A stretch of 50,178 nucleotides of DNA. Origin: a virus. The notes under the pieces were generated by a model. The model was not told the DNA's origin. It ran no database searches and saw only the letters and a program-made list of their open reading frames with translations. Within the stretch, counting starts at the first letter, position 1. The number at the start of each line of letters is the position of its first letter. The position numbers and the translations under genes were made by a program. This document shows positions 1 to 50,178 of the stretch, one piece after another. The DNA lies in IMG/VR virus record IMGVR_UViG_3300043410_001470, positions 1-50,178 of that record. One strand, given 5' to 3'.

Positions 1-1
1 T

Positions 2-430
2 GATAAACAAACTAATCAAGTTTACAAATTTGATGCTGTTAAAAATAAACTGGGAGCTAAAGTTACAGCAGCAGCAGGTGGAAAGATGGGCGTCATGCCT
101 GGAGACTCCTTCCTTGTTGGAGAAAATGGTCCAGAATTATTCCACGCAAAATCTGCGGGCAATATTATTCCTGCAAATATTTTAAGATCATTACAAGCAG
201 CAAGCCCAAGTTATCAAATACCTACAGGTGGGCTATCTGTTGCGGGAGGAACACAATCAGGAAATGGTTCTGTTATCAACTTAACTCAAAATATTTATCC
301 TTCTGAAGGAATGAATACCGATGCATTTGTTAGACAAGTTGTATCTATGACAAAACAAGCTATTGGACAAGATGCTAAGATTAATGCTAAAATGGTAGGA
401 TCCAATAAGAATGTGAGTATAAAATCATGA
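2..430 (+). CDS. Tail tape measure protein, C-terminal fragment
   Basis: The reading frame is open to the left edge, so only the last ~142 residues are present. The segment carries a VGENGPELF motif (near residues 39-47 of the visible part), which is characteristic of the C-terminal region of siphovirus tape measure proteins, followed by a Gly/Ser/Ala-rich low-complexity tail. Tape measure proteins set tail length and help eject DNA. The next gene overlaps by 4 nt (ATGA), as expected in a tail operon. An ATG at 86 exists but is internal to the longer frame. The call rests on the motif and on the tail genes that follow. Confidence 0.8.
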   Translation, partial: DKQTNQVYKFDAVKNKLGAKVTAAAGGKMGVMPGDSFLVGENGPELFHAKSAGNIIPANILRSLQAASPSYQIPTGGLSVAGGTQSGNGSVINLTQNIYPSEGMNTDAFVRQVVSMTKQAIGQDAKINAKMVGSNKNVSIKS

Positions 431-885
431 CAATAGTTCTTCCAGTAGGTTCATTATTATACTTTGATATTTCAACTAACGATACACCGTCATGGGTTAA
501 AATATCAGAGCATAATAGGCAGCCACTATCTATTGATACAAATAGAATTGAAAGAACTCAAAGAATGTCAAATGGTTTATTAAGAAAATTATTTGTTGCA
601 GATAAAAAAACACTAAGCACAAGCTGGACTATGCTTCCAACCAATGATGCTATGACAGTAGACGGCGGCTATGGAGCTGGAGCATTAAGATCATTTTATT
701 ATGGCAAAGGTACGGGGTCTTTTAAAATTAAAATATCTTATAACGGAGTATCTGCACGTGACGAAATATTAACGGTTGTATTTACTTCTGCTAATTTTAA
801 TATTGTAAAAAGAAACGTAAAAAGCAACATGTCCGATGTGGCTCAAGAATTTTGGGATGTTTCAATTAATTTGGAAGAAGTATAA
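427..885 (+). CDS. Tail protein, probable distal tail (Dit) position
   Basis: 152 residues, ATGA overlap with the tape measure gene upstream and a one-base overlap with the tail-tip gene downstream. The sequence is beta-rich with no catalytic motif. I do not recognise the family from sequence alone. In siphovirus tail operons the slot between tape measure and the large tip protein is normally filled by the distal tail protein that joins tube to tip complex, so the role is inferred from gene order. Confidence 0.5.
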   Translation: MTIVLPVGSLLYFDISTNDTPSWVKISEHNRQPLSIDTNRIERTQRMSNGLLRKLFVADKKTLSTSWTMLPTNDAMTVDGGYGAGALRSFYYGKGTGSFKIKISYNGVSARDEILTVVFTSANFNIVKRNVKSNMSDVAQEFWDVSINLEEV

Positions 886-3800
886 TGTCTGCTATTGATG
901 TAATTAATCAATCAACAACTATATCTAAGGTTGACGGTTGCCAGCTAGAATATAATATGAATGATTTAATTGCTGGAGTTACAATTATGGGGCCAGGCGG
1001 AACAACATCTAATCCAGCGGGTTCTTTGACATATACAAACCCAGACGGCGTTAAACCGTTTGAAAAACTATTTCCGCTTACTACTTTAATTGATCCAAGA
1101 AGACCAAAGTACGCTGGTATTCAATATTTAATACTTGGGGACCCAACGCTTGCGGCAAGAAAATCTTCAGGAGTTTTAAATGCTGATAATTATAATTCGT
1201 CAAAATACTTTGCTAATAGATTATATTTTCCAGGAGTTAAGACTGCTTATAAGTACTGGATAAGTCCACCAGCTTCAGGAAATACTTTATCAAATTGTAT
1301 TTTGACTGTGTCATATCCAAAAATTAATAATGTATCGGCACCTACAAATAAAATTACAATTAAATTTGAAACATCTCATGGAAAACCAACTTCTTGGAAT
1401 GTTAAATTAGTAAATGGAGCAGGAACAGAGCAAACAATATATACCTCTACAACATGTCCAGACAATGGGGTTGTAAATATATATTACAACGGATCATCAT
1501 GGTCTACCTCTGAACCCACATCATTTAATAATTCTGTTGATATAAGTTCTCTTAAATTACAGGTCAACACAATATCTGAATCAGGCGGCTACCTAGGAAT
1601 TATTGAAATAGCATCCAAATACGTGCTAGATGTTTCAGATAGGTTGGTATCGTTCTCAATAAATAAAAATTCTTCAGATCAAATAGACGGTTTGATTCCA
1701 GTGGGTAGCGTAACAGCAAATGCCCTTAGCTTATCATTAAATGCTTTTGATAAAAAATATGTTTATTATGATAAAACTAAATCATTTGATAAGTCTAAAT
1801 TAAATCTTTACAATAATATTAAAATTAAACCTCATACAACTATAGGTTCAGAAAAAATTAATTTAGGTGTTTTCTATGCAGATTCCTATACCGTAGATGA
1901 GTTTGGCTCTGTTCAAATTAATGCACTTGATGGTGCAAAAGAATTACAGTATATAAAAGCACCTGATATTGTTACTAATAACATGTCTTCCACAGCAATC
2001 ATAAGAAGATTGCTGGACTCTGTGGGGTTTACAAACTATAATTTTAATACTGCTTCTAATGATACGTCTTCCATAGCACCTATGTACTGGTATACAGATA
2101 ATTCAAAAACTGTTTGGGAACACATACAAGACTTATGTAAAGACACACAAACAATTGCTATTTTTGATGAAAATGATGTGCTTCAATTCTACCCTAGAGA
2201 TTATATATTTGATAAAAATAAAAACACACAATTTAAATTTAGATATAATTCAAATGGTTCAAATTTAGCAAATATATCTGAGTTAACAGTTGAAAATGTT
2301 CCATCTGTAAAATCAGTAAAAGTTATATACAGCCCACAGCTAGGATCAGCTTATTTAGCTTCAGCAGAACCAGTTTATCGGTCTGGAGTGACATCTTTGG
2401 GAGCAGCAGCTTTAGTATCAACCTTACTTCCAGTTGCTCCGTCTGATACAAATGCCGCAGGAGAAGTTGCTCCAAATGGAGTTGTAAATTTAGAACCAGT
2501 AGTTATTGAAGGGTCCGACAAACAACTTTATTCTTATTCAGGTTATTTAGTAATTGATAAAGAAGTTGTTGAATTTGATGCAATTGAATATTCATATGTA
2601 AAATTAGAAACAGCAACTTTTAATTCAACTTTATTAAAATATGTGGGCCCAACTTCTGTAAAATGGATTACTTCAGATTCAGATGTTGCTAAATATCAAG
2701 GGCTTGCAGCTCCACAAACTTTTACACCCACAGGTAGATATAGAATTAAATCAAGAAACGTATTTGGTCTTGTAGCTACAGGCGATACAGCTGGCCTTAC
2801 GCATAGTGCAGAAATTGCTCCGTTAAAAGCAGAGTGGCAGGGTAAAAAATGGGATTCCGTAGCTGGCACATTAACCGATAATGAATATGTTTTTCAAATA
2901 ACAAACATGGTTCCAGATTCTACAAATAATTTGTTAAATCCAATTTCAAGATCTTTTATGACACTTACTGCTCCAAATACAGTTGCTGTCCCTAATACTG
3001 ATCCTTCATTACCTCCATCTTATCCGCCTAATACGGTGTATTCTATGGCAACCATCAATGCCAAATATTCAGGCAATAAAAATTTTATTATAGGAACCAA
3101 TCTATATTTCCCATTAATAAAAGATCCAGTTACTAAAGTAGCTACGGGAAATCAAAGAACTGTAGCTGGAGTGGCATTCTCACTAAATAGCACAGACACA
3201 GCTGGGTATTTATTAACAATGGGAACAAGCCAAAATTCTAATGGAGAAAAAAATTATAAAGATATTAACTTTTATAAAATAGTTAATGGGAAACCAGTAT
3301 CTATGATTACAAGTCAGAAAGATACGGACGGAACAATTATAACAAACATAAATGGTGGAGAATTGTATAGGGTTGATATTAAAGCTACTGATCAAACAAT
3401 AGGCGGAACAAGTAGCAGAATATTTAAAATTATGATCAATAATAAACAATTTTCTGTTGTAGATACATCTCCAGTAACTTTAACCGACAAAATAGGTTTA
3501 GTTTCTTTACAAGGAATATGTTCGTTCGATTATGTTTATACAGCGTCTATAACAGATGCCGAATTTGTTAGCAATAACTATTTTAGTATATATCATGGAT
3601 TTTTAGGAGAAAATTCAGCATTAGTTAAAACAATTTCAGATTTTATTTTTGATAAGGGAAGCCCAATAACTTACCCTATATGGGTAAAAGAATTTGGACC
3701 AGTTGCGAGAGAATTAAGAAGAGTTCAATCTAGGTTTGCGGGATCACCAGTATTTCCTAGGTACCCCTTGCTAGTACAAAATCCAGATGTTACAATTGTT

Positions 3801-4271
3801 GGATCCGCTCTTGATTCATATACAATGGATGTTTTTGTGATGAATAATACGGGAGCTTTTACAGCTCTTGATAATGGAGCTGAAAGACAGTTTCTAGTAG
3901 TTGGGGATTATGTAGGACCAGCAGACCCATATGAGTATATGAATCCAAATACTACTGACGCAGATAAAGCAGAGCAAGTCGGGTTTGAGTCTGTCTGGAT
4001 CCAAAAAGAATCCGAAGCAAAAGCCCTGGCAACCTGGATAACAGATCAATGGTCTCATCAGCAACGAGTAGTTACCCTTAGAACATTTTTTAATCCATTA
4101 TTAAAGATAGGGGATGTTGTAGAAATATCTTATCCAATAAACGGACTTTATTCATCAGAAGACGCTGGAGCAACTAATATAAATAAATATGTTGTGCTTG
4201 CTACAGACACAAATTATGATTCAGAATCTGCAGAAACTCAAGTGGTTTGCAGGTCGATTTATACACAATGA
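885..4271 (+). CDS. Large minor tail / tail-tip protein
   Basis: 1128 residues, the largest protein of the tail block. It is rich in Ser, Thr, Asn and Tyr and predicted mostly beta. The C-terminal ~120 residues (a KALATWITDQW stretch followed by IGDVVEISYP) resemble the end of siphovirus tip/baseplate hub proteins, where a short helix precedes a final beta domain. Around residues 770-880 there is a concanavalin/LamG-like beta region that could bind carbohydrate. No endopeptidase motif was seen. By position it is the tip protein contacting the receptor or anchoring fibres; the LamG-like reading is tentative. Confidence 0.6.
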   Translation: MSAIDVINQSTTISKVDGCQLEYNMNDLIAGVTIMGPGGTTSNPAGSLTYTNPDGVKPFEKLFPLTTLIDPRRPKYAGIQYLILGDPTLAARKSSGVLNADNYNSSKYFANRLYFPGVKTAYKYWISPPASGNTLSNCILTVSYPKINNVSAPTNKITIKFETSHGKPTSWNVKLVNGAGTEQTIYTSTTCPDNGVVNIYYNGSSWSTSEPTSFNNSVDISSLKLQVNTISESGGYLGIIEIASKYVLDVSDRLVSFSINKNSSDQIDGLIPVGSVTANALSLSLNAFDKKYVYYDKTKSFDKSKLNLYNNIKIKPHTTIGSEKINLGVFYADSYTVDEFGSVQINALDGAKELQYIKAPDIVTNNMSSTAIIRRLLDSVGFTNYNFNTASNDTSSIAPMYWYTDNSKTVWEHIQDLCKDTQTIAIFDENDVLQFYPRDYIFDKNKNTQFKFRYNSNGSNLANISELTVENVPSVKSVKVIYSPQLGSAYLASAEPVYRSGVTSLGAAALVSTLLPVAPSDTNAAGEVAPNGVVNLEPVVIEGSDKQLYSYSGYLVIDKEVVEFDAIEYSYVKLETATFNSTLLKYVGPTSVKWITSDSDVAKYQGLAAPQTFTPTGRYRIKSRNVFGLVATGDTAGLTHSAEIAPLKAEWQGKKWDSVAGTLTDNEYVFQITNMVPDSTNNLLNPISRSFMTLTAPNTVAVPNTDPSLPPSYPPNTVYSMATINAKYSGNKNFIIGTNLYFPLIKDPVTKVATGNQRTVAGVAFSLNSTDTAGYLLTMGTSQNSNGEKNYKDINFYKIVNGKPVSMITSQKDTDGTIITNINGGELYRVDIKATDQTIGGTSSRIFKIMINNKQFSVVDTSPVTLTDKIGLVSLQGICSFDYVYTASITDAEFVSNNYFSIYHGFLGENSALVKTISDFIFDKGSPITYPIWVKEFGPVARELRRVQSRFAGSPVFPRYPLLVQNPDVTIVGSALDSYTMDVFVMNNTGAFTALDNGAERQFLVVGDYVGPADPYEYMNPNTTDADKAEQVGFESVWIQKESEAKALATWITDQWSHQQRVVTLRTFFNPLLKIGDVVEISYPINGLYSSEDAGATNINKYVVLATDTNYDSESAETQVVCRSIYTQ

Positions 4272-4273
4272 AA

Positions 4274-4288
4274 TGGTAGAATGTAAAT
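4274..4288 (+). promoter_or_regulatory. Extended -10 promoter, leaderless type
   Basis: TGG followed by TAGAAT (-10 box at 4277-4282), that is an extended TGnTAnnnT element, with 6 nt to the ATG at 4289. No good -35 box is visible. This would give a leaderless mRNA for the next gene and allow it to be expressed apart from the tail operon. Confidence 0.45.
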
Positions 4289-4663
4289 ATGGCCGATAAC
4301 ATTAAAGTACCCGCTTCCAAGATACCAAAATCTAAAAAGATTTTGTTGTATCCAGGAGACCCTCTGATTGGAGTTTTAAGCCCAGATACTTATGTTATTG
4401 TAAATAAAGGTAGCCTTGACCCAGTTCAATCAATAGGAGTTGATAATGGATATAATCCAGATGACCCAACAGTTCCTGATGATCCATTTCCGCCTGAAGA
4501 TCCACCAGAAGATCCACGCAAAGCACCTAGGCTAGAAGATATTACATTAATTAGCAAAACAATGGTCACAGATGGAAATGGAAATCAATTTGTTGAATTT
4601 AAATTTAACGTCAAGAATAGCGTTGGAACAGAAGTAGTAGGAGTGCACGGATATGGACAATAA
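4289..4663 (+). CDS. Proline/aspartate-rich hypothetical tail-module protein
   Basis: 124 residues. The centre (about residues 55-83) is a Pro/Asp/Glu-rich linker with repeated DDP/EDP units between two short beta-rich segments. No catalytic motif. It lies between the tip protein and another putative tail component and overlaps the next gene by 11 nt, so it is probably a small structural or adaptor protein. No Shine-Dalgarno sequence is seen; the start sits 6 nt after a -10-like box. Function unknown. Confidence 0.6.
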   Translation: MADNIKVPASKIPKSKKILLYPGDPLIGVLSPDTYVIVNKGSLDPVQSIGVDNGYNPDDPTVPDDPFPPEDPPEDPRKAPRLEDITLISKTMVTDGNGNQFVEFKFNVKNSVGTEVVGVHGYGQ

Positions 4664-5609
4664 AATAAACTTTTGTGGAGAATATGTTTTTTTTGAAGAC
4701 GGTATTGAAGTTGCAAGATCAAAAAATCTTTTAACTAAATATGGTAAAAGATATTTAACAGAATACTTAGCAAATCAATCTTCAAATAGCTCAAAAGATA
4801 TTGCCATAGGTATTGGGTCAACTGCTGTGACAGAAAATGATACACAGCTCGAATTTGAATTTTATAAATCTAGGGTAACATTAAGTAGCCCAGAAATTCA
4901 AACAAGTAGTGTTACTGGATTAAGCACTTACGGAATAGTTTATAAAACTACTCTTCCAACAGATGTGGCGGGAACAATTAATGAAATTGGTTTGTTCCCT
5001 AGCGTTACATTAGGAACAACCGATTACTCTAGCAGATCAATTTCTAATTTTGAAAATGGTCAATATTGGTTGGATGATTCTGAAGTTGCAGCAACTATTG
5101 TATCAACACCAGCTCCACTAATCGGTTCATATTATATGCCAATAACAGCAACTTCGTCATCTAGTAAAAAATATTCTTATAATTTAATTTTAGATTTATC
5201 AGGGTATAGCTCTAATGACAGCATGACTATTGCTTATAAACAAAATGATACTAATTTAGATTATATTTTTATAAGAGCATATAGCACCACAACAGATTAC
5301 TATGAAATTAGATTTGCAGGAGATTCTTCTACAGGATTAAAGATTAAATCTTTATCTTTAGCTAACCTATATTCTAACCAGTATAGTTCAGGATCTCCAG
5401 ATAGTACATCTATAGTAAAGCTTTCTGTAGGCGTTAAAGCAAAATCTTCAGGCAACACAACAGTTCTTCTAGACGGTCTAAGAATTAATGATGAAGATTC
5501 TTTTAAAATAGATTACGGTTTAATAAGTAGATCTGTTTTATCTACACCAATTATTAAATCACTAGGTAAGCAGATGGACATTGAATATCGATTAGGAGTT
5601 TCATTCTAA
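4653..5609 (+). CDS. Hypothetical tail/baseplate-associated protein
   Basis: 318 residues, starting inside the end of the previous gene with TAGGAGTG upstream as ribosome binding site, and ending directly before the fibre gene. The N-terminal ~120 residues (IGIGSTAVTENDTQLEFEF and INEIGLFPS motifs) resemble the segment found in phage tail-collar or virion-associated proteins. The rest is Ser/Thr-rich and beta-like, possibly a carbohydrate-binding module. Likely part of the tail tip or fibre base; not recognised at family level. Confidence 0.55.
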   Translation: MDNKINFCGEYVFFEDGIEVARSKNLLTKYGKRYLTEYLANQSSNSSKDIAIGIGSTAVTENDTQLEFEFYKSRVTLSSPEIQTSSVTGLSTYGIVYKTTLPTDVAGTINEIGLFPSVTLGTTDYSSRSISNFENGQYWLDDSEVAATIVSTPAPLIGSYYMPITATSSSSKKYSYNLILDLSGYSSNDSMTIAYKQNDTNLDYIFIRAYSTTTDYYEIRFAGDSSTGLKIKSLSLANLYSNQYSSGSPDSTSIVKLSVGVKAKSSGNTTVLLDGLRINDEDSFKIDYGLISRSVLSTPIIKSLGKQMDIEYRLGVSF

Positions 5610-8255
5610 ATGTTAGATGCAACAGGAGGCGGAGGTCCAATACTACCTCCAGACTTACAGCCAACGCCAACAGCGGCTGCTGATGCTGCACAACAAACAG
5701 CGAAAGACTCCTGGGATGTAACACTTAAACTACCATTAACAAGAGCAAATAAACAATTTAATTTTTGGTTCCACTACATTTATAAAGACCCAGAAACTGG
5801 CATTACCTCCGAAGGTCCACGTTCTCCTATATTAACTTATGGATTTGATATACCAAATTTAACTAAAGGTGTTTTAAACTTATCTGTTACTGAAGGATTT
5901 AAATCGTATGGAGTTAAATTTACAATAGACCCTACTAGCGTACAAGAAGATATTGTTGTATTTGAAAGCTTAACGGGGGCATTTGCAGGAGAACAATATA
6001 TAGTTTATGTTGGAACATCAACCAATATAACGATTAATACTTCTGATTTTGCTCAAAGATGGGTAATGGTTAGAACAAGAGATAAATGGTTAACCGCTAA
6101 TCATACAGATACAATTTATCCAAACCCTATAACTCCAAAAAATGCAGATCCAGACACATCTACTCCTCCATCTGCTCCAGTAAGTGTTTCAGCAAGTTCA
6201 TTTTTAGATACCAATGACAAAAGTGGTTTTAGTGGTGGAGCCACATTTACCTGGTCAGCAAATTCAGATTCAAATACAGCTGGCTACATAGTCAGATGGA
6301 CAACGCAGAACCCAGCAACTACAACCAATCCAGTTTGGGAATACGGGCAAGTAGAAGGGAAAGCAACAACTAGATTTTCAACAACAGGCCTATTACCAAA
6401 TACATTGTATTATTATCAAGTTACTGCAAAAAGTCCTTACAATGCAATATCGTGGGACTCACCGTACTCTGGAACGTTAGGTCCAATAGTTGATCCAACT
6501 GCACCTTCCGATGTGTGGGCACAACTAAAATCAATTCTCTCAATTGGTGGAAAAACTGCTGACCTATTTAAAATAGGAACTGGCATCTCTCAATCAATTA
6601 ATACTTCTACTACAACCACTGAATCTCAGGTATCAGGAACATACAGTGGAATTATTTTAAATAAATCAACCACAAACTTTGGTCATAACTATTGGTTAAA
6701 CACAGGACAATTTAGAGTTGGTAGTGCAAGCAGCTTTTTGTTCTGGGATGGAACTAATATTTATACAACTGGAAAGATTAATGCCACTGGTGGTTCTTTT
6801 ACAGGAGATGTTCAATTAAATGGCGGAACATTGTATGCAGGTACACTGCCAAATAGCGGTGCAAGAGTTAGGCTAGACAACGCTGGCTTATTTGCATATG
6901 ATGCAAATGGTGCACAAACAGTTGCTATAACAAAATCAGATGGTAAAATCGATGCTCGTCAAGGTTACGTTGGTGGGTGGACAATTAATGGAACAGCTCA
7001 AACAACAGGATCTATATATAGCAGCAATACAAAGTTAGAAAGTAATGGAACACTAACACTAGGGGATACAACAGGTACGATACCTTCTATAATTAGATTA
7101 AGTGCAACTGATACCTTTAGAATATGGGTTGGATCTCAGTCATCTTCTGCAGCAGCTTTTAAAGTTGATTATAATGGAAAGTTATATGCAACTGGAGCAG
7201 TAATTGATGGAACTACAACAATAGGCGGAACAGCTGCTTCTACTGTTGTTACAAATGCATCAACAGCTTTAACAAATGCAAATTCTGCACAAACAACAGC
7301 TCAAGCTGCATCAACTGCAGCTACAACTGCTAAAAATGCAGCAGATGCAGCTAAAGCAATTGCAGATGCTGCATTGCCATCATCAAATTTTAACAGAGAT
7401 GCTATTGTTAATAGCATTAATAGTAATACTACAACAACTACAATTAATGGTGGAAAAATAACAACGGGAACAATTTCTGCAGATGCTGTAGTATCAACAT
7501 TTATATCTGCATTTCAAATTGATGCTGAAAAAATTAAAGCTGGGCTACTCACTGGACAAACTTTATCTGCAGGCTCTGGTACATCATACATCCATACAAA
7601 CTACAGCTTAAATGGAGCTAACTGCATAGCAGTTGGAGGTATAGGTTTTAACAACTCAAATACTGGAGGATGGACAACACACTGCTACCCTTATTGGGGA
7701 GGTGGTTCAAACTACGATTTAGGAACATTAACTTATAGATGGAATGACCTACGTGCAAGCGGTAGCGTCATGGTTGGACATGGGGGATCTGATTCTGTAA
7801 CTAGTGCTAGCGGCCCTAAAACAAAACTTTTACCTAGCGGAAATATTTTTGCAAATACATTAGGAACATCCACAACAGCCCCAGGCTCTGGATCAACAGT
7901 TATTCAAGACGGTAGCGGATATCTAAGAGTATATGTAGCTGCTTCTAGCCGCAAGTACAAAGATAATATTCAATATCAAAGCCCAACATCAATGTATGAC
8001 CTGATTGGAGCATTAACACCAATTACATTTAATTATAAAGAAGATTTTTCTGATAGGCCAGACGAGTTACACTATGGTCTTATTGCAGAAGATGTAGATG
8101 AAGCACAACCTGGAAATCCATTAGTTATATACAAAGACGGTGAGCCAGACTCTGTTGCTTATGAAAAGATACCTATGTTTTTAGTGGGTGCATTTAGAGA
8201 AATGACTAATAAAATAAAATTATTAGAAGAAAGACTTGACGCCCTCAACGGATAA
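5610..8255 (+). CDS. Tail fibre with FN3 domain and S74 intramolecular chaperone
   Basis: 881 residues. Domains in order: a Pro-rich start, a fibronectin type III domain at about 187-297 (ending LLPNTLYYYQVTAKSP), beta-helical fibre repeats, an Ala/Thr-rich trimeric coiled coil at about 540-600, and a C-terminal S74 peptidase/chaperone domain at about 779-881. The S74 domain shows the SxxxxK dyad spacing (S779, K784), the HYGLIAEDV motif and a terminal coiled-coil helix. Family knowledge: the S74 domain trimerises the fibre, then cleaves itself off. It is therefore the probable receptor-binding fibre or tailspike. A promoter lies in its last codons for the following genes. Confidence 0.85.
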   Translation: MLDATGGGGPILPPDLQPTPTAAADAAQQTAKDSWDVTLKLPLTRANKQFNFWFHYIYKDPETGITSEGPRSPILTYGFDIPNLTKGVLNLSVTEGFKSYGVKFTIDPTSVQEDIVVFESLTGAFAGEQYIVYVGTSTNITINTSDFAQRWVMVRTRDKWLTANHTDTIYPNPITPKNADPDTSTPPSAPVSVSASSFLDTNDKSGFSGGATFTWSANSDSNTAGYIVRWTTQNPATTTNPVWEYGQVEGKATTRFSTTGLLPNTLYYYQVTAKSPYNAISWDSPYSGTLGPIVDPTAPSDVWAQLKSILSIGGKTADLFKIGTGISQSINTSTTTTESQVSGTYSGIILNKSTTNFGHNYWLNTGQFRVGSASSFLFWDGTNIYTTGKINATGGSFTGDVQLNGGTLYAGTLPNSGARVRLDNAGLFAYDANGAQTVAITKSDGKIDARQGYVGGWTINGTAQTTGSIYSSNTKLESNGTLTLGDTTGTIPSIIRLSATDTFRIWVGSQSSSAAAFKVDYNGKLYATGAVIDGTTTIGGTAASTVVTNASTALTNANSAQTTAQAASTAATTAKNAADAAKAIADAALPSSNFNRDAIVNSINSNTTTTTINGGKITTGTISADAVVSTFISAFQIDAEKIKAGLLTGQTLSAGSGTSYIHTNYSLNGANCIAVGGIGFNNSNTGGWTTHCYPYWGGGSNYDLGTLTYRWNDLRASGSVMVGHGGSDSVTSASGPKTKLLPSGNIFANTLGTSTTAPGSGSTVIQDGSGYLRVYVAASSRKYKDNIQYQSPTSMYDLIGALTPITFNYKEDFSDRPDELHYGLIAEDVDEAQPGNPLVIYKDGEPDSVAYEKIPMFLVGAFREMTNKIKLLEERLDALNG

Positions 8256-8264
8256 TGGTATCCT
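8236..8264 (+). promoter_or_regulatory. Sigma70-type promoter
   Basis: TTGACG at 8236-8241, 17 bp spacer, TATCCT at 8259-8264, with TGG directly before the -10 box (extended -10). It lies in the last codons of the fibre gene and would drive the two small genes starting at 8289 and 8442, with transcription starting near 8271. Confidence 0.55.
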
Positions 8265-8288
8265 TATGTTGAGTAGAAAAGGAATAAA

Positions 8289-8438
8289 ATGGAAAAATTA
8301 GAATTAGTAGTGCAGGCTTTACAGCAAAGAATTGGCGAAATTGTCTCACAGTATGAGACCCATGTTGCAGTTCTTCGTGCTGAAATTACACAGCTTGTAG
8401 ATGAAAACAAAAGCCTATCTGAAGGCTCAAAGGAGTAA
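8289..8438 (+). CDS. Small coiled-coil protein
   Basis: 49 residues, preceded by AAAGGAA as ribosome binding site. Sequence MEKLELVVQALQQRI then a heptad-patterned helix ending in KSLSEGSKE, with Leu/Val/Ile at a/d positions over almost the full length. This is a single coiled-coil helix of the type seen in small phage structural or chaperone helper proteins. It ends 3 nt before the next gene, whose ribosome binding site overlaps its last codons. Function unknown. Confidence 0.65.
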   Translation: MEKLELVVQALQQRIGEIVSQYETHVAVLRAEITQLVDENKSLSEGSKE

Positions 8439-8441
8439 ATA

Positions 8442-8894
8442 ATGGCAATCACGCTTAAGCCTATGTCAATTAACCCAGGAGATCCCGTTACGTCTGATCT
8501 TCTTTCTTTAATTATTCAAAATTTGCAAACAGTTGCAAAAGGAGAAACAGTATCTAATATTGCCGTAGATGCAGCAGGCTTAGCAAACTCAACAGATACA
8601 ACAACAAAAACAACGGTGGCATATAATACGGTTGTGCCCGTGCCATCGTCAGTCAAAGTGTCCTCCTCATCTGTTGGTGGAACACCAAAGACGGTTTCAT
8701 ACGGAAAAACATTTATTGGAACACCATCAGTTTGGGTTCAGATGCATGGCTCTATATCTCAGTCATGGGCCAATTCTCAAATTTTTCCACAAGTAGTTTC
8801 AGCAGGAGCAACATCTTGCGATTTATTATTTAGAACTAATACAGCTAATACAACTGTTAAATTTACCGTATTTGTAGTTGGACAACTAGCTTAA
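8442..8894 (+). CDS. Putative virion-associated protein with H-type-lectin-like C-terminus
   Basis: 150 residues, start supported by AAGGAG 6 nt upstream. The N-terminal ~65 residues are helical and soluble. The C-terminal ~70 residues (GKTFIGTPSVWVQMHG through TVKFTVFVVGQLA) follow the F..TP.V pattern of H-type-lectin-like domains found at the ends of phage fibre and receptor-binding proteins. It is the last gene of the tail module, before a terminator. A receptor-binding or head/tail decoration role is plausible but not proven. Confidence 0.5.
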   Translation: MAITLKPMSINPGDPVTSDLLSLIIQNLQTVAKGETVSNIAVDAAGLANSTDTTTKTTVAYNTVVPVPSSVKVSSSSVGGTPKTVSYGKTFIGTPSVWVQMHGSISQSWANSQIFPQVVSAGATSCDLLFRTNTANTTVKFTVFVVGQLA

Positions 8895-8898
8895 CCTA

Positions 8899-8936
8899 TT
8901 GACACCCCAAACCAATATGTTACAATTACTGTAACA
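8899..8936 (+). promoter_or_regulatory. Promoter with inverted repeat over the -10 box
   Basis: TTGACA at 8899-8904, 16 bp spacer, TACAAT at 8921-8926. The -10 region is covered by a perfect inverted repeat, TGTTACA (8918-8924) and TGTAACA (8930-8936), which could be an operator. Only a few bases downstream begins a terminator hairpin, so transcripts started here would meet it at once. Confidence 0.5.
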
Positions 8937-8938
8937 TC

Positions 8939-8963
8939 AAAGTCACGCATCCGTGACTTTTTT
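8939..8963 (+). terminator. Rho-independent terminator after tail module
   Basis: Perfect 9-bp stem AAAGTCACG (8939-8947) / CGTGACTTT (8952-8960) with CATC loop, running into a T stretch to 8963. It closes the tail operon. Confidence 0.85.
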
Positions 8964-8979
8964 AGTATAAAGGTATAGA

Positions 8980-9780
8980 ATGAGTAACGATTTAAAGTGG
9001 ATGCTATCATCTGATCAGCAATTCCCGTATCAAGACGACAAAATGATTGCGCTTTGGTTTAAAGTCATGAAATGGTTTAAGCCAGACGTAGTAGATTATT
9101 TGGGGGATACCGATGATCAAGCATGCTATAGCAAGTATACAGAAGGTCGTTCTGCAGAATTTATGCAGCTTCATAAAGATGATAGCAAAGATCTTATTGT
9201 ACCAATGATGCGACATGAAGCAAAGGGTGCACGAGATTTTTATACAAAAACTCGTGAAATGCTACCAGATGCTCAATTATTTTCTGCATTAGGAAATCAT
9301 GATATTAGAATTTTTGATTATATAGACAAAAAACTTCCAGATTATGCAAAAGATGTAACTCCAGAATCCCTCTGGTCTCTTGATTCTTTGGGCTATGAAT
9401 ATATTTATTATAATGAATTGCCTAAACGCAGATTTGGAGATATTCACGTTCATCACGGACTTTCGATTGCCGCAACTGGGTCTGCCCGAAAAGATATGGA
9501 AGATATGCAAATTTCATTAATACGTGGACATTCACATAGAATTGCTTCTCATATGGTAACTTATGAGTTAAGGAATAATGGTGAAGGAGAGACTCTTCGT
9601 GGTTACGAAATCGGGCATATGTGTGATGAAAAATCAGACGGGATGAAGTATACCCAGCACCACGACTGGCAAAAAGGTTTTGCAGTAGCTCATATTGTAA
9701 ATGATTATCCTCACATTCAAATGATACATGTTTCACCAGATTATTCATGTGTAGTAGATGGAAAGGTATTCACAGCATAA
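8980..9780 (+). CDS. Calcineurin-like metallophosphoesterase
   Basis: 266 residues. Two-metal phosphoesterase motifs are visible: SDQQ near the N-terminus (in place of the usual DxH), LGDTDDQ near residue 41, LGNHD near residue 106, HVHHG near residue 151, and RGHSHR near residue 180. The family hydrolyses phosphomono- or diesters; phage members act on nucleic acid or nucleotide ends. The replaced first motif may alter one metal site. A TATAAA at 8966-8971 lies 8 nt before the ATG. It overlaps the next gene by one base (TAATG). Confidence 0.75.
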   Translation: MSNDLKWMLSSDQQFPYQDDKMIALWFKVMKWFKPDVVDYLGDTDDQACYSKYTEGRSAEFMQLHKDDSKDLIVPMMRHEAKGARDFYTKTREMLPDAQLFSALGNHDIRIFDYIDKKLPDYAKDVTPESLWSLDSLGYEYIYYNELPKRRFGDIHVHHGLSIAATGSARKDMEDMQISLIRGHSHRIASHMVTYELRNNGEGETLRGYEIGHMCDEKSDGMKYTQHHDWQKGFAVAHIVNDYPHIQMIHVSPDYSCVVDGKVFTA

Positions 9781-9965
9781 TGTGGTGCATAAAATGTAGA
9801 GGACGAGTTTTTGTTGATAGAGTTTTTTCACAAAAACTACACATAGAACTTTTTTGCATAATGTGCGGGAAAAGATGGATGATTAATAAAGAAACGAGTG
9901 CTTTCGGAAGATGGCTAGATCAAAAAGAGATAGAGAATCAAAAAGCTTACGGTATTTCTTCTTAA
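9780..9965 (+). CDS. Small zinc-ribbon protein
   Basis: 61 residues starting at the ATG that overlaps the previous stop (TAATG), preferred over an upstream start. It shows two Cys pairs, CIKC at residues 3-6 and CIMC about 20 residues later, a zinc-ribbon pattern, then a basic/acidic helix. Probably a nucleic-acid-binding or protein-interaction module; no family recognised. Its end overlaps the next gene by 55 nt in another frame. Confidence 0.55.
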   Translation: MWCIKCRGRVFVDRVFSQKLHIELFCIMCGKRWMINKETSAFGRWLDQKEIENQKAYGISS

Positions 9966-10396
9966 ACGATAAAATACATAAAGTTCTCAGTTCAAGTAGA
10001 TCAAAAGACGAACTTGTGGCGTGGAGCTATGCAGATAAAAAAAGAATGCTTTACTCATATTCTCAGGTAAAGAAACATATGGAACGAGCATACAGCATAG
10101 TTGAAGTTTCTCAAATCTTAAATAGGCACAGAGTTACCATACAGGAATATATACTTCAAGGAAAAGTTATTGCTCCAGAAAAAATATATTCAATTGGAAA
10201 ATCTGATATTTCAAAATGGTCTAGGTATATGTTTAATCAAAAACACATATTAGATATTCATCAACATATATTAGATTCAGGACACTCATCAGAGCTTCCT
10301 TCAAAAACAGAGTTGATGGGTCTTCTCAAAAACAACATTATATTATATACTAAAACAGAAGACGGAAGATTCGTTCCTGTATGGAAGGCGGAATAA
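9911..10396 (+). CDS. Helix-turn-helix DNA-binding protein, excisionase/MerR-like
   Basis: 161 residues with a very basic N-terminus (MARSKRDRESKSLR). Residues about 61-95 (YSIVEVSQILNRHRVTIQEYILQGKV) form a helix-turn-helix followed by a wing, like the winged-helix module of excisionases and MerR-type proteins. It sits at the start of the replication block, suggesting a regulator or an origin-binding role. No integrase is present in the window, so excision is not supported. Confidence 0.5.
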   Translation: MARSKRDRESKSLRYFFLNDKIHKVLSSSRSKDELVAWSYADKKRMLYSYSQVKKHMERAYSIVEVSQILNRHRVTIQEYILQGKVIAPEKIYSIGKSDISKWSRYMFNQKHILDIHQHILDSGHSSELPSKTELMGLLKNNIILYTKTEDGRFVPVWKAE

Positions 10397-10501
10397 ATGA
10401 GCAGGCTTATTATTTGCCCAGTCTGTAAAAAAGAATGGGAACTTCGTTGGGGAATTTTTGGTCACGACAGTTTATCTAGACACATGAAGGAGCATAAATG
10501 A
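10397..10501 (+). CDS. Single C2H2-type zinc finger miniprotein
   Basis: 34 residues: CPVC at 7-10, then HDSLSRHMKEH near the end, giving a Cys-x2-Cys ... His-x3-His arrangement with the Leu two residues before the second His helix, as in C2H2 fingers. It follows the HTH gene directly and shares ATGA with the next gene (4-nt overlap), which supports translation. Likely nucleic-acid binding. Confidence 0.55.
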   Translation: MSRLIICPVCKKEWELRWGIFGHDSLSRHMKEHK

Positions 10502-10701
10502 CAACTAAGGTTAAAGTAGACCTTTCATTCACAAGAAATCTTGGGAATTATGAAAGCATTAAAATTGGTGTAGGAATTGAAGATGATGTTCGTCAAGGAG
10601 AAACTGTAGATGCTGCTACAGAAAGAGTATATGCTTTTGTTGAAAATAAACTTATTCAAAAAACACAAGAAGTAGAAGAAGAGCTCAAGCGTGGCAAGTA
10701 A
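10498..10701 (+). CDS. Conserved small phage protein, function unknown
   Basis: 67 residues. The pattern LSFTRNLGNYESIKIGVGIEDDVR followed by a helical, Glu/Lys-rich C-terminus looks like a conserved family found in actinophage replication regions, but I cannot name it. Starts in an ATGA overlap and is overlapped by the GTG start of the next gene, so it is translationally coupled on both sides. Confidence 0.55.
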   Translation: MTTKVKVDLSFTRNLGNYESIKIGVGIEDDVRQGETVDAATERVYAFVENKLIQKTQEVEEELKRGK

Positions 10702-11014
10702 TAAAGAACCTTATATCTTGATGACACTTTATCAAAATCTTTATAAAGAAAAGTATAATCGTGTTGCAAATATAAATAAGTTTCGTGAAAAATGGGCAAT
10801 GCAGGATGTTATAGATAGCGTCGGGTTTGATCGTGCTAAAGAGCTCATGGAATATTATTTTGCATTAAATAAAAATGGGCACCCATTGCAATTCTTTTTT
10901 TATAATTTTGATAAAATGGATGCACTAAAAACTGAGATTGAAAAAGATAAAGAAAAACGTCGTTTATTACTTGAAGAAACGAAAAGAATGGTAGAGCAAG
11001 GCGGTATTGAATGA
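10691..11014 (+). CDS. Hypothetical protein upstream of helicase (possible loader)
   Basis: 107 residues, GTG start at 10691 inside the previous gene. Mostly helical, with an aromatic central part (MEYYFALNKNGHPLQFFFYNF) and a charged C-terminal helix (EIEKDKEKRRLLLEETKR). It overlaps the replicative helicase gene by 4 nt. Position and helical character suit a helicase loader or accessory factor, but there is no AAA+ motif and the role is inferred only from context. Confidence 0.5.
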   Translation: MASNKEPYILMTLYQNLYKEKYNRVANINKFREKWAMQDVIDSVGFDRAKELMEYYFALNKNGHPLQFFFYNFDKMDALKTEIEKDKEKRRLLLEETKRMVEQGGIE

Positions 11015-12273
11015 ATACAGAAGCAACTTTAATTTCTGCTGTATGTAAAAACAAAGACATTTCTACTCTTTTGGCTGACAATGTCGATGAGCTATTTACA
11101 TCACACAGGGATATTTGGGATGGATTAAAATCATATTATTATAAATTTAAAGCGGTGCCAGAAGCTGGAATTCTTCAAGAAAAGTTTAAAGATTTTGAGC
11201 CAGTAGAAACAAAGGCGGAGACTGGGTATTATTTAGATACTTTAAAGAGTGAATTTTTATCTGCAAAATTAAAAAATATTCTTTTAAAAAGTGGTTCTGC
11301 TCTTAAAGAAGATGCTCCATCAAGAGTTCTTGAACAAATGCAAAGCCAGCTTGCCAACCTAAGTAGATTTACAAATAACGTTAGAGATTTAGATATTACA
11401 GATGCTGAGGCTGCAATTAGACATATGGAGCTATTGCGTGTTAGGTCTGCCGAAATGGGTGGTTCTCCAGGCATCAGGACGGGTTTTGAGGCCATAGATC
11501 TTGCATACCCTACAGGAATGGCTCCAGGACACCTAATCGTCGCTATTGGCTGGCCAGGGCGTGGTAAGACATGGTTTACATCCTATTTAGCATGCAAAGC
11601 TTGGGAACAAGGGTTTAAGCCTATGATTGTTTCTCTTGAAATGTCTCCAGAAAATATGCGTGATCGTATTTACACCATGCTTGGGTCTGGACTTTTTAAA
11701 GCTAGCGATTTCTCAAAAGGTGATATCAATGTAGACGATTTTCGTGCTTGGTCTTCTAAAAAGTTTGAAAATAAAAATAGCTTTATTTTGATTTCAAATG
11801 AAGGAAATACAGAGGTGACTCCTGCAACAATTCAAGGCAAGATTGACCAGCACAAGCCAGACCTTGTAATTTTAGATTATCATCAGCTTTTTAATGATAA
11901 TAAAAGAAGTCAGTCTGAAGTAGAACGCAATAGAAATGTATCTCGTGAATTTAAGATGCTTGCAGTTTCAAACAATATTCCAATTATTGATATTACTGCA
12001 GCAACAGCAGACGATGTTTCAGATCAAGATAATCCCCCTATGATGTCTCAGGTGGCATGGTCTAAAGCAATCGAATACGATGCAGACATGGCTATGGCTA
12101 TTCATAGATATCCAGGCACCAATATGATTGAGGTGGTATCTAGAAAAAATAGACACGGTCACGAATTTGGTTTATATTTAGATTGGGATATCAATAGGGG
12201 TATCGTCAAAGAAATTTATGAAAATCCATTCCAAAATAATGAATCACAAACCGATAAAAAAGTTTCAAATTAG
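11011..12273 (+). CDS. DnaB-family replicative DNA helicase
   Basis: 420 residues. A helical N-terminal domain (1-~110) precedes a RecA-like motor: Walker A GWPGRGKT at about 178-185, a SLEMS motif (helicase H1a) at about 210, Walker B LVILDYHQLF near residue 290, and a C-terminal AIEYDADMAMAIHR segment. These are the ordered motifs of DnaB/gp41-type hexameric helicases that unwind DNA at the fork and recruit primase. The primase gene follows after one small overlapping gene. ATGA overlap with the preceding gene. Confidence 0.88.
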   Translation: MNTEATLISAVCKNKDISTLLADNVDELFTSHRDIWDGLKSYYYKFKAVPEAGILQEKFKDFEPVETKAETGYYLDTLKSEFLSAKLKNILLKSGSALKEDAPSRVLEQMQSQLANLSRFTNNVRDLDITDAEAAIRHMELLRVRSAEMGGSPGIRTGFEAIDLAYPTGMAPGHLIVAIGWPGRGKTWFTSYLACKAWEQGFKPMIVSLEMSPENMRDRIYTMLGSGLFKASDFSKGDINVDDFRAWSSKKFENKNSFILISNEGNTEVTPATIQGKIDQHKPDLVILDYHQLFNDNKRSQSEVERNRNVSREFKMLAVSNNIPIIDITAATADDVSDQDNPPMMSQVAWSKAIEYDADMAMAIHRYPGTNMIEVVSRKNRHGHEFGLYLDWDINRGIVKEIYENPFQNNESQTDKKVSN

Positions 12274-12529
12274 AGTTGAGTTTTTAGATGATGCAGATAT
12301 GATTCGTGTCAAACATCAATATGAAAGCTTGTTAACTTATAAAATGAGAGATAGTGGATATTTAAGGGTACTTGACATAGACACTAATTTTTCGGTAGAA
12401 TTTGACGGTCAAACATGGGCGTTCCTAATGACGCTGTATGGGATATATGTAGGAAAGAAAAAAGCATGGCACTCAGAAGCAATTATGCAAGGAAAATTGA
12501 TTCCACGCACTACGCTATCTCACAAGTAA
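12239..12529 (+). CDS. Hypothetical protein between helicase and primase
   Basis: 96 residues from the ATG at 12239, which overlaps the helicase end by 35 nt; its own end overlaps the primase start by 64 nt. The long overlaps on both sides are unusual but all three frames stay open. Mixed alpha/beta with no recognised motif (VEFLDDADMIRVKHQYESLL, later WAFLMTLYGIYV). Function unknown; position suggests a replisome accessory protein. Confidence 0.5.
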   Translation: MNHKPIKKFQIRVEFLDDADMIRVKHQYESLLTYKMRDSGYLRVLDIDTNFSVEFDGQTWAFLMTLYGIYVGKKKAWHSEAIMQGKLIPRTTLSHK

Positions 12530-13458
12530 AAGCGATTGTAAATGCTCTTGGATTAAAAGTTACATCAGAGGCAAATAATAATTTGCTTCTATATTGCCCT
12601 TTTCATTCTAATAGGCATACAGCAAGCTTTAGTATTAGTTGTGAGAATGGAGCATGGCTTTGCTACAATCCAGCATGCGGTGAATCTGGCAGTCTAATTG
12701 AGCTAGTTAAAAGAGTTTTAAATAAAAATGATTTTGAGGCTTTGCGTTTTATCAGTTCAAAGCAACATGAATCATTAGAAAATTTTGATGAACTATTAAA
12801 TGATTTGATTGATGATAAGCCAGAATTTGATGAATTTCCGTATGACACAATTTATAGATTACATCTAGATCTTGCTGAAAATAAAGAAGCCAAAGACTAT
12901 TTAATTTCCAGGGGAATTAACATTGATTCTATGAAGTATTTTGAATTAGGGTATTCAAGCAATATGGGCATGGTTGTTACACCAGTTCATAGTCCAGACG
13001 GCACTCCAATTGGAATAGTTGGAAGATCAATTCAGGGTAAAACTTTTAAAAATAGCACAAACTTGCCAAAAAGCAAAACTTTATTTAATGTGCATCGTGC
13101 TAAAAAAATTGGCTCTAGTGTGATAATTGTGGAGTCTAATTTTGATGCTATTAGGCTACATCAAGCGGGATTTCCAAATGTGGTTGCTACACTAGGAGGC
13201 TCCCTGTCTACAGACCAACATAAATTATTAAATAAATATTTTAGTAAGATTATTATCATGACCGATTCAGATGAGGCTGGCAGAGAGCTTGGTATGAGTA
13301 TTGCAAATAGATTAAAGACAAAAGATATCTTGTGGGCATCTTACGATTATGGTAAGATATACCCTCATGACGCTAAAGATGTAGGAGATATGACAGATTC
13401 TGAAATACAGCAATGTATTAAAAACTCTGTTTCACATATTGAATATGTCAGCTGGTAA
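12466..13458 (+). CDS. DnaG-type DNA primase
   Basis: 330 residues from the ATG at 12466, chosen because AGGAAAG lies 8 nt upstream; an in-frame ATG at 12415 has no such signal. Zinc-binding N-terminus with CPFH then Cys..Cys (CENGAWLCYNPAC), as in CHC2 primases. TOPRIM motifs follow: VIIVESNFDAI (catalytic Glu) near residue 222 and IIMTDSDEAGRE (DxD) near residue 263. It lacks the C-terminal helicase-binding domain of bacterial DnaG and is shorter (~600 residues is usual). Makes primers for the fork, acting with the helicase upstream. Confidence 0.85.
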   Translation: MALRSNYARKIDSTHYAISQVKAIVNALGLKVTSEANNNLLLYCPFHSNRHTASFSISCENGAWLCYNPACGESGSLIELVKRVLNKNDFEALRFISSKQHESLENFDELLNDLIDDKPEFDEFPYDTIYRLHLDLAENKEAKDYLISRGINIDSMKYFELGYSSNMGMVVTPVHSPDGTPIGIVGRSIQGKTFKNSTNLPKSKTLFNVHRAKKIGSSVIIVESNFDAIRLHQAGFPNVVATLGGSLSTDQHKLLNKYFSKIIIMTDSDEAGRELGMSIANRLKTKDILWASYDYGKIYPHDAKDVGDMTDSEIQQCIKNSVSHIEYVSW

Positions 13459-13493
13459 TGATATAATAAGAATACAGATGGATCTATACCATC
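13439..13493 (+). promoter_or_regulatory. Strong promoter and leader hairpin for ssb-like gene
   Basis: TTGAAT (13439-13444), 17 bp spacer, then TATAAT (13462-13467) preceded by TGA, an extended -10 box. The leader contains a short inverted repeat GATGG (13477-13481) / CCATC (13489-13493). An AAGGAG site precedes the ATG at 13517. The layout resembles the leader near 47824. Confidence 0.65.
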
Positions 13494-13516
13494 AATTATA
13501 TAAATAAGGAGATACA

Positions 13517-14188
13517 ATGGGTATCGTTAAAGGACTAAAAGACCTAAATAAGGTTATGGATAAGCCCTCATATTCAGAGGGTGACGGAGTAAAGGCTCGT
13601 TGGGCTAAACTCGAAGATGCAGAAAGCGTGAAGGTTCGTTTCCTTCAAGAGCTTGACCCAGATTCACCAACATACAACGAAAAAGCTGGACTTGGTTTTA
13701 TTGCAGTAGAGCACACCAATCCAAAAGATTATCGTCGCAAAGCACTTTGCACAATGGAAGACCAAGGCAAGTGCTATGGTTGCGAACAACATCGTAAAGA
13801 TTATAAAGCAGGATGGAAGGGTCGTTCACGACTTTACATCAATGTTTTAATCGATGATGGTAAGGAAGATCCTTACGTTGCAATTCTTTCTCAAGGCTCA
13901 AGTGGAAAAACAATTACACCAACTCTTATTGAGTATGCAGGTGAAATGGGTTCCATCACAAACCTTATGTGGCGCATTAAGCGATCAGGAACAAAGACTG
14001 ATACAAGTTATACAATCATTCCTCTTGCTAAAGATGAAGCTACATTTGATGCATCAGGATTAGAGTTGTATGATCTTGAAACAACTGCAGTGCGTGATTT
14101 GCCATACACAGAACAAGAATCGTTCTTTGCGGGTGAAGGCGCAAATTCAGAAGAATCTAATGCTGCAAGCAGCAGCGTAGACTGGTAA
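13517..14188 (+). CDS. Probable single-stranded DNA-binding protein
   Basis: 223 residues between primase and polymerase genes, with its own promoter and terminator. It has a Cys/His cluster (ALCTMEDQGKCYGCEQH, near residues 76-92) like the zinc site of T4 gp32-type SSBs, a central beta-rich OB-like region (SRLYINVLIDDG), and an acidic Ser/Glu-rich tail ending SSVDW, the kind of tail SSBs use to bind partners. All ten Arg codons are CGN, unlike most neighbours that use AGA, which suggests very high expression. The SSB role is inferred from architecture and context. Confidence 0.65.
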   Translation: MGIVKGLKDLNKVMDKPSYSEGDGVKARWAKLEDAESVKVRFLQELDPDSPTYNEKAGLGFIAVEHTNPKDYRRKALCTMEDQGKCYGCEQHRKDYKAGWKGRSRLYINVLIDDGKEDPYVAILSQGSSGKTITPTLIEYAGEMGSITNLMWRIKRSGTKTDTSYTIIPLAKDEATFDASGLELYDLETTAVRDLPYTEQESFFAGEGANSEESNAASSSVDW

Positions 14189-14201
14189 TTAAAATTACAT
14201 A

Positions 14202-14223
14202 GGGGCAGTCTATTGACTGCCCC
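14202..14223 (+). terminator. Terminator hairpin overlapping next promoter
   Basis: Perfect 9-bp stem GGGGCAGTC (14202-14210) / GACTGCCCC (14215-14223) with TATT loop, followed by the T-rich TATTCTATTT. It ends the ssb-like transcript. The loop and 3' arm also hold the -35 box of the polymerase promoter. Confidence 0.8.
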
Positions 14224-14241
14224 TATTCTATTTAGTAGAAT
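14213..14241 (+). promoter_or_regulatory. Leaderless promoter for DNA polymerase
   Basis: TTGACT at 14213-14218, exactly 17 bp, TAGAAT at 14236-14241, then 6 nt to the ATG at 14248. The -35 box lies inside the terminator hairpin just upstream. No Shine-Dalgarno fits between, so translation should start at the mRNA 5' end. Confidence 0.7.
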
Positions 14242-14247
14242 GACACC

Positions 14248-17200
14248 ATGAACTTTACTCATTTGCACGTTCACAGTTATTATAGCTTAATGGATGGATT
14301 AAATTCTCCAAAAGAGCTATGTCAAGCAGCGCTGGATGCTGGGCAAACAGCAATAGCTATTACCGACCACGGAACTTTATCTTCTCATCGTGAAATGCAA
14401 ATAGCTGCTAAAGAATTGGGAATAAAACCGATCCTTGGAGTTGAAGCTTACATTTCTCCAACAGATAGATTTGATAGATCTTCAAAAACAGATAAATCTA
14501 TTCAGGCTTATAATCACATTATCCTATTGGCAAAGAATAATATTGGCCTTTCTAATATAAATTCTTTACAAGAAATTGCGTGGAATGAAGGGTTTTACCA
14601 TAAGCCAAGAATTGACAGAGAGGTATTAAAAGAATATGCGGAAGGTATTATTGTACTTAGTGGATGTCTCAATGGTCTTGTGTCTAAATGCATTGAAAAA
14701 AATGAGTTCTCAGAAGCCAAACTTATACTCAAAGATTTTAAGCAAACTTTTGGCGAAGATTTTTATGTTGAGGTTCAATCTCACAATCCAAAAGAAGTAA
14801 ATGCAAAACTGCTAGAGCTTGCTGATGAATTAAATATTAAATCAGTTGCAACAGGAGATGCTCACTTTGCTAAAGAAGATGATAGAATTTTAGAAGAAGC
14901 GCTTTTGATTTTATCAACATCTCCAAAAATTGACAAAGAAGCAGATTTTGACATGTCAAGAAATATGAATAATATGCTTGATAGATTTAATTATTTGTAT
15001 CCAGATAGAAGAATTTCTTTTCAAGGAATGAATTTATTTATTCAAAGTCGTTCTGAAATTGAATCTGATTTTAATCAGGCTGGCATTACAAGAACTGATA
15101 TTTATGACAATACAGTTGAGATTGCTAATAAGATTGATAGTTACGACTTCAATCAAGGGCTTGACCTTCTTCCAGTTCCTAAAACTAATGCGGATAAAAA
15201 ATTGCGTGAAATGGCATTTGAAGGGCTAGAAAAGCTTAAGCTCACATCATCCTGGCTTGGAAACGATACATATGAGTTAAGACTAGAAGAAGAATTAGAT
15301 ATCATTAAGCAAAAAAAGTTTGCTTCTTATTTCCTTGTTGTCGGAGATATGATCGGTTGGGCAAAAGAAAATGACATCATGGTGGGCCCAGGTCGTGGTT
15401 CTGCTGCAGGTTCATTGGTTTGCTATACATTAGGAATTACTGATGTAGATCCAATTAAATATGACCTACTGTTCTTTCGATTCATTAACCCAGAGCGAAA
15501 TGACTTTCCAGATATTGATACGGATTTTGAGGACCGTCGTCGTAAAGAAGTTAAAGATTATTTAAAGAAGAAGTTTAAGCACGTTGCATCTATTTCTACC
15601 TTTACTTATTTTAAAGACAAGGGTGTAGTTCGTGATGCTGCTCGTGTATTCATGGTGCCTCTACAAGAAGTCAATCGTGCATTAAAAACTGTAGATACAT
15701 TTGAAGATTTTATTGATTCTCCAAATACAAAAGAATTTAGATTGAGATATCCCGAAGTTGTTTGGTTAGCGGACAGATTGCGTGGCCGAATTAGATCTGT
15801 TGGTGTACACGCCGCAGGAGTTGTGGTTGCAAAAGATGATTTACGCAAGTTTGCTCCTGTTGAATCTCGTGAAGATGCACAGGATAAAGTGTCTGGAAGA
15901 ATCCCAGTGGTGGCTTACGATATGGATACAGTCGCAGATATTGGCTTGATTAAACTAGATGCCTTGGGGTTAAAGACGCTATCTGTTATTTCAGATACAT
16001 TAAAATCAGTCAAAGAGCGTACAGGTAAAACTATCGACTTAAACAAATTATCATTAGATGACCCAAAAGTTTATCAAATGTTAAATGAAGGGTATACAAA
16101 AGGAGTATTTCAGGCTGAAGCAACTCCATATACTAATCTTTTAATTAAGATGGGCGTGGATAAGTTTGAAGATTTAGCTGCATCAAATGCTCTGGTACGC
16201 CCTGGCGCTATGAATACAGTAGGTGCTGCTTATATCAATAGAAAAAATGGTAACGAAGCTGTTGACTATACCCATTCTATTATGAAGCCTTTTACAGAAA
16301 ATACTTACGGTGTTATTATATATCAAGAGCAGGTTATGCAGGCATGCGTACACCTAGGAGGGATGACTTGGGCGGAAGCTGACAAAGTTCGTAAGATCAT
16401 TGGTAAGAAAAAAGATGCAAAAGAATTTGACCAATTCAAGGATAAATTTATTGATGGCGCTTCACAGCACATTTCTAAGAAAAAAGCAGAAGCGTTATGG
16501 CATGATTTTGAAGCTCACGCAGGTTATTCTTTCAACCGTTCTCACGCTGTTGCTTATTCCATGCTTTCTTACTATACTGCTTGGCTTAAAACTTATTACC
16601 CTCTTGAATTCATGTTTTCAATCCTTAAAAATGAAAATGATAAAGATGCTAGAACTGAATATTTAATTGAAGCAAAAAGACTAGGTCTTAAAGTTTTGTT
16701 GCCACACATTAATGAGTCAGAGCTATATTTTTCTTTACAAAAAGATTCAATTAGATTTGGTTTATCAGAAATTAAATTTATCTCTGATAGTATTGCAAAT
16801 AAAATTATAGAAAGAAGACCATACAATGATTATGCTGACTTTATTGAGAAAGCATCAAAGAAAGGTTCTGGCATTAATAGCCGTGCTATTACTGCTCTTA
16901 ACGCCATCGGCGGTGCTGCGTTTCCTGATAACAAAAGGCAAGGAAATGAAAAAGACAATTACTACGAATATTTAGGAATTCCAAGCTTTAATCTTGAAGG
17001 CATTCCGCCACGAATTAAAGCACAAGCTAGACCGATTGAGGAATTCGATGACCTTGGCTCATTTGTCATGTTTGGAATGGTTAAATCAATTAAACGTGGA
17101 AATGGATGGGCTAGAGTAGAGCTAGTAGATGAAACTGGATCCGTAGGACTTTTCCATACAGAACAAACTCAAATTGAAACTGGACAGATGTATTTTATTT

Positions 17201-17529
17201 TAGTTGGAGATAATCGTATTGCACGATATATTAAGGTGTCTGATATTAACCCAGAGTCAAACGATTTATTTGTTGATTATCTTTATAAAAAACAATATGA
17301 CTTGGAAGAGGATGAATATATTGTGGTAAACTTTACGCCATATACTACAAAAGCTGGTAAACAAATGAGTCATATTGTATTATCAGATAGAGATAAAAAT
17401 TTAACTAGAGCAATTGCATTCCCAGCTATGTACAAAATGACTCTTGCAAAAATGAGAGAAGGAATGAAATGTAAAGTTAAACTATCAAAACTAGATGACG
17501 GTACATTAAATATTAAGGAGATAATGTGA
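14248..17529 (+). CDS. dnaE: DNA polymerase III alpha subunit (C-family, DnaE type)
   Basis: 1093 residues, close to bacterial DnaE (~1160). N-terminal PHP domain starts FTHLHVHSYYSLMDG with further PHP motifs (ITDHGTL, LGVEAYI). Palm motifs: GPGRGSAAGS near 380-389, PDIDTD near 421-426 (two catalytic Asp), and a third motif KLDALGLKT. The YQEQVMQ stretch and the HHH-bearing thumb/fingers are present, and the C-terminus has an OB-fold (WARVELVDETGSVGLF). It is the replicative polymerase, unusual in phages, which more often carry A- or B-family enzymes. Leaderless start; next gene begins 4 nt inside its end. Confidence 0.93.
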   Translation: MNFTHLHVHSYYSLMDGLNSPKELCQAALDAGQTAIAITDHGTLSSHREMQIAAKELGIKPILGVEAYISPTDRFDRSSKTDKSIQAYNHIILLAKNNIGLSNINSLQEIAWNEGFYHKPRIDREVLKEYAEGIIVLSGCLNGLVSKCIEKNEFSEAKLILKDFKQTFGEDFYVEVQSHNPKEVNAKLLELADELNIKSVATGDAHFAKEDDRILEEALLILSTSPKIDKEADFDMSRNMNNMLDRFNYLYPDRRISFQGMNLFIQSRSEIESDFNQAGITRTDIYDNTVEIANKIDSYDFNQGLDLLPVPKTNADKKLREMAFEGLEKLKLTSSWLGNDTYELRLEEELDIIKQKKFASYFLVVGDMIGWAKENDIMVGPGRGSAAGSLVCYTLGITDVDPIKYDLLFFRFINPERNDFPDIDTDFEDRRRKEVKDYLKKKFKHVASISTFTYFKDKGVVRDAARVFMVPLQEVNRALKTVDTFEDFIDSPNTKEFRLRYPEVVWLADRLRGRIRSVGVHAAGVVVAKDDLRKFAPVESREDAQDKVSGRIPVVAYDMDTVADIGLIKLDALGLKTLSVISDTLKSVKERTGKTIDLNKLSLDDPKVYQMLNEGYTKGVFQAEATPYTNLLIKMGVDKFEDLAASNALVRPGAMNTVGAAYINRKNGNEAVDYTHSIMKPFTENTYGVIIYQEQVMQACVHLGGMTWAEADKVRKIIGKKKDAKEFDQFKDKFIDGASQHISKKKAEALWHDFEAHAGYSFNRSHAVAYSMLSYYTAWLKTYYPLEFMFSILKNENDKDARTEYLIEAKRLGLKVLLPHINESELYFSLQKDSIRFGLSEIKFISDSIANKIIERRPYNDYADFIEKASKKGSGINSRAITALNAIGGAAFPDNKRQGNEKDNYYEYLGIPSFNLEGIPPRIKAQARPIEEFDDLGSFVMFGMVKSIKRGNGWARVELVDETGSVGLFHTEQTQIETGQMYFILVGDNRIARYIKVSDINPESNDLFVDYLYKKQYDLEEDEYIVVNFTPYTTKAGKQMSHIVLSDRDKNLTRAIAFPAMYKMTLAKMREGMKCKVKLSKLDDGTLNIKEIM

Positions 17530-17882
17530 TAGAAAATAACATTGAAACAATTGTAAAAAGACTAAATGCATCTAATATGCTTACTGCCGTGCTAAAAGCC
17601 ACTGGACCAGTAGAGATCAGGAAATCAGAGCTAGAAAATATTTTAAAATATCAAAAGCCAGAAGACCTACAGGATTTTACAGCCATTGATACATATATGG
17701 ATTCTTATATGGATTATATTAAAGAAAATGGTGGGTACGTTCAACTAAATTTTGATTCTGAAAAAGATTTATTTACTTTTACCTTAATGTCAAAAGGTGA
17801 AGCGGAATCCAAAATGTCAGAAAACGAAAGCATAGGTTATGTTTGCGTTAGATCTAGGTGGAATGATTATGCTCATTCATAA
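17526..17882 (+). CDS. Hypothetical protein, first of three related small proteins
   Basis: 118 residues, GTG start at 17526 with AAGGAG 5 nt upstream, overlapping the polymerase stop. Core pattern VKRLNASNMLTAVLK followed by a KSELENIL helix and an acidic region, then a beta strand pair and SIGYVCVRSRWNDY at the end. The same pattern recurs in the next two genes, indicating tandem duplication. Function unknown; could be a polymerase-associated or anti-host factor. Confidence 0.6.
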   Translation: MIENNIETIVKRLNASNMLTAVLKATGPVEIRKSELENILKYQKPEDLQDFTAIDTYMDSYMDYIKENGGYVQLNFDSEKDLFTFTLMSKGEAESKMSENESIGYVCVRSRWNDYAHS

Positions 17883-17895
17883 GAAGGATATATAA

Positions 17896-18330
17896 ATGGA
17901 ACAAAATTGGACACCAACCATATATCACGATGATGGAATAACATTAACTCGTGAAGAAACTGAAAGAAGAAATAATCAAGTAACTGAAATGTTTAATAGA
18001 TTAAACTCTTCAGTTTTATTGACTTTAATATTTGAAAATTTAGGAGAATTAGTTTTTGATAGAAAAGAATTAATTCATTTAAATAAATACGATATGCCTC
18101 CAAGCGATACTAGTGTAAACCCTTATGATCCAGATTTTAGTGATTATATTAAGGATATTGGTGGACACGTTAATGTTCAGTACAATCCAAAAACAGATAA
18201 AATAACAATGAGGATAGTAAGCTACGAAGAGGGAATACATACTCAAAAAAATAATGAAACGGTAGGATTTTTTTCAATAAGAAGACCATGGAACGTCTAT
18301 GGTATTAAGTTTTTAGAGGAGAAAGAATGA
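17896..18330 (+). CDS. Hypothetical protein, second paralogue
   Basis: 144 residues. MFNRLNSSVLLTLIFENLGELVFDRKEL matches the N-terminal pattern of the preceding protein, and TVGFFSIRRPWNVYG matches its C-terminal SIGYVCVRSRWNDY. GAAGGA precedes the ATG. Shares ATGA with the third copy. Function unknown. Confidence 0.6.
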   Translation: MEQNWTPTIYHDDGITLTREETERRNNQVTEMFNRLNSSVLLTLIFENLGELVFDRKELIHLNKYDMPPSDTSVNPYDPDFSDYIKDIGGHVNVQYNPKTDKITMRIVSYEEGIHTQKNNETVGFFSIRRPWNVYGIKFLEEKE

Positions 18331-18536
18331 CAAATACAGACCCACAAGATATTTTTGCTTCGCTTAATGTGTCAAAAATATTAGTTGCAATTTTAGAAAT
18401 TCAAAAAGAAATTGTAATACCTAGCAATTTATTTTTAAACGCTGCTACTATAGATAAAGAATTACAAGTTGATTATAATTCAGACAATCAAACATTTGTA
18501 TTTAAATTAAGAGAAAAGGAATCAAATGATAACTAG
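18327..18536 (+). CDS. Hypothetical protein, third (short) paralogue
   Basis: 69 residues. FASLNVSKILVAILEIQKEIVI matches the conserved helix of the two proteins before it, but the C-terminal arginine/tryptophan motif is missing, so this looks like a truncated copy. Overlaps both neighbours by a few bases. Function unknown. Confidence 0.5.
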   Translation: MTNTDPQDIFASLNVSKILVAILEIQKEIVIPSNLFLNAATIDKELQVDYNSDNQTFVFKLREKESNDN

Positions 18537-18906
18537 CAATTCAATTCCACCTTCGCAAGGATCATCGGTATCGCTTGTTACTGACTATGGCCTGGATGCT
18601 TTAGCAGCAATTTTACACGAAACGGCTATTGAAAAGGGGTTCTGGGATGGTCCAAAAAACCACGATAAGTTGGGCAATAAACTTGCTCTCGTACATTCGG
18701 AAGTTACTGAAGTTTTGGAAGCTATCCGTAAAAATAAAGGGTCTGAAGAAGTTGTAGAAGAGATGGCAGACGTTTTAATTAGACTGCTAGATTTATATGC
18801 AGCTATGCGTAATGCTGGATTTATTGAACATAGTTTAGATGAACAACTATTTAAAAAGATGCAGATAAATAATAATAGACAAAGACTTCACGGCAATTTG
18901 TTTTAA
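18526..18906 (+). CDS. MazG-like nucleotide pyrophosphohydrolase
   Basis: 126 residues with the all-alpha NTP-PPase signature: KLALVHSEVTEVLEAIRK (ExxE-type metal ligands) followed by EEVVEEMADVLIRLLDLYA (ExxD). The family hydrolyses NTPs to NMP and pyrophosphate; phage members have been linked to dNTP pool clean-up or to (p)ppGpp lowering. It lies between polymerase-linked genes and recA, fitting a nucleotide-metabolism role. Confidence 0.75.
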   Translation: MITSNSIPPSQGSSVSLVTDYGLDALAAILHETAIEKGFWDGPKNHDKLGNKLALVHSEVTEVLEAIRKNKGSEEVVEEMADVLIRLLDLYAAMRNAGFIEHSLDEQLFKKMQINNNRQRLHGNLF

Positions 18907-18915
18907 TGATATAAT
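18887..18915 (+). promoter_or_regulatory. Promoter for recA-like gene
   Basis: TATAAT at 18910-18915 with TGA before it (extended -10); a weak TTCACG sits at 18887-18892 with 17 bp spacing. The ATG at 18939 has a purine-rich GAAAGAG ribosome binding site. Confidence 0.5.
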
Positions 18916-18938
18916 TATAGTAAAGAAAGAGAAAATAG

Positions 18939-19946
18939 ATGACTATAGCGATTGATGATATCCTTGCAGGATTAGATCCAAAAACAAGAGCACGAGTAAA
19001 AGCAGCACAAGATGTAAAAGTTGAAAAACAAAAAACACCAAGTATTGGCCTAAACATGGCATTAAAGGGCGGACTTGGATATGGTAGACAAGTACTTGTA
19101 TGGGGGAATAAATCTGCAGGTAAATCTTCTTTTTGTTTACAAATGATTGCTCTTGCACAAAAAGAAGGTAAGACTTGTGCTTGGATTGATGCAGAAGCTT
19201 CTTATGATCAAGGATGGGCTGAAACTTTAGGAGTAGATTCATCTTCCCTTATTTACTCACCAGCAAAAACAGTTAACGACATGGTAGATGTTGCTACCAA
19301 GCTAATGGACGCAGGTGTTGATTTAATAGTTGTAGATTCTATTTCAGCTCTTCTTCCAGCAATTTATTTTGAAAAAGATGGCAATGAAATGAAAGATTTG
19401 CAAGATACAAAGCAAATCGGAGCAGAAGCAAAGGATATGACTCATGCAGTCAAAATGTTAAATTATGCAAACAAAAACACACTACTGGTTCTCATCTCAC
19501 AGCAAAGAAATCAATTTGGATCTATGCATGCCTCCCACATTCCGACAGGAGGAATGGCAGTTAAATTCTTTTCTTCCACGGTCATTAAACTATGGTCTTC
19601 AGAAGCTGAAGCTAATGCGATCAAAGCGGGCGTTAAAGTTGGTGACAAAATTATTGAACAAAGAGTTGGCAGACCAGTCAATTGGATTATTGATTACAAC
19701 AAACTCGGCCCCCCTAATCTTTCAGGACAGTACGATTTCTATTACCAAGGAGAAACGTTAGGCGTTGACTTAGTTGGAGAAACACTGGATGTTGCAGAAA
19801 TGGTGGGATGCGTTGAAAAAGGCGGTGCTTGGTACACAGTTAATGGTGAACGACTACAGGGTCGTGCAAAAGCAGTACAGTATTTACGTGATAATCCAGA
19901 TGTAGTGTCTAAATTGATAGAGGAAATAGATGCCAAAGCTGGATGA
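18939..19946 (+). CDS. recA: RecA/UvsX-family recombinase
   Basis: 335 residues. RecA core: Walker A GNKSAGKSS at about 55-63, WIDAEASYDQGWAETLGV (the RecA DAE motif), Walker B LIVVDSISALLP, and LISQQRNQFG (loop L1 entry/ATP-sensing Gln). It is somewhat shorter than bacterial RecA, ends with a short acidic helix, and is diverged from host type, as in phage UvsX proteins. Role: strand exchange for recombination-dependent replication and repair. Cas4-like and RuvC-like nucleases lie downstream. Confidence 0.88.
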   Translation: MTIAIDDILAGLDPKTRARVKAAQDVKVEKQKTPSIGLNMALKGGLGYGRQVLVWGNKSAGKSSFCLQMIALAQKEGKTCAWIDAEASYDQGWAETLGVDSSSLIYSPAKTVNDMVDVATKLMDAGVDLIVVDSISALLPAIYFEKDGNEMKDLQDTKQIGAEAKDMTHAVKMLNYANKNTLLVLISQQRNQFGSMHASHIPTGGMAVKFFSSTVIKLWSSEAEANAIKAGVKVGDKIIEQRVGRPVNWIIDYNKLGPPNLSGQYDFYYQGETLGVDLVGETLDVAEMVGCVEKGGAWYTVNGERLQGRAKAVQYLRDNPDVVSKLIEEIDAKAG

Positions 19947-20121
19947 ATTTTTTAATAATAAAGAGCAAAAGCAAATCAATTCTACATTTGAAGAGCTTTC
20001 AGGAATTAGACCGTGCTCTAAGTGTGAGCTAGATGTAGATGGTGGGTTGTGGGACTCTGAAAATTTAATAATGAAATGGACATGTTCACAAGGACATGAG
20101 ACTGTGCATAGGATAGGTTGA
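19930..20121 (+). CDS. Small Cys-rich protein
   Basis: 63 residues starting inside the recA end. CSKC near residues 29-32 and CSQGHETVH near the C-terminus make a CxxC ... CxxxH zinc-ribbon pattern. Its stop (TGA) overlaps the next ATG. Function unknown. Confidence 0.5.
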   Translation: MPKLDEFFNNKEQKQINSTFEELSGIRPCSKCELDVDGGLWDSENLIMKWTCSQGHETVHRIG

Positions 20122-20426
20122 TGTCAGAAAGATCAGAGATTAAAAGAGATGGTGCAAAAGCACAAAAAAACTCTGGGCGTGGAGACTATCAAAAAGGAGA
20201 TGCACAATGGAAACAATTTCTTGTAGATTATAAAGAAGCAGGAAAATCATTTACTCTTAACAAAGATGTTTGGGCTAAAATATGCACAGATACTTTTAAA
20301 GTAAACAGAGACATGTATCCAGCATTAAAAATCATTATTGGATCCGAATCTAAAGTTAGACTTGGGATTATTGAATGGGCAATATTAGAAGAATTAATTA
20401 ATTTCTGGGAGGAAAATCATGAATAA
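20121..20426 (+). CDS. Putative phage nuclease / Holliday junction resolvase-like
   Basis: 101 residues from the ATG at 20121. The order KRDGAKAQKNSGRGDYQKGDA, FLVDYKEAGKSF, WAKICTDTF, ALKIIIG, RLGIIEW is typical of a small phage endonuclease-fold family that sits beside recombination genes; GD..., DYK look like the metal-binding D and (D/E)xK residues. It would cut branched DNA. The family assignment is from memory of similar actinophage proteins and is moderate. Confidence 0.45.
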   Translation: MSERSEIKRDGAKAQKNSGRGDYQKGDAQWKQFLVDYKEAGKSFTLNKDVWAKICTDTFKVNRDMYPALKIIIGSESKVRLGIIEWAILEELINFWEENHE

Positions 20427-21390
20427 ATATCAAGTTATGCCGCAAGTTGTTATATATAGGGACATGTTTGATAAAGACGAGTTAAAAAGATTTTATGATC
20501 TTATGGATTTGTATGAGAATGATACAAGTCAATTTGAGATAACACACGAAGAACTTTCTACAAGAGGAGATAACCATGGAGTTCTTCCTCAAGAAAAAGA
20601 AGACATATCTCCATTAAATGAGTGGGTCCCGTGGCATACATTTGGAAAGAAAACATTTTTTAATTTTAAGCAAAAGCCAGCTAATATTGAAGATGAAAAT
20701 ATTGAGTTCTTGTATAACTTTAGACAAAAGCTATATGACATATTTGCTGTTGTTTTTAAAGATTATATTAATGAATGGTCAGAATCAGGATACTGGCCAG
20801 AGTATATTGATAATTGGAAGCTTAATGAGCAGGGTGCTACAAGAATGCATTATTCTGTTATTGAGGTTTTAAAGCATGACATTCACCCAGATAAAAAGCT
20901 TGCAATTACATTTCATACCGATGCACACAAGCATAGAGTTGGTCAACCAAGAGCACAACAGATTATAACCATTACAATTTACATTAATGATGACTATGAA
21001 GGCGGAGACGTAGAATTTTTAAATGAAATTGATGAAATTCCAAAGGTTATAACATATAAACCTGGAGCAGGAGATGTAACAGTTTTTCCTTCAGGGATAC
21101 CGTACTGGCATTCTGCAAAAGCAGTAACAGGCGGAAATAAAAAAGTTTTTGTAAGAGTTTTTGCTCAGTGGGATTATCCAGGTTCAAAAGAATGGGCTGA
21201 TGGTATTGCAGAGCATGGTGAAGAAAAATGGCTTCAAATTGTAGATGAGGATGTTCAGAAAAAAGTAGACACAGGAATTTATGATCGTGAAGTTAGAATA
21301 GAAGGTACTGAATGGCAGGATGTTACTCCAGCAGTTAAGGTAGACGTTAAGAAAGAAAACCATATTTATGTAGATGGAAGACTTCGATGA
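20419..21390 (+). CDS. 2-oxoglutarate/Fe(II) dioxygenase (prolyl-4-hydroxylase-like)
   Basis: 323 residues, GGAGG just upstream of the ATG. Double-stranded beta-helix core with the iron triad H166-x-D168 (FHTDAH) and distal H231 (YWHSAK), plus the 2OG-binding R246 (FVRVFAQ) and a LYIND-like ITIYINDDYEGGDV strand. Such enzymes hydroxylate proteins, nucleotides or small molecules. It is the largest of six such genes here; the N-terminal ~100 and C-terminal ~70 residues are extra and not recognised. Substrate unknown. Confidence 0.8.
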   Translation: MNKYQVMPQVVIYRDMFDKDELKRFYDLMDLYENDTSQFEITHEELSTRGDNHGVLPQEKEDISPLNEWVPWHTFGKKTFFNFKQKPANIEDENIEFLYNFRQKLYDIFAVVFKDYINEWSESGYWPEYIDNWKLNEQGATRMHYSVIEVLKHDIHPDKKLAITFHTDAHKHRVGQPRAQQIITITIYINDDYEGGDVEFLNEIDEIPKVITYKPGAGDVTVFPSGIPYWHSAKAVTGGNKKVFVRVFAQWDYPGSKEWADGIAEHGEEKWLQIVDEDVQKKVDTGIYDREVRIEGTEWQDVTPAVKVDVKKENHIYVDGRLR

Positions 21391-21542
21391 GAGAAATTAT
21401 TTTATGCACATTTACAGGAGCTGCAGTAGGAGCAATTTTTACATTGTTTAAATTGCCAGTTCCAGTTCCACCAGTATTTCCAGCAGTGATGGGAATTTTT
21501 GGTTTATGGGTTGGGTCTACTTTGATTGGACGTTTCATATAA
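21387..21542 (+). CDS. XapX-domain small membrane protein (DUF1427-like)
   Basis: 51 residues, ATGA overlap with the oxygenase gene. Two hydrophobic helices separated by the PVPVPPVFPAVMGIFG segment, which fits the XapX family pattern (GxxxG helix, PxPxPP loop, GxxG helix). Integral inner-membrane protein; the biochemical role of the family is not known. It is coupled to a further 32-residue membrane peptide. Confidence 0.65.
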   Translation: MREIILCTFTGAAVGAIFTLFKLPVPVPPVFPAVMGIFGLWVGSTLIGRFI

Positions 21543-21640
21543 TGATTACCTTTTTGTTTGGAACATTGGTCGGGCTTAGTGTTGGGTACCCATTAGGTTT
21601 ATTTGTTGATAAATTAGATAAGAGGATAAAAAATGGCTGA
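21542..21640 (+). CDS. Tiny membrane peptide
   Basis: 32 residues, beginning at the TAATG overlap with the XapX gene and ending inside the next gene. One transmembrane helix with GxxxG-type spacing (FLFGTLVGLSVGYPLGLFV) followed by a basic tail DKLDKRIKNG. The stop-start coupling and membrane character suggest it acts with the XapX protein. Confidence 0.45.
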   Translation: MITFLFGTLVGLSVGYPLGLFVDKLDKRIKNG

Positions 21641-21971
21641 AGACAAAAATACACTTGAATTAATAAGCGATATTACTGAGTTTAATGACCTTCATGAGTA
21701 TATGAAGGACGAACATCTAGATAAAGCTTTAGCTATTGTTGTTAAAATTTTAATGAATCCAGAAGTTCCTTCTGCAAAAGCTCCAGTTCTCATTATGGAG
21801 TTACAAGCAATGTCTACTAAATTTGCTGTGATGGCATCAGTTTATTCAACAATTGCAAAAGATAAGGCTGGAACTGTAAACAATAATAAAAAGAACGTAT
21901 ATTATTCAGTAAAGGAATCTATAGACAAGCTTGTAGATGCACTCAAGTATGTCGTAAGGTATAACTCATAA
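21633..21971 (+). CDS. Conserved helical phage protein, unknown function
   Basis: 112 residues, all-helical, acidic N-terminus and Lys-rich C-terminus, AAGAGG upstream of the ATG. Contains a Pro-bounded central helix (PSAKAPVLIMELQAMSTKFAVMASVYSTIAKD). It shares one base with the adenosyltransferase start. I recall similar proteins in other actinophages but cannot name a function. Confidence 0.55.
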   Translation: MAEDKNTLELISDITEFNDLHEYMKDEHLDKALAIVVKILMNPEVPSAKAPVLIMELQAMSTKFAVMASVYSTIAKDKAGTVNNNKKNVYYSVKESIDKLVDALKYVVRYNS

Positions 21972-22507
21972 TGGTACATTTAACTAAAATATATACTAAA
22001 ACTGGAGACGACGGTACTACCGCCCTGGCAGACAATACTAGAACATCTAAGTTTAGTTCACGTATTTATGCCATAGGTTCTGTGGATGAAGCAAATGCAG
22101 CATTAGGACACATGGGTCAAATGGATATCAGGCTATACAATATTATAGATAAGGTTCAAAACGATTTATTTGATTTAGGAGCAGAGCTAGCTGGGTCAAC
22201 CACTGTAAAGATTACTCAGGGCAGGATAGACTGGCTTGAAGAAATGATTGACGATTTAAATAACGATCTTAACCCTTTACATTCATTTATTCTTCCAAGG
22301 GGGCCTATGCATTTAGCTAGAACAATAGTAAGGCGGGCTGAAAGAGATGTTTGGTTATGGTTTGCTACTGATGTAGAAAGTCATATAAAAGAAAGTTTAA
22401 GTCAATTACCTCTTATTTACCTAAATAGATTATCAGATCTTTTATTTGTCATGTCTAGACATTATAGTGATGGAAATGAAAAGTTATGGAGCCCAATGAA
22501 TGGCTAG
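21971..22507 (+). CDS. Cob(I)alamin adenosyltransferase, PduO/MMAB type
   Basis: 178 residues, a normal single-domain length. The N-terminal ATP motif TKTGDDGTTAL (about 9-19), the VDEANAALGHMG helix, FILPRGPMHLARTIVRRAERDVW, and the C-terminal YLNRLSDLLFVMSR are diagnostic of PduO-type ATP:corrinoid adenosyltransferases, including the conserved Arg/Glu and Asn that bind ATP. The enzyme turns cob(I)alamin plus ATP into adenosylcobalamin. In a phage this would feed a B12-dependent ribonucleotide reductase, encoded by the host or elsewhere in the phage genome; none is in the window. Confidence 0.88.
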   Translation: MVHLTKIYTKTGDDGTTALADNTRTSKFSSRIYAIGSVDEANAALGHMGQMDIRLYNIIDKVQNDLFDLGAELAGSTTVKITQGRIDWLEEMIDDLNNDLNPLHSFILPRGPMHLARTIVRRAERDVWLWFATDVESHIKESLSQLPLIYLNRLSDLLFVMSRHYSDGNEKLWSPMNG

Positions 22508-23291
22508 AGATATAGTAAAAAATCTTAAATTTAAAAAACATACTGGAAAATCTTTTGACCCAGAAAAATTTGCTGATTTATTAGATGAGGCCTACAAAAA
22601 TACTAAACGTGCAGATGGAACAATGACTAAAAAATCTTTTAGTCCTAGTGCTTTAGGATATGGTCACGGTAAATGCCCAAGGTATTGGTACATGGCATTT
22701 TCTGGGGCAATATTTATTGATGATAATGATTCAGTTGCAGTTGCAAATATGGCACAAGGAACTCAAGCTCATGAGAGATTACAAAAATTAATTTCTACAA
22801 TGCCAGAGTTTAGGGCAGAAGAAGAAGAAATTGTAAATGAGTATCCTCCAATTCGTGGGTTTATAGATCTTATTATGGAATATGATGGAGAAACTGTAAT
22901 CGGAGAAATTAAGACTGCTAAGCAAGAGGTGTGGGATACACGACAAGCAGAAATGAAATCTTCTTCAAATCATATGTTGCAACTTCTAACATACATGAAG
23001 CTTAAAAATGCTAAAGAAGGATTTTTCCTTTATGAAAATAAAAACACCCAAGAGATATTGTTGATTCCAGTTTCTATGAATGAAAAAAATAAATCAATTA
23101 TTGAGGACGCTTTTTTATGGATGCAAGAGGTGTACGATAATTTTAAAGATGGAGACATCCCGATGCGACCTGCTGGCGCCACTAAATCCAAAATGCCTTG
23201 TACATATTGTCCAATTAAAAAAGAGTGTTACTCAAAAGAAACTCCAGTTGGAACAGTTCAGATAGAATTATATCAGGATGACAGATTATGA
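22500..23291 (+). CDS. Cas4/RecB-like PD-(D/E)xK exonuclease with Fe-S cysteines
   Basis: 263 residues. The N-terminal KCPRYWYMAF carries the first Cys, HERLQKLI follows, then RGFIDLIMEYDG (Asp) and VIGEIKTA (ExK) form the nuclease site, an QLLTYM helix motif III follows, and CTYCPIKKEC near residue 240 gives three more Cys. Cys x1 + Cys x3 around a RecB-type core is the Cas4/AddB iron-sulfur arrangement. Likely a 5'-3' exonuclease processing ends for RecA-mediated recombination. There is no CRISPR array nearby. Confidence 0.82.
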   Translation: MARDIVKNLKFKKHTGKSFDPEKFADLLDEAYKNTKRADGTMTKKSFSPSALGYGHGKCPRYWYMAFSGAIFIDDNDSVAVANMAQGTQAHERLQKLISTMPEFRAEEEEIVNEYPPIRGFIDLIMEYDGETVIGEIKTAKQEVWDTRQAEMKSSSNHMLQLLTYMKLKNAKEGFFLYENKNTQEILLIPVSMNEKNKSIIEDAFLWMQEVYDNFKDGDIPMRPAGATKSKMPCTYCPIKKECYSKETPVGTVQIELYQDDRL

Positions 23292-23566
23292 TTTGTGCCA
23301 ATAAAGAATGTTCTAAAGAATTTACTTCAAAAACGCATAATCAAAAATATTGTTCAGATGAGTGTTGCAGAATTGCAACTAACAAAAGAATAATGGACAG
23401 ATATTATGAAAAAAAGGCAATTAAAAAAGGCGCATTGAGAAATTGCAAAAAATGTAAATCAGAATTAAGTAGATATAATGATAGTGACATTTGTTCAACG
23501 TGCATTAAGGGAGATAAGACTAAAGCACTTAAAATGGTTCAGGAGATAATTAATGAGCTTAGCTAG
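23288..23566 (+). CDS. Double zinc-finger protein
   Basis: 92 residues, ATGA overlap upstream and 14-nt overlap downstream. First finger: CANKEC ... YCSDECC, the CxxxxC...CxxxC pattern common to small phage DNA-binding proteins; second: CKKCKSEL ... ICSTC. The C-terminus is a short helix. Between two nucleases, so perhaps a DNA-binding recombination accessory. Confidence 0.6.
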   Translation: MICANKECSKEFTSKTHNQKYCSDECCRIATNKRIMDRYYEKKAIKKGALRNCKKCKSELSRYNDSDICSTCIKGDKTKALKMVQEIINELS

Positions 23567-24119
23567 TCTTGTTAAAACAAAAGCATATAGGGTATTGGGA
23601 ATTGATGCGTCCACAAATTCAATAGCTTTTTGTTTAATGGAAAATGATATTCCTCTAAAATGGGGCAAAATAAATTTAGACGGTCAAGATATTTATGAAA
23701 AAATTTATGACGCTAAAAAGAAAATGTCATTAATGCTTGATGAATTAAAAGCTGATTATATTGTTGTAGAGGGTGCAGTGCTTGTCAGATCACCAGATGC
23801 TGTGATAAAATTATCTTATGTCTATGGGGTTGTTATTGCTGAGCTTATGTCTACTGGGGCTAAGGTTATTACAATTAGCCCTACCTCGTGGCAGGCGCAT
23901 ATTGGCAACAAGAATCCAACAAAAGATGAGAAGTCTACAATAAGAGCAGCTAATCCAGGATATGCTGACTCGTGGTACAAAAACCAATTAAGAAATATGC
24001 GTAAACAAAGAACAGCAGATTATTTTAATACAAAATATGATTTGTCTATAAATGATTTTGATGTTGCCGATTCGTTCGGTATTGCTTATTACGCTAGTCA
24101 GGTGCTAACAACAAGATGA
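23553..24119 (+). CDS. RuvC-like Holliday junction resolvase
   Basis: 188 residues. RNase H fold motifs: VLGIDASTNS (D18), YIVVEGA (Glu near 73), TISPTSWQ, and NDFDVADSFGIAYY with D170 and D173 near the C-terminus, giving the DEDD set of RuvC. These enzymes cut four-way junctions before packaging. It is followed with a 4-nt overlap by a tiny HTH protein. Confidence 0.78.
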   Translation: MSLASLVKTKAYRVLGIDASTNSIAFCLMENDIPLKWGKINLDGQDIYEKIYDAKKKMSLMLDELKADYIVVEGAVLVRSPDAVIKLSYVYGVVIAELMSTGAKVITISPTSWQAHIGNKNPTKDEKSTIRAANPGYADSWYKNQLRNMRKQRTADYFNTKYDLSINDFDVADSFGIAYYASQVLTTR

Positions 24120-24262
24120 AATTTTATCAAAGCAAAGATTGGCTACATAGAAGATATGTGGTGCAAAAGAAAACAGTAACAGAAATAGCAAAAGAAGCGG
24201 GAACCTCTGCTATGACTATACAGAGGTATTTAGAAAAATTTGGATTAATAAAAAGGCGGTAA
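24116..24262 (+). CDS. Mini helix-turn-helix protein
   Basis: 48 residues. The stretch KKTVTEIAKEAGTSAMTIQRYLEKFG is a clean resolvase/sigma-type HTH, with basic flanks and almost nothing else. ATGA overlap with the RuvC-like gene. Could act as a regulator or as a detached DNA-binding unit for the resolvase. Confidence 0.65.
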   Translation: MKFYQSKDWLHRRYVVQKKTVTEIAKEAGTSAMTIQRYLEKFGLIKRR

Positions 24263-24264
24263 TT

Positions 24265-24594
24265 ATGGATTTCCCAAATAAAGACGGCGGTTTTCAAACA
24301 TGGGTAACAGATCTTCAGCTAATAGGAACTAGCGCCCCATCAGGTAATGCAATTATTCGTGAATGTTTAAATATTGCACAAATGCTAATTGAAAAAAATA
24401 TTTCATATGGCAATTCAGCTCTTGATCCAATTCGGGTATTTAGCAAAGCAGATCAAAAAGAGCAACTTTATGTACGAATTGATGATAAATTAAATAGGCT
24501 TATGAAGGGCACAGACTACCCTGGAGATAATGATATAGACGACTTAATTGGATATTTAATATTGCTTAAAATTGCTAAATCTAAGCCAGAGTGA
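24265..24594 (+). CDS. DUF1599-like protein (nucleotide-modification-associated type)
   Basis: 109 residues. The order NISYGNSALDPIRVF, QLYVRIDDKLNRLMKG, DIDDLIGYLILLKIA matches my memory of the DUF1599 family, which comparative genomics has linked to phage nucleotide or DNA base modification. All-helical, with acidic residues that could bind metal or nucleotide, somewhat like MazG-type proteins. The function is not demonstrated; the alternative is a general all-alpha pyrophosphatase relative. Confidence 0.55.
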   Translation: MDFPNKDGGFQTWVTDLQLIGTSAPSGNAIIRECLNIAQMLIEKNISYGNSALDPIRVFSKADQKEQLYVRIDDKLNRLMKGTDYPGDNDIDDLIGYLILLKIAKSKPE

Positions 24595-24610
24595 TTTTAG
24601 TTGACTAAGA

Positions 24611-24619
24611 TGGTATAAT
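24611..24619 (+). promoter_or_regulatory. Extended -10 promoter before terminase small subunit
   Basis: TGG plus TATAAT (-10 at 24614-24619), 8 nt before the ATG at 24628, so the mRNA would be leaderless or nearly so. No clear -35 box at the right distance. Confidence 0.5.
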
Positions 24620-24627
24620 ATATTTAT

Positions 24628-25161
24628 ATGGAAATTGAATTAGCAGATCATTATGATCGCATGAATAGGGTAGTTGCTGAGTCTTTAAAAGGCAACAGCC
24701 CAACACAAATTGCTACCCTGACGGGCTTTAAAAGATCAGAGGTGGTCGAGTACTTGGACGAATGGAAACAAATTGTCCATAACGATAGTAATATTAGAGA
24801 TAGAGCAAGGGAAGCCATATCTGGAGCAGATCAACATTATGCAATGCTTATTAAAGAAGCATGGAAAACTTCAGAAGATGCAGATACCCAAGGACAACTT
24901 AGTATCAAAGCCAATGCCTTAAAGCTGATAGCGGATATTGAAACAAAACGTATAGCAATGCTTCAGTCGGTTGGAGTTTTAGAAAATACCCAGATAGCAT
25001 CACAGGTTGCAGAAGCAGAGCGTAAACAAGAAGTTATCGTAAGTATTTTAAAAGAAGTTACATCAACTTGTTCTCACTGCAAAATGGAAGTTGCTAAAAG
25101 ATTATCTCAAATAACTGGAATCGTTGAGCCTATAGTTATTGAGGAATCAGATGTTGTTTGA
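24628..25161 (+). CDS. Putative terminase small subunit
   Basis: 177 residues. N-terminal helix-turn-helix (SLKGNSPTQIATLTGFKRSEVVEYLDEW) followed by long helices (KANALKLIADIETKRIAMLQSVGVL), the layout of small terminases that bind pac/cos DNA and oligomerise. It carries an extra CSHC pair near residue 147. The large terminase lies one gene away. An oxygenase gene is inserted between the two, which is unusual. Confidence 0.6.
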   Translation: MEIELADHYDRMNRVVAESLKGNSPTQIATLTGFKRSEVVEYLDEWKQIVHNDSNIRDRAREAISGADQHYAMLIKEAWKTSEDADTQGQLSIKANALKLIADIETKRIAMLQSVGVLENTQIASQVAEAERKQEVIVSILKEVTSTCSHCKMEVAKRLSQITGIVEPIVIEESDVV

Positions 25162-25729
25162 TAACCCCAATCTTATTTCAATAGGTAAAGATATTTACGT
25201 ATATAAAAATTTTTTAAATAAAGAAGAGTGTGAAGACTATACTAGTTTTGCTCGATCTTTACCTGAAGAAAAATGGGAAGCACAAAATCAAGATATTTCT
25301 ATTGCAACTAAAACATATTACTTAAGACCAATCCCTTCAAAAATTAGAAAAATTATTCCAGGGGAATTAAAAGTAGCCATGGGTTGTCAAGTTATTAGGC
25401 TTTTACAAGGCGGTAAATATGAACCGCATCATGACGCAAATATTTACTCTGATGTGATTGAAAGATTTAATAAGTATAAAGATGGTCAAAGTTTTGATAT
25501 TGAACTGTATCCACTGTATGGCATTGTTGTATATTTAAATGATTTTGAAGGTGGAGAGATTTATTACCCATTACAAGGTATTGAATATAAACCAAGTGCT
25601 GGCGATTTAATTATTCATAGTGCTGAAGAGCATTGTACGCATGGGACAAAACCAGTTACCTCTGGTGAAAGATATACTTATACGTCTAGCGTTGCAAAAG
25701 AGGTGAGGGTTGCAAAAAATGGAATTTGA
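25151..25729 (+). CDS. 2OG/Fe(II) dioxygenase between terminase genes
   Basis: 192 residues from the ATG at 25151, preferred because GAGGA lies 5 nt upstream (an in-frame TTG exists at 25139). Prolyl-4-hydroxylase fold: H93-x-D95 (EPHHDANIY), IVVYLNDFEGGEIYYP strand, distal H164 (CTHGTKPV) and R174 as 2OG ligand. It overlaps TerS by 11 nt and TerL by 11 nt, so it is co-translated with the packaging enzymes. Substrate unknown; DNA, capsid or terminase are all possible. Confidence 0.8.
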   Translation: MLFDNPNLISIGKDIYVYKNFLNKEECEDYTSFARSLPEEKWEAQNQDISIATKTYYLRPIPSKIRKIIPGELKVAMGCQVIRLLQGGKYEPHHDANIYSDVIERFNKYKDGQSFDIELYPLYGIVVYLNDFEGGEIYYPLQGIEYKPSAGDLIIHSAEEHCTHGTKPVTSGERYTYTSSVAKEVRVAKNGI

Positions 25730-27518
25730 TTTTTCTGACCTCATAGATATATTAGATGGCGAAGAGTTTGAAGAAAAGCCAGTAGATTTAAGAACTTTTG
25801 TTACTGATCCAAATTATTTAGGACTGCCGCCATTATCAGAATATCAATACACTCTTATTGAAAAATCTTCTCAAATATATAAGGAATCAACATTAGTAAA
25901 ACTATTTGGAGAACAAGAAGGCAAACGCATGTTTAAACAAACATGCAATGAAGTTATAGCTCAACTTGGAAAGGGATCAGGAAAAGACTATACTGCAACA
26001 ATTTCTGTTTCGTATATGGTATATCTTTTATTATGCTTAAAGGACCCAGCATCTTATTACGGCAAACCTCCAGGGGATACAATTGATATCCTCAATATTG
26101 CTATTAACGCACAGCAAGCTAATAATGTTTTTTTTAAAGGATTTAAAACACGAGTTGAGAGATGCCCCTGGTTTATAGGAAAATATGAACCCAAAGCTTC
26201 GGAAATTAAATTTGATAAAAATATAACAGTTCACTCAGGTCACTCTCAAAGAGAAGCATGGGAAGGGTATAACGTTATTACTGTAATTCTTGATGAAATT
26301 TCAGGTTTTGCAATAGAAAACACAACAGGTCACGATCAAGCAAAGACTGCTGATGCTATTTATGACATGTATCGTGCTTCTGTTATCTCTCGTTTTCCAG
26401 ATTATGGAAAAGTTATTTTGCTGTCATTTCCTCGTTTTAAAAATGATCCAATACAAAAATTTTATGAATCAGTAATTGCTGAAAAAGAAACTATTATTCA
26501 ATCAAAAACATTAAAAATGGATGAGGATTTACCAGATGGAACTGATGGAAATGAGATAACGGTTGAATGGGAAGAAGACCATATTGTTTCGTACGCAATT
26601 CCAAAAGTATATGCGATCAAACGCCCGTCTTGGGAGGTTAACCCAACTAAAAAAATTGAAGATTACAAAGTAGAATTTTATAAAAATATGCCAGACGCCC
26701 TGGGAAGATTTGCATGTATGCCACCAGAGATGATAGATGCATTTTTTAAATCTCGTGAAAAAATTGAAAAAGCTTTTAATGTAACATCGCTTGCAGTTGA
26801 TACATTTGGTAGGCTAGAACCATGGTTTGCTCCAGATCCAGATAAGGAATATTTTATACACGTTGACCTTGCTCAAAAACATGACCATTGTGCTGTTTCC
26901 ATGGCACACGTTCAAAGGTGGGTCAATGTAAAAGTTACAGATACATATTCACAACCAGCCCCAATAGTAGAGGTAGATGCGGTTAGATATTGGACGCCAA
27001 CACCAGATAAATCTGTTGATTTTACTGAAGTAAAAGACTACATATTGGCATTAAGAACCGCAGGATTTAAAATTAGAATATGTACTTTTGACAGATGGAA
27101 TTCACATGACATGATGCAGCAATTAAAACAATATGGAATAAATACAGAAATTTTATCAGTAGCCAAAAAACATTATGATGATATGGCAATGATAGTTTTA
27201 GAAGAAAGACTTCATGGTCCGCATATCCCACTATTGATTGATGAATTACTTCAATTAAAAATTATGAAGGATAAAGTAGACCACCCAAGAAAAGGATCAA
27301 AGGACTTGGCAGATGCAGTTTGTGGATCTATTTTTAATGCAATTAGTAGAACCAGACCAGATTTAAATCAAGAAATTAATATACATACATACGAATCTAT
27401 CTCGTATGAAGATGATTTTGGGAAAGCAGACGGAGAAACAAATCATTATAATATGATTCGTCCTCCAAAAATGCCAGAACATTTAAAAGACGCAATGGAC
27501 AGGATGCAAATAATATGA
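25719..27518 (+). CDS. terL: Terminase large subunit
   Basis: 599 residues from the ATG at 25719 (a TTG at 25710 is closer to the ribosome binding site GTGAGG but less likely). ATPase: Walker A LGKGSGKD at about 84-91, Walker B VILDEIS at about 188-193. C-terminal RNase H-like nuclease: HVDLAQKHDH, CTFDRWNS, and KDLADAVCGS supply three acidic residues. It pumps and cuts genome DNA during packaging. No portal or capsid gene follows, so packaging and structural genes are split in this phage. Confidence 0.88.
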   Translation: MEFDFSDLIDILDGEEFEEKPVDLRTFVTDPNYLGLPPLSEYQYTLIEKSSQIYKESTLVKLFGEQEGKRMFKQTCNEVIAQLGKGSGKDYTATISVSYMVYLLLCLKDPASYYGKPPGDTIDILNIAINAQQANNVFFKGFKTRVERCPWFIGKYEPKASEIKFDKNITVHSGHSQREAWEGYNVITVILDEISGFAIENTTGHDQAKTADAIYDMYRASVISRFPDYGKVILLSFPRFKNDPIQKFYESVIAEKETIIQSKTLKMDEDLPDGTDGNEITVEWEEDHIVSYAIPKVYAIKRPSWEVNPTKKIEDYKVEFYKNMPDALGRFACMPPEMIDAFFKSREKIEKAFNVTSLAVDTFGRLEPWFAPDPDKEYFIHVDLAQKHDHCAVSMAHVQRWVNVKVTDTYSQPAPIVEVDAVRYWTPTPDKSVDFTEVKDYILALRTAGFKIRICTFDRWNSHDMMQQLKQYGINTEILSVAKKHYDDMAMIVLEERLHGPHIPLLIDELLQLKIMKDKVDHPRKGSKDLADAVCGSIFNAISRTRPDLNQEINIHTYESISYEDDFGKADGETNHYNMIRPPKMPEHLKDAMDRMQII

Positions 27519-27757
27519 GCGAATATCAAGAGCTAGCAAAACAATGTAAATGTTGTAGTAAACACGTACCATTACCAACTGTAATGAAATCCTACAACGG
27601 AATTGTAGTTTGCCCAACTACACTACAGAATATTATTGAATATAAAAGGTTGTGGGAGTCATTTGGTTCACGGCCAATGGGAGCAATTAGAAAACATTTT
27701 TCTGAATATGTTCAGGAAATAGTTGAACAATCAATGTTAGATAATGAAAAAAAATGA
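27515..27757 (+). CDS. Small Cys-rich hypothetical protein
   Basis: 80 residues, ATGA overlap with terL. CKCC at residues 11-14 and a later Cys (VVCPT) could bind a metal; the rest is helical with a KRLWESFGSRP stretch. Overlaps the SGNH gene by 14 nt. Function unknown. Confidence 0.5.
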   Translation: MSEYQELAKQCKCCSKHVPLPTVMKSYNGIVVCPTTLQNIIEYKRLWESFGSRPMGAIRKHFSEYVQEIVEQSMLDNEKK

Positions 27758-28745
27758 TGGCACACTTGAAGATGTAATTATTCAAAAAAAATCTTCAAAA
27801 AACATTGAGTATACTGATGGGATGACAGAAGCTTTATACTATAATTATTTTCCAATAATTAAAAAAGAACCGTGGACATTAATTAGAGATTCAAAAACAA
27901 TTTCACATAATGTTTATGGGTTCAGGTCCCCAGATTTTATAGTCAATCCAGATTTTTTATTTTCAGGTTGCTCCGTGACCTATGGCTGGGGGCTAAATTT
28001 AAAAGACCTATGGCATGAAAAAATTGCTTACGAACTTAACTGTTCATACGCATCAGTTGCTATGCATGGAGATAGCATCCCTGGCCAGGTAATGAAAATT
28101 TTTGCTTATATAAAACAATTTGGTGCCCCAAAACACATTGTTGCTTTATTTCCAGATTTTAATAGGTTTTTATCTTTTAATAATAAAAAAATGCTGGCGT
28201 CACAAACTTTTTTTAATTCATTTGATCAAGACACATATGACTGGGCAAAGAATGGCGGAAACGATTATAGAACTAAAGAGTATTTACATTACATGTATAA
28301 AAATACTGCTCCAGTTGATCCAAATCAATCTACTAAAGATTACTTTAAAAGACCATTAATATCAGACGAGGTAATTACTCAAGAAATATCTCACATGTAC
28401 GCATCACATTATATTCATATGCTTTCAGAATATTGTCATTCAAATAATATTAAATTTGTGTGGAGTACATGGGAAGAGAAAACAGAACTATTGATTAAAA
28501 CAATTCAAAATGATGATTTTTTTTCAGACTATTTATGTTTAGATGCATCTAAATGGCAGTATGATGCTAAACTTAATAAAGATATATATGATAATATTGA
28601 ATGTCATAAAGAATACAATAGTATTGATAATTTTAATTTAGCAAATGATACTAAATTAGGGGTAGAGCATGCACATTATGGAGTGCATAGACATATTCAT
28701 TATTATGAATATTTTTTAAATTATATAAAGGAGAAATGGCTATGA
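27744..28745 (+). CDS. SGNH/GDSL-hydrolase-like protein
   Basis: 333 residues. FSGCSVTYGWGL (about 73-84) is the SGNH block I pattern with S77 as candidate nucleophile, ASVAMHGDSIPGQV supplies the Gly block, LFPDFNRF resembles block III (with Asp in place of Asn), and HAHYGVHRHIHY at the C-terminus would hold the catalytic His. It is a paralogue of the gene at 31187. SGNH enzymes remove or transfer acyl groups on glycans or lipids. A carbamoyltransferase follows. Substrate unknown. Confidence 0.65.
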   Translation: MKKNDGTLEDVIIQKKSSKNIEYTDGMTEALYYNYFPIIKKEPWTLIRDSKTISHNVYGFRSPDFIVNPDFLFSGCSVTYGWGLNLKDLWHEKIAYELNCSYASVAMHGDSIPGQVMKIFAYIKQFGAPKHIVALFPDFNRFLSFNNKKMLASQTFFNSFDQDTYDWAKNGGNDYRTKEYLHYMYKNTAPVDPNQSTKDYFKRPLISDEVITQEISHMYASHYIHMLSEYCHSNNIKFVWSTWEEKTELLIKTIQNDDFFSDYLCLDASKWQYDAKLNKDIYDNIECHKEYNSIDNFNLANDTKLGVEHAHYGVHRHIHYYEYFLNYIKEKWL

Positions 28746-28819
28746 TAGCTATTAGATATTATTTATATAAGTTTTTGAAAAAATTTAAAAAGAAAAAGAA
28801 AAATAGGTTTATATACTAA
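28736..28819 (+). CDS. Tiny basic peptide (tentative)
   Basis: 27 residues: a short hydrophobic/aromatic start and a very basic C-terminal half rich in Lys. AAGGAG lies 4-5 nt before the ATG, it starts inside the SGNH gene end and its stop touches the ATG of the carbamoyltransferase gene. It may be a real membrane-associated peptide or only a coupling device for translation of the next gene. Confidence 0.35.
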   Translation: MAMIAIRYYLYKFLKKFKKKKKNRFIY

Positions 28820-30243
28820 TGAAAATATTAGGTATTAATGAAACTTCTCATGATGCATCAATTTCTTTAATTGAAAATGGCAAAATTTTATTTGCAGGAC
28901 ATTCAGAGAGATATAGCAAACTAAAGAATGATTGGTATATCAATGATGATTTAGTTAATGATGTTTTGTCTTACGGTGCACCTGATGCTATAGCCTACTA
29001 TGAAAAACCTCTTCTAAAGGCCTCCAGGCTATTTTTAAAGGGTGGCTACGGAGACTGGAAGCCTAGATTTGATATTGCTGATATCCCAAGAAAATCTTTT
29101 AAACACCACTATTCCCACGCCTGCGCTGGCTACTATACAAGTAAATTTGATGACGCAGTCATTGTTGTGCTTGATGCCATAGGTGAATATAATACATCAA
29201 CAATATGGGTGGGTGAAGGATCTGTAATTAAAAGAGTACACAAAGATAACTACCCGTTTAGCTTTGGATTATTTTATTCAGCTTTTACAGATTTAATAGG
29301 ATTAAAACCAAATCAAGAAGAGTACATATTGATGGGCATGGCGGGATACGGAGATTGGTTAAAATATTATCAAAAGGTTTTAAGTTATTTTCCAAGTATA
29401 GACTACCAGCCGTACAACTTTCATAAAGGTATAACGGATTGGGGACAAGCTATAACCGAAGAAGATAAATTTCATATTGCAGCAGCAGTACAAAAAGTTT
29501 ATGAGCTTAGACTATTTGACTATATGGTGTGGGCAAAAAAAATGACTAAAAAAAAGAATTTAGTTTTTATGGGCGGCTGTGCTTTAAATTCATCTGCAAA
29601 TACAATGCTGTGGAAACTTTTTAATGATGTCTGGATCATGCCAAATCCAGGGGACGCTGGAAGCTCTTTAGGGGCTGCTGCTGCTTTTTATGGCAAACAC
29701 ATAAATTGGGAAAGTCCGTATTTGGGACATGATTTAGGTGGCGAGTACCCAGTTGATGAAGTTGTTCAAGAAATTTTAAAAAATAAAATAGCGGCAGTTG
29801 CAACTGGAAGAGCCGAATATGGACCAAGGGCGTTGGGGAATAGAAGTATTTTGGCAGACCCAAGAGATCCTAATATTAAAGATAAGGTTAATTTAATTAA
29901 ACAAAGAGAAGCATTTAGACCTTTTGCTCCAGTAGTAATGGAAGAACATGCGTCTAAATGGTTTGATATGAACTTTGCAAGTCCATATATGCAATACACT
30001 GTAAAATGTATACAGCCAGATAAGGTTCCTTCCGTTGTTCACATTGACGGTACATCACGTGTACAAACAATCAATAAAGAACAGCATCGAGGACTATGGA
30101 GAGTTTTAAATAAATTTTATTTGCAAACTGGAGTTCCTATGCTTTTAAACACTAGCTTAAATATAAAAGGACAGCCTTTATTGAACGATTTATCTGACAT
30201 TGAGCAGTGGGAACTAACATACAATACAAGGATAATAAGATAG
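28819..30243 (+). CDS. NodU/TobZ-family O-carbamoyltransferase
   Basis: 474 residues, somewhat shorter than NodU/TobZ (~560). N-terminal Kae1-like domain: ILGINETSHDASISL and the HHYSHACAGYY motif (H96, H97, H100) that binds iron; FMGGCALNSSANTML; NPGDAGSSLGAAAAFYG. C-terminal YrdC-like part: GRAEYGPRALGNRSILADPR (about 331-350), then EAFRPFAPVV and MLLNTSLNIKGQPL. The family moves a carbamoyl group from carbamoyl phosphate via carbamoyl-AMP to a hydroxyl of a sugar, antibiotic, or, in some phages, a hydroxymethylated base. It sits among three SGNH-type proteins. Confidence 0.88.
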   Translation: MKILGINETSHDASISLIENGKILFAGHSERYSKLKNDWYINDDLVNDVLSYGAPDAIAYYEKPLLKASRLFLKGGYGDWKPRFDIADIPRKSFKHHYSHACAGYYTSKFDDAVIVVLDAIGEYNTSTIWVGEGSVIKRVHKDNYPFSFGLFYSAFTDLIGLKPNQEEYILMGMAGYGDWLKYYQKVLSYFPSIDYQPYNFHKGITDWGQAITEEDKFHIAAAVQKVYELRLFDYMVWAKKMTKKKNLVFMGGCALNSSANTMLWKLFNDVWIMPNPGDAGSSLGAAAAFYGKHINWESPYLGHDLGGEYPVDEVVQEILKNKIAAVATGRAEYGPRALGNRSILADPRDPNIKDKVNLIKQREAFRPFAPVVMEEHASKWFDMNFASPYMQYTVKCIQPDKVPSVVHIDGTSRVQTINKEQHRGLWRVLNKFYLQTGVPMLLNTSLNIKGQPLLNDLSDIEQWELTYNTRIIR

Positions 30244-30244
30244 C

Positions 30245-31003
30245 ATGAAAAATATATTAGTTATTGGAGATTCGCATACATCAAAAATTGGTAATTGTGT
30301 TCCAGATGTTTTCTTTTTAAAAAATCGAAAATTAGAATATAATTATGCCGAACAAAATTATGTTACGCATATTATTGAAAATGGTAGAGACATATGGCTA
30401 AAGGATTATTTAAAAATACATCAAGATCAGGATTTGAAATTGTGGATGTCTTCACATCCAGGTCGTTCGGCATTGAATTTTGATTTTCAAAATTTTGCTA
30501 GCGGGACTCAAAAAGAACAACTAGACACATGGAATAAACCAGAAAACCTAGTAATTCCTTGGTTAGGGTACATAGATATACGCAACTGGTTACCACAAAC
30601 TGATTTACCTAATTATAAAAATGCAGAAGAGGTAGTTTCTATATATATAAATAATGTATTAAAAAAATTTGATAATTGTAAAGTTATTTTTATGGAGCCC
30701 TTACCTCAGTTTATATGTTTCATTACTAATGGATGGGTTGAAAATAGAAGTGATCCAGATATTGAATTTGAAAGAAGATACGAGCAACATTTGCTATTTG
30801 TTAAAGAGTTAAGAAAACAATGCTTAAGTTTAGGTCTTCCTGAACCAATAGATGTTAGCAAAATAATAGGGACGGACATGATTGAAACATATCGACAGCC
30901 TAAAAAACCAATCAATATTTTACTAAATGACCATATGAAACAGGAATACTATGAACCTATAGTTGAATATTTATCAAATTTATCTATTGACGATATTAAA
31001 TAA
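30245..31003 (+). CDS. SGNH-hydrolase-like protein with GDSH motif
   Basis: 252 residues beginning ILVIGDSHTSKIG: GDSH at residues 8-11 with S10 as nucleophile. A second Gly-containing block (HPGRSALN) lies near 75, VIFMEPLPQF resembles block III, and NDHMKQEYYEP near 228 could give the Asp-His pair. It directly follows the carbamoyltransferase and ends before a tRNA promoter. Likely an esterase or acyltransferase on the same substrate, by context. Confidence 0.62.
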   Translation: MKNILVIGDSHTSKIGNCVPDVFFLKNRKLEYNYAEQNYVTHIIENGRDIWLKDYLKIHQDQDLKLWMSSHPGRSALNFDFQNFASGTQKEQLDTWNKPENLVIPWLGYIDIRNWLPQTDLPNYKNAEEVVSIYINNVLKKFDNCKVIFMEPLPQFICFITNGWVENRSDPDIEFERRYEQHLLFVKELRKQCLSLGLPEPIDVSKIIGTDMIETYRQPKKPINILLNDHMKQEYYEPIVEYLSNLSIDDIK

Positions 31004-31015
31004 TAAAAGTATAAT
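30987..31015 (+). promoter_or_regulatory. Promoter of first tRNA pair
   Basis: TTGACG at 30987-30992, 17 bp spacer, TATAAT at 31010-31015. Start of transcription would fall at about 31022, just before the tRNA-Met 5' end at 31024. The -35 lies within the last codons of the SGNH gene. Confidence 0.7.
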
Positions 31016-31023
31016 TAAAGGAT

Positions 31024-31097
31024 GCAACAGTAGCTTAGTCGGTTAAAGCCCCGAACTCATAATTCGGTAATCGTAGGTTCGAGTCCTACCTGTTGCA
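31024..31097 (+). tRNA. tRNA-Met (CAT), elongator-like or Ile-CAT
   Basis: Acceptor GCAACAG/CTGTTGC, D stem GCTT/AAGC, anticodon stem CCGAA/TTCGG with loop CTCATAA (anticodon CAT at 31058-31060), T stem GTAGG/CCTAC with TTCGAGT loop. The first base pair is intact G-C and there is no GGG/CCC anticodon stem, so it is not an initiator. A tRNA-Ile with modified CAT cannot be excluded. Confidence 0.85.
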
Positions 31098-31100
31098 CAG

Positions 31101-31173
31101 TGCCCCATAGCTCAGTTGGTAGAGCGCCGAACTGTTAATTCGGATGTCCCTGGATCGAGACCAGGTGGGGCAG
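31101..31173 (+). tRNA. tRNA-Asn (GTT)
   Basis: Acceptor TGCCCCA/TGGGGCA, D stem GCTC/GAGC, anticodon stem CCGAA/TTCGG with loop CTGTTAA, T stem CCTGG/CCAGG. The T loop reads ATCGAGA, with A instead of the near-universal T at its first position. Three bases separate it from the tRNA-Met. Confidence 0.9.
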
Positions 31174-31186
31174 CTTAAGGAGACAT

Positions 31187-32098
31187 ATGAAAAGAATGGT
31201 CTGGAATAAAGATAAATATCCTTTAGATTTTTTTGGAATAACAACAGAATCTTTAAAAGACGATATACTTTATGACTCAATGATTAGCTCACAACATAGA
31301 AAAAATAATATGGTTGATGAGTTAAAACTATCCGCTCCATATAAAACTTTTGATTACAAAGGTAAAATTCCAGTAGATTACTCAGTCAATTTTCACGGAT
31401 ATAGAGGCCCAGAGTTGTGTTCGGCAGATCTCTTAACTTCTGGATGCTCACAGTCTTTTGGAGTTGGTGTACCAGAACATTTAACTTGGACAAAATTTTT
31501 AGCAGAAAAAAATAAAATATCTTACAATAATTTATCATACCCAGGTAGCAGCACACAATCAATTGTTGAGGACATTTTTAAATATTTTGAAATATATGGA
31601 CATCCAAAATATTTAAGAATATTGCTTCCTGATTTTTTAAGATTTAAATTTATTAAAGCAGCCAATGAAAATATTTTTATTCAAAACTCTCAAGGTAAAA
31701 TCGGTGAATTTTTAAATACTGTTTCAGATGTTGATAGAACAATGCAAAAATATGAAAAAATGCCTGTTCCAATTGAAAAAATAATGCCAACTTCCGTACC
31801 ATTTAGATCCAGTTTGATGCATATAAAAATGTTAGAGCAATATGTATCACAAACAAACATAGATTTTAAATGGGCTACGTGGCACAATGAGTTGAATGTT
31901 CATTTTGAAAAGCATGACTATGGTTTTAAAAATTATACAAGATATATTAATACAAATAAAATAGACTATACAAAATGTCACGAAGATATCAAATTAATTG
32001 ATCCTAGATTTTTTAACGTAGGTACTGATCCACAAGAACATATGGGGTCACATGCACATGTTCATTATTCTGAACTCTTGTCTCTAGACAAAATTTAA
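31187..32098 (+). CDS. SGNH/GDSL-hydrolase-like protein, paralogue
   Basis: 303 residues, AAGGAG before the ATG. TSGCSQSFGVGVPEHLTW (Ser near residue 88), NNLSYPGSSTQSIVEDIFKYF and LLPDFLRF match the same blocks in the 27744 protein, and GSHAHVHY near the end matches its His-rich C-terminus. The two proteins are thus paralogues kept on both sides of the carbamoyltransferase and tRNA-Met/Asn. Probable acyl hydrolase/transferase of unknown substrate. Confidence 0.65.
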   Translation: MKRMVWNKDKYPLDFFGITTESLKDDILYDSMISSQHRKNNMVDELKLSAPYKTFDYKGKIPVDYSVNFHGYRGPELCSADLLTSGCSQSFGVGVPEHLTWTKFLAEKNKISYNNLSYPGSSTQSIVEDIFKYFEIYGHPKYLRILLPDFLRFKFIKAANENIFIQNSQGKIGEFLNTVSDVDRTMQKYEKMPVPIEKIMPTSVPFRSSLMHIKMLEQYVSQTNIDFKWATWHNELNVHFEKHDYGFKNYTRYINTNKIDYTKCHEDIKLIDPRFFNVGTDPQEHMGSHAHVHYSELLSLDKI

Positions 32099-32113
32099 TC
32101 AATATACTATTAT
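32085..32113 (+). promoter_or_regulatory. Promoter of second tRNA group
   Basis: TAGACA at 32085-32090, 17 bp, TATTAT at 32108-32113; transcription would begin near 32120, two bases before tRNA-Arg. The same TAGACA -35 variant is used at 42229. Confidence 0.55.
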
Positions 32114-32121
32114 GTACATAT

Positions 32122-32193
32122 ACCTCTGTAGCTCAGCGGAAGAGCAACAGACTTCTAATCTGTTGGTCGCTGGTTCGATTCCAGCCAGGGGTG
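32122..32193 (+). tRNA. tRNA-Arg (TCT)
   Basis: Acceptor ACCTCTG/CAGGGGT (one T-G pair), D stem GCTC/GAGC, anticodon stem ACAGA/TCTGT with loop CTTCTAA, T stem GCTGG/CCAGC with TTCGATT loop. It reads AGA codons, which are the main Arg codon in most genes of this window. Confidence 0.92.
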
Positions 32194-32194
32194 C

Positions 32195-32267
32195 GTTCCT
32201 ATAGCTCAGTTGGTAGAGCAGCAGACTTTTAATCTGCGGGTCGATGGTTCGAGACCATCTGGGGACA
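32195..32267 (+). tRNA. tRNA-Lys (TTT)
   Basis: Acceptor GTTCCTA/TGGGGAC with three G-T pairs, D stem GCTC/GAGC, anticodon stem GCAGA/TCTGC with loop CTTTTAA, T stem GATGG/CCATC with TTCGAGA loop. One base after the tRNA-Arg. Confidence 0.9.
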
Positions 32268-32270
32268 CAA

Positions 32271-32343
32271 GCCCCTCTAGCCCAGCGGTAGAGGCAGTGG
32301 ACTTAAAATCCATACAGCGCTGGTTCGAATCCAGCGAGGGGCA
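32271..32343 (+). tRNA. tRNA with TAA anticodon (nominal Leu) but short variable arm
   Basis: Acceptor GCCCCTC/GAGGGGC, D stem GCC/GGC, anticodon stem GTGGA/TCCAT with loop CTTAAAA (anticodon TAA at 32304-32306), five-base variable region ACAGC, T stem GCTGG/CCAGC with TTCGAAT loop. The total of 73 nt is a class I tRNA; leucine tRNAs normally carry a long variable arm. It should read UUA, but its charging identity is uncertain. Confidence 0.8.
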
Positions 32344-32359
32344 CGTATAAATATGAAAA

Positions 32360-32368
32360 TGGTATACT
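32360..32368 (+). promoter_or_regulatory. Extended -10 leaderless promoter for dps
   Basis: TGG plus TATACT (-10 box 32363-32368), 6 nt before the ATG at 32375. The -35 position falls on the 3' end of the last tRNA and shows no consensus. Confidence 0.5.
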
Positions 32369-32374
32369 AATATA

Positions 32375-32824
32375 ATGGAACAATTAATAAACTTGTTAAA
32401 AAAATTTCAAGCCAATTCTGTTGTATTATATTCAACAGCACATGGCTTCCATTGGAATGTAGAGGGTCCTTTATTTACCCAATATCATGAATTTTTTGAA
32501 AAAATATATACAGATATTTATGACAGTATAGATGTTATTGCTGAATATTTAAGAAAATATAATGTTTATGCTCCCTATACCCTGTCTGATTTTATTTCAA
32601 ATAATACCTATGGAGACGTACAGCTAGACAGCAATTCCCCAATTACAATGTCAAGAGAATTATTATCTATGATAGAGTCTATGATATCAGAAGTTAAATT
32701 TTTATTTGATCAAGCTACTTTGCAGAATGAACAAGGGTTAGCTAATTTTCTTGCAGAAAGACAGGATAAGCTTGAGTTCCACGCTTGGTGGCTCAGGTCT
32801 TCATTGAAACAAACGGTAAATTAA
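32375..32824 (+). CDS. dps: Dps-family ferritin-like protein
   Basis: 149 residues, a normal Dps length. The segment AHGFHWNVEGPLFTQYHEFFEKIYTDIYDS is split here as AHGFHWNVEG then HEFFEKIY; residues H26, H38, D53 and E57 reproduce the spacing of the inter-subunit ferroxidase site (12, 15 and 19 apart as in Listeria Dps). Dps stores iron, uses hydrogen peroxide to oxidise it, and can shield DNA. No Lys-rich N-terminal tail, so DNA binding is not evident. Leaderless start; stop overlaps the SDR gene ATG. Confidence 0.88.
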   Translation: MEQLINLLKKFQANSVVLYSTAHGFHWNVEGPLFTQYHEFFEKIYTDIYDSIDVIAEYLRKYNVYAPYTLSDFISNNTYGDVQLDSNSPITMSRELLSMIESMISEVKFLFDQATLQNEQGLANFLAERQDKLEFHAWWLRSSLKQTVN

Positions 32825-33498
32825 TGAAACCAATAGTCGTAGTGACTGGTGCCTCCTACGGTGTAGGAAAAGCTACTGCAAAAAAGTTATCTGAATCTGG
32901 GTATCATGTTATCGGTATTGCAAGAGATGTAGAGCAACTTAATAAAATATCAAATGAAAATATTGAAGTGTACCCAGTTGACATTACTAATGATGATCAA
33001 GTTTATCAATTTTGTCAACAATTAATAGGTAGAAATGTTATTGCTTTAATCAATAATGCAGGCGGAGGATTTAATTTACCAAATAGCATACTAGACGATG
33101 ATATTAATAATTGGAGAAAATCTTTTGATTTAAATGTAGTTGCTGCAGCAAATTTAACAAAACAAATAGCTCCAATTATGATAACTAATGGCGGAGGAAA
33201 TGTTGTAATAGTAACATCTATGGCAGGCAAATATGTTTATCGTGGAGGAAGTAGCTATACCGTTGCAAAACATGCAGAAGTAGCTCTTGCTGAAATTTTA
33301 AGATTAGAGCTATTTCAAAGCAATATTAGAGTCACCGAGATAGCACCTGGAAATATTGATAGCAGAGGTGATCGTGAAGGAATTAATTGCTTAAGTTCCG
33401 AAGATGTTGCAGATGCTATTCAATGGGCAATATCAGTCCCAAAACATGTAAATGTAGAAAGTATATCTTTGTTACATGTAAATAATTTAAGTAGATAA
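32824..33498 (+). CDS. Short-chain dehydrogenase/reductase (SDR)
   Basis: 224 residues from the ATG overlapping the dps stop (TAATG). Rossmann motif TGASYGVG at residues 8-15, NNAGG near 77, VTSMAGK with catalytic Ser near 136, and YTVAK near 144-148 form the classical SDR set, and APGNI follows. NAD(P)-dependent oxidoreductase of unknown substrate. Coupling to dps hints at a redox or lipid/sugar modification role; no direct evidence. Confidence 0.82.
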   Translation: MKPIVVVTGASYGVGKATAKKLSESGYHVIGIARDVEQLNKISNENIEVYPVDITNDDQVYQFCQQLIGRNVIALINNAGGGFNLPNSILDDDINNWRKSFDLNVVAAANLTKQIAPIMITNGGGNVVIVTSMAGKYVYRGGSSYTVAKHAEVALAEILRLELFQSNIRVTEIAPGNIDSRGDREGINCLSSEDVADAIQWAISVPKHVNVESISLLHVNNLSR

Positions 33499-33509
33499 TG
33501 GAGAATATA

Positions 33510-34295
33510 ATGTCAGAAAAAGGTACAAGAGCACTTTTACTTGAAGTAATTCAAAAAGAAGTAGGAACCATTGAGGGTCCAAAAGATAATGAAACAAAGT
33601 ATGGAGCATTTACTAAAGCAAACTTTTTGCCGTGGTGCGGTTCATTTGTTATGTGGTCAGCAAACCAAGCTGGGGTAAAAGTTCCAAATACAGTCTATAC
33701 ACCTGCTGGTGTAGCAGCGTTCAAAAAGGCTGGTAAATGGGTGCCAGTTAAGGGCAACAAACCGCAGGCTGGATGGGTTGTATATTTTGATTTCCCAGGT
33801 GGCCGTGACATTGATCACGTCGGTTGGGTACTCAAAGATAATGGTGATGGAACTGCATGGTGTATTGAAGGAAATACTTCAGCAGATGGAAAGAAAGGTT
33901 CACAGTCAAATGGTGGCGAATGTGCAAAGAAACTTCGTGCCTATGGCCCAAATAAAAAAGGACTTCCAGTTTTTATTGCAGGTTATGGAGTCATAGATTA
34001 TCCTGATGCTGATGCTCCAACAGCACAAACTCTTGAAGAAAAAAAGGTTGCACTTGCTGAAACAGTAAAGGCACAAGGAGTAGCAGTTCCAGAAGTTAAA
34101 GCATGGGTTCCACTTAAAAATGGATCTAAGGGTTCAAAAGTTAAAGAAGTTCAGGCAGCGCTTAAAATTTCCGCAGACGGACAGTTTGGCGACGGAACAG
34201 CTAAAGCAGTAAAAGCTTTTCAAACAAAAAATAAATTAAAGCCTACGGGAATTGTTGACGAAGAAACATTCCGCAGAATAAAAGGCGTTCATTAA
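33510..34295 (+). CDS. Endolysin: CHAP-like amidase/endopeptidase plus PG-binding domain
   Basis: 261 residues from the ATG at 33510 (GGAG 6 nt upstream), preferred to the ATG at 33498. N-terminal cysteine peptidase-like domain with C43 (PWCGSF), H103 (DIDHVGW) and N122 (EGNTS). A linker rich in Ala/Glu/Val leads to a C-terminal peptidoglycan-binding type 1 domain (about 195-261: LKNGSKGSKVKEVQAAL, ADGQFGDGTAKAVKAFQ, PTGIVDEET). It cleaves peptidoglycan for release. No signal peptide, so a holin is needed; small membrane proteins at 39357 and 39547 are candidates but distant. Confidence 0.83.
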   Translation: MSEKGTRALLLEVIQKEVGTIEGPKDNETKYGAFTKANFLPWCGSFVMWSANQAGVKVPNTVYTPAGVAAFKKAGKWVPVKGNKPQAGWVVYFDFPGGRDIDHVGWVLKDNGDGTAWCIEGNTSADGKKGSQSNGGECAKKLRAYGPNKKGLPVFIAGYGVIDYPDADAPTAQTLEEKKVALAETVKAQGVAVPEVKAWVPLKNGSKGSKVKEVQAALKISADGQFGDGTAKAVKAFQTKNKLKPTGIVDEETFRRIKGVH

Positions 34296-34699
34296 TGTTT
34301 GAATATTATGTAAAAAAGGTAAACAAAATTGTTGATGGAGACACTATTGATGTTGACATAGACTTGGGCTTTGACATATCGTTTAGTTCACGAGTGAGAC
34401 TTGCTGGAATCGATACTCCAGAATCCAGAACATCGGACAAGATGGAAAAAGCACTAGGGCTAGAATCAAAAGCCTATCTTAAGCATGCAATAGATAGTGC
34501 AAAATCAGTTATTATCAAAACTGAAAAATTAGATAGTTCAGAAAAATATGGAAGAATATTGGGCTGGGTTTTTCTAGACGGATCAGATAAGTCTATCAAT
34601 CAAGAAATGATAGATAAGGGATATGCTTGGGGATATTTGGGTGAAACCAAAGTTAAAGACTTTGAAGCATTGGCTAAAACTAGAGCTAAAAATAAATGA
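34295..34699 (+). CDS. Thermonuclease-like (SNase) nuclease
   Basis: 134 residues, one-base overlap with the endolysin stop. VDGDTIDVDIDLGF, RVRLAGIDTPES, EKYGRILGWVFLDG and MIDKGYAW are the ordered SNase motifs, with the Asp/Arg/Glu catalytic set (D in VDGDT, R in RVRLAGIDTPE, R in KYGRILG). No signal peptide. It would degrade host DNA or RNA or act in nucleotide salvage. 4-nt overlap with the next gene. Confidence 0.85.
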   Translation: MFEYYVKKVNKIVDGDTIDVDIDLGFDISFSSRVRLAGIDTPESRTSDKMEKALGLESKAYLKHAIDSAKSVIIKTEKLDSSEKYGRILGWVFLDGSDKSINQEMIDKGYAWGYLGETKVKDFEALAKTRAKNK

Positions 34700-35367
34700 A
34701 GTTAACTGAAGCAAAAAAGATCATAGAAGATGCTACAGAAAATAAAACACCAGCATTTTTTAAGGGTCTTTTTTGCTCAGTTCCAACATGGGATCAATTT
34801 TTAAATCATTTAGATTATCAATTAAATAAAGGTCCAGCAATTAAAATAATGAATGCTGATCCTAAATACACAGTATTTAATGGTGTATTAAGAAAGCATA
34901 ATTTTTATTATCAAACTCGTGATGTTGTTAATGAGCCGAACAAAGCAAAAAACTTTTTCCCTGAAATTATTAATGTTAAAAACTTTTTTGATATTATTTA
35001 TCAAGAAAATGCTTGGGGTGGCACATCTTTTATTAATTTTTCTTCTGGAGAACCTAATGTTCCAACACACGCAGATGATTGGGTAAATGTTCATTGGCAA
35101 TGTCAGGGGACTACCGTCTGGGAAACAAGAATTAACCAAGATGACGAAGAGCCATCACAAACTTATTTAATGGAACCAGGCGATGTTATAGTGATTCCAA
35201 CTGGCGTACAGCATGCAGTAAACTTTAGTGGTCCCAGGGCTGGAATAGTTTTGTCTTATCAATTTAAAGATAGTGAAGATAGTATGTATAGGCCTAAAGA
35301 ATTAAAAGAAACAGGAAAGCATTCAGTACGACCATTTATAATGCCAGAAAACTACGACTGGGACTGA
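34696..35367 (+). CDS. Cupin/JmjC-like Fe(II)/2OG oxygenase, copy 1
   Basis: 223 residues. H125-x-D127 (PTHADDW) and distal H173 (GVQHAV), within VHWQCQGTTVWE and MEPGDVIVIPTGVQH, match the JmjC/cupin-8 fold (HxD...H with PGD before the last His). It is a clear paralogue of the gene at 46673 (both share an HLDYQ and a WQC motif). Members hydroxylate proteins or tRNA; substrate here is unknown. Its 3' end overlaps a convergent oxygenase gene on the minus strand by 16 nt. Confidence 0.7.
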   Translation: MKLTEAKKIIEDATENKTPAFFKGLFCSVPTWDQFLNHLDYQLNKGPAIKIMNADPKYTVFNGVLRKHNFYYQTRDVVNEPNKAKNFFPEIINVKNFFDIIYQENAWGGTSFINFSSGEPNVPTHADDWVNVHWQCQGTTVWETRINQDDEEPSQTYLMEPGDVIVIPTGVQHAVNFSGPRAGIVLSYQFKDSEDSMYRPKELKETGKHSVRPFIMPENYDWD

Positions 35368-35939
35368 TTAATTCTTACAAAACCAGCTAAACTAAATCTT
35401 TCACCATTTTTTACAGCTCTAACTCCGTGTCTATAAATCATTCCAGCAGGATGAACAACCAGTGATCTTGCAATAGGTTTTATCTCTAAATTAGCTTTAG
35501 GGTAATAAATTTCGCCGCCGTCAAAATTATCATTTAGGTAAATTACGGCACCGTATCTAATGTCTGGAGATAAACCAGAATCGTGATGCTCTTTCATGTA
35601 ATCACCATCTCTAAATTTATAAATATTATAAAGTGGATCTAAATTATAATTAGTTTGATAATGATCATTGATAATATGTATACAGCGAGAATTTATTGAT
35701 TCAACTAGGTTTTGCGCTTTTGCAAATAGGTGCGGATTTAACTGAAGCCAAAGCATCTGCTTAGTCCAATCCCCGTAGGCTGCATTTACCAAATCCGCAT
35801 CTGGACCAAGGCTTTTTCTATATGCATCCCACTCTTCTTCGGTTGCATTTTGTGCCATTTTTATTAAAAAATCAGCTTCTTCTTCGGTTATTATGTCTTT
35901 AATCATTATTACATATTTATCGACATTGACTTTTTCCAT
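35352..35939 (-). CDS. 2OG/Fe(II) dioxygenase on the minus strand
   Basis: 195 residues from the ATG at 35939 (an upstream in-frame TTG at 35954 is less likely, since TACAAT lies 6 nt before the ATG). Prolyl-4-hydroxylase fold: KEHHDSG gives H-x-D, AVIYLNDNFDGGEIYYP is the core strand, YRHGVRAV holds the distal His, and the following GERFSLAG has the Arg 2OG ligand. It resembles the gene between the terminase genes. It is the only clear minus-strand gene in the window. Confidence 0.8.
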   Translation of the reverse strand: MEKVNVDKYVIMIKDIITEEEADFLIKMAQNATEEEWDAYRKSLGPDADLVNAAYGDWTKQMLWLQLNPHLFAKAQNLVESINSRCIHIINDHYQTNYNLDPLYNIYKFRDGDYMKEHHDSGLSPDIRYGAVIYLNDNFDGGEIYYPKANLEIKPIARSLVVHPAGMIYRHGVRAVKNGERFSLAGFVRINQSQS

Positions 35940-35984
35940 ACTTCTATTGTACAATATACTAGTACCTGCCGCTAGGGGGTACTA
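35926..35984. promoter_or_regulatory. Divergent promoters sharing a palindromic -10 box
   Basis: The perfect palindrome ATTGTACAAT at 35946-35955 reads as TACAAT on both strands. Plus strand: TTGACT at 35926-35931 with 18 bp to TACAAT (35950-35955), driving hsp20. Minus strand: TACAAT (35951-35946) 6 nt before the oxygenase ATG at 35939. The plus leader starts with a 7-bp inverted repeat TAGTACC (35960-35966) / GGTACTA (35978-35984). Confidence 0.6.
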
Positions 35985-36011
35985 ATTTAACTCGCTTAAA
36001 AGGAGCACAAA

Positions 36012-36428
36012 ATGGTAACACAATTTGCTATGGATCTTTTCAAGGATCCATTTTTTATTGGTTTCAACAGAGAGTTGGAACGTTTTAACAATCTAAGTAG
36101 GGTAAATAATACGGCTTTCCCGCCATATGATTTGCTAAAGCTAGATGAGGACAACTATCAGCTTACGCTGGCAGTTGCAGGATTCACAAAAGAAGATTTA
36201 ACTGTATCTATTGAAGACGGAAGTCTATGGATTACAGGAGAAATTACATCAGTATCTGAAGGAGAAGTTGTTCACAAAGGTATTGCTGCACGTAAATTCA
36301 CAAGAATCTTTGAATTAAGTGAATATATGGAAGTTTCTAGTGTAGAACTAAAAGATGGCATGTTAAATATTCATGTTGTTAGAAATCTACCAAAAGAAAA
36401 ACAGCCAAAAATTTTAAAGATTAAGTAG
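36012..36428 (+). CDS. Hsp20 small heat-shock chaperone
   Basis: 138 residues, AAAAGGAG upstream. Alpha-crystallin domain from about residue 38: YQLTLAVAGFTKEDLTVSIEDGSLWITGE, FTRIFELSEYMEVSSVELKDGMLNIHVVRNLP, then the C-terminal IxI-like ILKIK. The N-terminal amphipathic part (FKDPFFIGFNREL) is typical of Hsp20. ATP-independent holdase that may keep virion proteins folded; phage Hsp20 genes are known in cyanophages. Confidence 0.88.
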   Translation: MVTQFAMDLFKDPFFIGFNRELERFNNLSRVNNTAFPPYDLLKLDEDNYQLTLAVAGFTKEDLTVSIEDGSLWITGEITSVSEGEVVHKGIAARKFTRIFELSEYMEVSSVELKDGMLNIHVVRNLPKEKQPKILKIK

Positions 36429-36479
36429 TATTGAGACCTGGGTATGTCCTAAAACTGCCCATTACAAGAAAGATAAAAT

Positions 36480-36668
36480 ATGCCAGTATATGAATACAAA
36501 TGTAAGTTAGATGATGCTCATGCAACACTTGCAGTAACAAGATCAATTTCTGAAGCTGATCCTGGGTATAGATGTGAAGAATGTAATTCTGAGATGACAA
36601 GGTACTACAGTCCGTTTGGAATTCAATTTAAAGGTGGCGGATTTTATAAAACTGATAATCCTAAGTAA
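36480..36668 (+). CDS. FmdB-family zinc-ribbon protein
   Basis: 62 residues. MPVYEYKC start, then a RCEECNSEMTRYYSP zinc knuckle and GGGFYKTD end are the FmdB/CxxC_CxxC_SSSS family signature; one of the four Cys positions (first pair) has only a single Cys (KCKLDDAH, with His as possible ligand). AAGAAAG precedes the ATG. Role of the family is not established. Confidence 0.75.
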   Translation: MPVYEYKCKLDDAHATLAVTRSISEADPGYRCEECNSEMTRYYSPFGIQFKGGGFYKTDNPK

Positions 36669-36683
36669 TTTAAACTAACATAC

Positions 36684-36723
36684 TGATATAATAACTAAGT
36701 AAATAAAAATATTATTTACTTAG
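36684..36723 (+). promoter_or_regulatory. Extended -10 promoter plus 12-bp leader hairpin/operator
   Basis: TGA plus TATAAT (-10 at 36687-36692). Directly after it a perfect 12-bp inverted repeat with arms 36695-36706 and 36712-36723 and a 5-nt loop; its last base pairs reach into the AGGAGG ribosome binding site (36722-36727). The octamer CTAAGTAA of the left arm also occurs at 36661-36668. The palindrome may be an mRNA stabiliser, a translational switch, or an operator. Confidence 0.65.
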
Positions 36724-36736
36724 GAGGTCAACTCAG

Positions 36737-39364
36737 TTGACTAGAAAGTTAAAGTTAAGTTTATTCAGCCTATTTGTAATGGGCTGGTTATTTTTTATAT
36801 CTCCAGATCAATCTTTTGCGGATGAAGTAACAGTTCAAGTTTCTCCCGCTCCTTCAGAAACCTCCACAGTAACAATTCAAATATCTGCTCAAACAAGCGT
36901 AGTGTCCGCTCAAACAGCGGTATCAGAGGCTCAAACCACGCTTCAAACGGTAGATACTCAAGCAAACTCTCTTTCAAACTCTACGCCAGTAGATCAGGCT
37001 ATTACTGTAGCTCAATCATCTATTGACGCTGTTAATCAAAATATTCAAACAGTTATGACCACTATGACTGATTTGGGAACTGCTAACAATAATGTATCTT
37101 TACAACAGGTAGTTGTTGAATCTGCTACCGCTTCAGTTTCTCAAGCAGAAACTGCCGTTACTCAGGCTACTCAAGAGGTTTCAACAGCAACTGCACAAGT
37201 AGCAACTGACACACAAACCTTGACTACAGAAACTCAAAATTTAGAACAAGCACAAACAAATCTTACAAATGCTCAAACTACTTTGACTCAGGCAACTGCA
37301 GCGGTAGATACACAAATACCAGTAGTAGCAACTGCACAAACAAATAAAGATGATGCACAGGCAATAGTAAATGCAAATACAAGTCCTGGATTAACAATGA
37401 CAGTTTATCAAGATATTGGATATAATAACGCACCACCACTAGGTGCAGGTCAGGTAGTTTCTACCACTACTGATACAAATGGAATTAATGAACAGTGGGG
37501 TGGTGGTGGTCCAGCCAATACATACCCTGAAGATTTTCAAGTAAGATGGCAAGGTGTCTGGACACCTCAATATACAGGTACACAGTGGATTTATGCTCCA
37601 GCAGATGATGGAACAAAACTCTACCTTGATGGACAATTAGTTATTAATGATTGGTATGACAAGGGTGGCGGTGGATCAACTGCTGCGATAAACACAACAG
37701 CAAATGTTGGGAAAACATTAGATTTTTGGTTTTATGAAAATGGTGGTGGAGCAAATGTTGCCCTAAAACGATATACAGGTAATGGCGGTTGGGAAGTTAT
37801 TCCTGCATCTGAATTTAGTACATCTACTGCCAGCGCTACACAGTTAGCAACTTTGGCTACAGCAACTCAAACATTAAATACTGAACAGGCAACCCTTACA
37901 ACTTTACAGCAAGAAAAAACTACTGCAGAAAATGTCGTTGTAGATAAAACAAATGTGGTTGCTCAACAAACATTAGTTGTTCAGACTGCTCAAAATGATC
38001 TTCAAATATCTAATCAAGTTTTACAAACCTCACAGCAAAACCTAACAACTGCTAATGAAAACCTAACAACAGCCAACCAAAACCTAACAACTGCAAATCA
38101 AAACCTAACAAACTTGCAGTCTACTGCACAAGCAGCAGAGGTTTCAGCGTCAATGGCTATTTCTAATTTAAATACATCTGTTCAAACCATGCAAACAAAT
38201 GTTTCAAATGCCCAAGCAACTTATGCTGCACAGGCTGCATTAGAAGAACAACAGCGTCAGGCAGCAGCAAGAGCAATTGCTGAAGCACAAGCAAGAGCAG
38301 CAGAAGCCGCTGCACAAGCAGCAGCACAGGCTGCAGCCCAAGCAGCAGCAGAAGCAAAAGCAGCTGCCGAAGCAGCAGCAAAAGCCGAAGCAGAAGCAAA
38401 AGCAGCAGCAGAAGCTGCAGCAAAAGCAGAGGCAGATCGTATAGCAGCAGAAGAGGCTGCAAAGGCAGCAGAGGCTGAAGCAAAAGCCAAAGCAGAAGCA
38501 GATGCCAAAGCAGAGGCTGAAAGATTAGCAGCAGAAGCAGAGGCTAAAGCTCAAGAAGAAGCAAATGCTAAGGCAGAAGCCGAAGCAAAGGCTCAAGCAG
38601 AAGCACAAGCAAAGGCGGAAGCAGATGCAAAAGCACAGGCAGAAGCAAATGCTAAAGCAGAAGCAGATAAAGCAGCAGCAGAACAAAAAGCAGCAGAACA
38701 AGCAGCAAAAGATGCACAAGCAAAAGAAGATGCTGCTAAAGCAGAAGCAGAAAAGGCTGCTGCAGATAAAGCAAAAGCAGAAGAGATTGGTGTAAAACCA
38801 AATAGTCCAGATCAACTTTCAGATACAGTAGTTAAAGAAGCGCCAGCATCAGCACTTGTTGCAAAAGTTCAAGTTGACAAACCTGGTGTAGAAAATGGCG
38901 GTATTGAATTTTATGGAACTAAATCACAACCACAAGTTGTAGGTGAAGATGGAAAACTAACACCACCACCCCCACCACCTGGATCTGGTTTACCAATTCC
39001 ACCAGAGGCTATTACAACTCAAGATACATTTATTGGACAACCTGGTGGTACAACATTTAACGCACCAGATATTGCAGTTCCAGTAATAATGACTTATGTT
39101 TGCGAAACAATCACAAAGGATGGATTAGAAATACATATTGATGTAAACGGAGTAGAGCATCCTGTTGAGCAATGTACGTTTTTACCAGCTGCCTTGAAAG
39201 CGATTCCTGGTGCGGGAGAAGCAATTCAAGCAGTTGGCGCAGCGTATACAGCATTGGCTAATATCGGAAATGATATGAGTCCAGTAACAAGAAAAAAGGC
39301 AAAGAAAATCTTAGTCATAACAGCAGCTTTGGTTGCTTTTAGAAGGAGGTTCGGAAATGATTAA
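36737..39364 (+). CDS. Exported PA14-domain, coiled-coil surface protein
   Basis: 875 residues, TTG start at 36737 fixed by AGGAGG 9 nt upstream. Signal peptide about 1-28 (MTRKLKLSLFSLFVMGWLFF then SFADE). A Gln/Thr/Ala helical region, a PA14-like domain at about 218-360 (WQGVWTPQYTGTQWIYAPADDGTKLYLDG), a heptad linker with 7-residue NLTTANQ repeats, then a TolA-like Ala/Lys/Glu helix at about 505-685, a Pro stretch, a Cys-containing domain, and a C-terminal hydrophobic segment before RRRF. Likely anchored in the host envelope. Role unknown: adhesion, exclusion or lysis. Confidence 0.7.
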   Translation: MTRKLKLSLFSLFVMGWLFFISPDQSFADEVTVQVSPAPSETSTVTIQISAQTSVVSAQTAVSEAQTTLQTVDTQANSLSNSTPVDQAITVAQSSIDAVNQNIQTVMTTMTDLGTANNNVSLQQVVVESATASVSQAETAVTQATQEVSTATAQVATDTQTLTTETQNLEQAQTNLTNAQTTLTQATAAVDTQIPVVATAQTNKDDAQAIVNANTSPGLTMTVYQDIGYNNAPPLGAGQVVSTTTDTNGINEQWGGGGPANTYPEDFQVRWQGVWTPQYTGTQWIYAPADDGTKLYLDGQLVINDWYDKGGGGSTAAINTTANVGKTLDFWFYENGGGANVALKRYTGNGGWEVIPASEFSTSTASATQLATLATATQTLNTEQATLTTLQQEKTTAENVVVDKTNVVAQQTLVVQTAQNDLQISNQVLQTSQQNLTTANENLTTANQNLTTANQNLTNLQSTAQAAEVSASMAISNLNTSVQTMQTNVSNAQATYAAQAALEEQQRQAAARAIAEAQARAAEAAAQAAAQAAAQAAAEAKAAAEAAAKAEAEAKAAAEAAAKAEADRIAAEEAAKAAEAEAKAKAEADAKAEAERLAAEAEAKAQEEANAKAEAEAKAQAEAQAKAEADAKAQAEANAKAEADKAAAEQKAAEQAAKDAQAKEDAAKAEAEKAAADKAKAEEIGVKPNSPDQLSDTVVKEAPASALVAKVQVDKPGVENGGIEFYGTKSQPQVVGEDGKLTPPPPPPGSGLPIPPEAITTQDTFIGQPGGTTFNAPDIAVPVIMTYVCETITKDGLEIHIDVNGVEHPVEQCTFLPAALKAIPGAGEAIQAVGAAYTALANIGNDMSPVTRKKAKKILVITAALVAFRRRFGND
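38037..38115 (+). repeat. 21-bp tandem repeat coding for NLTTANQ units
   Basis: Three full 21-nt units (38037-38057, 38058-38078, 38079-38099) sharing AAAACCTAACAAC and a partial fourth unit, encoding the 7-residue heptads ENLTTANQ/NLTTANQ. A heptad-length repeat keeps the coiled-coil phase and could expand or shrink by slippage. Confidence 0.8.
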
Positions 39365-39545
39365 AAGAATAATTAGTGGAATCTTTTCAGATATTGTTGA
39401 CGAGATATGGACACTGGTAGGTCTGTTTGCTGGTTGGCTAGTGCTGACTGGATCTGCCAAAACAGTTATAGGTCAGGTAATAATGTACGCATTCGTTATT
39501 TGGCTAATTAGAAATCGAATTAAAGATTTCAGAGAGAAGGAATAA
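39357..39545 (+). CDS. Small membrane protein
   Basis: 62 residues from the ATG at 39357, chosen because AAGGAGG ends 7 nt upstream; it overlaps the end of the PA14 gene. Two hydrophobic stretches (IWTLVGLFAGWLVLTG and VIGQVIMYAFVIWLI) and a basic/acidic tail RNRIKDFREKE. Translation is coupled to the surface-protein gene. Could be a holin-like or partner membrane protein. Confidence 0.6.
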   Translation: MIKRIISGIFSDIVDEIWTLVGLFAGWLVLTGSAKTVIGQVIMYAFVIWLIRNRIKDFREKE

Positions 39546-39546
39546 A

Positions 39547-39840
39547 ATGACAAAAAAACAAACAGTTGAACCAACACATGTGGGTGGAGGCGCTATAGCT
39601 AGTATAAATAATATTTTAGCTAGAATTGTTGCCGTATTTGCAGCTTCAGGACTTTCAGTAATTGGAGCAGGAGCCGTAGTGGGAATAAGCACTGTTAAAG
39701 CGGTTATATTAGCTGGTACTCTAGGTGTTGCTACAGTTGTTGAAAAATTAGCTCGTGGATTTCTTGATGACGGTAAATTAACCGTTGAAGAAATTAATTC
39801 AGCTTTTTCAGCAGTAGACAAAAAAGCATCTAATCAATGA
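39547..39840 (+). CDS. Small membrane protein, possible holin-like
   Basis: 97 residues with Gly/Ala-rich hydrophobic helices (NILARIVAVFAASGLSVIGAG and TVKAVILAGTLGVATVVEKL) and a soluble charged C-terminus (DDGKLTVEEINSAFSAVDK). One base after the previous stop. Its size and two-helix layout fit holin-type proteins, but the endolysin is 5 kb away, so this is only a candidate. Confidence 0.5.
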   Translation: MTKKQTVEPTHVGGGAIASINNILARIVAVFAASGLSVIGAGAVVGISTVKAVILAGTLGVATVVEKLARGFLDDGKLTVEEINSAFSAVDKKASNQ

Positions 39841-39846
39841 TATAAT
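39838..39846 (+). promoter_or_regulatory. Extended -10, leaderless promoter
   Basis: TGA plus TATAAT (-10 at 39841-39846) overlapping the stop of the membrane-protein gene, with 6 nt to the ATG at 39853. Confidence 0.5.
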
Positions 39847-39852
39847 TATCTT

Positions 39853-39996
39853 ATGAATACATATGGCATTAAATTAGAGGTGGATGTTGAAGTAGAGGCA
39901 TTTACATCGGACGATGCTGTTGAATATATTAAAGACATATTTAATACAGATGATGAAATTAAACAAATTAATATCATCAAAATTAGAACCAAATAG
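39853..39996 (+). CDS. Small acidic protein, leaderless
   Basis: 47 residues, MNTYGIKLEVDVEVEAFTSDD then an EYIKDIF helix and a strand INIIKIRTK: a compact beta-alpha-beta pattern. No ribosome binding site; the ATG is 6 nt after a TATAAT box. Function unknown. Confidence 0.45.
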   Translation: MNTYGIKLEVDVEVEAFTSDDAVEYIKDIFNTDDEIKQINIIKIRTK

Positions 39997-39998
39997 GC

Positions 39999-40055
39999 TT
40001 GACATACCCTTTGTTAAACCTGTATAATTTATGCTATAGGATCAAAACCTATAGC
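39999..40055 (+). promoter_or_regulatory. Strong promoter with leader hairpin
   Basis: TTGACA at 39999-40004, 18 bp, TATAAT at 40023-40028. The transcript would begin with, or just inside, a perfect 8-bp stem GCTATAGG (40033-40040) / CCTATAGC (40048-40055), loop ATCAAAA. Both consensus boxes are perfect, making this one of the best promoters in the window. Confidence 0.75.
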
Positions 40056-40074
40056 TATAAAAGAAAGTAGTGTC

Positions 40075-40308
40075 TTGTTAGTTTTAACAGAAAAAGGCGT
40101 AGATGTTTTTATTAAAAAATCTACTACAAAATTTCAAGAATCCTTCTGGAACAATTACGATCTTATAGTTTGGAAAAAAGACGTAGGCGGATATACAGAC
40201 GTAAAAGGTATGTATAGAAAAAATGCTTGGGGCAAGGCAGAAAAGTTTTCTGTCAGCCATGAAGGAATTTGGAAACTGCCTAAACAATATGTCAAATATT
40301 TTAAATGA
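40075..40308 (+). CDS. Hypothetical protein upstream of whiB
   Basis: 77 residues, TTG start at 40075 with AAAGAAAG about 9 nt upstream; no ATG is available in frame. Basic, beta-rich, Trp-containing (NNYDLIVWKKDVGGYTDVKGMYRKNAWGKAEKF). Overlaps the WhiB gene by 20 nt and shares its promoter. Function unknown. Confidence 0.5.
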   Translation: MLVLTEKGVDVFIKKSTTKFQESFWNNYDLIVWKKDVGGYTDVKGMYRKNAWGKAEKFSVSHEGIWKLPKQYVKYFK

Positions 40309-40600
40309 TCTAGGAATAGATCAGGAAAATGCTAAATGGTACGAGTTCGCAGTGTGCTTGGGCATGGATACTAATCTTTTTTTTGATAGATATGAATCTG
40401 ATATAAATATAGCCAAGAACATTGATGAGGCATGCCTATCATGTCCAGTTATCAAAATATGCCACGACGAGGGTATAGTCAACGATGAGTATGGTGTGTG
40501 GGGTGGAGTATACCTTGCTTCAGGAGCTGTTGATAAAGCCAGAAATGCACACAAAACAAAGGAAGTTTGGAAACGGATAAAAGAAAAACATGTTTATTGA
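40289..40600 (+). CDS. WhiB-family iron-sulfur transcription factor
   Basis: 103 residues from the ATG at 40289; an in-frame ATG at 40259 is an alternative. Four conserved Cys (C23, C49, C52, C58: CLG..., CLSCPVIKIC) ligate a 4Fe-4S cluster, and GVWGG at 69-73 is the WhiB turn, followed by a basic C-terminus (KTKEVWKRIKEKH) for DNA binding. WhiB proteins bind the primary sigma factor region 4 and redirect transcription; they occur only in actinobacteria and their phages. Driven by the strong promoter at 39999. Confidence 0.88.
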   Translation: MSNILNDLGIDQENAKWYEFAVCLGMDTNLFFDRYESDINIAKNIDEACLSCPVIKICHDEGIVNDEYGVWGGVYLASGAVDKARNAHKTKEVWKRIKEKHVY

Positions 40601-40907
40601 TAAAGATAAAGACCATTTTAAATATGGCATAAATCAATGGACTGGTGAACCAAACAAGCCAGTTTTTTATAATAAAGAAATGGCTTTAAAAATAAGAGAA
40701 TTAAAAAAACCTGATCCAAAATTACAAATGGATATTGTAAAATATCCAGATTTTTTAGCTATTAGATTATATGAAGATAATTTTGCTAGATACGAAGGTT
40801 CAATTAAAATGCAGGTTATTGAATATGTTGAAATGGTAAAAAAAATTCTTGAAACATATGGGGTTAGAGTTGAGCTTGAAGGAAAGCCAGGCGGTAGTAC
40901 AAAATGA
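40590..40907 (+). CDS. Hypothetical protein between whiB and an oxygenase
   Basis: 105 residues, overlapping whiB by 11 nt and the oxygenase by 4 nt. The second half (YPDFLAIRLYEDNFARYEGSIKMQVIEYVEMVKKILETYGVRVELEG) looks alpha/beta. Not recognised; co-translated with both neighbours. Confidence 0.55.
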   Translation: MFIDKDKDHFKYGINQWTGEPNKPVFYNKEMALKIRELKKPDPKLQMDIVKYPDFLAIRLYEDNFARYEGSIKMQVIEYVEMVKKILETYGVRVELEGKPGGSTK

Positions 40908-41656
40908 ATTTTCAAATTACTAATCTTGCAGATAAAATAGATGTATATCATAATGCTATTCCTAATTTTGAAGAATTTATAAACAATGTTTATTCTGTTG
41001 ATAAAGAATTATGGAAAAATTGGGGATCTTTTGGGTATTATACAACACTTACAACAGAAGCTTTTTCTGGAGATCCACATAGTTTTATTACAAAAACAAG
41101 AGAAACAGATTTAAATAAAAAATATATAAGCCAAGTGTTTTCAGAAATTTTTAAAAATATTACATCTGATTACATTAAAAGAAATGAAATAGATTTACCA
41201 AATTGGCACTCATCAGAACCTCAATTATGTAAGTATTTTCCTAAAAAAGTAAAGTATACAGGGCTAATACTACCTTTTCATACTGACTATCAACAAGAAA
41301 GAAGTCAGATGCCTGGGATTAAGCATGGTATTACAGCAAACTTATACATTAACGACGACTATGAAGGTGGAGAAGTGCTGTTTTTAGTAGAGCCAGATGA
41401 TCAAATTATTTCTTATAAAGCAAAAGCTGGGGATTTAATAGTTTTTCCATCATCAGCCCCCTACTACCACGGTGTTAAAAACGTATTGGATGGAGAAAAG
41501 TACATAATTAGGTCATTTTGGCACTGGAGATATGAAGGAGACCCAGAATATTTAGCAGAAAAAGAAAAATGGGACCCATTGGAATGGAAAGAGAAAGAAC
41601 AATTGAGACAAAGAATAGAAAGAAATAAATATATGAAATGGATTAAGGTTAATTAA
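40904..41656 (+). CDS. 2OG/Fe(II) dioxygenase (prolyl-4-hydroxylase-like)
   Basis: 250 residues. H126-x-D128 (PFHTDYQ), core strand TANLYINDDYEGGEVLF, GDLIVFPSSAPYYHGV with distal H189, and R203 (IIRSFWHW) as 2OG ligand. The closest relative in the window is the 20419 enzyme (same INDDYEGG strand and pre-His motif). Part of the WhiB operon. Substrate unknown. Confidence 0.82.
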   Translation: MNFQITNLADKIDVYHNAIPNFEEFINNVYSVDKELWKNWGSFGYYTTLTTEAFSGDPHSFITKTRETDLNKKYISQVFSEIFKNITSDYIKRNEIDLPNWHSSEPQLCKYFPKKVKYTGLILPFHTDYQQERSQMPGIKHGITANLYINDDYEGGEVLFLVEPDDQIISYKAKAGDLIVFPSSAPYYHGVKNVLDGEKYIIRSFWHWRYEGDPEYLAEKEKWDPLEWKEKEQLRQRIERNKYMKWIKVN

Positions 41657-41658
41657 AA

Positions 41659-41895
41659 ATGGAAAAAGTTTTATGTTATTCATGCAACAAAAGTAAGAAT
41701 GCTTTATCGGCTAAAAAATCTGTTTTGTTATCAATTAATTTATTATTATGTCAAAGCTGCTCAGATAACAAAATGGAACCCAGATGGCTTGTGATTTTAG
41801 CTGGCAGACAATATGGAGCAGAGCATGTTAAAGAACATATTGCCAAAAAGAAGTATGTTGGACCAGATATTTCAGCTTCTGAATTATTAATTTAA
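41659..41895 (+). CDS. Small zinc-binding protein
   Basis: 78 residues. CYSC at 6-9 and CQSC near 32-35 form a two-pair zinc ribbon, followed by a helical half (LVILAGRQYGAEHVKEHI). Two bases after the oxygenase stop. Function unknown. Confidence 0.55.
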   Translation: MEKVLCYSCNKSKNALSAKKSVLLSINLLLCQSCSDNKMEPRWLVILAGRQYGAEHVKEHIAKKKYVGPDISASELLI

Positions 41896-41909
41896 CATAT
41901 ATTATACTG

Positions 41910-41915
41910 TATAAT
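41910..41915 (+). promoter_or_regulatory. -10 box before coiled-coil membrane protein
   Basis: TATAAT at 41910-41915, 9 nt before the ATG at 41925; the -35 region has no clear match. Would give a leader of about two bases. Confidence 0.4.
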
Positions 41916-41924
41916 TAACGTATT

Positions 41925-42239
41925 ATGAATAATACATCTTTAATTATATTAAGTTTATTTTCGGCTGCGATAAGCGGAATATTGACTTCATTTGTTAACT
42001 CTAAAAGACAAGCTAAAGAAAGAGCTGAAGTGGCTTCTCAAAAGGCTCATGACCAGCTTTTGTTAGAAATTAAAGATTTACAAATTAAATTATATAAATT
42101 AGAAAAAGATTTAACAGAATGGAAAGAAAAATATTTTGAAGCATTACAAGAACTTATAGAGGTAAAATCTGAGCTTGAAGGTACTATTTTAAAATTAAGT
42201 CATTTTGAGGTCCATTCTGAGCACAAAATAGACAATTAA
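41925..42239 (+). CDS. Membrane-anchored coiled-coil protein
   Basis: 104 residues. One N-terminal transmembrane helix (SLIILSLFSAAISGILTSFV) then a long, charged coiled coil (about 30-95: DLQIKLYKLEKDLTEWKEKY). Spanin- or Rz-like layout in a general sense, though actinophages with a Gram-positive host do not need i-spanins. The promoter for the next gene overlaps its 3' end. Confidence 0.55.
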   Translation: MNNTSLIILSLFSAAISGILTSFVNSKRQAKERAEVASQKAHDQLLLEIKDLQIKLYKLEKDLTEWKEKYFEALQELIEVKSELEGTILKLSHFEVHSEHKIDN

Positions 42240-42257
42240 AAATATATTTAGTATACT
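42229..42257 (+). promoter_or_regulatory. Leaderless promoter for Ntn-hydrolase
   Basis: TAGACA at 42229-42234, exactly 17 bp, TATACT at 42252-42257, 6 nt to the ATG at 42264. No Shine-Dalgarno present. Confidence 0.65.
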
Positions 42258-42263
42258 AAATAT

Positions 42264-42821
42264 ATGACTTGTATTGTCGCAATAGCTCAAGGTGGAACCG
42301 TATATATGGGTTCCGATCATGCCGCTTCTGATGAAAAATCTGGATGGATCATTGCACGTAAAGAACCAAAATGTTTTAAAGTTGGTCAGTACGGAGTTGC
42401 TTTTACAGATTCATTTCGCATGGGGCAAATTTTACAGTATAGTTGGACGCCACCAAAGTATACACCAACAAAAACAAATTCTGGATTAGATAAATTTATG
42501 AGAACAAAATTTATTGACTCTATTAAACAAGCATTTAAAGATAACGGATACGGAAGTATTGGATCTGCATCAGAAGAAGATACAGGTGGTATTTTTATAG
42601 TTGGGGTAGAAGGTAGAATCTTTACTATAGATGAAGACTTTCATGTTGGAGAAAATGTATACAATTTCATGGCAGAAGGAAGCGGTGGCCAGTTAGCATT
42701 GGGAGCTTTGTGGGCAACAAGAAATCAAAAGAATCCTAAGATGCGTATAAAAGCAGCGCTAGAAGCAGCTTCAGAATTTAATATGGCTGTATCTCCACCA
42801 TTTACATACATTCAAGTATAG
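42264..42821 (+). CDS. Ntn-hydrolase, proteasome/HslV-like
   Basis: 185 residues beginning MTCIVAIAQGG. Removal of Met would expose Thr as N-terminal nucleophile. VYMGSDHAAS places an Asp at mature position 17, as in proteasome beta and HslV, and EPKCFKV holds a candidate Lys near 35. FMAEGSGGQLALGAL matches the late G(S)G motif of the fold. Proteasome-like hydrolases of this kind occur in some phages, with no known target. The leaderless start fixes Thr at position 2. It may degrade host proteins or process phage proteins. Confidence 0.72.
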   Translation: MTCIVAIAQGGTVYMGSDHAASDEKSGWIIARKEPKCFKVGQYGVAFTDSFRMGQILQYSWTPPKYTPTKTNSGLDKFMRTKFIDSIKQAFKDNGYGSIGSASEEDTGGIFIVGVEGRIFTIDEDFHVGENVYNFMAEGSGGQLALGALWATRNQKNPKMRIKAALEAASEFNMAVSPPFTYIQV

Positions 42822-42829
42822 TGTATAAT
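42801..42829 (+). promoter_or_regulatory. Leaderless promoter
   Basis: TTTACA at 42801-42806, 17 bp, TATAAT at 42824-42829, 6 nt to the ATG at 42836. The -35 box lies in the last codons of the Ntn-hydrolase gene. Confidence 0.65.
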
Positions 42830-42835
42830 TGATAT

Positions 42836-43192
42836 ATGAGAACTATATATGCGCTTTTTGCATTCTTTATAATGTTTGCTGCATATAAATGGATCGTTTC
42901 AAGATATCGGTTTGGCTTGTATTACATAAATCTTTTAGAAGAAGCGTTGTTGGAACAAGAACAAGAAAGAAAAATTGTTGATATCAATGATTTAAAGCCA
43001 GAAAATTATGATCACGCAATGGATCTGCGTGGAGCGCCTATTCACATGTGCCCATGCGGGTGCAACATTTTTAATGTTAAAGTAATTTTTGACAATTATG
43101 AAATTGGCACATATTTCTTAGATATGGAATGTGCAAATTGTGGAACTAGGGCAACTGCCCCCACCTTATTAGATAGAGAGAAAATGGAATGA
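42836..43192 (+). CDS. Membrane-anchored zinc-ribbon protein
   Basis: 118 residues. N-terminal transmembrane helix (IYALFAFFIMFAAYKWIV), a helical linker, and a C-terminal domain with CPCGC and, 30 residues later, CANCG, a zinc ribbon. Shares ATGA with the next gene. Function unknown. Confidence 0.6.
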   Translation: MRTIYALFAFFIMFAAYKWIVSRYRFGLYYINLLEEALLEQEQERKIVDINDLKPENYDHAMDLRGAPIHMCPCGCNIFNVKVIFDNYEIGTYFLDMECANCGTRATAPTLLDREKME

Positions 43193-43359
43193 GTAAGTCT
43201 GAAAGAATTAGGCAATTAGAACTTGCAGTACAAAGATTAGAAATGCATGTAGAGCTTATGGCAATGACAATATCTAATCTATTAGAAAGCCAGGAAATGA
43301 GCGTATCTAACGACCTTGACTCTGGCAAATGGTATAAAAAAATAACAGAAACCCCTTGA
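43189..43359 (+). CDS. Small coiled-coil protein
   Basis: 56 residues, ATGA overlap. MSKSERIRQLELAVQRLEMHVELM shows a heptad pattern of Leu/Ile; the C-terminus is polar and basic. The -35 box of the protease promoter overlaps its stop codon. Function unknown. Confidence 0.5.
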   Translation: MSKSERIRQLELAVQRLEMHVELMAMTISNLLESQEMSVSNDLDSGKWYKKITETP

Positions 43360-43383
43360 CATACTGATTTTATTTAGTAAAAT
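43356..43383 (+). promoter_or_regulatory. Leaderless promoter for subtilase
   Basis: TTGACA at 43356-43361, 16 bp, TAAAAT at 43378-43383, 6 nt to the ATG at 43390. The -35 is a perfect match. Confidence 0.7.
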
Positions 43384-43389
43384 TACGGT

Positions 43390-44325
43390 ATGAACAAAAA
43401 ACTAATAACTGCTTTACTATCACTTACACTTGCTTTACCATTAGCCGTAACATCAGCTAATGCTGCGCCAGCAGCACCTGCTTTAGCAATTTTAGATGTA
43501 GGTATTGACGATACTCTACCTGCATTTCAAGGAAAAATTATTACTGAAGTTTGTATTTTAGAATGGACCTCTTGTCCAAATGGAACTAATTTTGAAGAAA
43601 GTTCACATGCAGCAGTAGTCCCTAATCAATTTATTAATTTAAATGGTTTTGACCACGGAACCTTTATGACATCAACTGCGCTTCAAGCAAATCCTAATAT
43701 TAATATTGTGTTTATTAAAATTATTGGTCATGATCCAAAAACTGGTAAAAGACAATATGCGGGCGAAGCAACCGTATACAAAGCGCTACAATGGGTAAAA
43801 CTTAATGCTACAAAATATAACATTAAGGCTGTAACAATGTCTCAAGGACACCACGCACTTGGAGCTGTAGGTACAGATTATTGCCCGAAAACACCGATTA
43901 CACAGCAAGCAATTGAAGATTTGATTGCAATTAACGTTCCAACATTTTTTGCCGTAGGCAACAATGCGGATTATAAGCGCATAGATTGGCCATCATGTAT
44001 TGATTCATCAATTTCAGTTGGACAGGTAGATAGAGGGAATTTGATTGGAAGCACCAGTAACGTGGATGCTGTTAAGCTAGATTTCTTTACACTAGGGTAT
44101 GTTACAGTGGCAGGCCCAGGTGGAGTAGTTAAAAATATTTCAGGATCCTCTTCTGCAACTCAAGTTGCAGCAGCAAAATGGTTGCAATTTGTATCTGCAA
44201 AACCAAATGCAACATATACACAAACACTAAATGCTTTAACGTCTACAACAAAAACAACTGTTGGAAAGATGGGTTCATTTAATAAATTAATGGATATTGA
44301 TTCAGCTTTGGGGGTACAACTATAA
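43390..44325 (+). CDS. Secreted subtilisin-like serine protease (S8)
   Basis: 311 residues. Signal peptide 1-25 (hydrophobic core LLSLTLALPLAV, cleavage after ANA). S8 triad: D36 (LAILDVGID), H89 (GFDHGTFMTS) and S254 (GSSSATQVAAA); oxyanion Asn near 191 (FAVGNNAD). The usual GTSMATPHVA block is shortened by one residue, so the fold is divergent. No propeptide is evident; four or more Cys suggest disulphides after export. Leaderless start from a strong promoter. Possible targets: host surface proteins, competitor phage receptors, or extracellular protein. Confidence 0.8.
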   Translation: MNKKLITALLSLTLALPLAVTSANAAPAAPALAILDVGIDDTLPAFQGKIITEVCILEWTSCPNGTNFEESSHAAVVPNQFINLNGFDHGTFMTSTALQANPNINIVFIKIIGHDPKTGKRQYAGEATVYKALQWVKLNATKYNIKAVTMSQGHHALGAVGTDYCPKTPITQQAIEDLIAINVPTFFAVGNNADYKRIDWPSCIDSSISVGQVDRGNLIGSTSNVDAVKLDFFTLGYVTVAGPGGVVKNISGSSSATQVAAAKWLQFVSAKPNATYTQTLNALTSTTKTTVGKMGSFNKLMDIDSALGVQL

Positions 44326-44549
44326 TGTCAGAACAGCAAACAGTTTTAGAAGGAATTATAGTTGATGTTGCAGCTGATTTATATAACAAGTGGGCTGAAG
44401 CATTGCCTGAAGCAGAAAGAAATCAACAGGCATTCAGTGCAATGTCTAGCAACGCACACGAAACAACAATTTATGTTATTCAAAATTTTATGAAGCGTTT
44501 TAATGATGCTGCAAATGAATTAAAGGGAAACGATACTGGGCAGGCTTGA
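44325..44549 (+). CDS. Hypothetical helical protein
   Basis: 74 residues, all-helical and acidic, starting one base before the end of the protease stop. Its 3' end runs into a terminator hairpin. Not recognised; coupled to the protease gene. Confidence 0.5.
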   Translation: MSEQQTVLEGIIVDVAADLYNKWAEALPEAERNQQAFSAMSSNAHETTIYVIQNFMKRFNDAANELKGNDTGQA

Positions 44550-44558
44550 CCTGCCCAG
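44536..44558 (+). terminator. Terminator hairpin overlapping next promoter
   Basis: Perfect 9-bp stem CTGGGCAGG (44536-44544) / CCTGCCCAG (44550-44558) with CTTGA loop, then TTCTATTT. It begins within the last codons of the preceding gene and carries the next -35 box. Confidence 0.8.
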
Positions 44559-44574
44559 TTCTATTTGATAGGAT
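44546..44574 (+). promoter_or_regulatory. Leaderless promoter for repair glycosylase
   Basis: TTGACC at 44546-44551, 17 bp, TAGGAT at 44569-44574 with TGA before it (extended -10), 6 nt to the ATG at 44581. The -35 box spans the terminator loop and the start of its 3' arm. Confidence 0.65.
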
Positions 44575-44580
44575 AAAGAC

Positions 44581-45075
44581 ATGCAAACATTTTTACCATT
44601 TCCAGCTAAACGTAACAGTCTCGATGCATTAGACAACAAGCGTTTAAATAAACAAATATTAGAGTGTTATCAAATACTCAACATTTTAACTGGCACCTCT
44701 GGATCAAATGCTTGGCGGAATCATCCAGCAGTTCTTATGTGGGAAGGTGCTGAAGCAGAACTTTATCGTTATGCTATGACAGCAGTTGTATTGGCTGATA
44801 TGCGTGGCATTAAAACAGATAAAAATAAAGCTAATTTAGATTCTTTATCTCGTAATCGTAAAGCATTAATGTGGGAAGACAATACTCCTATATGGGCAAG
44901 TACTCCAACAATTATTAAACGTGTTAACGCAACACATAAAGCTAATCTATACAGAAAAGATCCAATTTATTATGCAGAGTTTGCATCATCTGTAAATGAT
45001 CCATACAACAAACCATGTTGTGATAGATGCCAGTACTACTGGCCTACCCATGAGGTCAAATATGCTGCAGCTTAA
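44581..45075 (+). CDS. Pyrimidine-dimer DNA glycosylase (endonuclease V-like)
   Basis: 164 residues, beginning MQTFLPFPAKRNSLDALDNKR then KQILECYQILNIL, SNAWRNHPAVLMWEGAEAEL, typical of the pyrimidine-dimer glycosylase family (PF03013). The enzyme excises UV-induced cyclobutane dimers, suited to a phage in sunlit water. The C-terminus carries an extra CDRCQYYWP Cys pair. Overlaps the thioredoxin gene by 14 nt. Confidence 0.83.
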   Translation: MQTFLPFPAKRNSLDALDNKRLNKQILECYQILNILTGTSGSNAWRNHPAVLMWEGAEAELYRYAMTAVVLADMRGIKTDKNKANLDSLSRNRKALMWEDNTPIWASTPTIIKRVNATHKANLYRKDPIYYAEFASSVNDPYNKPCCDRCQYYWPTHEVKYAAA

Positions 45076-45367
45076 TGAAGATAGTTTTAATGATTTTATT
45101 AATTCAGATAGGCCAGTATTGGTTGATTTCTGGGCTGAATGGTGTGGGCCTTGTAAAAAAATGCTTCCCATACTTGAAGAAATTGATTCTGAGGGGGCAG
45201 TACTCATTGGTAAGTTAAATGTTGATGAGAATCCAACAAAATCTGATGAATACTCTATACAATCGATCCCAACTATGGTACTATTTATTAATGGTCAACC
45301 AGTTCATAGGGTAGTGGGCGCAATGCCTAAACACCGAATTATGAAGGAGATAGATCAATGGATCTAG
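45062..45367 (+). CDS. Thioredoxin
   Basis: 101 residues from the ATG at 45062, with GAGG 6 nt upstream; the longer open frame back to 44996 has no such signal and falls inside the glycosylase gene. VLVDFWAEWCGPCKKM gives C28-x-x-C31, followed by the cis-Pro SIPTMVLF and GA at the end. Normal length. Reduces disulphides; could feed ribonucleotide reductase, peroxiredoxin (AhpC below) or serve as polymerase processivity factor. Confidence 0.9.
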   Translation: MLQLNEDSFNDFINSDRPVLVDFWAEWCGPCKKMLPILEEIDSEGAVLIGKLNVDENPTKSDEYSIQSIPTMVLFINGQPVHRVVGAMPKHRIMKEIDQWI

Positions 45368-45528
45368 ATTTTGAAAGTTGGCTCAATTATGGTCAAGATA
45401 AAGGTTGGGTTTCACCAGTGTTTTGTAACACTCATGAAGGTGGACCTTTAACTGATGAAGAAATGCAAGAATGGGACGAAGGAAACGACCCATGTATGTT
45501 TTGTGTTCGTGTTAACGAATACGATTAA
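45358..45528 (+). CDS. Small acidic Cys protein
   Basis: 56 residues, starting 10 nt inside the thioredoxin end. PVFCNTHEGGPL and DPCMFCVRV give Cys/His and CxxC groups that may bind zinc; acidic elsewhere. Function unknown. Confidence 0.5.
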   Translation: MDLDFESWLNYGQDKGWVSPVFCNTHEGGPLTDEEMQEWDEGNDPCMFCVRVNEYD

Positions 45529-45575
45529 ATTTCTGTGCTCATAAGAGACAGATAAATTAAGGAGAAATAAATTAA

Positions 45576-46631
45576 ATGAAGTCATTTAAGAAAATCGCTC
45601 TTGGTGTGGTTGCAGCCATTACCTTGAGTTCACTTGTTGCAACACCTGCAAGTGCTGCAGTATCAACAACTCTTACAGTTGGTGGTTCGGCACCCGCAAC
45701 TGCTGGTACAACAGCAGCAACTGCAATTGCTCTTCCAGTTCCTGCAGATAACTCTGTAGATTCTGCAGATGCTTTAAAGATTGCATTAACTGGTTTAGAT
45801 ACAGGAACAGTTGTTTCTGCATCTGTAACAAATGGTAAGATCGTAACCGCTCTTGCTACAGTTGCAGCACCAGTAACTGCATCTGCTGGTTCAACATCAG
45901 CATCAATCAGCACAGGTACAGGTACTACTGCTGATCTATATGTATTTACAACTTCGACTGCTGCAGGCACAGTTTCTGTAACAGTTGCTGGTAATACAAC
46001 AGTTTACTATTTCAACGGTACAGCAGGAGCACTTAATACAATTGCTCTAGACGCCCCAACATCTGGCGCTGCTGGAACTGTTTCAACAATTAAGGTGCTT
46101 GGTTATGACGTGTTTGGAAACGCTAAGGGTAATGCATCAATTAGCCTTCAGTATGTTACCCCAACTGCTTCAACAACATATGCATTAACAACTGACACTG
46201 CCACAGCAACTCTTGGTACAAAGACACAGGATGTTACACTTCCTGCATCTGGTACAGTTACTCTTATTGCTACTGCTACGGTGGCTACTGCTGTAACTGG
46301 TCTGACAGCACCTCTTGGTGTTGTTGTTAAGACTGCAGTAGTTCGTGATCTTGCATCAGAGCTTGCTGCAAAAAATGCAGAACTAGCTACTGTTGTGGCA
46401 CAACTTGCTGCTGAAAAGGCTGCAGGCGCAAAGGCTCTTGCCGATGCAAAGGCTCTTGCCGATGCAGAGCTAGCAAAGTCTAAGGCGGAAACTGCTGCAT
46501 CAAATGCTGCGCTTGCTAAGGCAAACGTAGATAATGCTGCGGCTCTTGCTGCAGTAAAGAAAGCATTTAATGCACTTGCTGCAAAATGGAACAAAGCTAA
46601 TCCAAAGGCTAAAGTTTCAACACTTAAGTAA
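45576..46631 (+). CDS. Secreted S-layer-like Ala/Thr-rich surface protein, GC-rich
   Basis: 351 residues, AAGGAG upstream. Signal peptide about 1-27 (KKIALGVVAAITLSSLVATP then ASA). Beta-rich Thr/Ala/Gly repeats (Ig-like, TVSVTVAGNTTVYYF) to ~255, then an Ala/Lys/Glu coiled coil and a basic end KKAFNALAAKWNKANPKAK. In 45601-45720 I count 60 G/C of 120, versus 13 of 60 at 46681-46740, so base use differs strongly from the neighbours. Most likely a captured host surface-layer-like gene, perhaps for display or superinfection exclusion. Confidence 0.7.
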   Translation: MKSFKKIALGVVAAITLSSLVATPASAAVSTTLTVGGSAPATAGTTAATAIALPVPADNSVDSADALKIALTGLDTGTVVSASVTNGKIVTALATVAAPVTASAGSTSASISTGTGTTADLYVFTTSTAAGTVSVTVAGNTTVYYFNGTAGALNTIALDAPTSGAAGTVSTIKVLGYDVFGNAKGNASISLQYVTPTASTTYALTTDTATATLGTKTQDVTLPASGTVTLIATATVATAVTGLTAPLGVVVKTAVVRDLASELAAKNAELATVVAQLAAEKAAGAKALADAKALADAELAKSKAETAASNAALAKANVDNAAALAAVKKAFNALAAKWNKANPKAKVSTLK

Positions 46632-46639
46632 TTAAGGAA

Positions 46640-46663
46640 GGGGCGGGGAGAAATCCTCGCCCC
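46640..46663 (+). terminator. Strong GC-rich terminator
   Basis: Ten-pair stem GGGGCGGGGA (46640-46649) / TCCTCGCCCC (46654-46663) with one G-T pair and a GAAA tetraloop, followed by TATTT. It ends the S-layer-like gene. Confidence 0.85.
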
Positions 46664-46672
46664 TATTTAAAA

Positions 46673-47215
46673 ATGTTAAATGAAATAATTTCAGCTAAAA
46701 AAAATAACCGCATACATTTATTTAAAAATATATTAGCGGAAACTCCTGAATGGTCCAATTTTATTGATCATTTAGATTATCAATATAAAAATACTAATGT
46801 TTTTTATACTCCAAACGATAAAGATCGAGAACATTTTATCAATGGAGTTTTATTTAAAAATCCATTTTATTTAAATATAACATATCCAACAATAGAATTT
46901 TATCCACAAATAGACTTATTCTTTAAAAAATTTAATTTTTTGCCAAACAACGGAAAACCTCTTTCAGCTTATGTTAATTTTGCAGCAGAGCCTCCATCTT
47001 CTATGCATAGCGACAGATACGATCATTTCTACTGGCAATGTATAGGAAAAACTAGGTGGGTTTCTGAAGAATTTGATGAGATTGTATCCCCAGGGGATGT
47101 ACTTTATGTACCTGGAAAATTAGAGCATCAGGTTTTTACCTTTGAACCTAGGGCTGCCCTTCAATTTGAATATAAATTACCTACTGGACTACTACAAAAT
47201 ATAATGATAGAATAG
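46673..47215 (+). CDS. Cupin/JmjC-like Fe(II)/2OG oxygenase, copy 2
   Basis: 180 residues. H112-x-D114 (SSMHSDRYDHFYWQC) and distal H152 (GKLEHQV after SPGDVLYVP). Paralogue of the protein at 34696: same HLDYQ, YWQC/HWQC, PGD..P..H order, but without the ~40-residue C-terminal extension. Begins 9 nt after the terminator with no clear ribosome binding site. Substrate unknown. Confidence 0.65.
   Translation: MLNEIISAKKNNRIHLFKNILAETPEWSNFIDHLDYQYKNTNVFYTPNDKDREHFINGVLFKNPFYLNITYPTIEFYPQIDLFFKKFNFLPNNGKPLSAYVNFAAEPPSSMHSDRYDHFYWQCIGKTRWVSEEFDEIVSPGDVLYVPGKLEHQVFTFEPRAALQFEYKLPTGLLQNIMIE
47185..47213 (+). promoter_or_regulatory. Leaderless promoter, extended -10
   Basis: TGGACT at 47185-47190, 17 bp, TAGAAT at 47208-47213 preceded by TGA, 6 nt to the ATG at 47220. 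Confidence 0.55.
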
Positions 47216-47219
47216 TACT

Positions 47220-47438
47220 ATGGAATCAAGTAAAAGAAGTTTTTATAAATCAATTACATGGCCAATTGTTCATATTGGCGTAGTAGGCACTTTAGTTTAT
47301 TTTTTTGAAAAAATTATAACTGGAGAAGCACACTGGGAGTATGCTGGTACATTTGCTATCTTGTATTCTTCATTAGAAATGTTAGGATTTTTCTTACACG
47401 AAAGAGCATGGAACAAGTTTGGATCTAAGATAAAGTAA
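47220..47438 (+). CDS. DUF2061-like membrane protein
   Basis: 72 residues. SFYKSITWPIVHIGVVGTLVYFF then a GE/AGTFAILYSSLEMLGFFLHERAW pattern of the small two-helix DUF2061 family. Inner-membrane protein of unknown role. Overlaps the next ATG (TAATG). Confidence 0.65.
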   Translation: MESSKRSFYKSITWPIVHIGVVGTLVYFFEKIITGEAHWEYAGTFAILYSSLEMLGFFLHERAWNKFGSKIK

Positions 47439-47557
47439 TGTCTAACCAAATTTGTGAAATGGAAGGTTGCGAACAAGAAGCAAAATTTTTAACAAGCTCA
47501 GAAACAAAAATTATAGAGATCTGCAAAGATCATTGGAATGAAAAATATAAATCATGA
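47438..47557 (+). CDS. Tiny Cys/His protein
   Basis: 39 residues. CEMEGC near the start and CKDHW near the end give a Cys2-Cys-His zinc-binding pattern. Starts in TAATG and ends in ATGA overlap with the next gene, so it is translated as part of the chain. Function unknown. Confidence 0.5.
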   Translation: MSNQICEMEGCEQEAKFLTSSETKIIEICKDHWNEKYKS

Positions 47558-47817
47558 GTGAACTAGAACAGCAAAAAAAATTAGCTGTTGAATTAGATTT
47601 AAAACACAAAGCGGCTATTGAGGCCAATAATCCAAAAGCTGGGCCATTAAAGCAATCAACTTTTATTTGTCCAGACTGTTTAACTGTTGTTATAATTAGA
47701 ACAAGATTGCCTTTTGATAATCCATTTAGAATTGCTTGCCCATGTAAATATTCAGGAATGCACAGAGCCACGCCATGGGAAGAATTAGACGAAGATCAAG
47801 AGTGGTCAACTAAATAA
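47554..47817 (+). CDS. Zinc-ribbon protein
   Basis: 87 residues: a helical N-terminal half (KKLAVELDLKHKAAIEA), then CPDC and CPCKYSG about 26 residues apart, a zinc ribbon, and an acidic tail. Function unknown. Confidence 0.55.
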   Translation: MSELEQQKKLAVELDLKHKAAIEANNPKAGPLKQSTFICPDCLTVVIIRTRLPFDNPFRIACPCKYSGMHRATPWEELDEDQEWSTK

Positions 47818-47823
47818 CAATAA

Positions 47824-47863
47824 TGATATAATAGAGGGATAGATGGACTTCTAGACCCATCTA
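47824..47863 (+). promoter_or_regulatory. Extended -10 promoter with leader hairpin
   Basis: TGA plus TATAAT (-10 at 47827-47832), then a 7-bp inverted repeat TAGATGG (47840-47846) / CCATCTA (47857-47863) in the leader of the gene at 47889. Layout and some bases (AGATGG ... CCATC) match the leader of the ssb-like gene. Confidence 0.6.
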
Positions 47864-47888
47864 AATTAATAACCTATAGGAGAAAATC

Positions 47889-48047
47889 ATGACAACAAAC
47901 GGTATTAACGGTGGCGGATTTGAGGCTGCTAAACCAGCAGGAACAAACAGCATCAATGCACACTATTCAGATAACACAGGATCAGCTTTTCCTGCAACTG
48001 ACAAGTCAACACAAGATGGTGCTGGCGTAAATCAAGGCGGAAAGTAA
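47889..48047 (+). CDS. Small Gly/Ala/Asn-rich protein
   Basis: 52 residues, TAGGAG 6 nt before the ATG. Low-complexity composition (NGGGFEAAKPAGTNS, TQDGAGVNQGGK) without charge clusters. With its own strong promoter and leader hairpin it is probably abundant. Too short for the usual 60-codon cut-off but well supported. Function unknown. Confidence 0.6.
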   Translation: MTTNGINGGGFEAAKPAGTNSINAHYSDNTGSAFPATDKSTQDGAGVNQGGK

Positions 48048-48049
48048 TA

Positions 48050-48205
48050 ATGGGACTTTTTGATAAAGAAGAAATCATTGCTCCAAATGTGGAGTCAGTA
48101 TTGGAAACAGTAGTAGCTGCTGTTAGTAAGCCTACAGCTGTTTGCACAAGAGACACAAGAGGCGAAGAGCCATGTGCAGTTAAAGATTGCGAGAACTGTA
48201 ACTAA
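48050..48205 (+). CDS. Small Cys-rich protein
   Basis: 51 residues: MGLFDKEE start, a helix, then VCTRDTRGEEPCAVKDCENCN with four Cys in the last 20 residues. The stop overlaps the next ATG by one base (TAATG). Possibly metal-binding; function unknown. Confidence 0.5.
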   Translation: MGLFDKEEIIAPNVESVLETVVAAVSKPTAVCTRDTRGEEPCAVKDCENCN

Positions 48206-48393
48206 TGTGTATGATGTGTGGATGTGGCGAACCTGGAAATAATGGAGACATTAAATCACAGGATATGCCAATGATGGTTGTATCAGATATGTTTGGCGCA
48301 GATATGGATGAAATGGGCGCTGGAGGAATTAATGACCGTGACTCAGAAAGTACAACAACACTTTCTGGAGATGTGGTAAATGATGCAGACTGA
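48205..48393 (+). CDS. Small Met/Cys-rich acidic protein
   Basis: 62 residues. MCMMCGCGEPGNNGD start (three Cys), then an acidic Met/Asp-rich region. The Cys/Met-rich N-terminus could bind a soft metal or a cluster. Overlaps the next gene by 14 nt. Function unknown. Confidence 0.5.
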   Translation: MCMMCGCGEPGNNGDIKSQDMPMMVVSDMFGADMDEMGAGGINDRDSESTTTLSGDVVNDAD

Positions 48394-48592
48394 TAATTTT
48401 AAAAAAGATGACGGTACTGGCATGGTGCCACCAGCTAACGCTGGTGCACCTGCTGGTGCTGTAACAAGTAATCAAACACCAAAGAGATATCCTAAGCAGG
48501 GTATTAAAATTGATAGAAATAAACACGGCATAAGAAGAGAAACTTCTACTATGCCAAAACAACCTAAAAAAACTGGTAGAAAAAAAGTTTAA
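48380..48592 (+). CDS. Small basic Pro/Ala-rich protein
   Basis: 70 residues, disordered: PPANAGAPAGAV centre and a strongly basic end (PKQPKKTGRKKV). The tail suggests nucleic-acid binding. Start could be the first or second of two adjacent Met codons. Function unknown. Confidence 0.5.
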   Translation: MMQTDNFKKDDGTGMVPPANAGAPAGAVTSNQTPKRYPKQGIKIDRNKHGIRRETSTMPKQPKKTGRKKV

Positions 48593-48593
48593 C

Positions 48594-48683
48594 TTGTGCT
48601 TAAAATGCGGTAATTGCACAAAAGAGCATCTTCCATCTGTGGATGATGCTGTTGATTCTGTATTGGACAACTCAATTTTATGA
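48594..48683 (+). CDS. Tiny Cys peptide upstream of ahpC (tentative)
   Basis: 29 residues from a TTG at 48594: CLKCGNC start then an acidic helix (PSVDDAVDSVLD); its stop shares ATGA with the peroxiredoxin gene. No ribosome binding site is visible, so this could be chance; the stop-start overlap and the Cys pattern shared with neighbours argue for it. Confidence 0.3.
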   Translation: MCLKCGNCTKEHLPSVDDAVDSVLDNSIL

Positions 48684-49216
48684 AAACAGTAGGACAAAAA
48701 TTAGGTGACTTTGCTGTCACAGGAGTAAAGCCTGGAGCCTTGGCTTATGAAGATAGCTCATTTGAAACAATTACTCAAGATTCTTTTCCAGGCAAATGGA
48801 AGATAATTGTTTTTTATCCAAAAGACTTTACATTTGTATGCCCGACAGAAATTGTTGCATATGATGCTTTAGTTAATGATTTTAATGACAGAGACGCAGT
48901 TCTTATGACTGGATCAGTAGATAATGAATTTTGTAAAGTTGCATGGAGAAATGCACACGAAGATTTAAAGAAAACAAATTCATGGTCTTTTGCTGATACT
49001 GCTCATCAACTAGCAAATGATCTTGGAATTCATCATTCATCTGGCGTCACATATCGTGCAACATTTATTGTTGATCCAGATAACATCATTCAGCACGTAA
49101 CTTGTAACAACCTAGATGTTGGACGTAACGCTGACGAAGCCCTTAGAGTTTTAGATGCATTACAAACAGGTGAACTTTGTGCATGCAACCGACCACTTGG
49201 GGGAGACACACTCTAA
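48680..49216 (+). CDS. ahpC: Alkyl hydroperoxide reductase peroxiredoxin AhpC
   Basis: 178 residues. Peroxidatic C54 in FYPKDFTFVCPTE, then a canonical Prx core (SVDNEFCKVAWRNAH), and near the C-terminus ELCACN with C167 and C169, the CxC resolving pair known from mycobacterial AhpC. It reduces peroxides and is recharged by AhpD, whose gene follows with a one-base overlap. Phage-borne AhpC is rare. The thioredoxin at 45062 is another possible reductant. Confidence 0.92.
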   Translation: MKTVGQKLGDFAVTGVKPGALAYEDSSFETITQDSFPGKWKIIVFYPKDFTFVCPTEIVAYDALVNDFNDRDAVLMTGSVDNEFCKVAWRNAHEDLKKTNSWSFADTAHQLANDLGIHHSSGVTYRATFIVDPDNIIQHVTCNNLDVGRNADEALRVLDALQTGELCACNRPLGGDTL

Positions 49217-49728
49217 TGTCATGGGTTGATGCTCTTAAAGAATCTCTTCCAGAATACGCAAAAGATATTAAGCTTAATTTAGATGCTGTAATTAATAGAA
49301 GTACAATAGATGCAGAATTAGCTACACATTTAGCTTTAGCAGCAGCTTTTGCTACAGGTAATGGTAAGCTGATTGCTTTTATTGCATCAGGGTCAACCAA
49401 TGAGATTGAAAAAAATGCTGCATTAACAGCAGGCGCAATTATGGCACAAAACAATGTTTGGTACCCATATTTAGAGATGGCAGACGATGCTAATCTTAAA
49501 GGCTTACCTGCACAGCTTAGAATGAATGCTATTGCATCGCATGGGGGTACTTCAAAAGGAAATTTTGAGGCCTACTCACTTGCATCTTCAATTATTGGTA
49601 AATGTCATTTTTGTGTAAAAGCACATTATGAAACTTTAAAAGAAGAAGGATATTCTTTAGAGCAATTGCGTGATATCGGAAGAATTGCAGCAACTGTTAA
49701 TGCTTTAGCAAAGATCCTTTCAGCATAA
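49216..49728 (+). CDS. ahpD: Alkylhydroperoxidase AhpD
   Basis: 170 residues from the ATG at 49216, overlapping the ahpC stop; the open frame extends further upstream but inside ahpC. E118, C130, C133 and H137 match the mycobacterial AhpD active-site numbering (FEAYSLA, then CHFCVKAH). The second His is at position 131, not 132, so the proton relay differs slightly. AhpD reduces AhpC disulphides, using dihydrolipoamide relay in mycobacteria. Coupled to a CDGSH protein gene. Confidence 0.9.
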   Translation: MSWVDALKESLPEYAKDIKLNLDAVINRSTIDAELATHLALAAAFATGNGKLIAFIASGSTNEIEKNAALTAGAIMAQNNVWYPYLEMADDANLKGLPAQLRMNAIASHGGTSKGNFEAYSLASSIIGKCHFCVKAHYETLKEEGYSLEQLRDIGRIAATVNALAKILSA

Positions 49729-49889
49729 TGCCTACAGTGTATGGGGCTGCTGTTATATGTCAATGTGGCAGATCAGCTTCATACCCTGTATGTGATGGTT
49801 CTCATGGAAGGCCAATTGTTGAAACCAACAATGAAATATCTGAAGATCCAAACCCTAGAAAAAGCGGATCATGGAAAAGAGAATCGTAA
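49728..49889 (+). CDS. CDGSH iron-sulfur domain protein (mitoNEET-like)
   Basis: 53 residues. CQCGRSASYPVCDGSH matches the CDGSH consensus Cys-x-Cys-x2-Ser-x3-Pro-x-Cys-Asp-Gly-Ser-His exactly, so three Cys and one His should bind a redox-active 2Fe-2S cluster. TAATG overlap with ahpD places it in the same operon. A single-domain form; role in electron or cluster transfer within a peroxide-defence unit is inferred. Confidence 0.88.
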   Translation: MPTVYGAAVICQCGRSASYPVCDGSHGRPIVETNNEISEDPNPRKSGSWKRES

Positions 49890-50032
49890 CAGTAAAAGCT
49901 TATTGTATTTATTGTAAAAAAAATACTGAAGGCAAAATAAAAGAAATACGTAAGACAGATTCTGGAAAATATTTACATATTGGAGAATGTCCAGTATGCT
50001 ATTATGAAATTAAAAGGTTAACAAATGATTAA
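49871..50032 (+). CDS. Small zinc-ribbon protein
   Basis: 53 residues, starting within the CDGSH gene. CIYC at 12-15 and CPVC at 40-43 frame a beta-hairpin of Lys/Arg-rich strands, a zinc ribbon. Overlaps the next gene by 8 nt. Function unknown. Confidence 0.5.
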   Translation: MEKRIVTVKAYCIYCKKNTEGKIKEIRKTDSGKYLHIGECPVCYYEIKRLTND

Positions 50033-50165
50033 TTATTTTAAATCTATATTTTGTTATTTTAAAGGTCATAGCTTAGCTTATGCTGGAGAATGCCCCTATA
50101 CTGGCTCTACCTACGATTATTGTCATAGATGCTCAGCTATGGTGCCAAGAAATATAGCAATTTAA
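50025..50165 (+). CDS. Small Cys/Tyr-rich protein
   Basis: 46 residues. FCYFKGHSL, ECPYTG and CHRCSAMV give a Cys-His ... Cys ... CxxC pattern, as in many small phage zinc proteins. The stop lies just before a promoter at the window edge. Function unknown. Confidence 0.5.
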   Translation: MINYFKSIFCYFKGHSLAYAGECPYTGSTYDYCHRCSAMVPRNIAI

Positions 50166-50168
50166 TTC

Positions 50169-50177
50169 TGATATAAT
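50169..50177 (+). promoter_or_regulatory. Extended -10 box at window edge
   Basis: TGA plus TATAAT (50172-50177), the same element as before five other genes in this window; the gene it drives lies beyond the edge. Confidence 0.5.
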
Positions 50178-50178
50178 A

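Follow-up and report, generated by a model that had tools for sequence, protein, structure and literature searches.

The stretch of DNA that we analyzed (the window; 50,178 nt) was IMG/VR record IMGVR_UViG_3300043410_001470, which was linear by record class. The window was a tailed-phage contig of a freshwater-type virus of bacteria, and outside the genes at its right end it coded for terminase, endolysin, tail, primase, helicase, and UvsX-like proteins. The window resembled the Streptomyces phages Gilson, Annadreamy, and Faust (~130 kb), because its terminase was 62% identical and its DnaB helicase was up to 66% identical to Streptomyces phage proteins. Based on these identities, the host was likely to be an actinobacterium.

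A run of overlapping genes was located at the right end of the window. Specifically, ahpC (48680-49216) coded for a 178-amino acid 2-Cys peroxiredoxin, ahpD (49216-49728) for a 170-amino acid AhpC reductase, and the third gene (49728-49889) for a 53-amino acid CDGSH protein. The original prediction had described these three genes as an overlapping peroxide defense operon; the ORFs were exactly as described, and all three products scored above the curated Pfam cut-offs. The ahpC/ahpD and ahpD/CDGSH overlaps were 1 nt each (TAATG). A 29-amino acid Cys-rich ORF with a TTG start (LCLKCGNCTKEH..., 48594-48683) was located immediately upstream, and its TGA overlapped the ahpC ATG (ATGA). Given these overlaps, the run from the 29-amino acid ORF through the CDGSH gene was probably translationally coupled. 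A conserved small gene (48380-48592), which had 102 relatives in viral contigs, preceded this run. On the other side, a gene for a 52-amino acid DUF5679-like protein (49871-50032; PF18930, 0.0012, under the cut-off) overlapped the end of the CDGSH gene, and a 46-amino acid Cys-containing protein of the YFKGH family (50025-50165) belonged to the same block of small genes and recurred after CDGSH in relatives. Two other genes of interest were found further upstream: a thioredoxin gene with a CGPC motif (44996-45367; PF00085, 1e-27) and a gene for a JmjC/cupin-type Fe(II) oxygenase-like protein in which HxD...H was present (46673-47215; PF08007, 1.1e-7). All of these genes were on the plus strand.

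The identities of AhpC and AhpD were clear. AhpC carried an AhpC-TSA domain (PF00578, 1.3e-23; 83.7 bits versus a Pfam cut-off of 26), and its best relative of solved structure was Mycobacterium tuberculosis (Mtb) AhpC (2bmx, 1.1e-45). The peroxidatic C54 (FTFVC54PTE) and the C-terminal C167 and C169 (ELC167AC169N) were kept in 12 phage AhpCs, with the exception of A168P in one of them. The CxC motif had been called actinobacterial; the motif was indeed present, but it was not specific to that group, as Burkholderiales AhpCs contained ELCPCNR. In the case of AhpD, a CMD domain (PF02627, 6.3e-9; 36.1 bits versus a cut-off of 23) and a profile match to Mtb AhpD (1gu9, 4e-29) were found. E118, C130, C133, and H137, which the original prediction had listed in mycobacterial numbering, were all present in the protein's own numbering, aligned with the same residues of Mtb AhpD, and were invariant in 12 aligned phage AhpDs. 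The phage and Mtb pairs also had adjacent genes, the peroxidatic Cys, and the C-terminal CxC in common; the downstream CDGSH gene was a feature of the window.

The relay had been expected to look complete. This held for a phage-borne pair conserved in hundreds of contigs, but not for the fifth Mtb relay residue, His132, which was Phe in the window (C-H-F-C versus C-S-H-C in Mtb) and Phe or Tyr in the phage versions (CHFC or CDYC). His132 is not absolutely conserved among AhpDs (PMC3141380), and thus Phe132 was compatible with the AhpD assignment.

Relatives of this pair were abundant in viral contigs. We found 413 AhpC relatives, the best 80 of which were 91-96% identical to the window protein. 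Complete peroxide-reducing pairs are rare in phages. AhpD yielded no matches in 50,697 public phage records, yet the stretches of viral contigs that encoded it numbered at least 589. The two genes were adjacent, with AhpD directly after AhpC, in 77 of the 79 contigs that contained both. The dN/dS values between relatives were about 0.01-0.06 for AhpC and about 0.02-0.1 for AhpD. These low values and the invariant relay residues indicated that the pair was maintained for function, and AhpCD is very probably a working peroxide-reducing system of the phage, with an activity that is predicted from its sequence. Glutathione peroxidase genes were also located near ahpCD in related phages, at L066 1867-2310 (PF00255, 4.8e-37) and L073 7274-7897 on the minus strand (6.3e-15). 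One viral-looking contig (L102, JAURFW010000053.1) that was binned as a Bacteroidota MAG had partial ahpC and ahpD genes with two other genes between them.

The closest bacterial pairs among those found were from Burkholderiales, with AhpC 65% and AhpD up to 64% identical to the phage proteins. Bacterial genomes were scanned with two peptide patterns drawn from the phage alignment, which biased the scan to the Burkholderiales type, and actinobacterial donors are therefore still conceivable. Burkholderiales pairs (e.g., Bordetella; B. thailandensis, PMC6626918) shared the CHFC motif and the ahpC-ahpD order with the phage. In contrast, their genes were separated by 54-81 bases in the five loci measured, whereas the phage genes overlapped by 1 nt, and their ahpD loci, unlike the window, had no CDGSH motif within 5 kb. 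An actinobacterial origin of ahpCD was not supported, because the AhpDs of Rhodococcus/Tsukamurella plasmids were 36-40% identical to phage AhpD and that of Cupriavidus was 52% identical, in a comparison that left out freshwater Actinobacteria.

The CDGSH protein scored 34.3 bits against zf-CDGSH (PF09360, 2.8e-8; Pfam cut-off, 29.5), and it shared the exact CxCxxS...PxCDGSH motif with NEET/CDGSH proteins (mitoNEET, bacterial CDGSH proteins, and PF09360). It had been described as an exact CDGSH 2Fe-2S protein. The 3Cys-1His ligand motif (C11-x-C13...C22-D-G-S-H26) was complete, but the domain was not: the match spanned only profile positions 29-47/48, and the N-terminal half of the Pfam domain was missing. 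Similarly, solved CDGSH proteins, which the phage protein matched at 3.8e-7, had a fuller N-terminal part, whereas the phage protein had only 10 residues before the motif. An AlphaFold2 model of the stand-alone monomer was poor (mean pLDDT, 49.5). We therefore classed it as a CDGSH-motif protein and not as a NEET-fold protein. The core was under purifying selection, with pN far below pS. A search of the 50,697 phage records with the CDGSH protein returned one weak match only (E, 0.3), to a human-fecal phage record. To our knowledge, the bacterial functions of CDGSH motifs are poorly known. Further tiny CDGSH-like proteins were seen in other contexts (L021 5698-5841, L066 2764-2949, L187 11053, L203 4303-4458, and L242 8296-8430).

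The original prediction had staked itself on the linkage of CDGSH to ahpCD in relatives, and that linkage recurred: besides the window, 16 related contigs from several sublineages contained the full ahpC-ahpD-CDGSH trio, and one more trio was cut by a contig end. In most ahpCD phage contigs, however, ahpD was followed not by CDGSH but by a tRNA-like sequence or by 2OG oxygenase-like, SGNH-like, or other genes. Moreover, no CDGSH motif was present near ahpD in 80 bacterial loci with flanks of at most 5 kb. Two contigs (L088 and L089) had the flanking genes and CDGSH in the same order as the window, with no ahpCD between them. We considered whether these were phages that lacked ahpCD and rejected the idea, since an AhpD scan and a whole-record search located ahpCD elsewhere in these two records, at a distance of ~15 kb.

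Co-occurrence was counted by whole-record searches of the 34 contigs that were at least 70 kb in length, because the census based on the conserved small gene upstream of the run covers the adjoining region only. AhpD was present in 21 of these contigs and the CDGSH module in 7. Both were found in 6 contigs, AhpD only in 15, CDGSH only in 1, and neither in 12, and the association was not significant (Fisher p, 0.21; the contigs were not independent). The contig with CDGSH only was G019, which had no AhpD match. CDGSH was uncoupled from ahpCD in both directions. Taken together, the adjacency in the trios, the separation elsewhere, and the Fisher test indicated that the adjacency was real and the coupling loose. 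Because 16-17 contigs, like the window, had CDGSH directly after ahpD, it may still have a link with AhpCD.

The small gene at 48380-48592 was upstream of a variable cargo site, and what came after its 102 relatives differed (ahpCD, CDGSH, or other genes). Homologues of the 29-amino acid Cys-rich ORF (in L088/L089, L220, and L238) preceded cargo that differed among relatives (ahpCD, a 2OG oxygenase, or a P-loop kinase) and thus marked the variable site. The DUF5679-like gene was downstream of CDGSH in the lineage with 50/51-amino acid CDGSH proteins. The YFKGH-family gene was found 3' of CDGSH in relatives with and without adjoining ahpCD, and the thioredoxin gene was found in relatives with and without nearby ahpCD.

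Unlike NEET/CDGSH proteins, the CDGSH motif was fused to 2OG oxygenases in related phages, and three architectures were identified. In the first, CxCGRSxxYPxCDNTH was N-terminal to JmjC_2 in a single ORF of 260-266 amino acids (L073, 3368-4168; L074; L076). A dedicated scan found this fusion in seven contigs, one of which was cut by the contig end, and a profile built from the JmjC-type gene at 46673-47215 in the window matched the L073 fusion (3.2e-24). In the second, the motif was N-terminal to a 2OG-FeII_Oxy_3 domain (PF13640) in the 120-kb contig G019 (L427, 1492-2229), in an ORF with a TTG start and a GGAGA site upstream. In the third, a CDGSH-like tail (CICGxSxDxPYCDNTHK) was C-terminal to another oxygenase of 274-279 amino acids (L432, 763-1599; L429, 766-1602; L433 and L434, 766-1587; L435-L464), in phages of the group with stand-alone CDGSH proteins. 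A JmjC protein was also considered as the constant partner of CDGSH; this idea was rejected because the lineage with 43-amino acid CDGSH proteins had no JmjC gene nearby.

The C-terminal fusion was the best characterized of the three. All 29 complete oxygenase homologues that were at least 72% identical carried the CDGSH fusion, and homologues at 31-39% identity were unfused. Its Pfam score was under the cut-off; H105, D107, H187, and R197 (the HxD...H triad and the 2OG-binding Arg) were invariant in 16 sequences. AlphaFold2 yielded a confident oxygenase core (mean pLDDT, 74; pTM, 0.76) and a CDGSH tail of low confidence, and the 50 best PDB matches to the fold were all Fe(II)/2OG oxygenases. 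No matches to the fused oxygenase were found in the 50,697 public phage records. A CDGSH-oxygenase fusion was also present in three genomes with stand-alone CDGSH and ahpCD and in one genome with ahpCD apart. When the stand-alone gene and the C-terminal fusion were in one record, they were 19-25 kb apart on opposite strands, and the same spacing would put a fusion of the window phage past the end of the window.

How much weight these fusions can bear depends on how common oxygenases were. PF13640 matches numbered 8-13 per genome in 13 of the 14 records searched, and the many-oxygenase phages included G001, G019, G037, G038, G014, G035, G043, G020, G026, G046, G059, and G060. The window itself had four PF13640 matches (20908-21153, 25385-25684, 35373-35624 on the minus strand, and 41270-41521) and two JmjC-type genes (34696-35367 and 46673-47215). 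Because oxygenases were so numerous, fusions to them were more likely to arise by chance and were less surprising, and the three architectures may not represent three independent events.

The analysis showed the genes and their motifs, their conservation and the selection on them, the pairing of ahpC with ahpD, the uncoupling of CDGSH and its fusions, and the oxygenase fold; the biochemistry that follows, including the electron sources and the metal and partner of the CDGSH protein, is what we propose. C54 of AhpC would reduce H2O2 or an organic peroxide, the C-terminal CxC would resolve the oxidized enzyme, and the CxxC of AhpD would re-reduce AhpC. AhpD would obtain its electrons either from a thioredoxin or from the lipoamide/Lpd system of the host, which is the source in Mycobacterium and Burkholderia. 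A route through host enzymes would be the simplest mechanism, with the phage thioredoxin (44996-45367) as an alternative reductant. The CDGSH gene, despite its place in the same overlapping run, would belong to a block of small metal-binding genes that is inherited separately. The CDGSH protein would most likely bind [2Fe-2S] and may keep phage Fe(II)/2-oxoglutarate oxygenases active by supplying electrons or iron, and we suggest that CDGSH modules were fused to oxygenases in related phages because they serve such enzymes. Because Fe(II) oxygenases suffer damage from peroxide, AhpCD and an Fe-S helper would both fit beside such enzymes without acting on each other. As a whole, this reading, in which AhpCD removes peroxide with a host reductant and CDGSH is a separately inherited Fe-S protein for oxygenase upkeep, seemed to us about evenly balanced between right and wrong. 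For the CDGSH protein in particular, a role as an oxygenase partner, which we would put a little short of an even chance, was likelier than the roles weighed below.

One such role was that of an independent small metal-binding protein, for example in iron or cluster storage or in host interaction, which came to lie beside ahpCD through the shared cargo site. The unrelated cargo that followed the 29-amino acid ORF in relatives (ahpCD, 2OG oxygenase, and P-loop kinase) and the tiny CDGSH genes in unrelated contexts (L021, L066, L187, L203, and L242) were what such a protein would predict. Repeated fusion to one enzyme class suggested a more specific role, however, and the core motif was strongly conserved, so we regarded an independent protein as rather unlikely.

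The original prediction had proposed that the CDGSH protein could itself take part in peroxide defense, by passing electrons to AhpD/AhpC or by sensing peroxide. Membership of CDGSH in the relay was not supported, and we now consider such a third component improbable. CDGSH did overlap ahpD in the window, 16 other complete trios came from several sublineages, and AhpD was present in 6 of the 7 long contigs with CDGSH. On the other hand, CDGSH was missing nearby in most ahpCD phages and in all 80 bacterial ahpD loci, it kept its site in L088/L089 when ahpCD was elsewhere, it occurred without AhpD in G019, the p value across the 34 long contigs was 0.21, and related CDGSH modules were fused to Fe(II)/2OG oxygenases. 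In addition, the AhpCD systems of Mycobacterium and Burkholderia work without CDGSH (PMC6626918). Misassigned host DNA or bacterial contamination could account for a pair of common bacterial type but was highly improbable, because the pair was located among phage genes in many contigs of up to ~120 kb as one strand-consistent run, and the nearest bacterial AhpC and AhpD were ~65% and 64% identical compared to 91-96% for the best 80 of the 413 phage AhpCs.

Returning to an oxygenase partner, a broader and more tentative proposal, which we rate as doubtful, is that CDGSH [2Fe-2S] modules might serve Fe(II)/2OG oxygenases specifically, as redox or iron partners, in a large freshwater actinophage-like group, either stand-alone (43-53 amino acids) or fused, and might be made with AhpCD to keep a large set of oxygenases reduced. 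If true, this would give the Fe(II)/2OG superfamily a novel type of donor for electrons or iron. The fusions themselves suggest a way in which the activity of these oxygenases might be maintained.

Freshwater phages, including those of Actinobacteria, are described as carrying genes for defense against reactive oxygen species (ROS), among them thioredoxin, glutaredoxin, glutathione peroxidase, SOD, and ferritin genes (Kavagutti et al. 2019, PMC6802176). The main text of that study names neither AhpC nor AhpD, and the phages as described there are without CDGSH, unlike the window phage. Literature searches on AhpC/AhpD or CDGSH in phages returned no description of the AhpCD pair, the trio, CDGSH, or the oxygenase fusions. 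Phage ROS defense was known from that study, and the CDGSH-oxygenase fusions were more novel than the trio. The pair extends phage ROS defense to a defined two-protein relay that would plug into host metabolism.

Several other features were observed in the window. A Nol-like carbamoyltransferase gene was located at 28819-30243 (PHROG 1601, 4.3e-103), and five tRNA genes, for Met, Asn, Arg(tct), Lys, and Leu(taa), were located at 31024-32344. The proteins at 43390-44325 and 45576-46631 both started with a signal peptide-like sequence, and the former, judged by eye, resembled a secreted protease and was considered a putative one.
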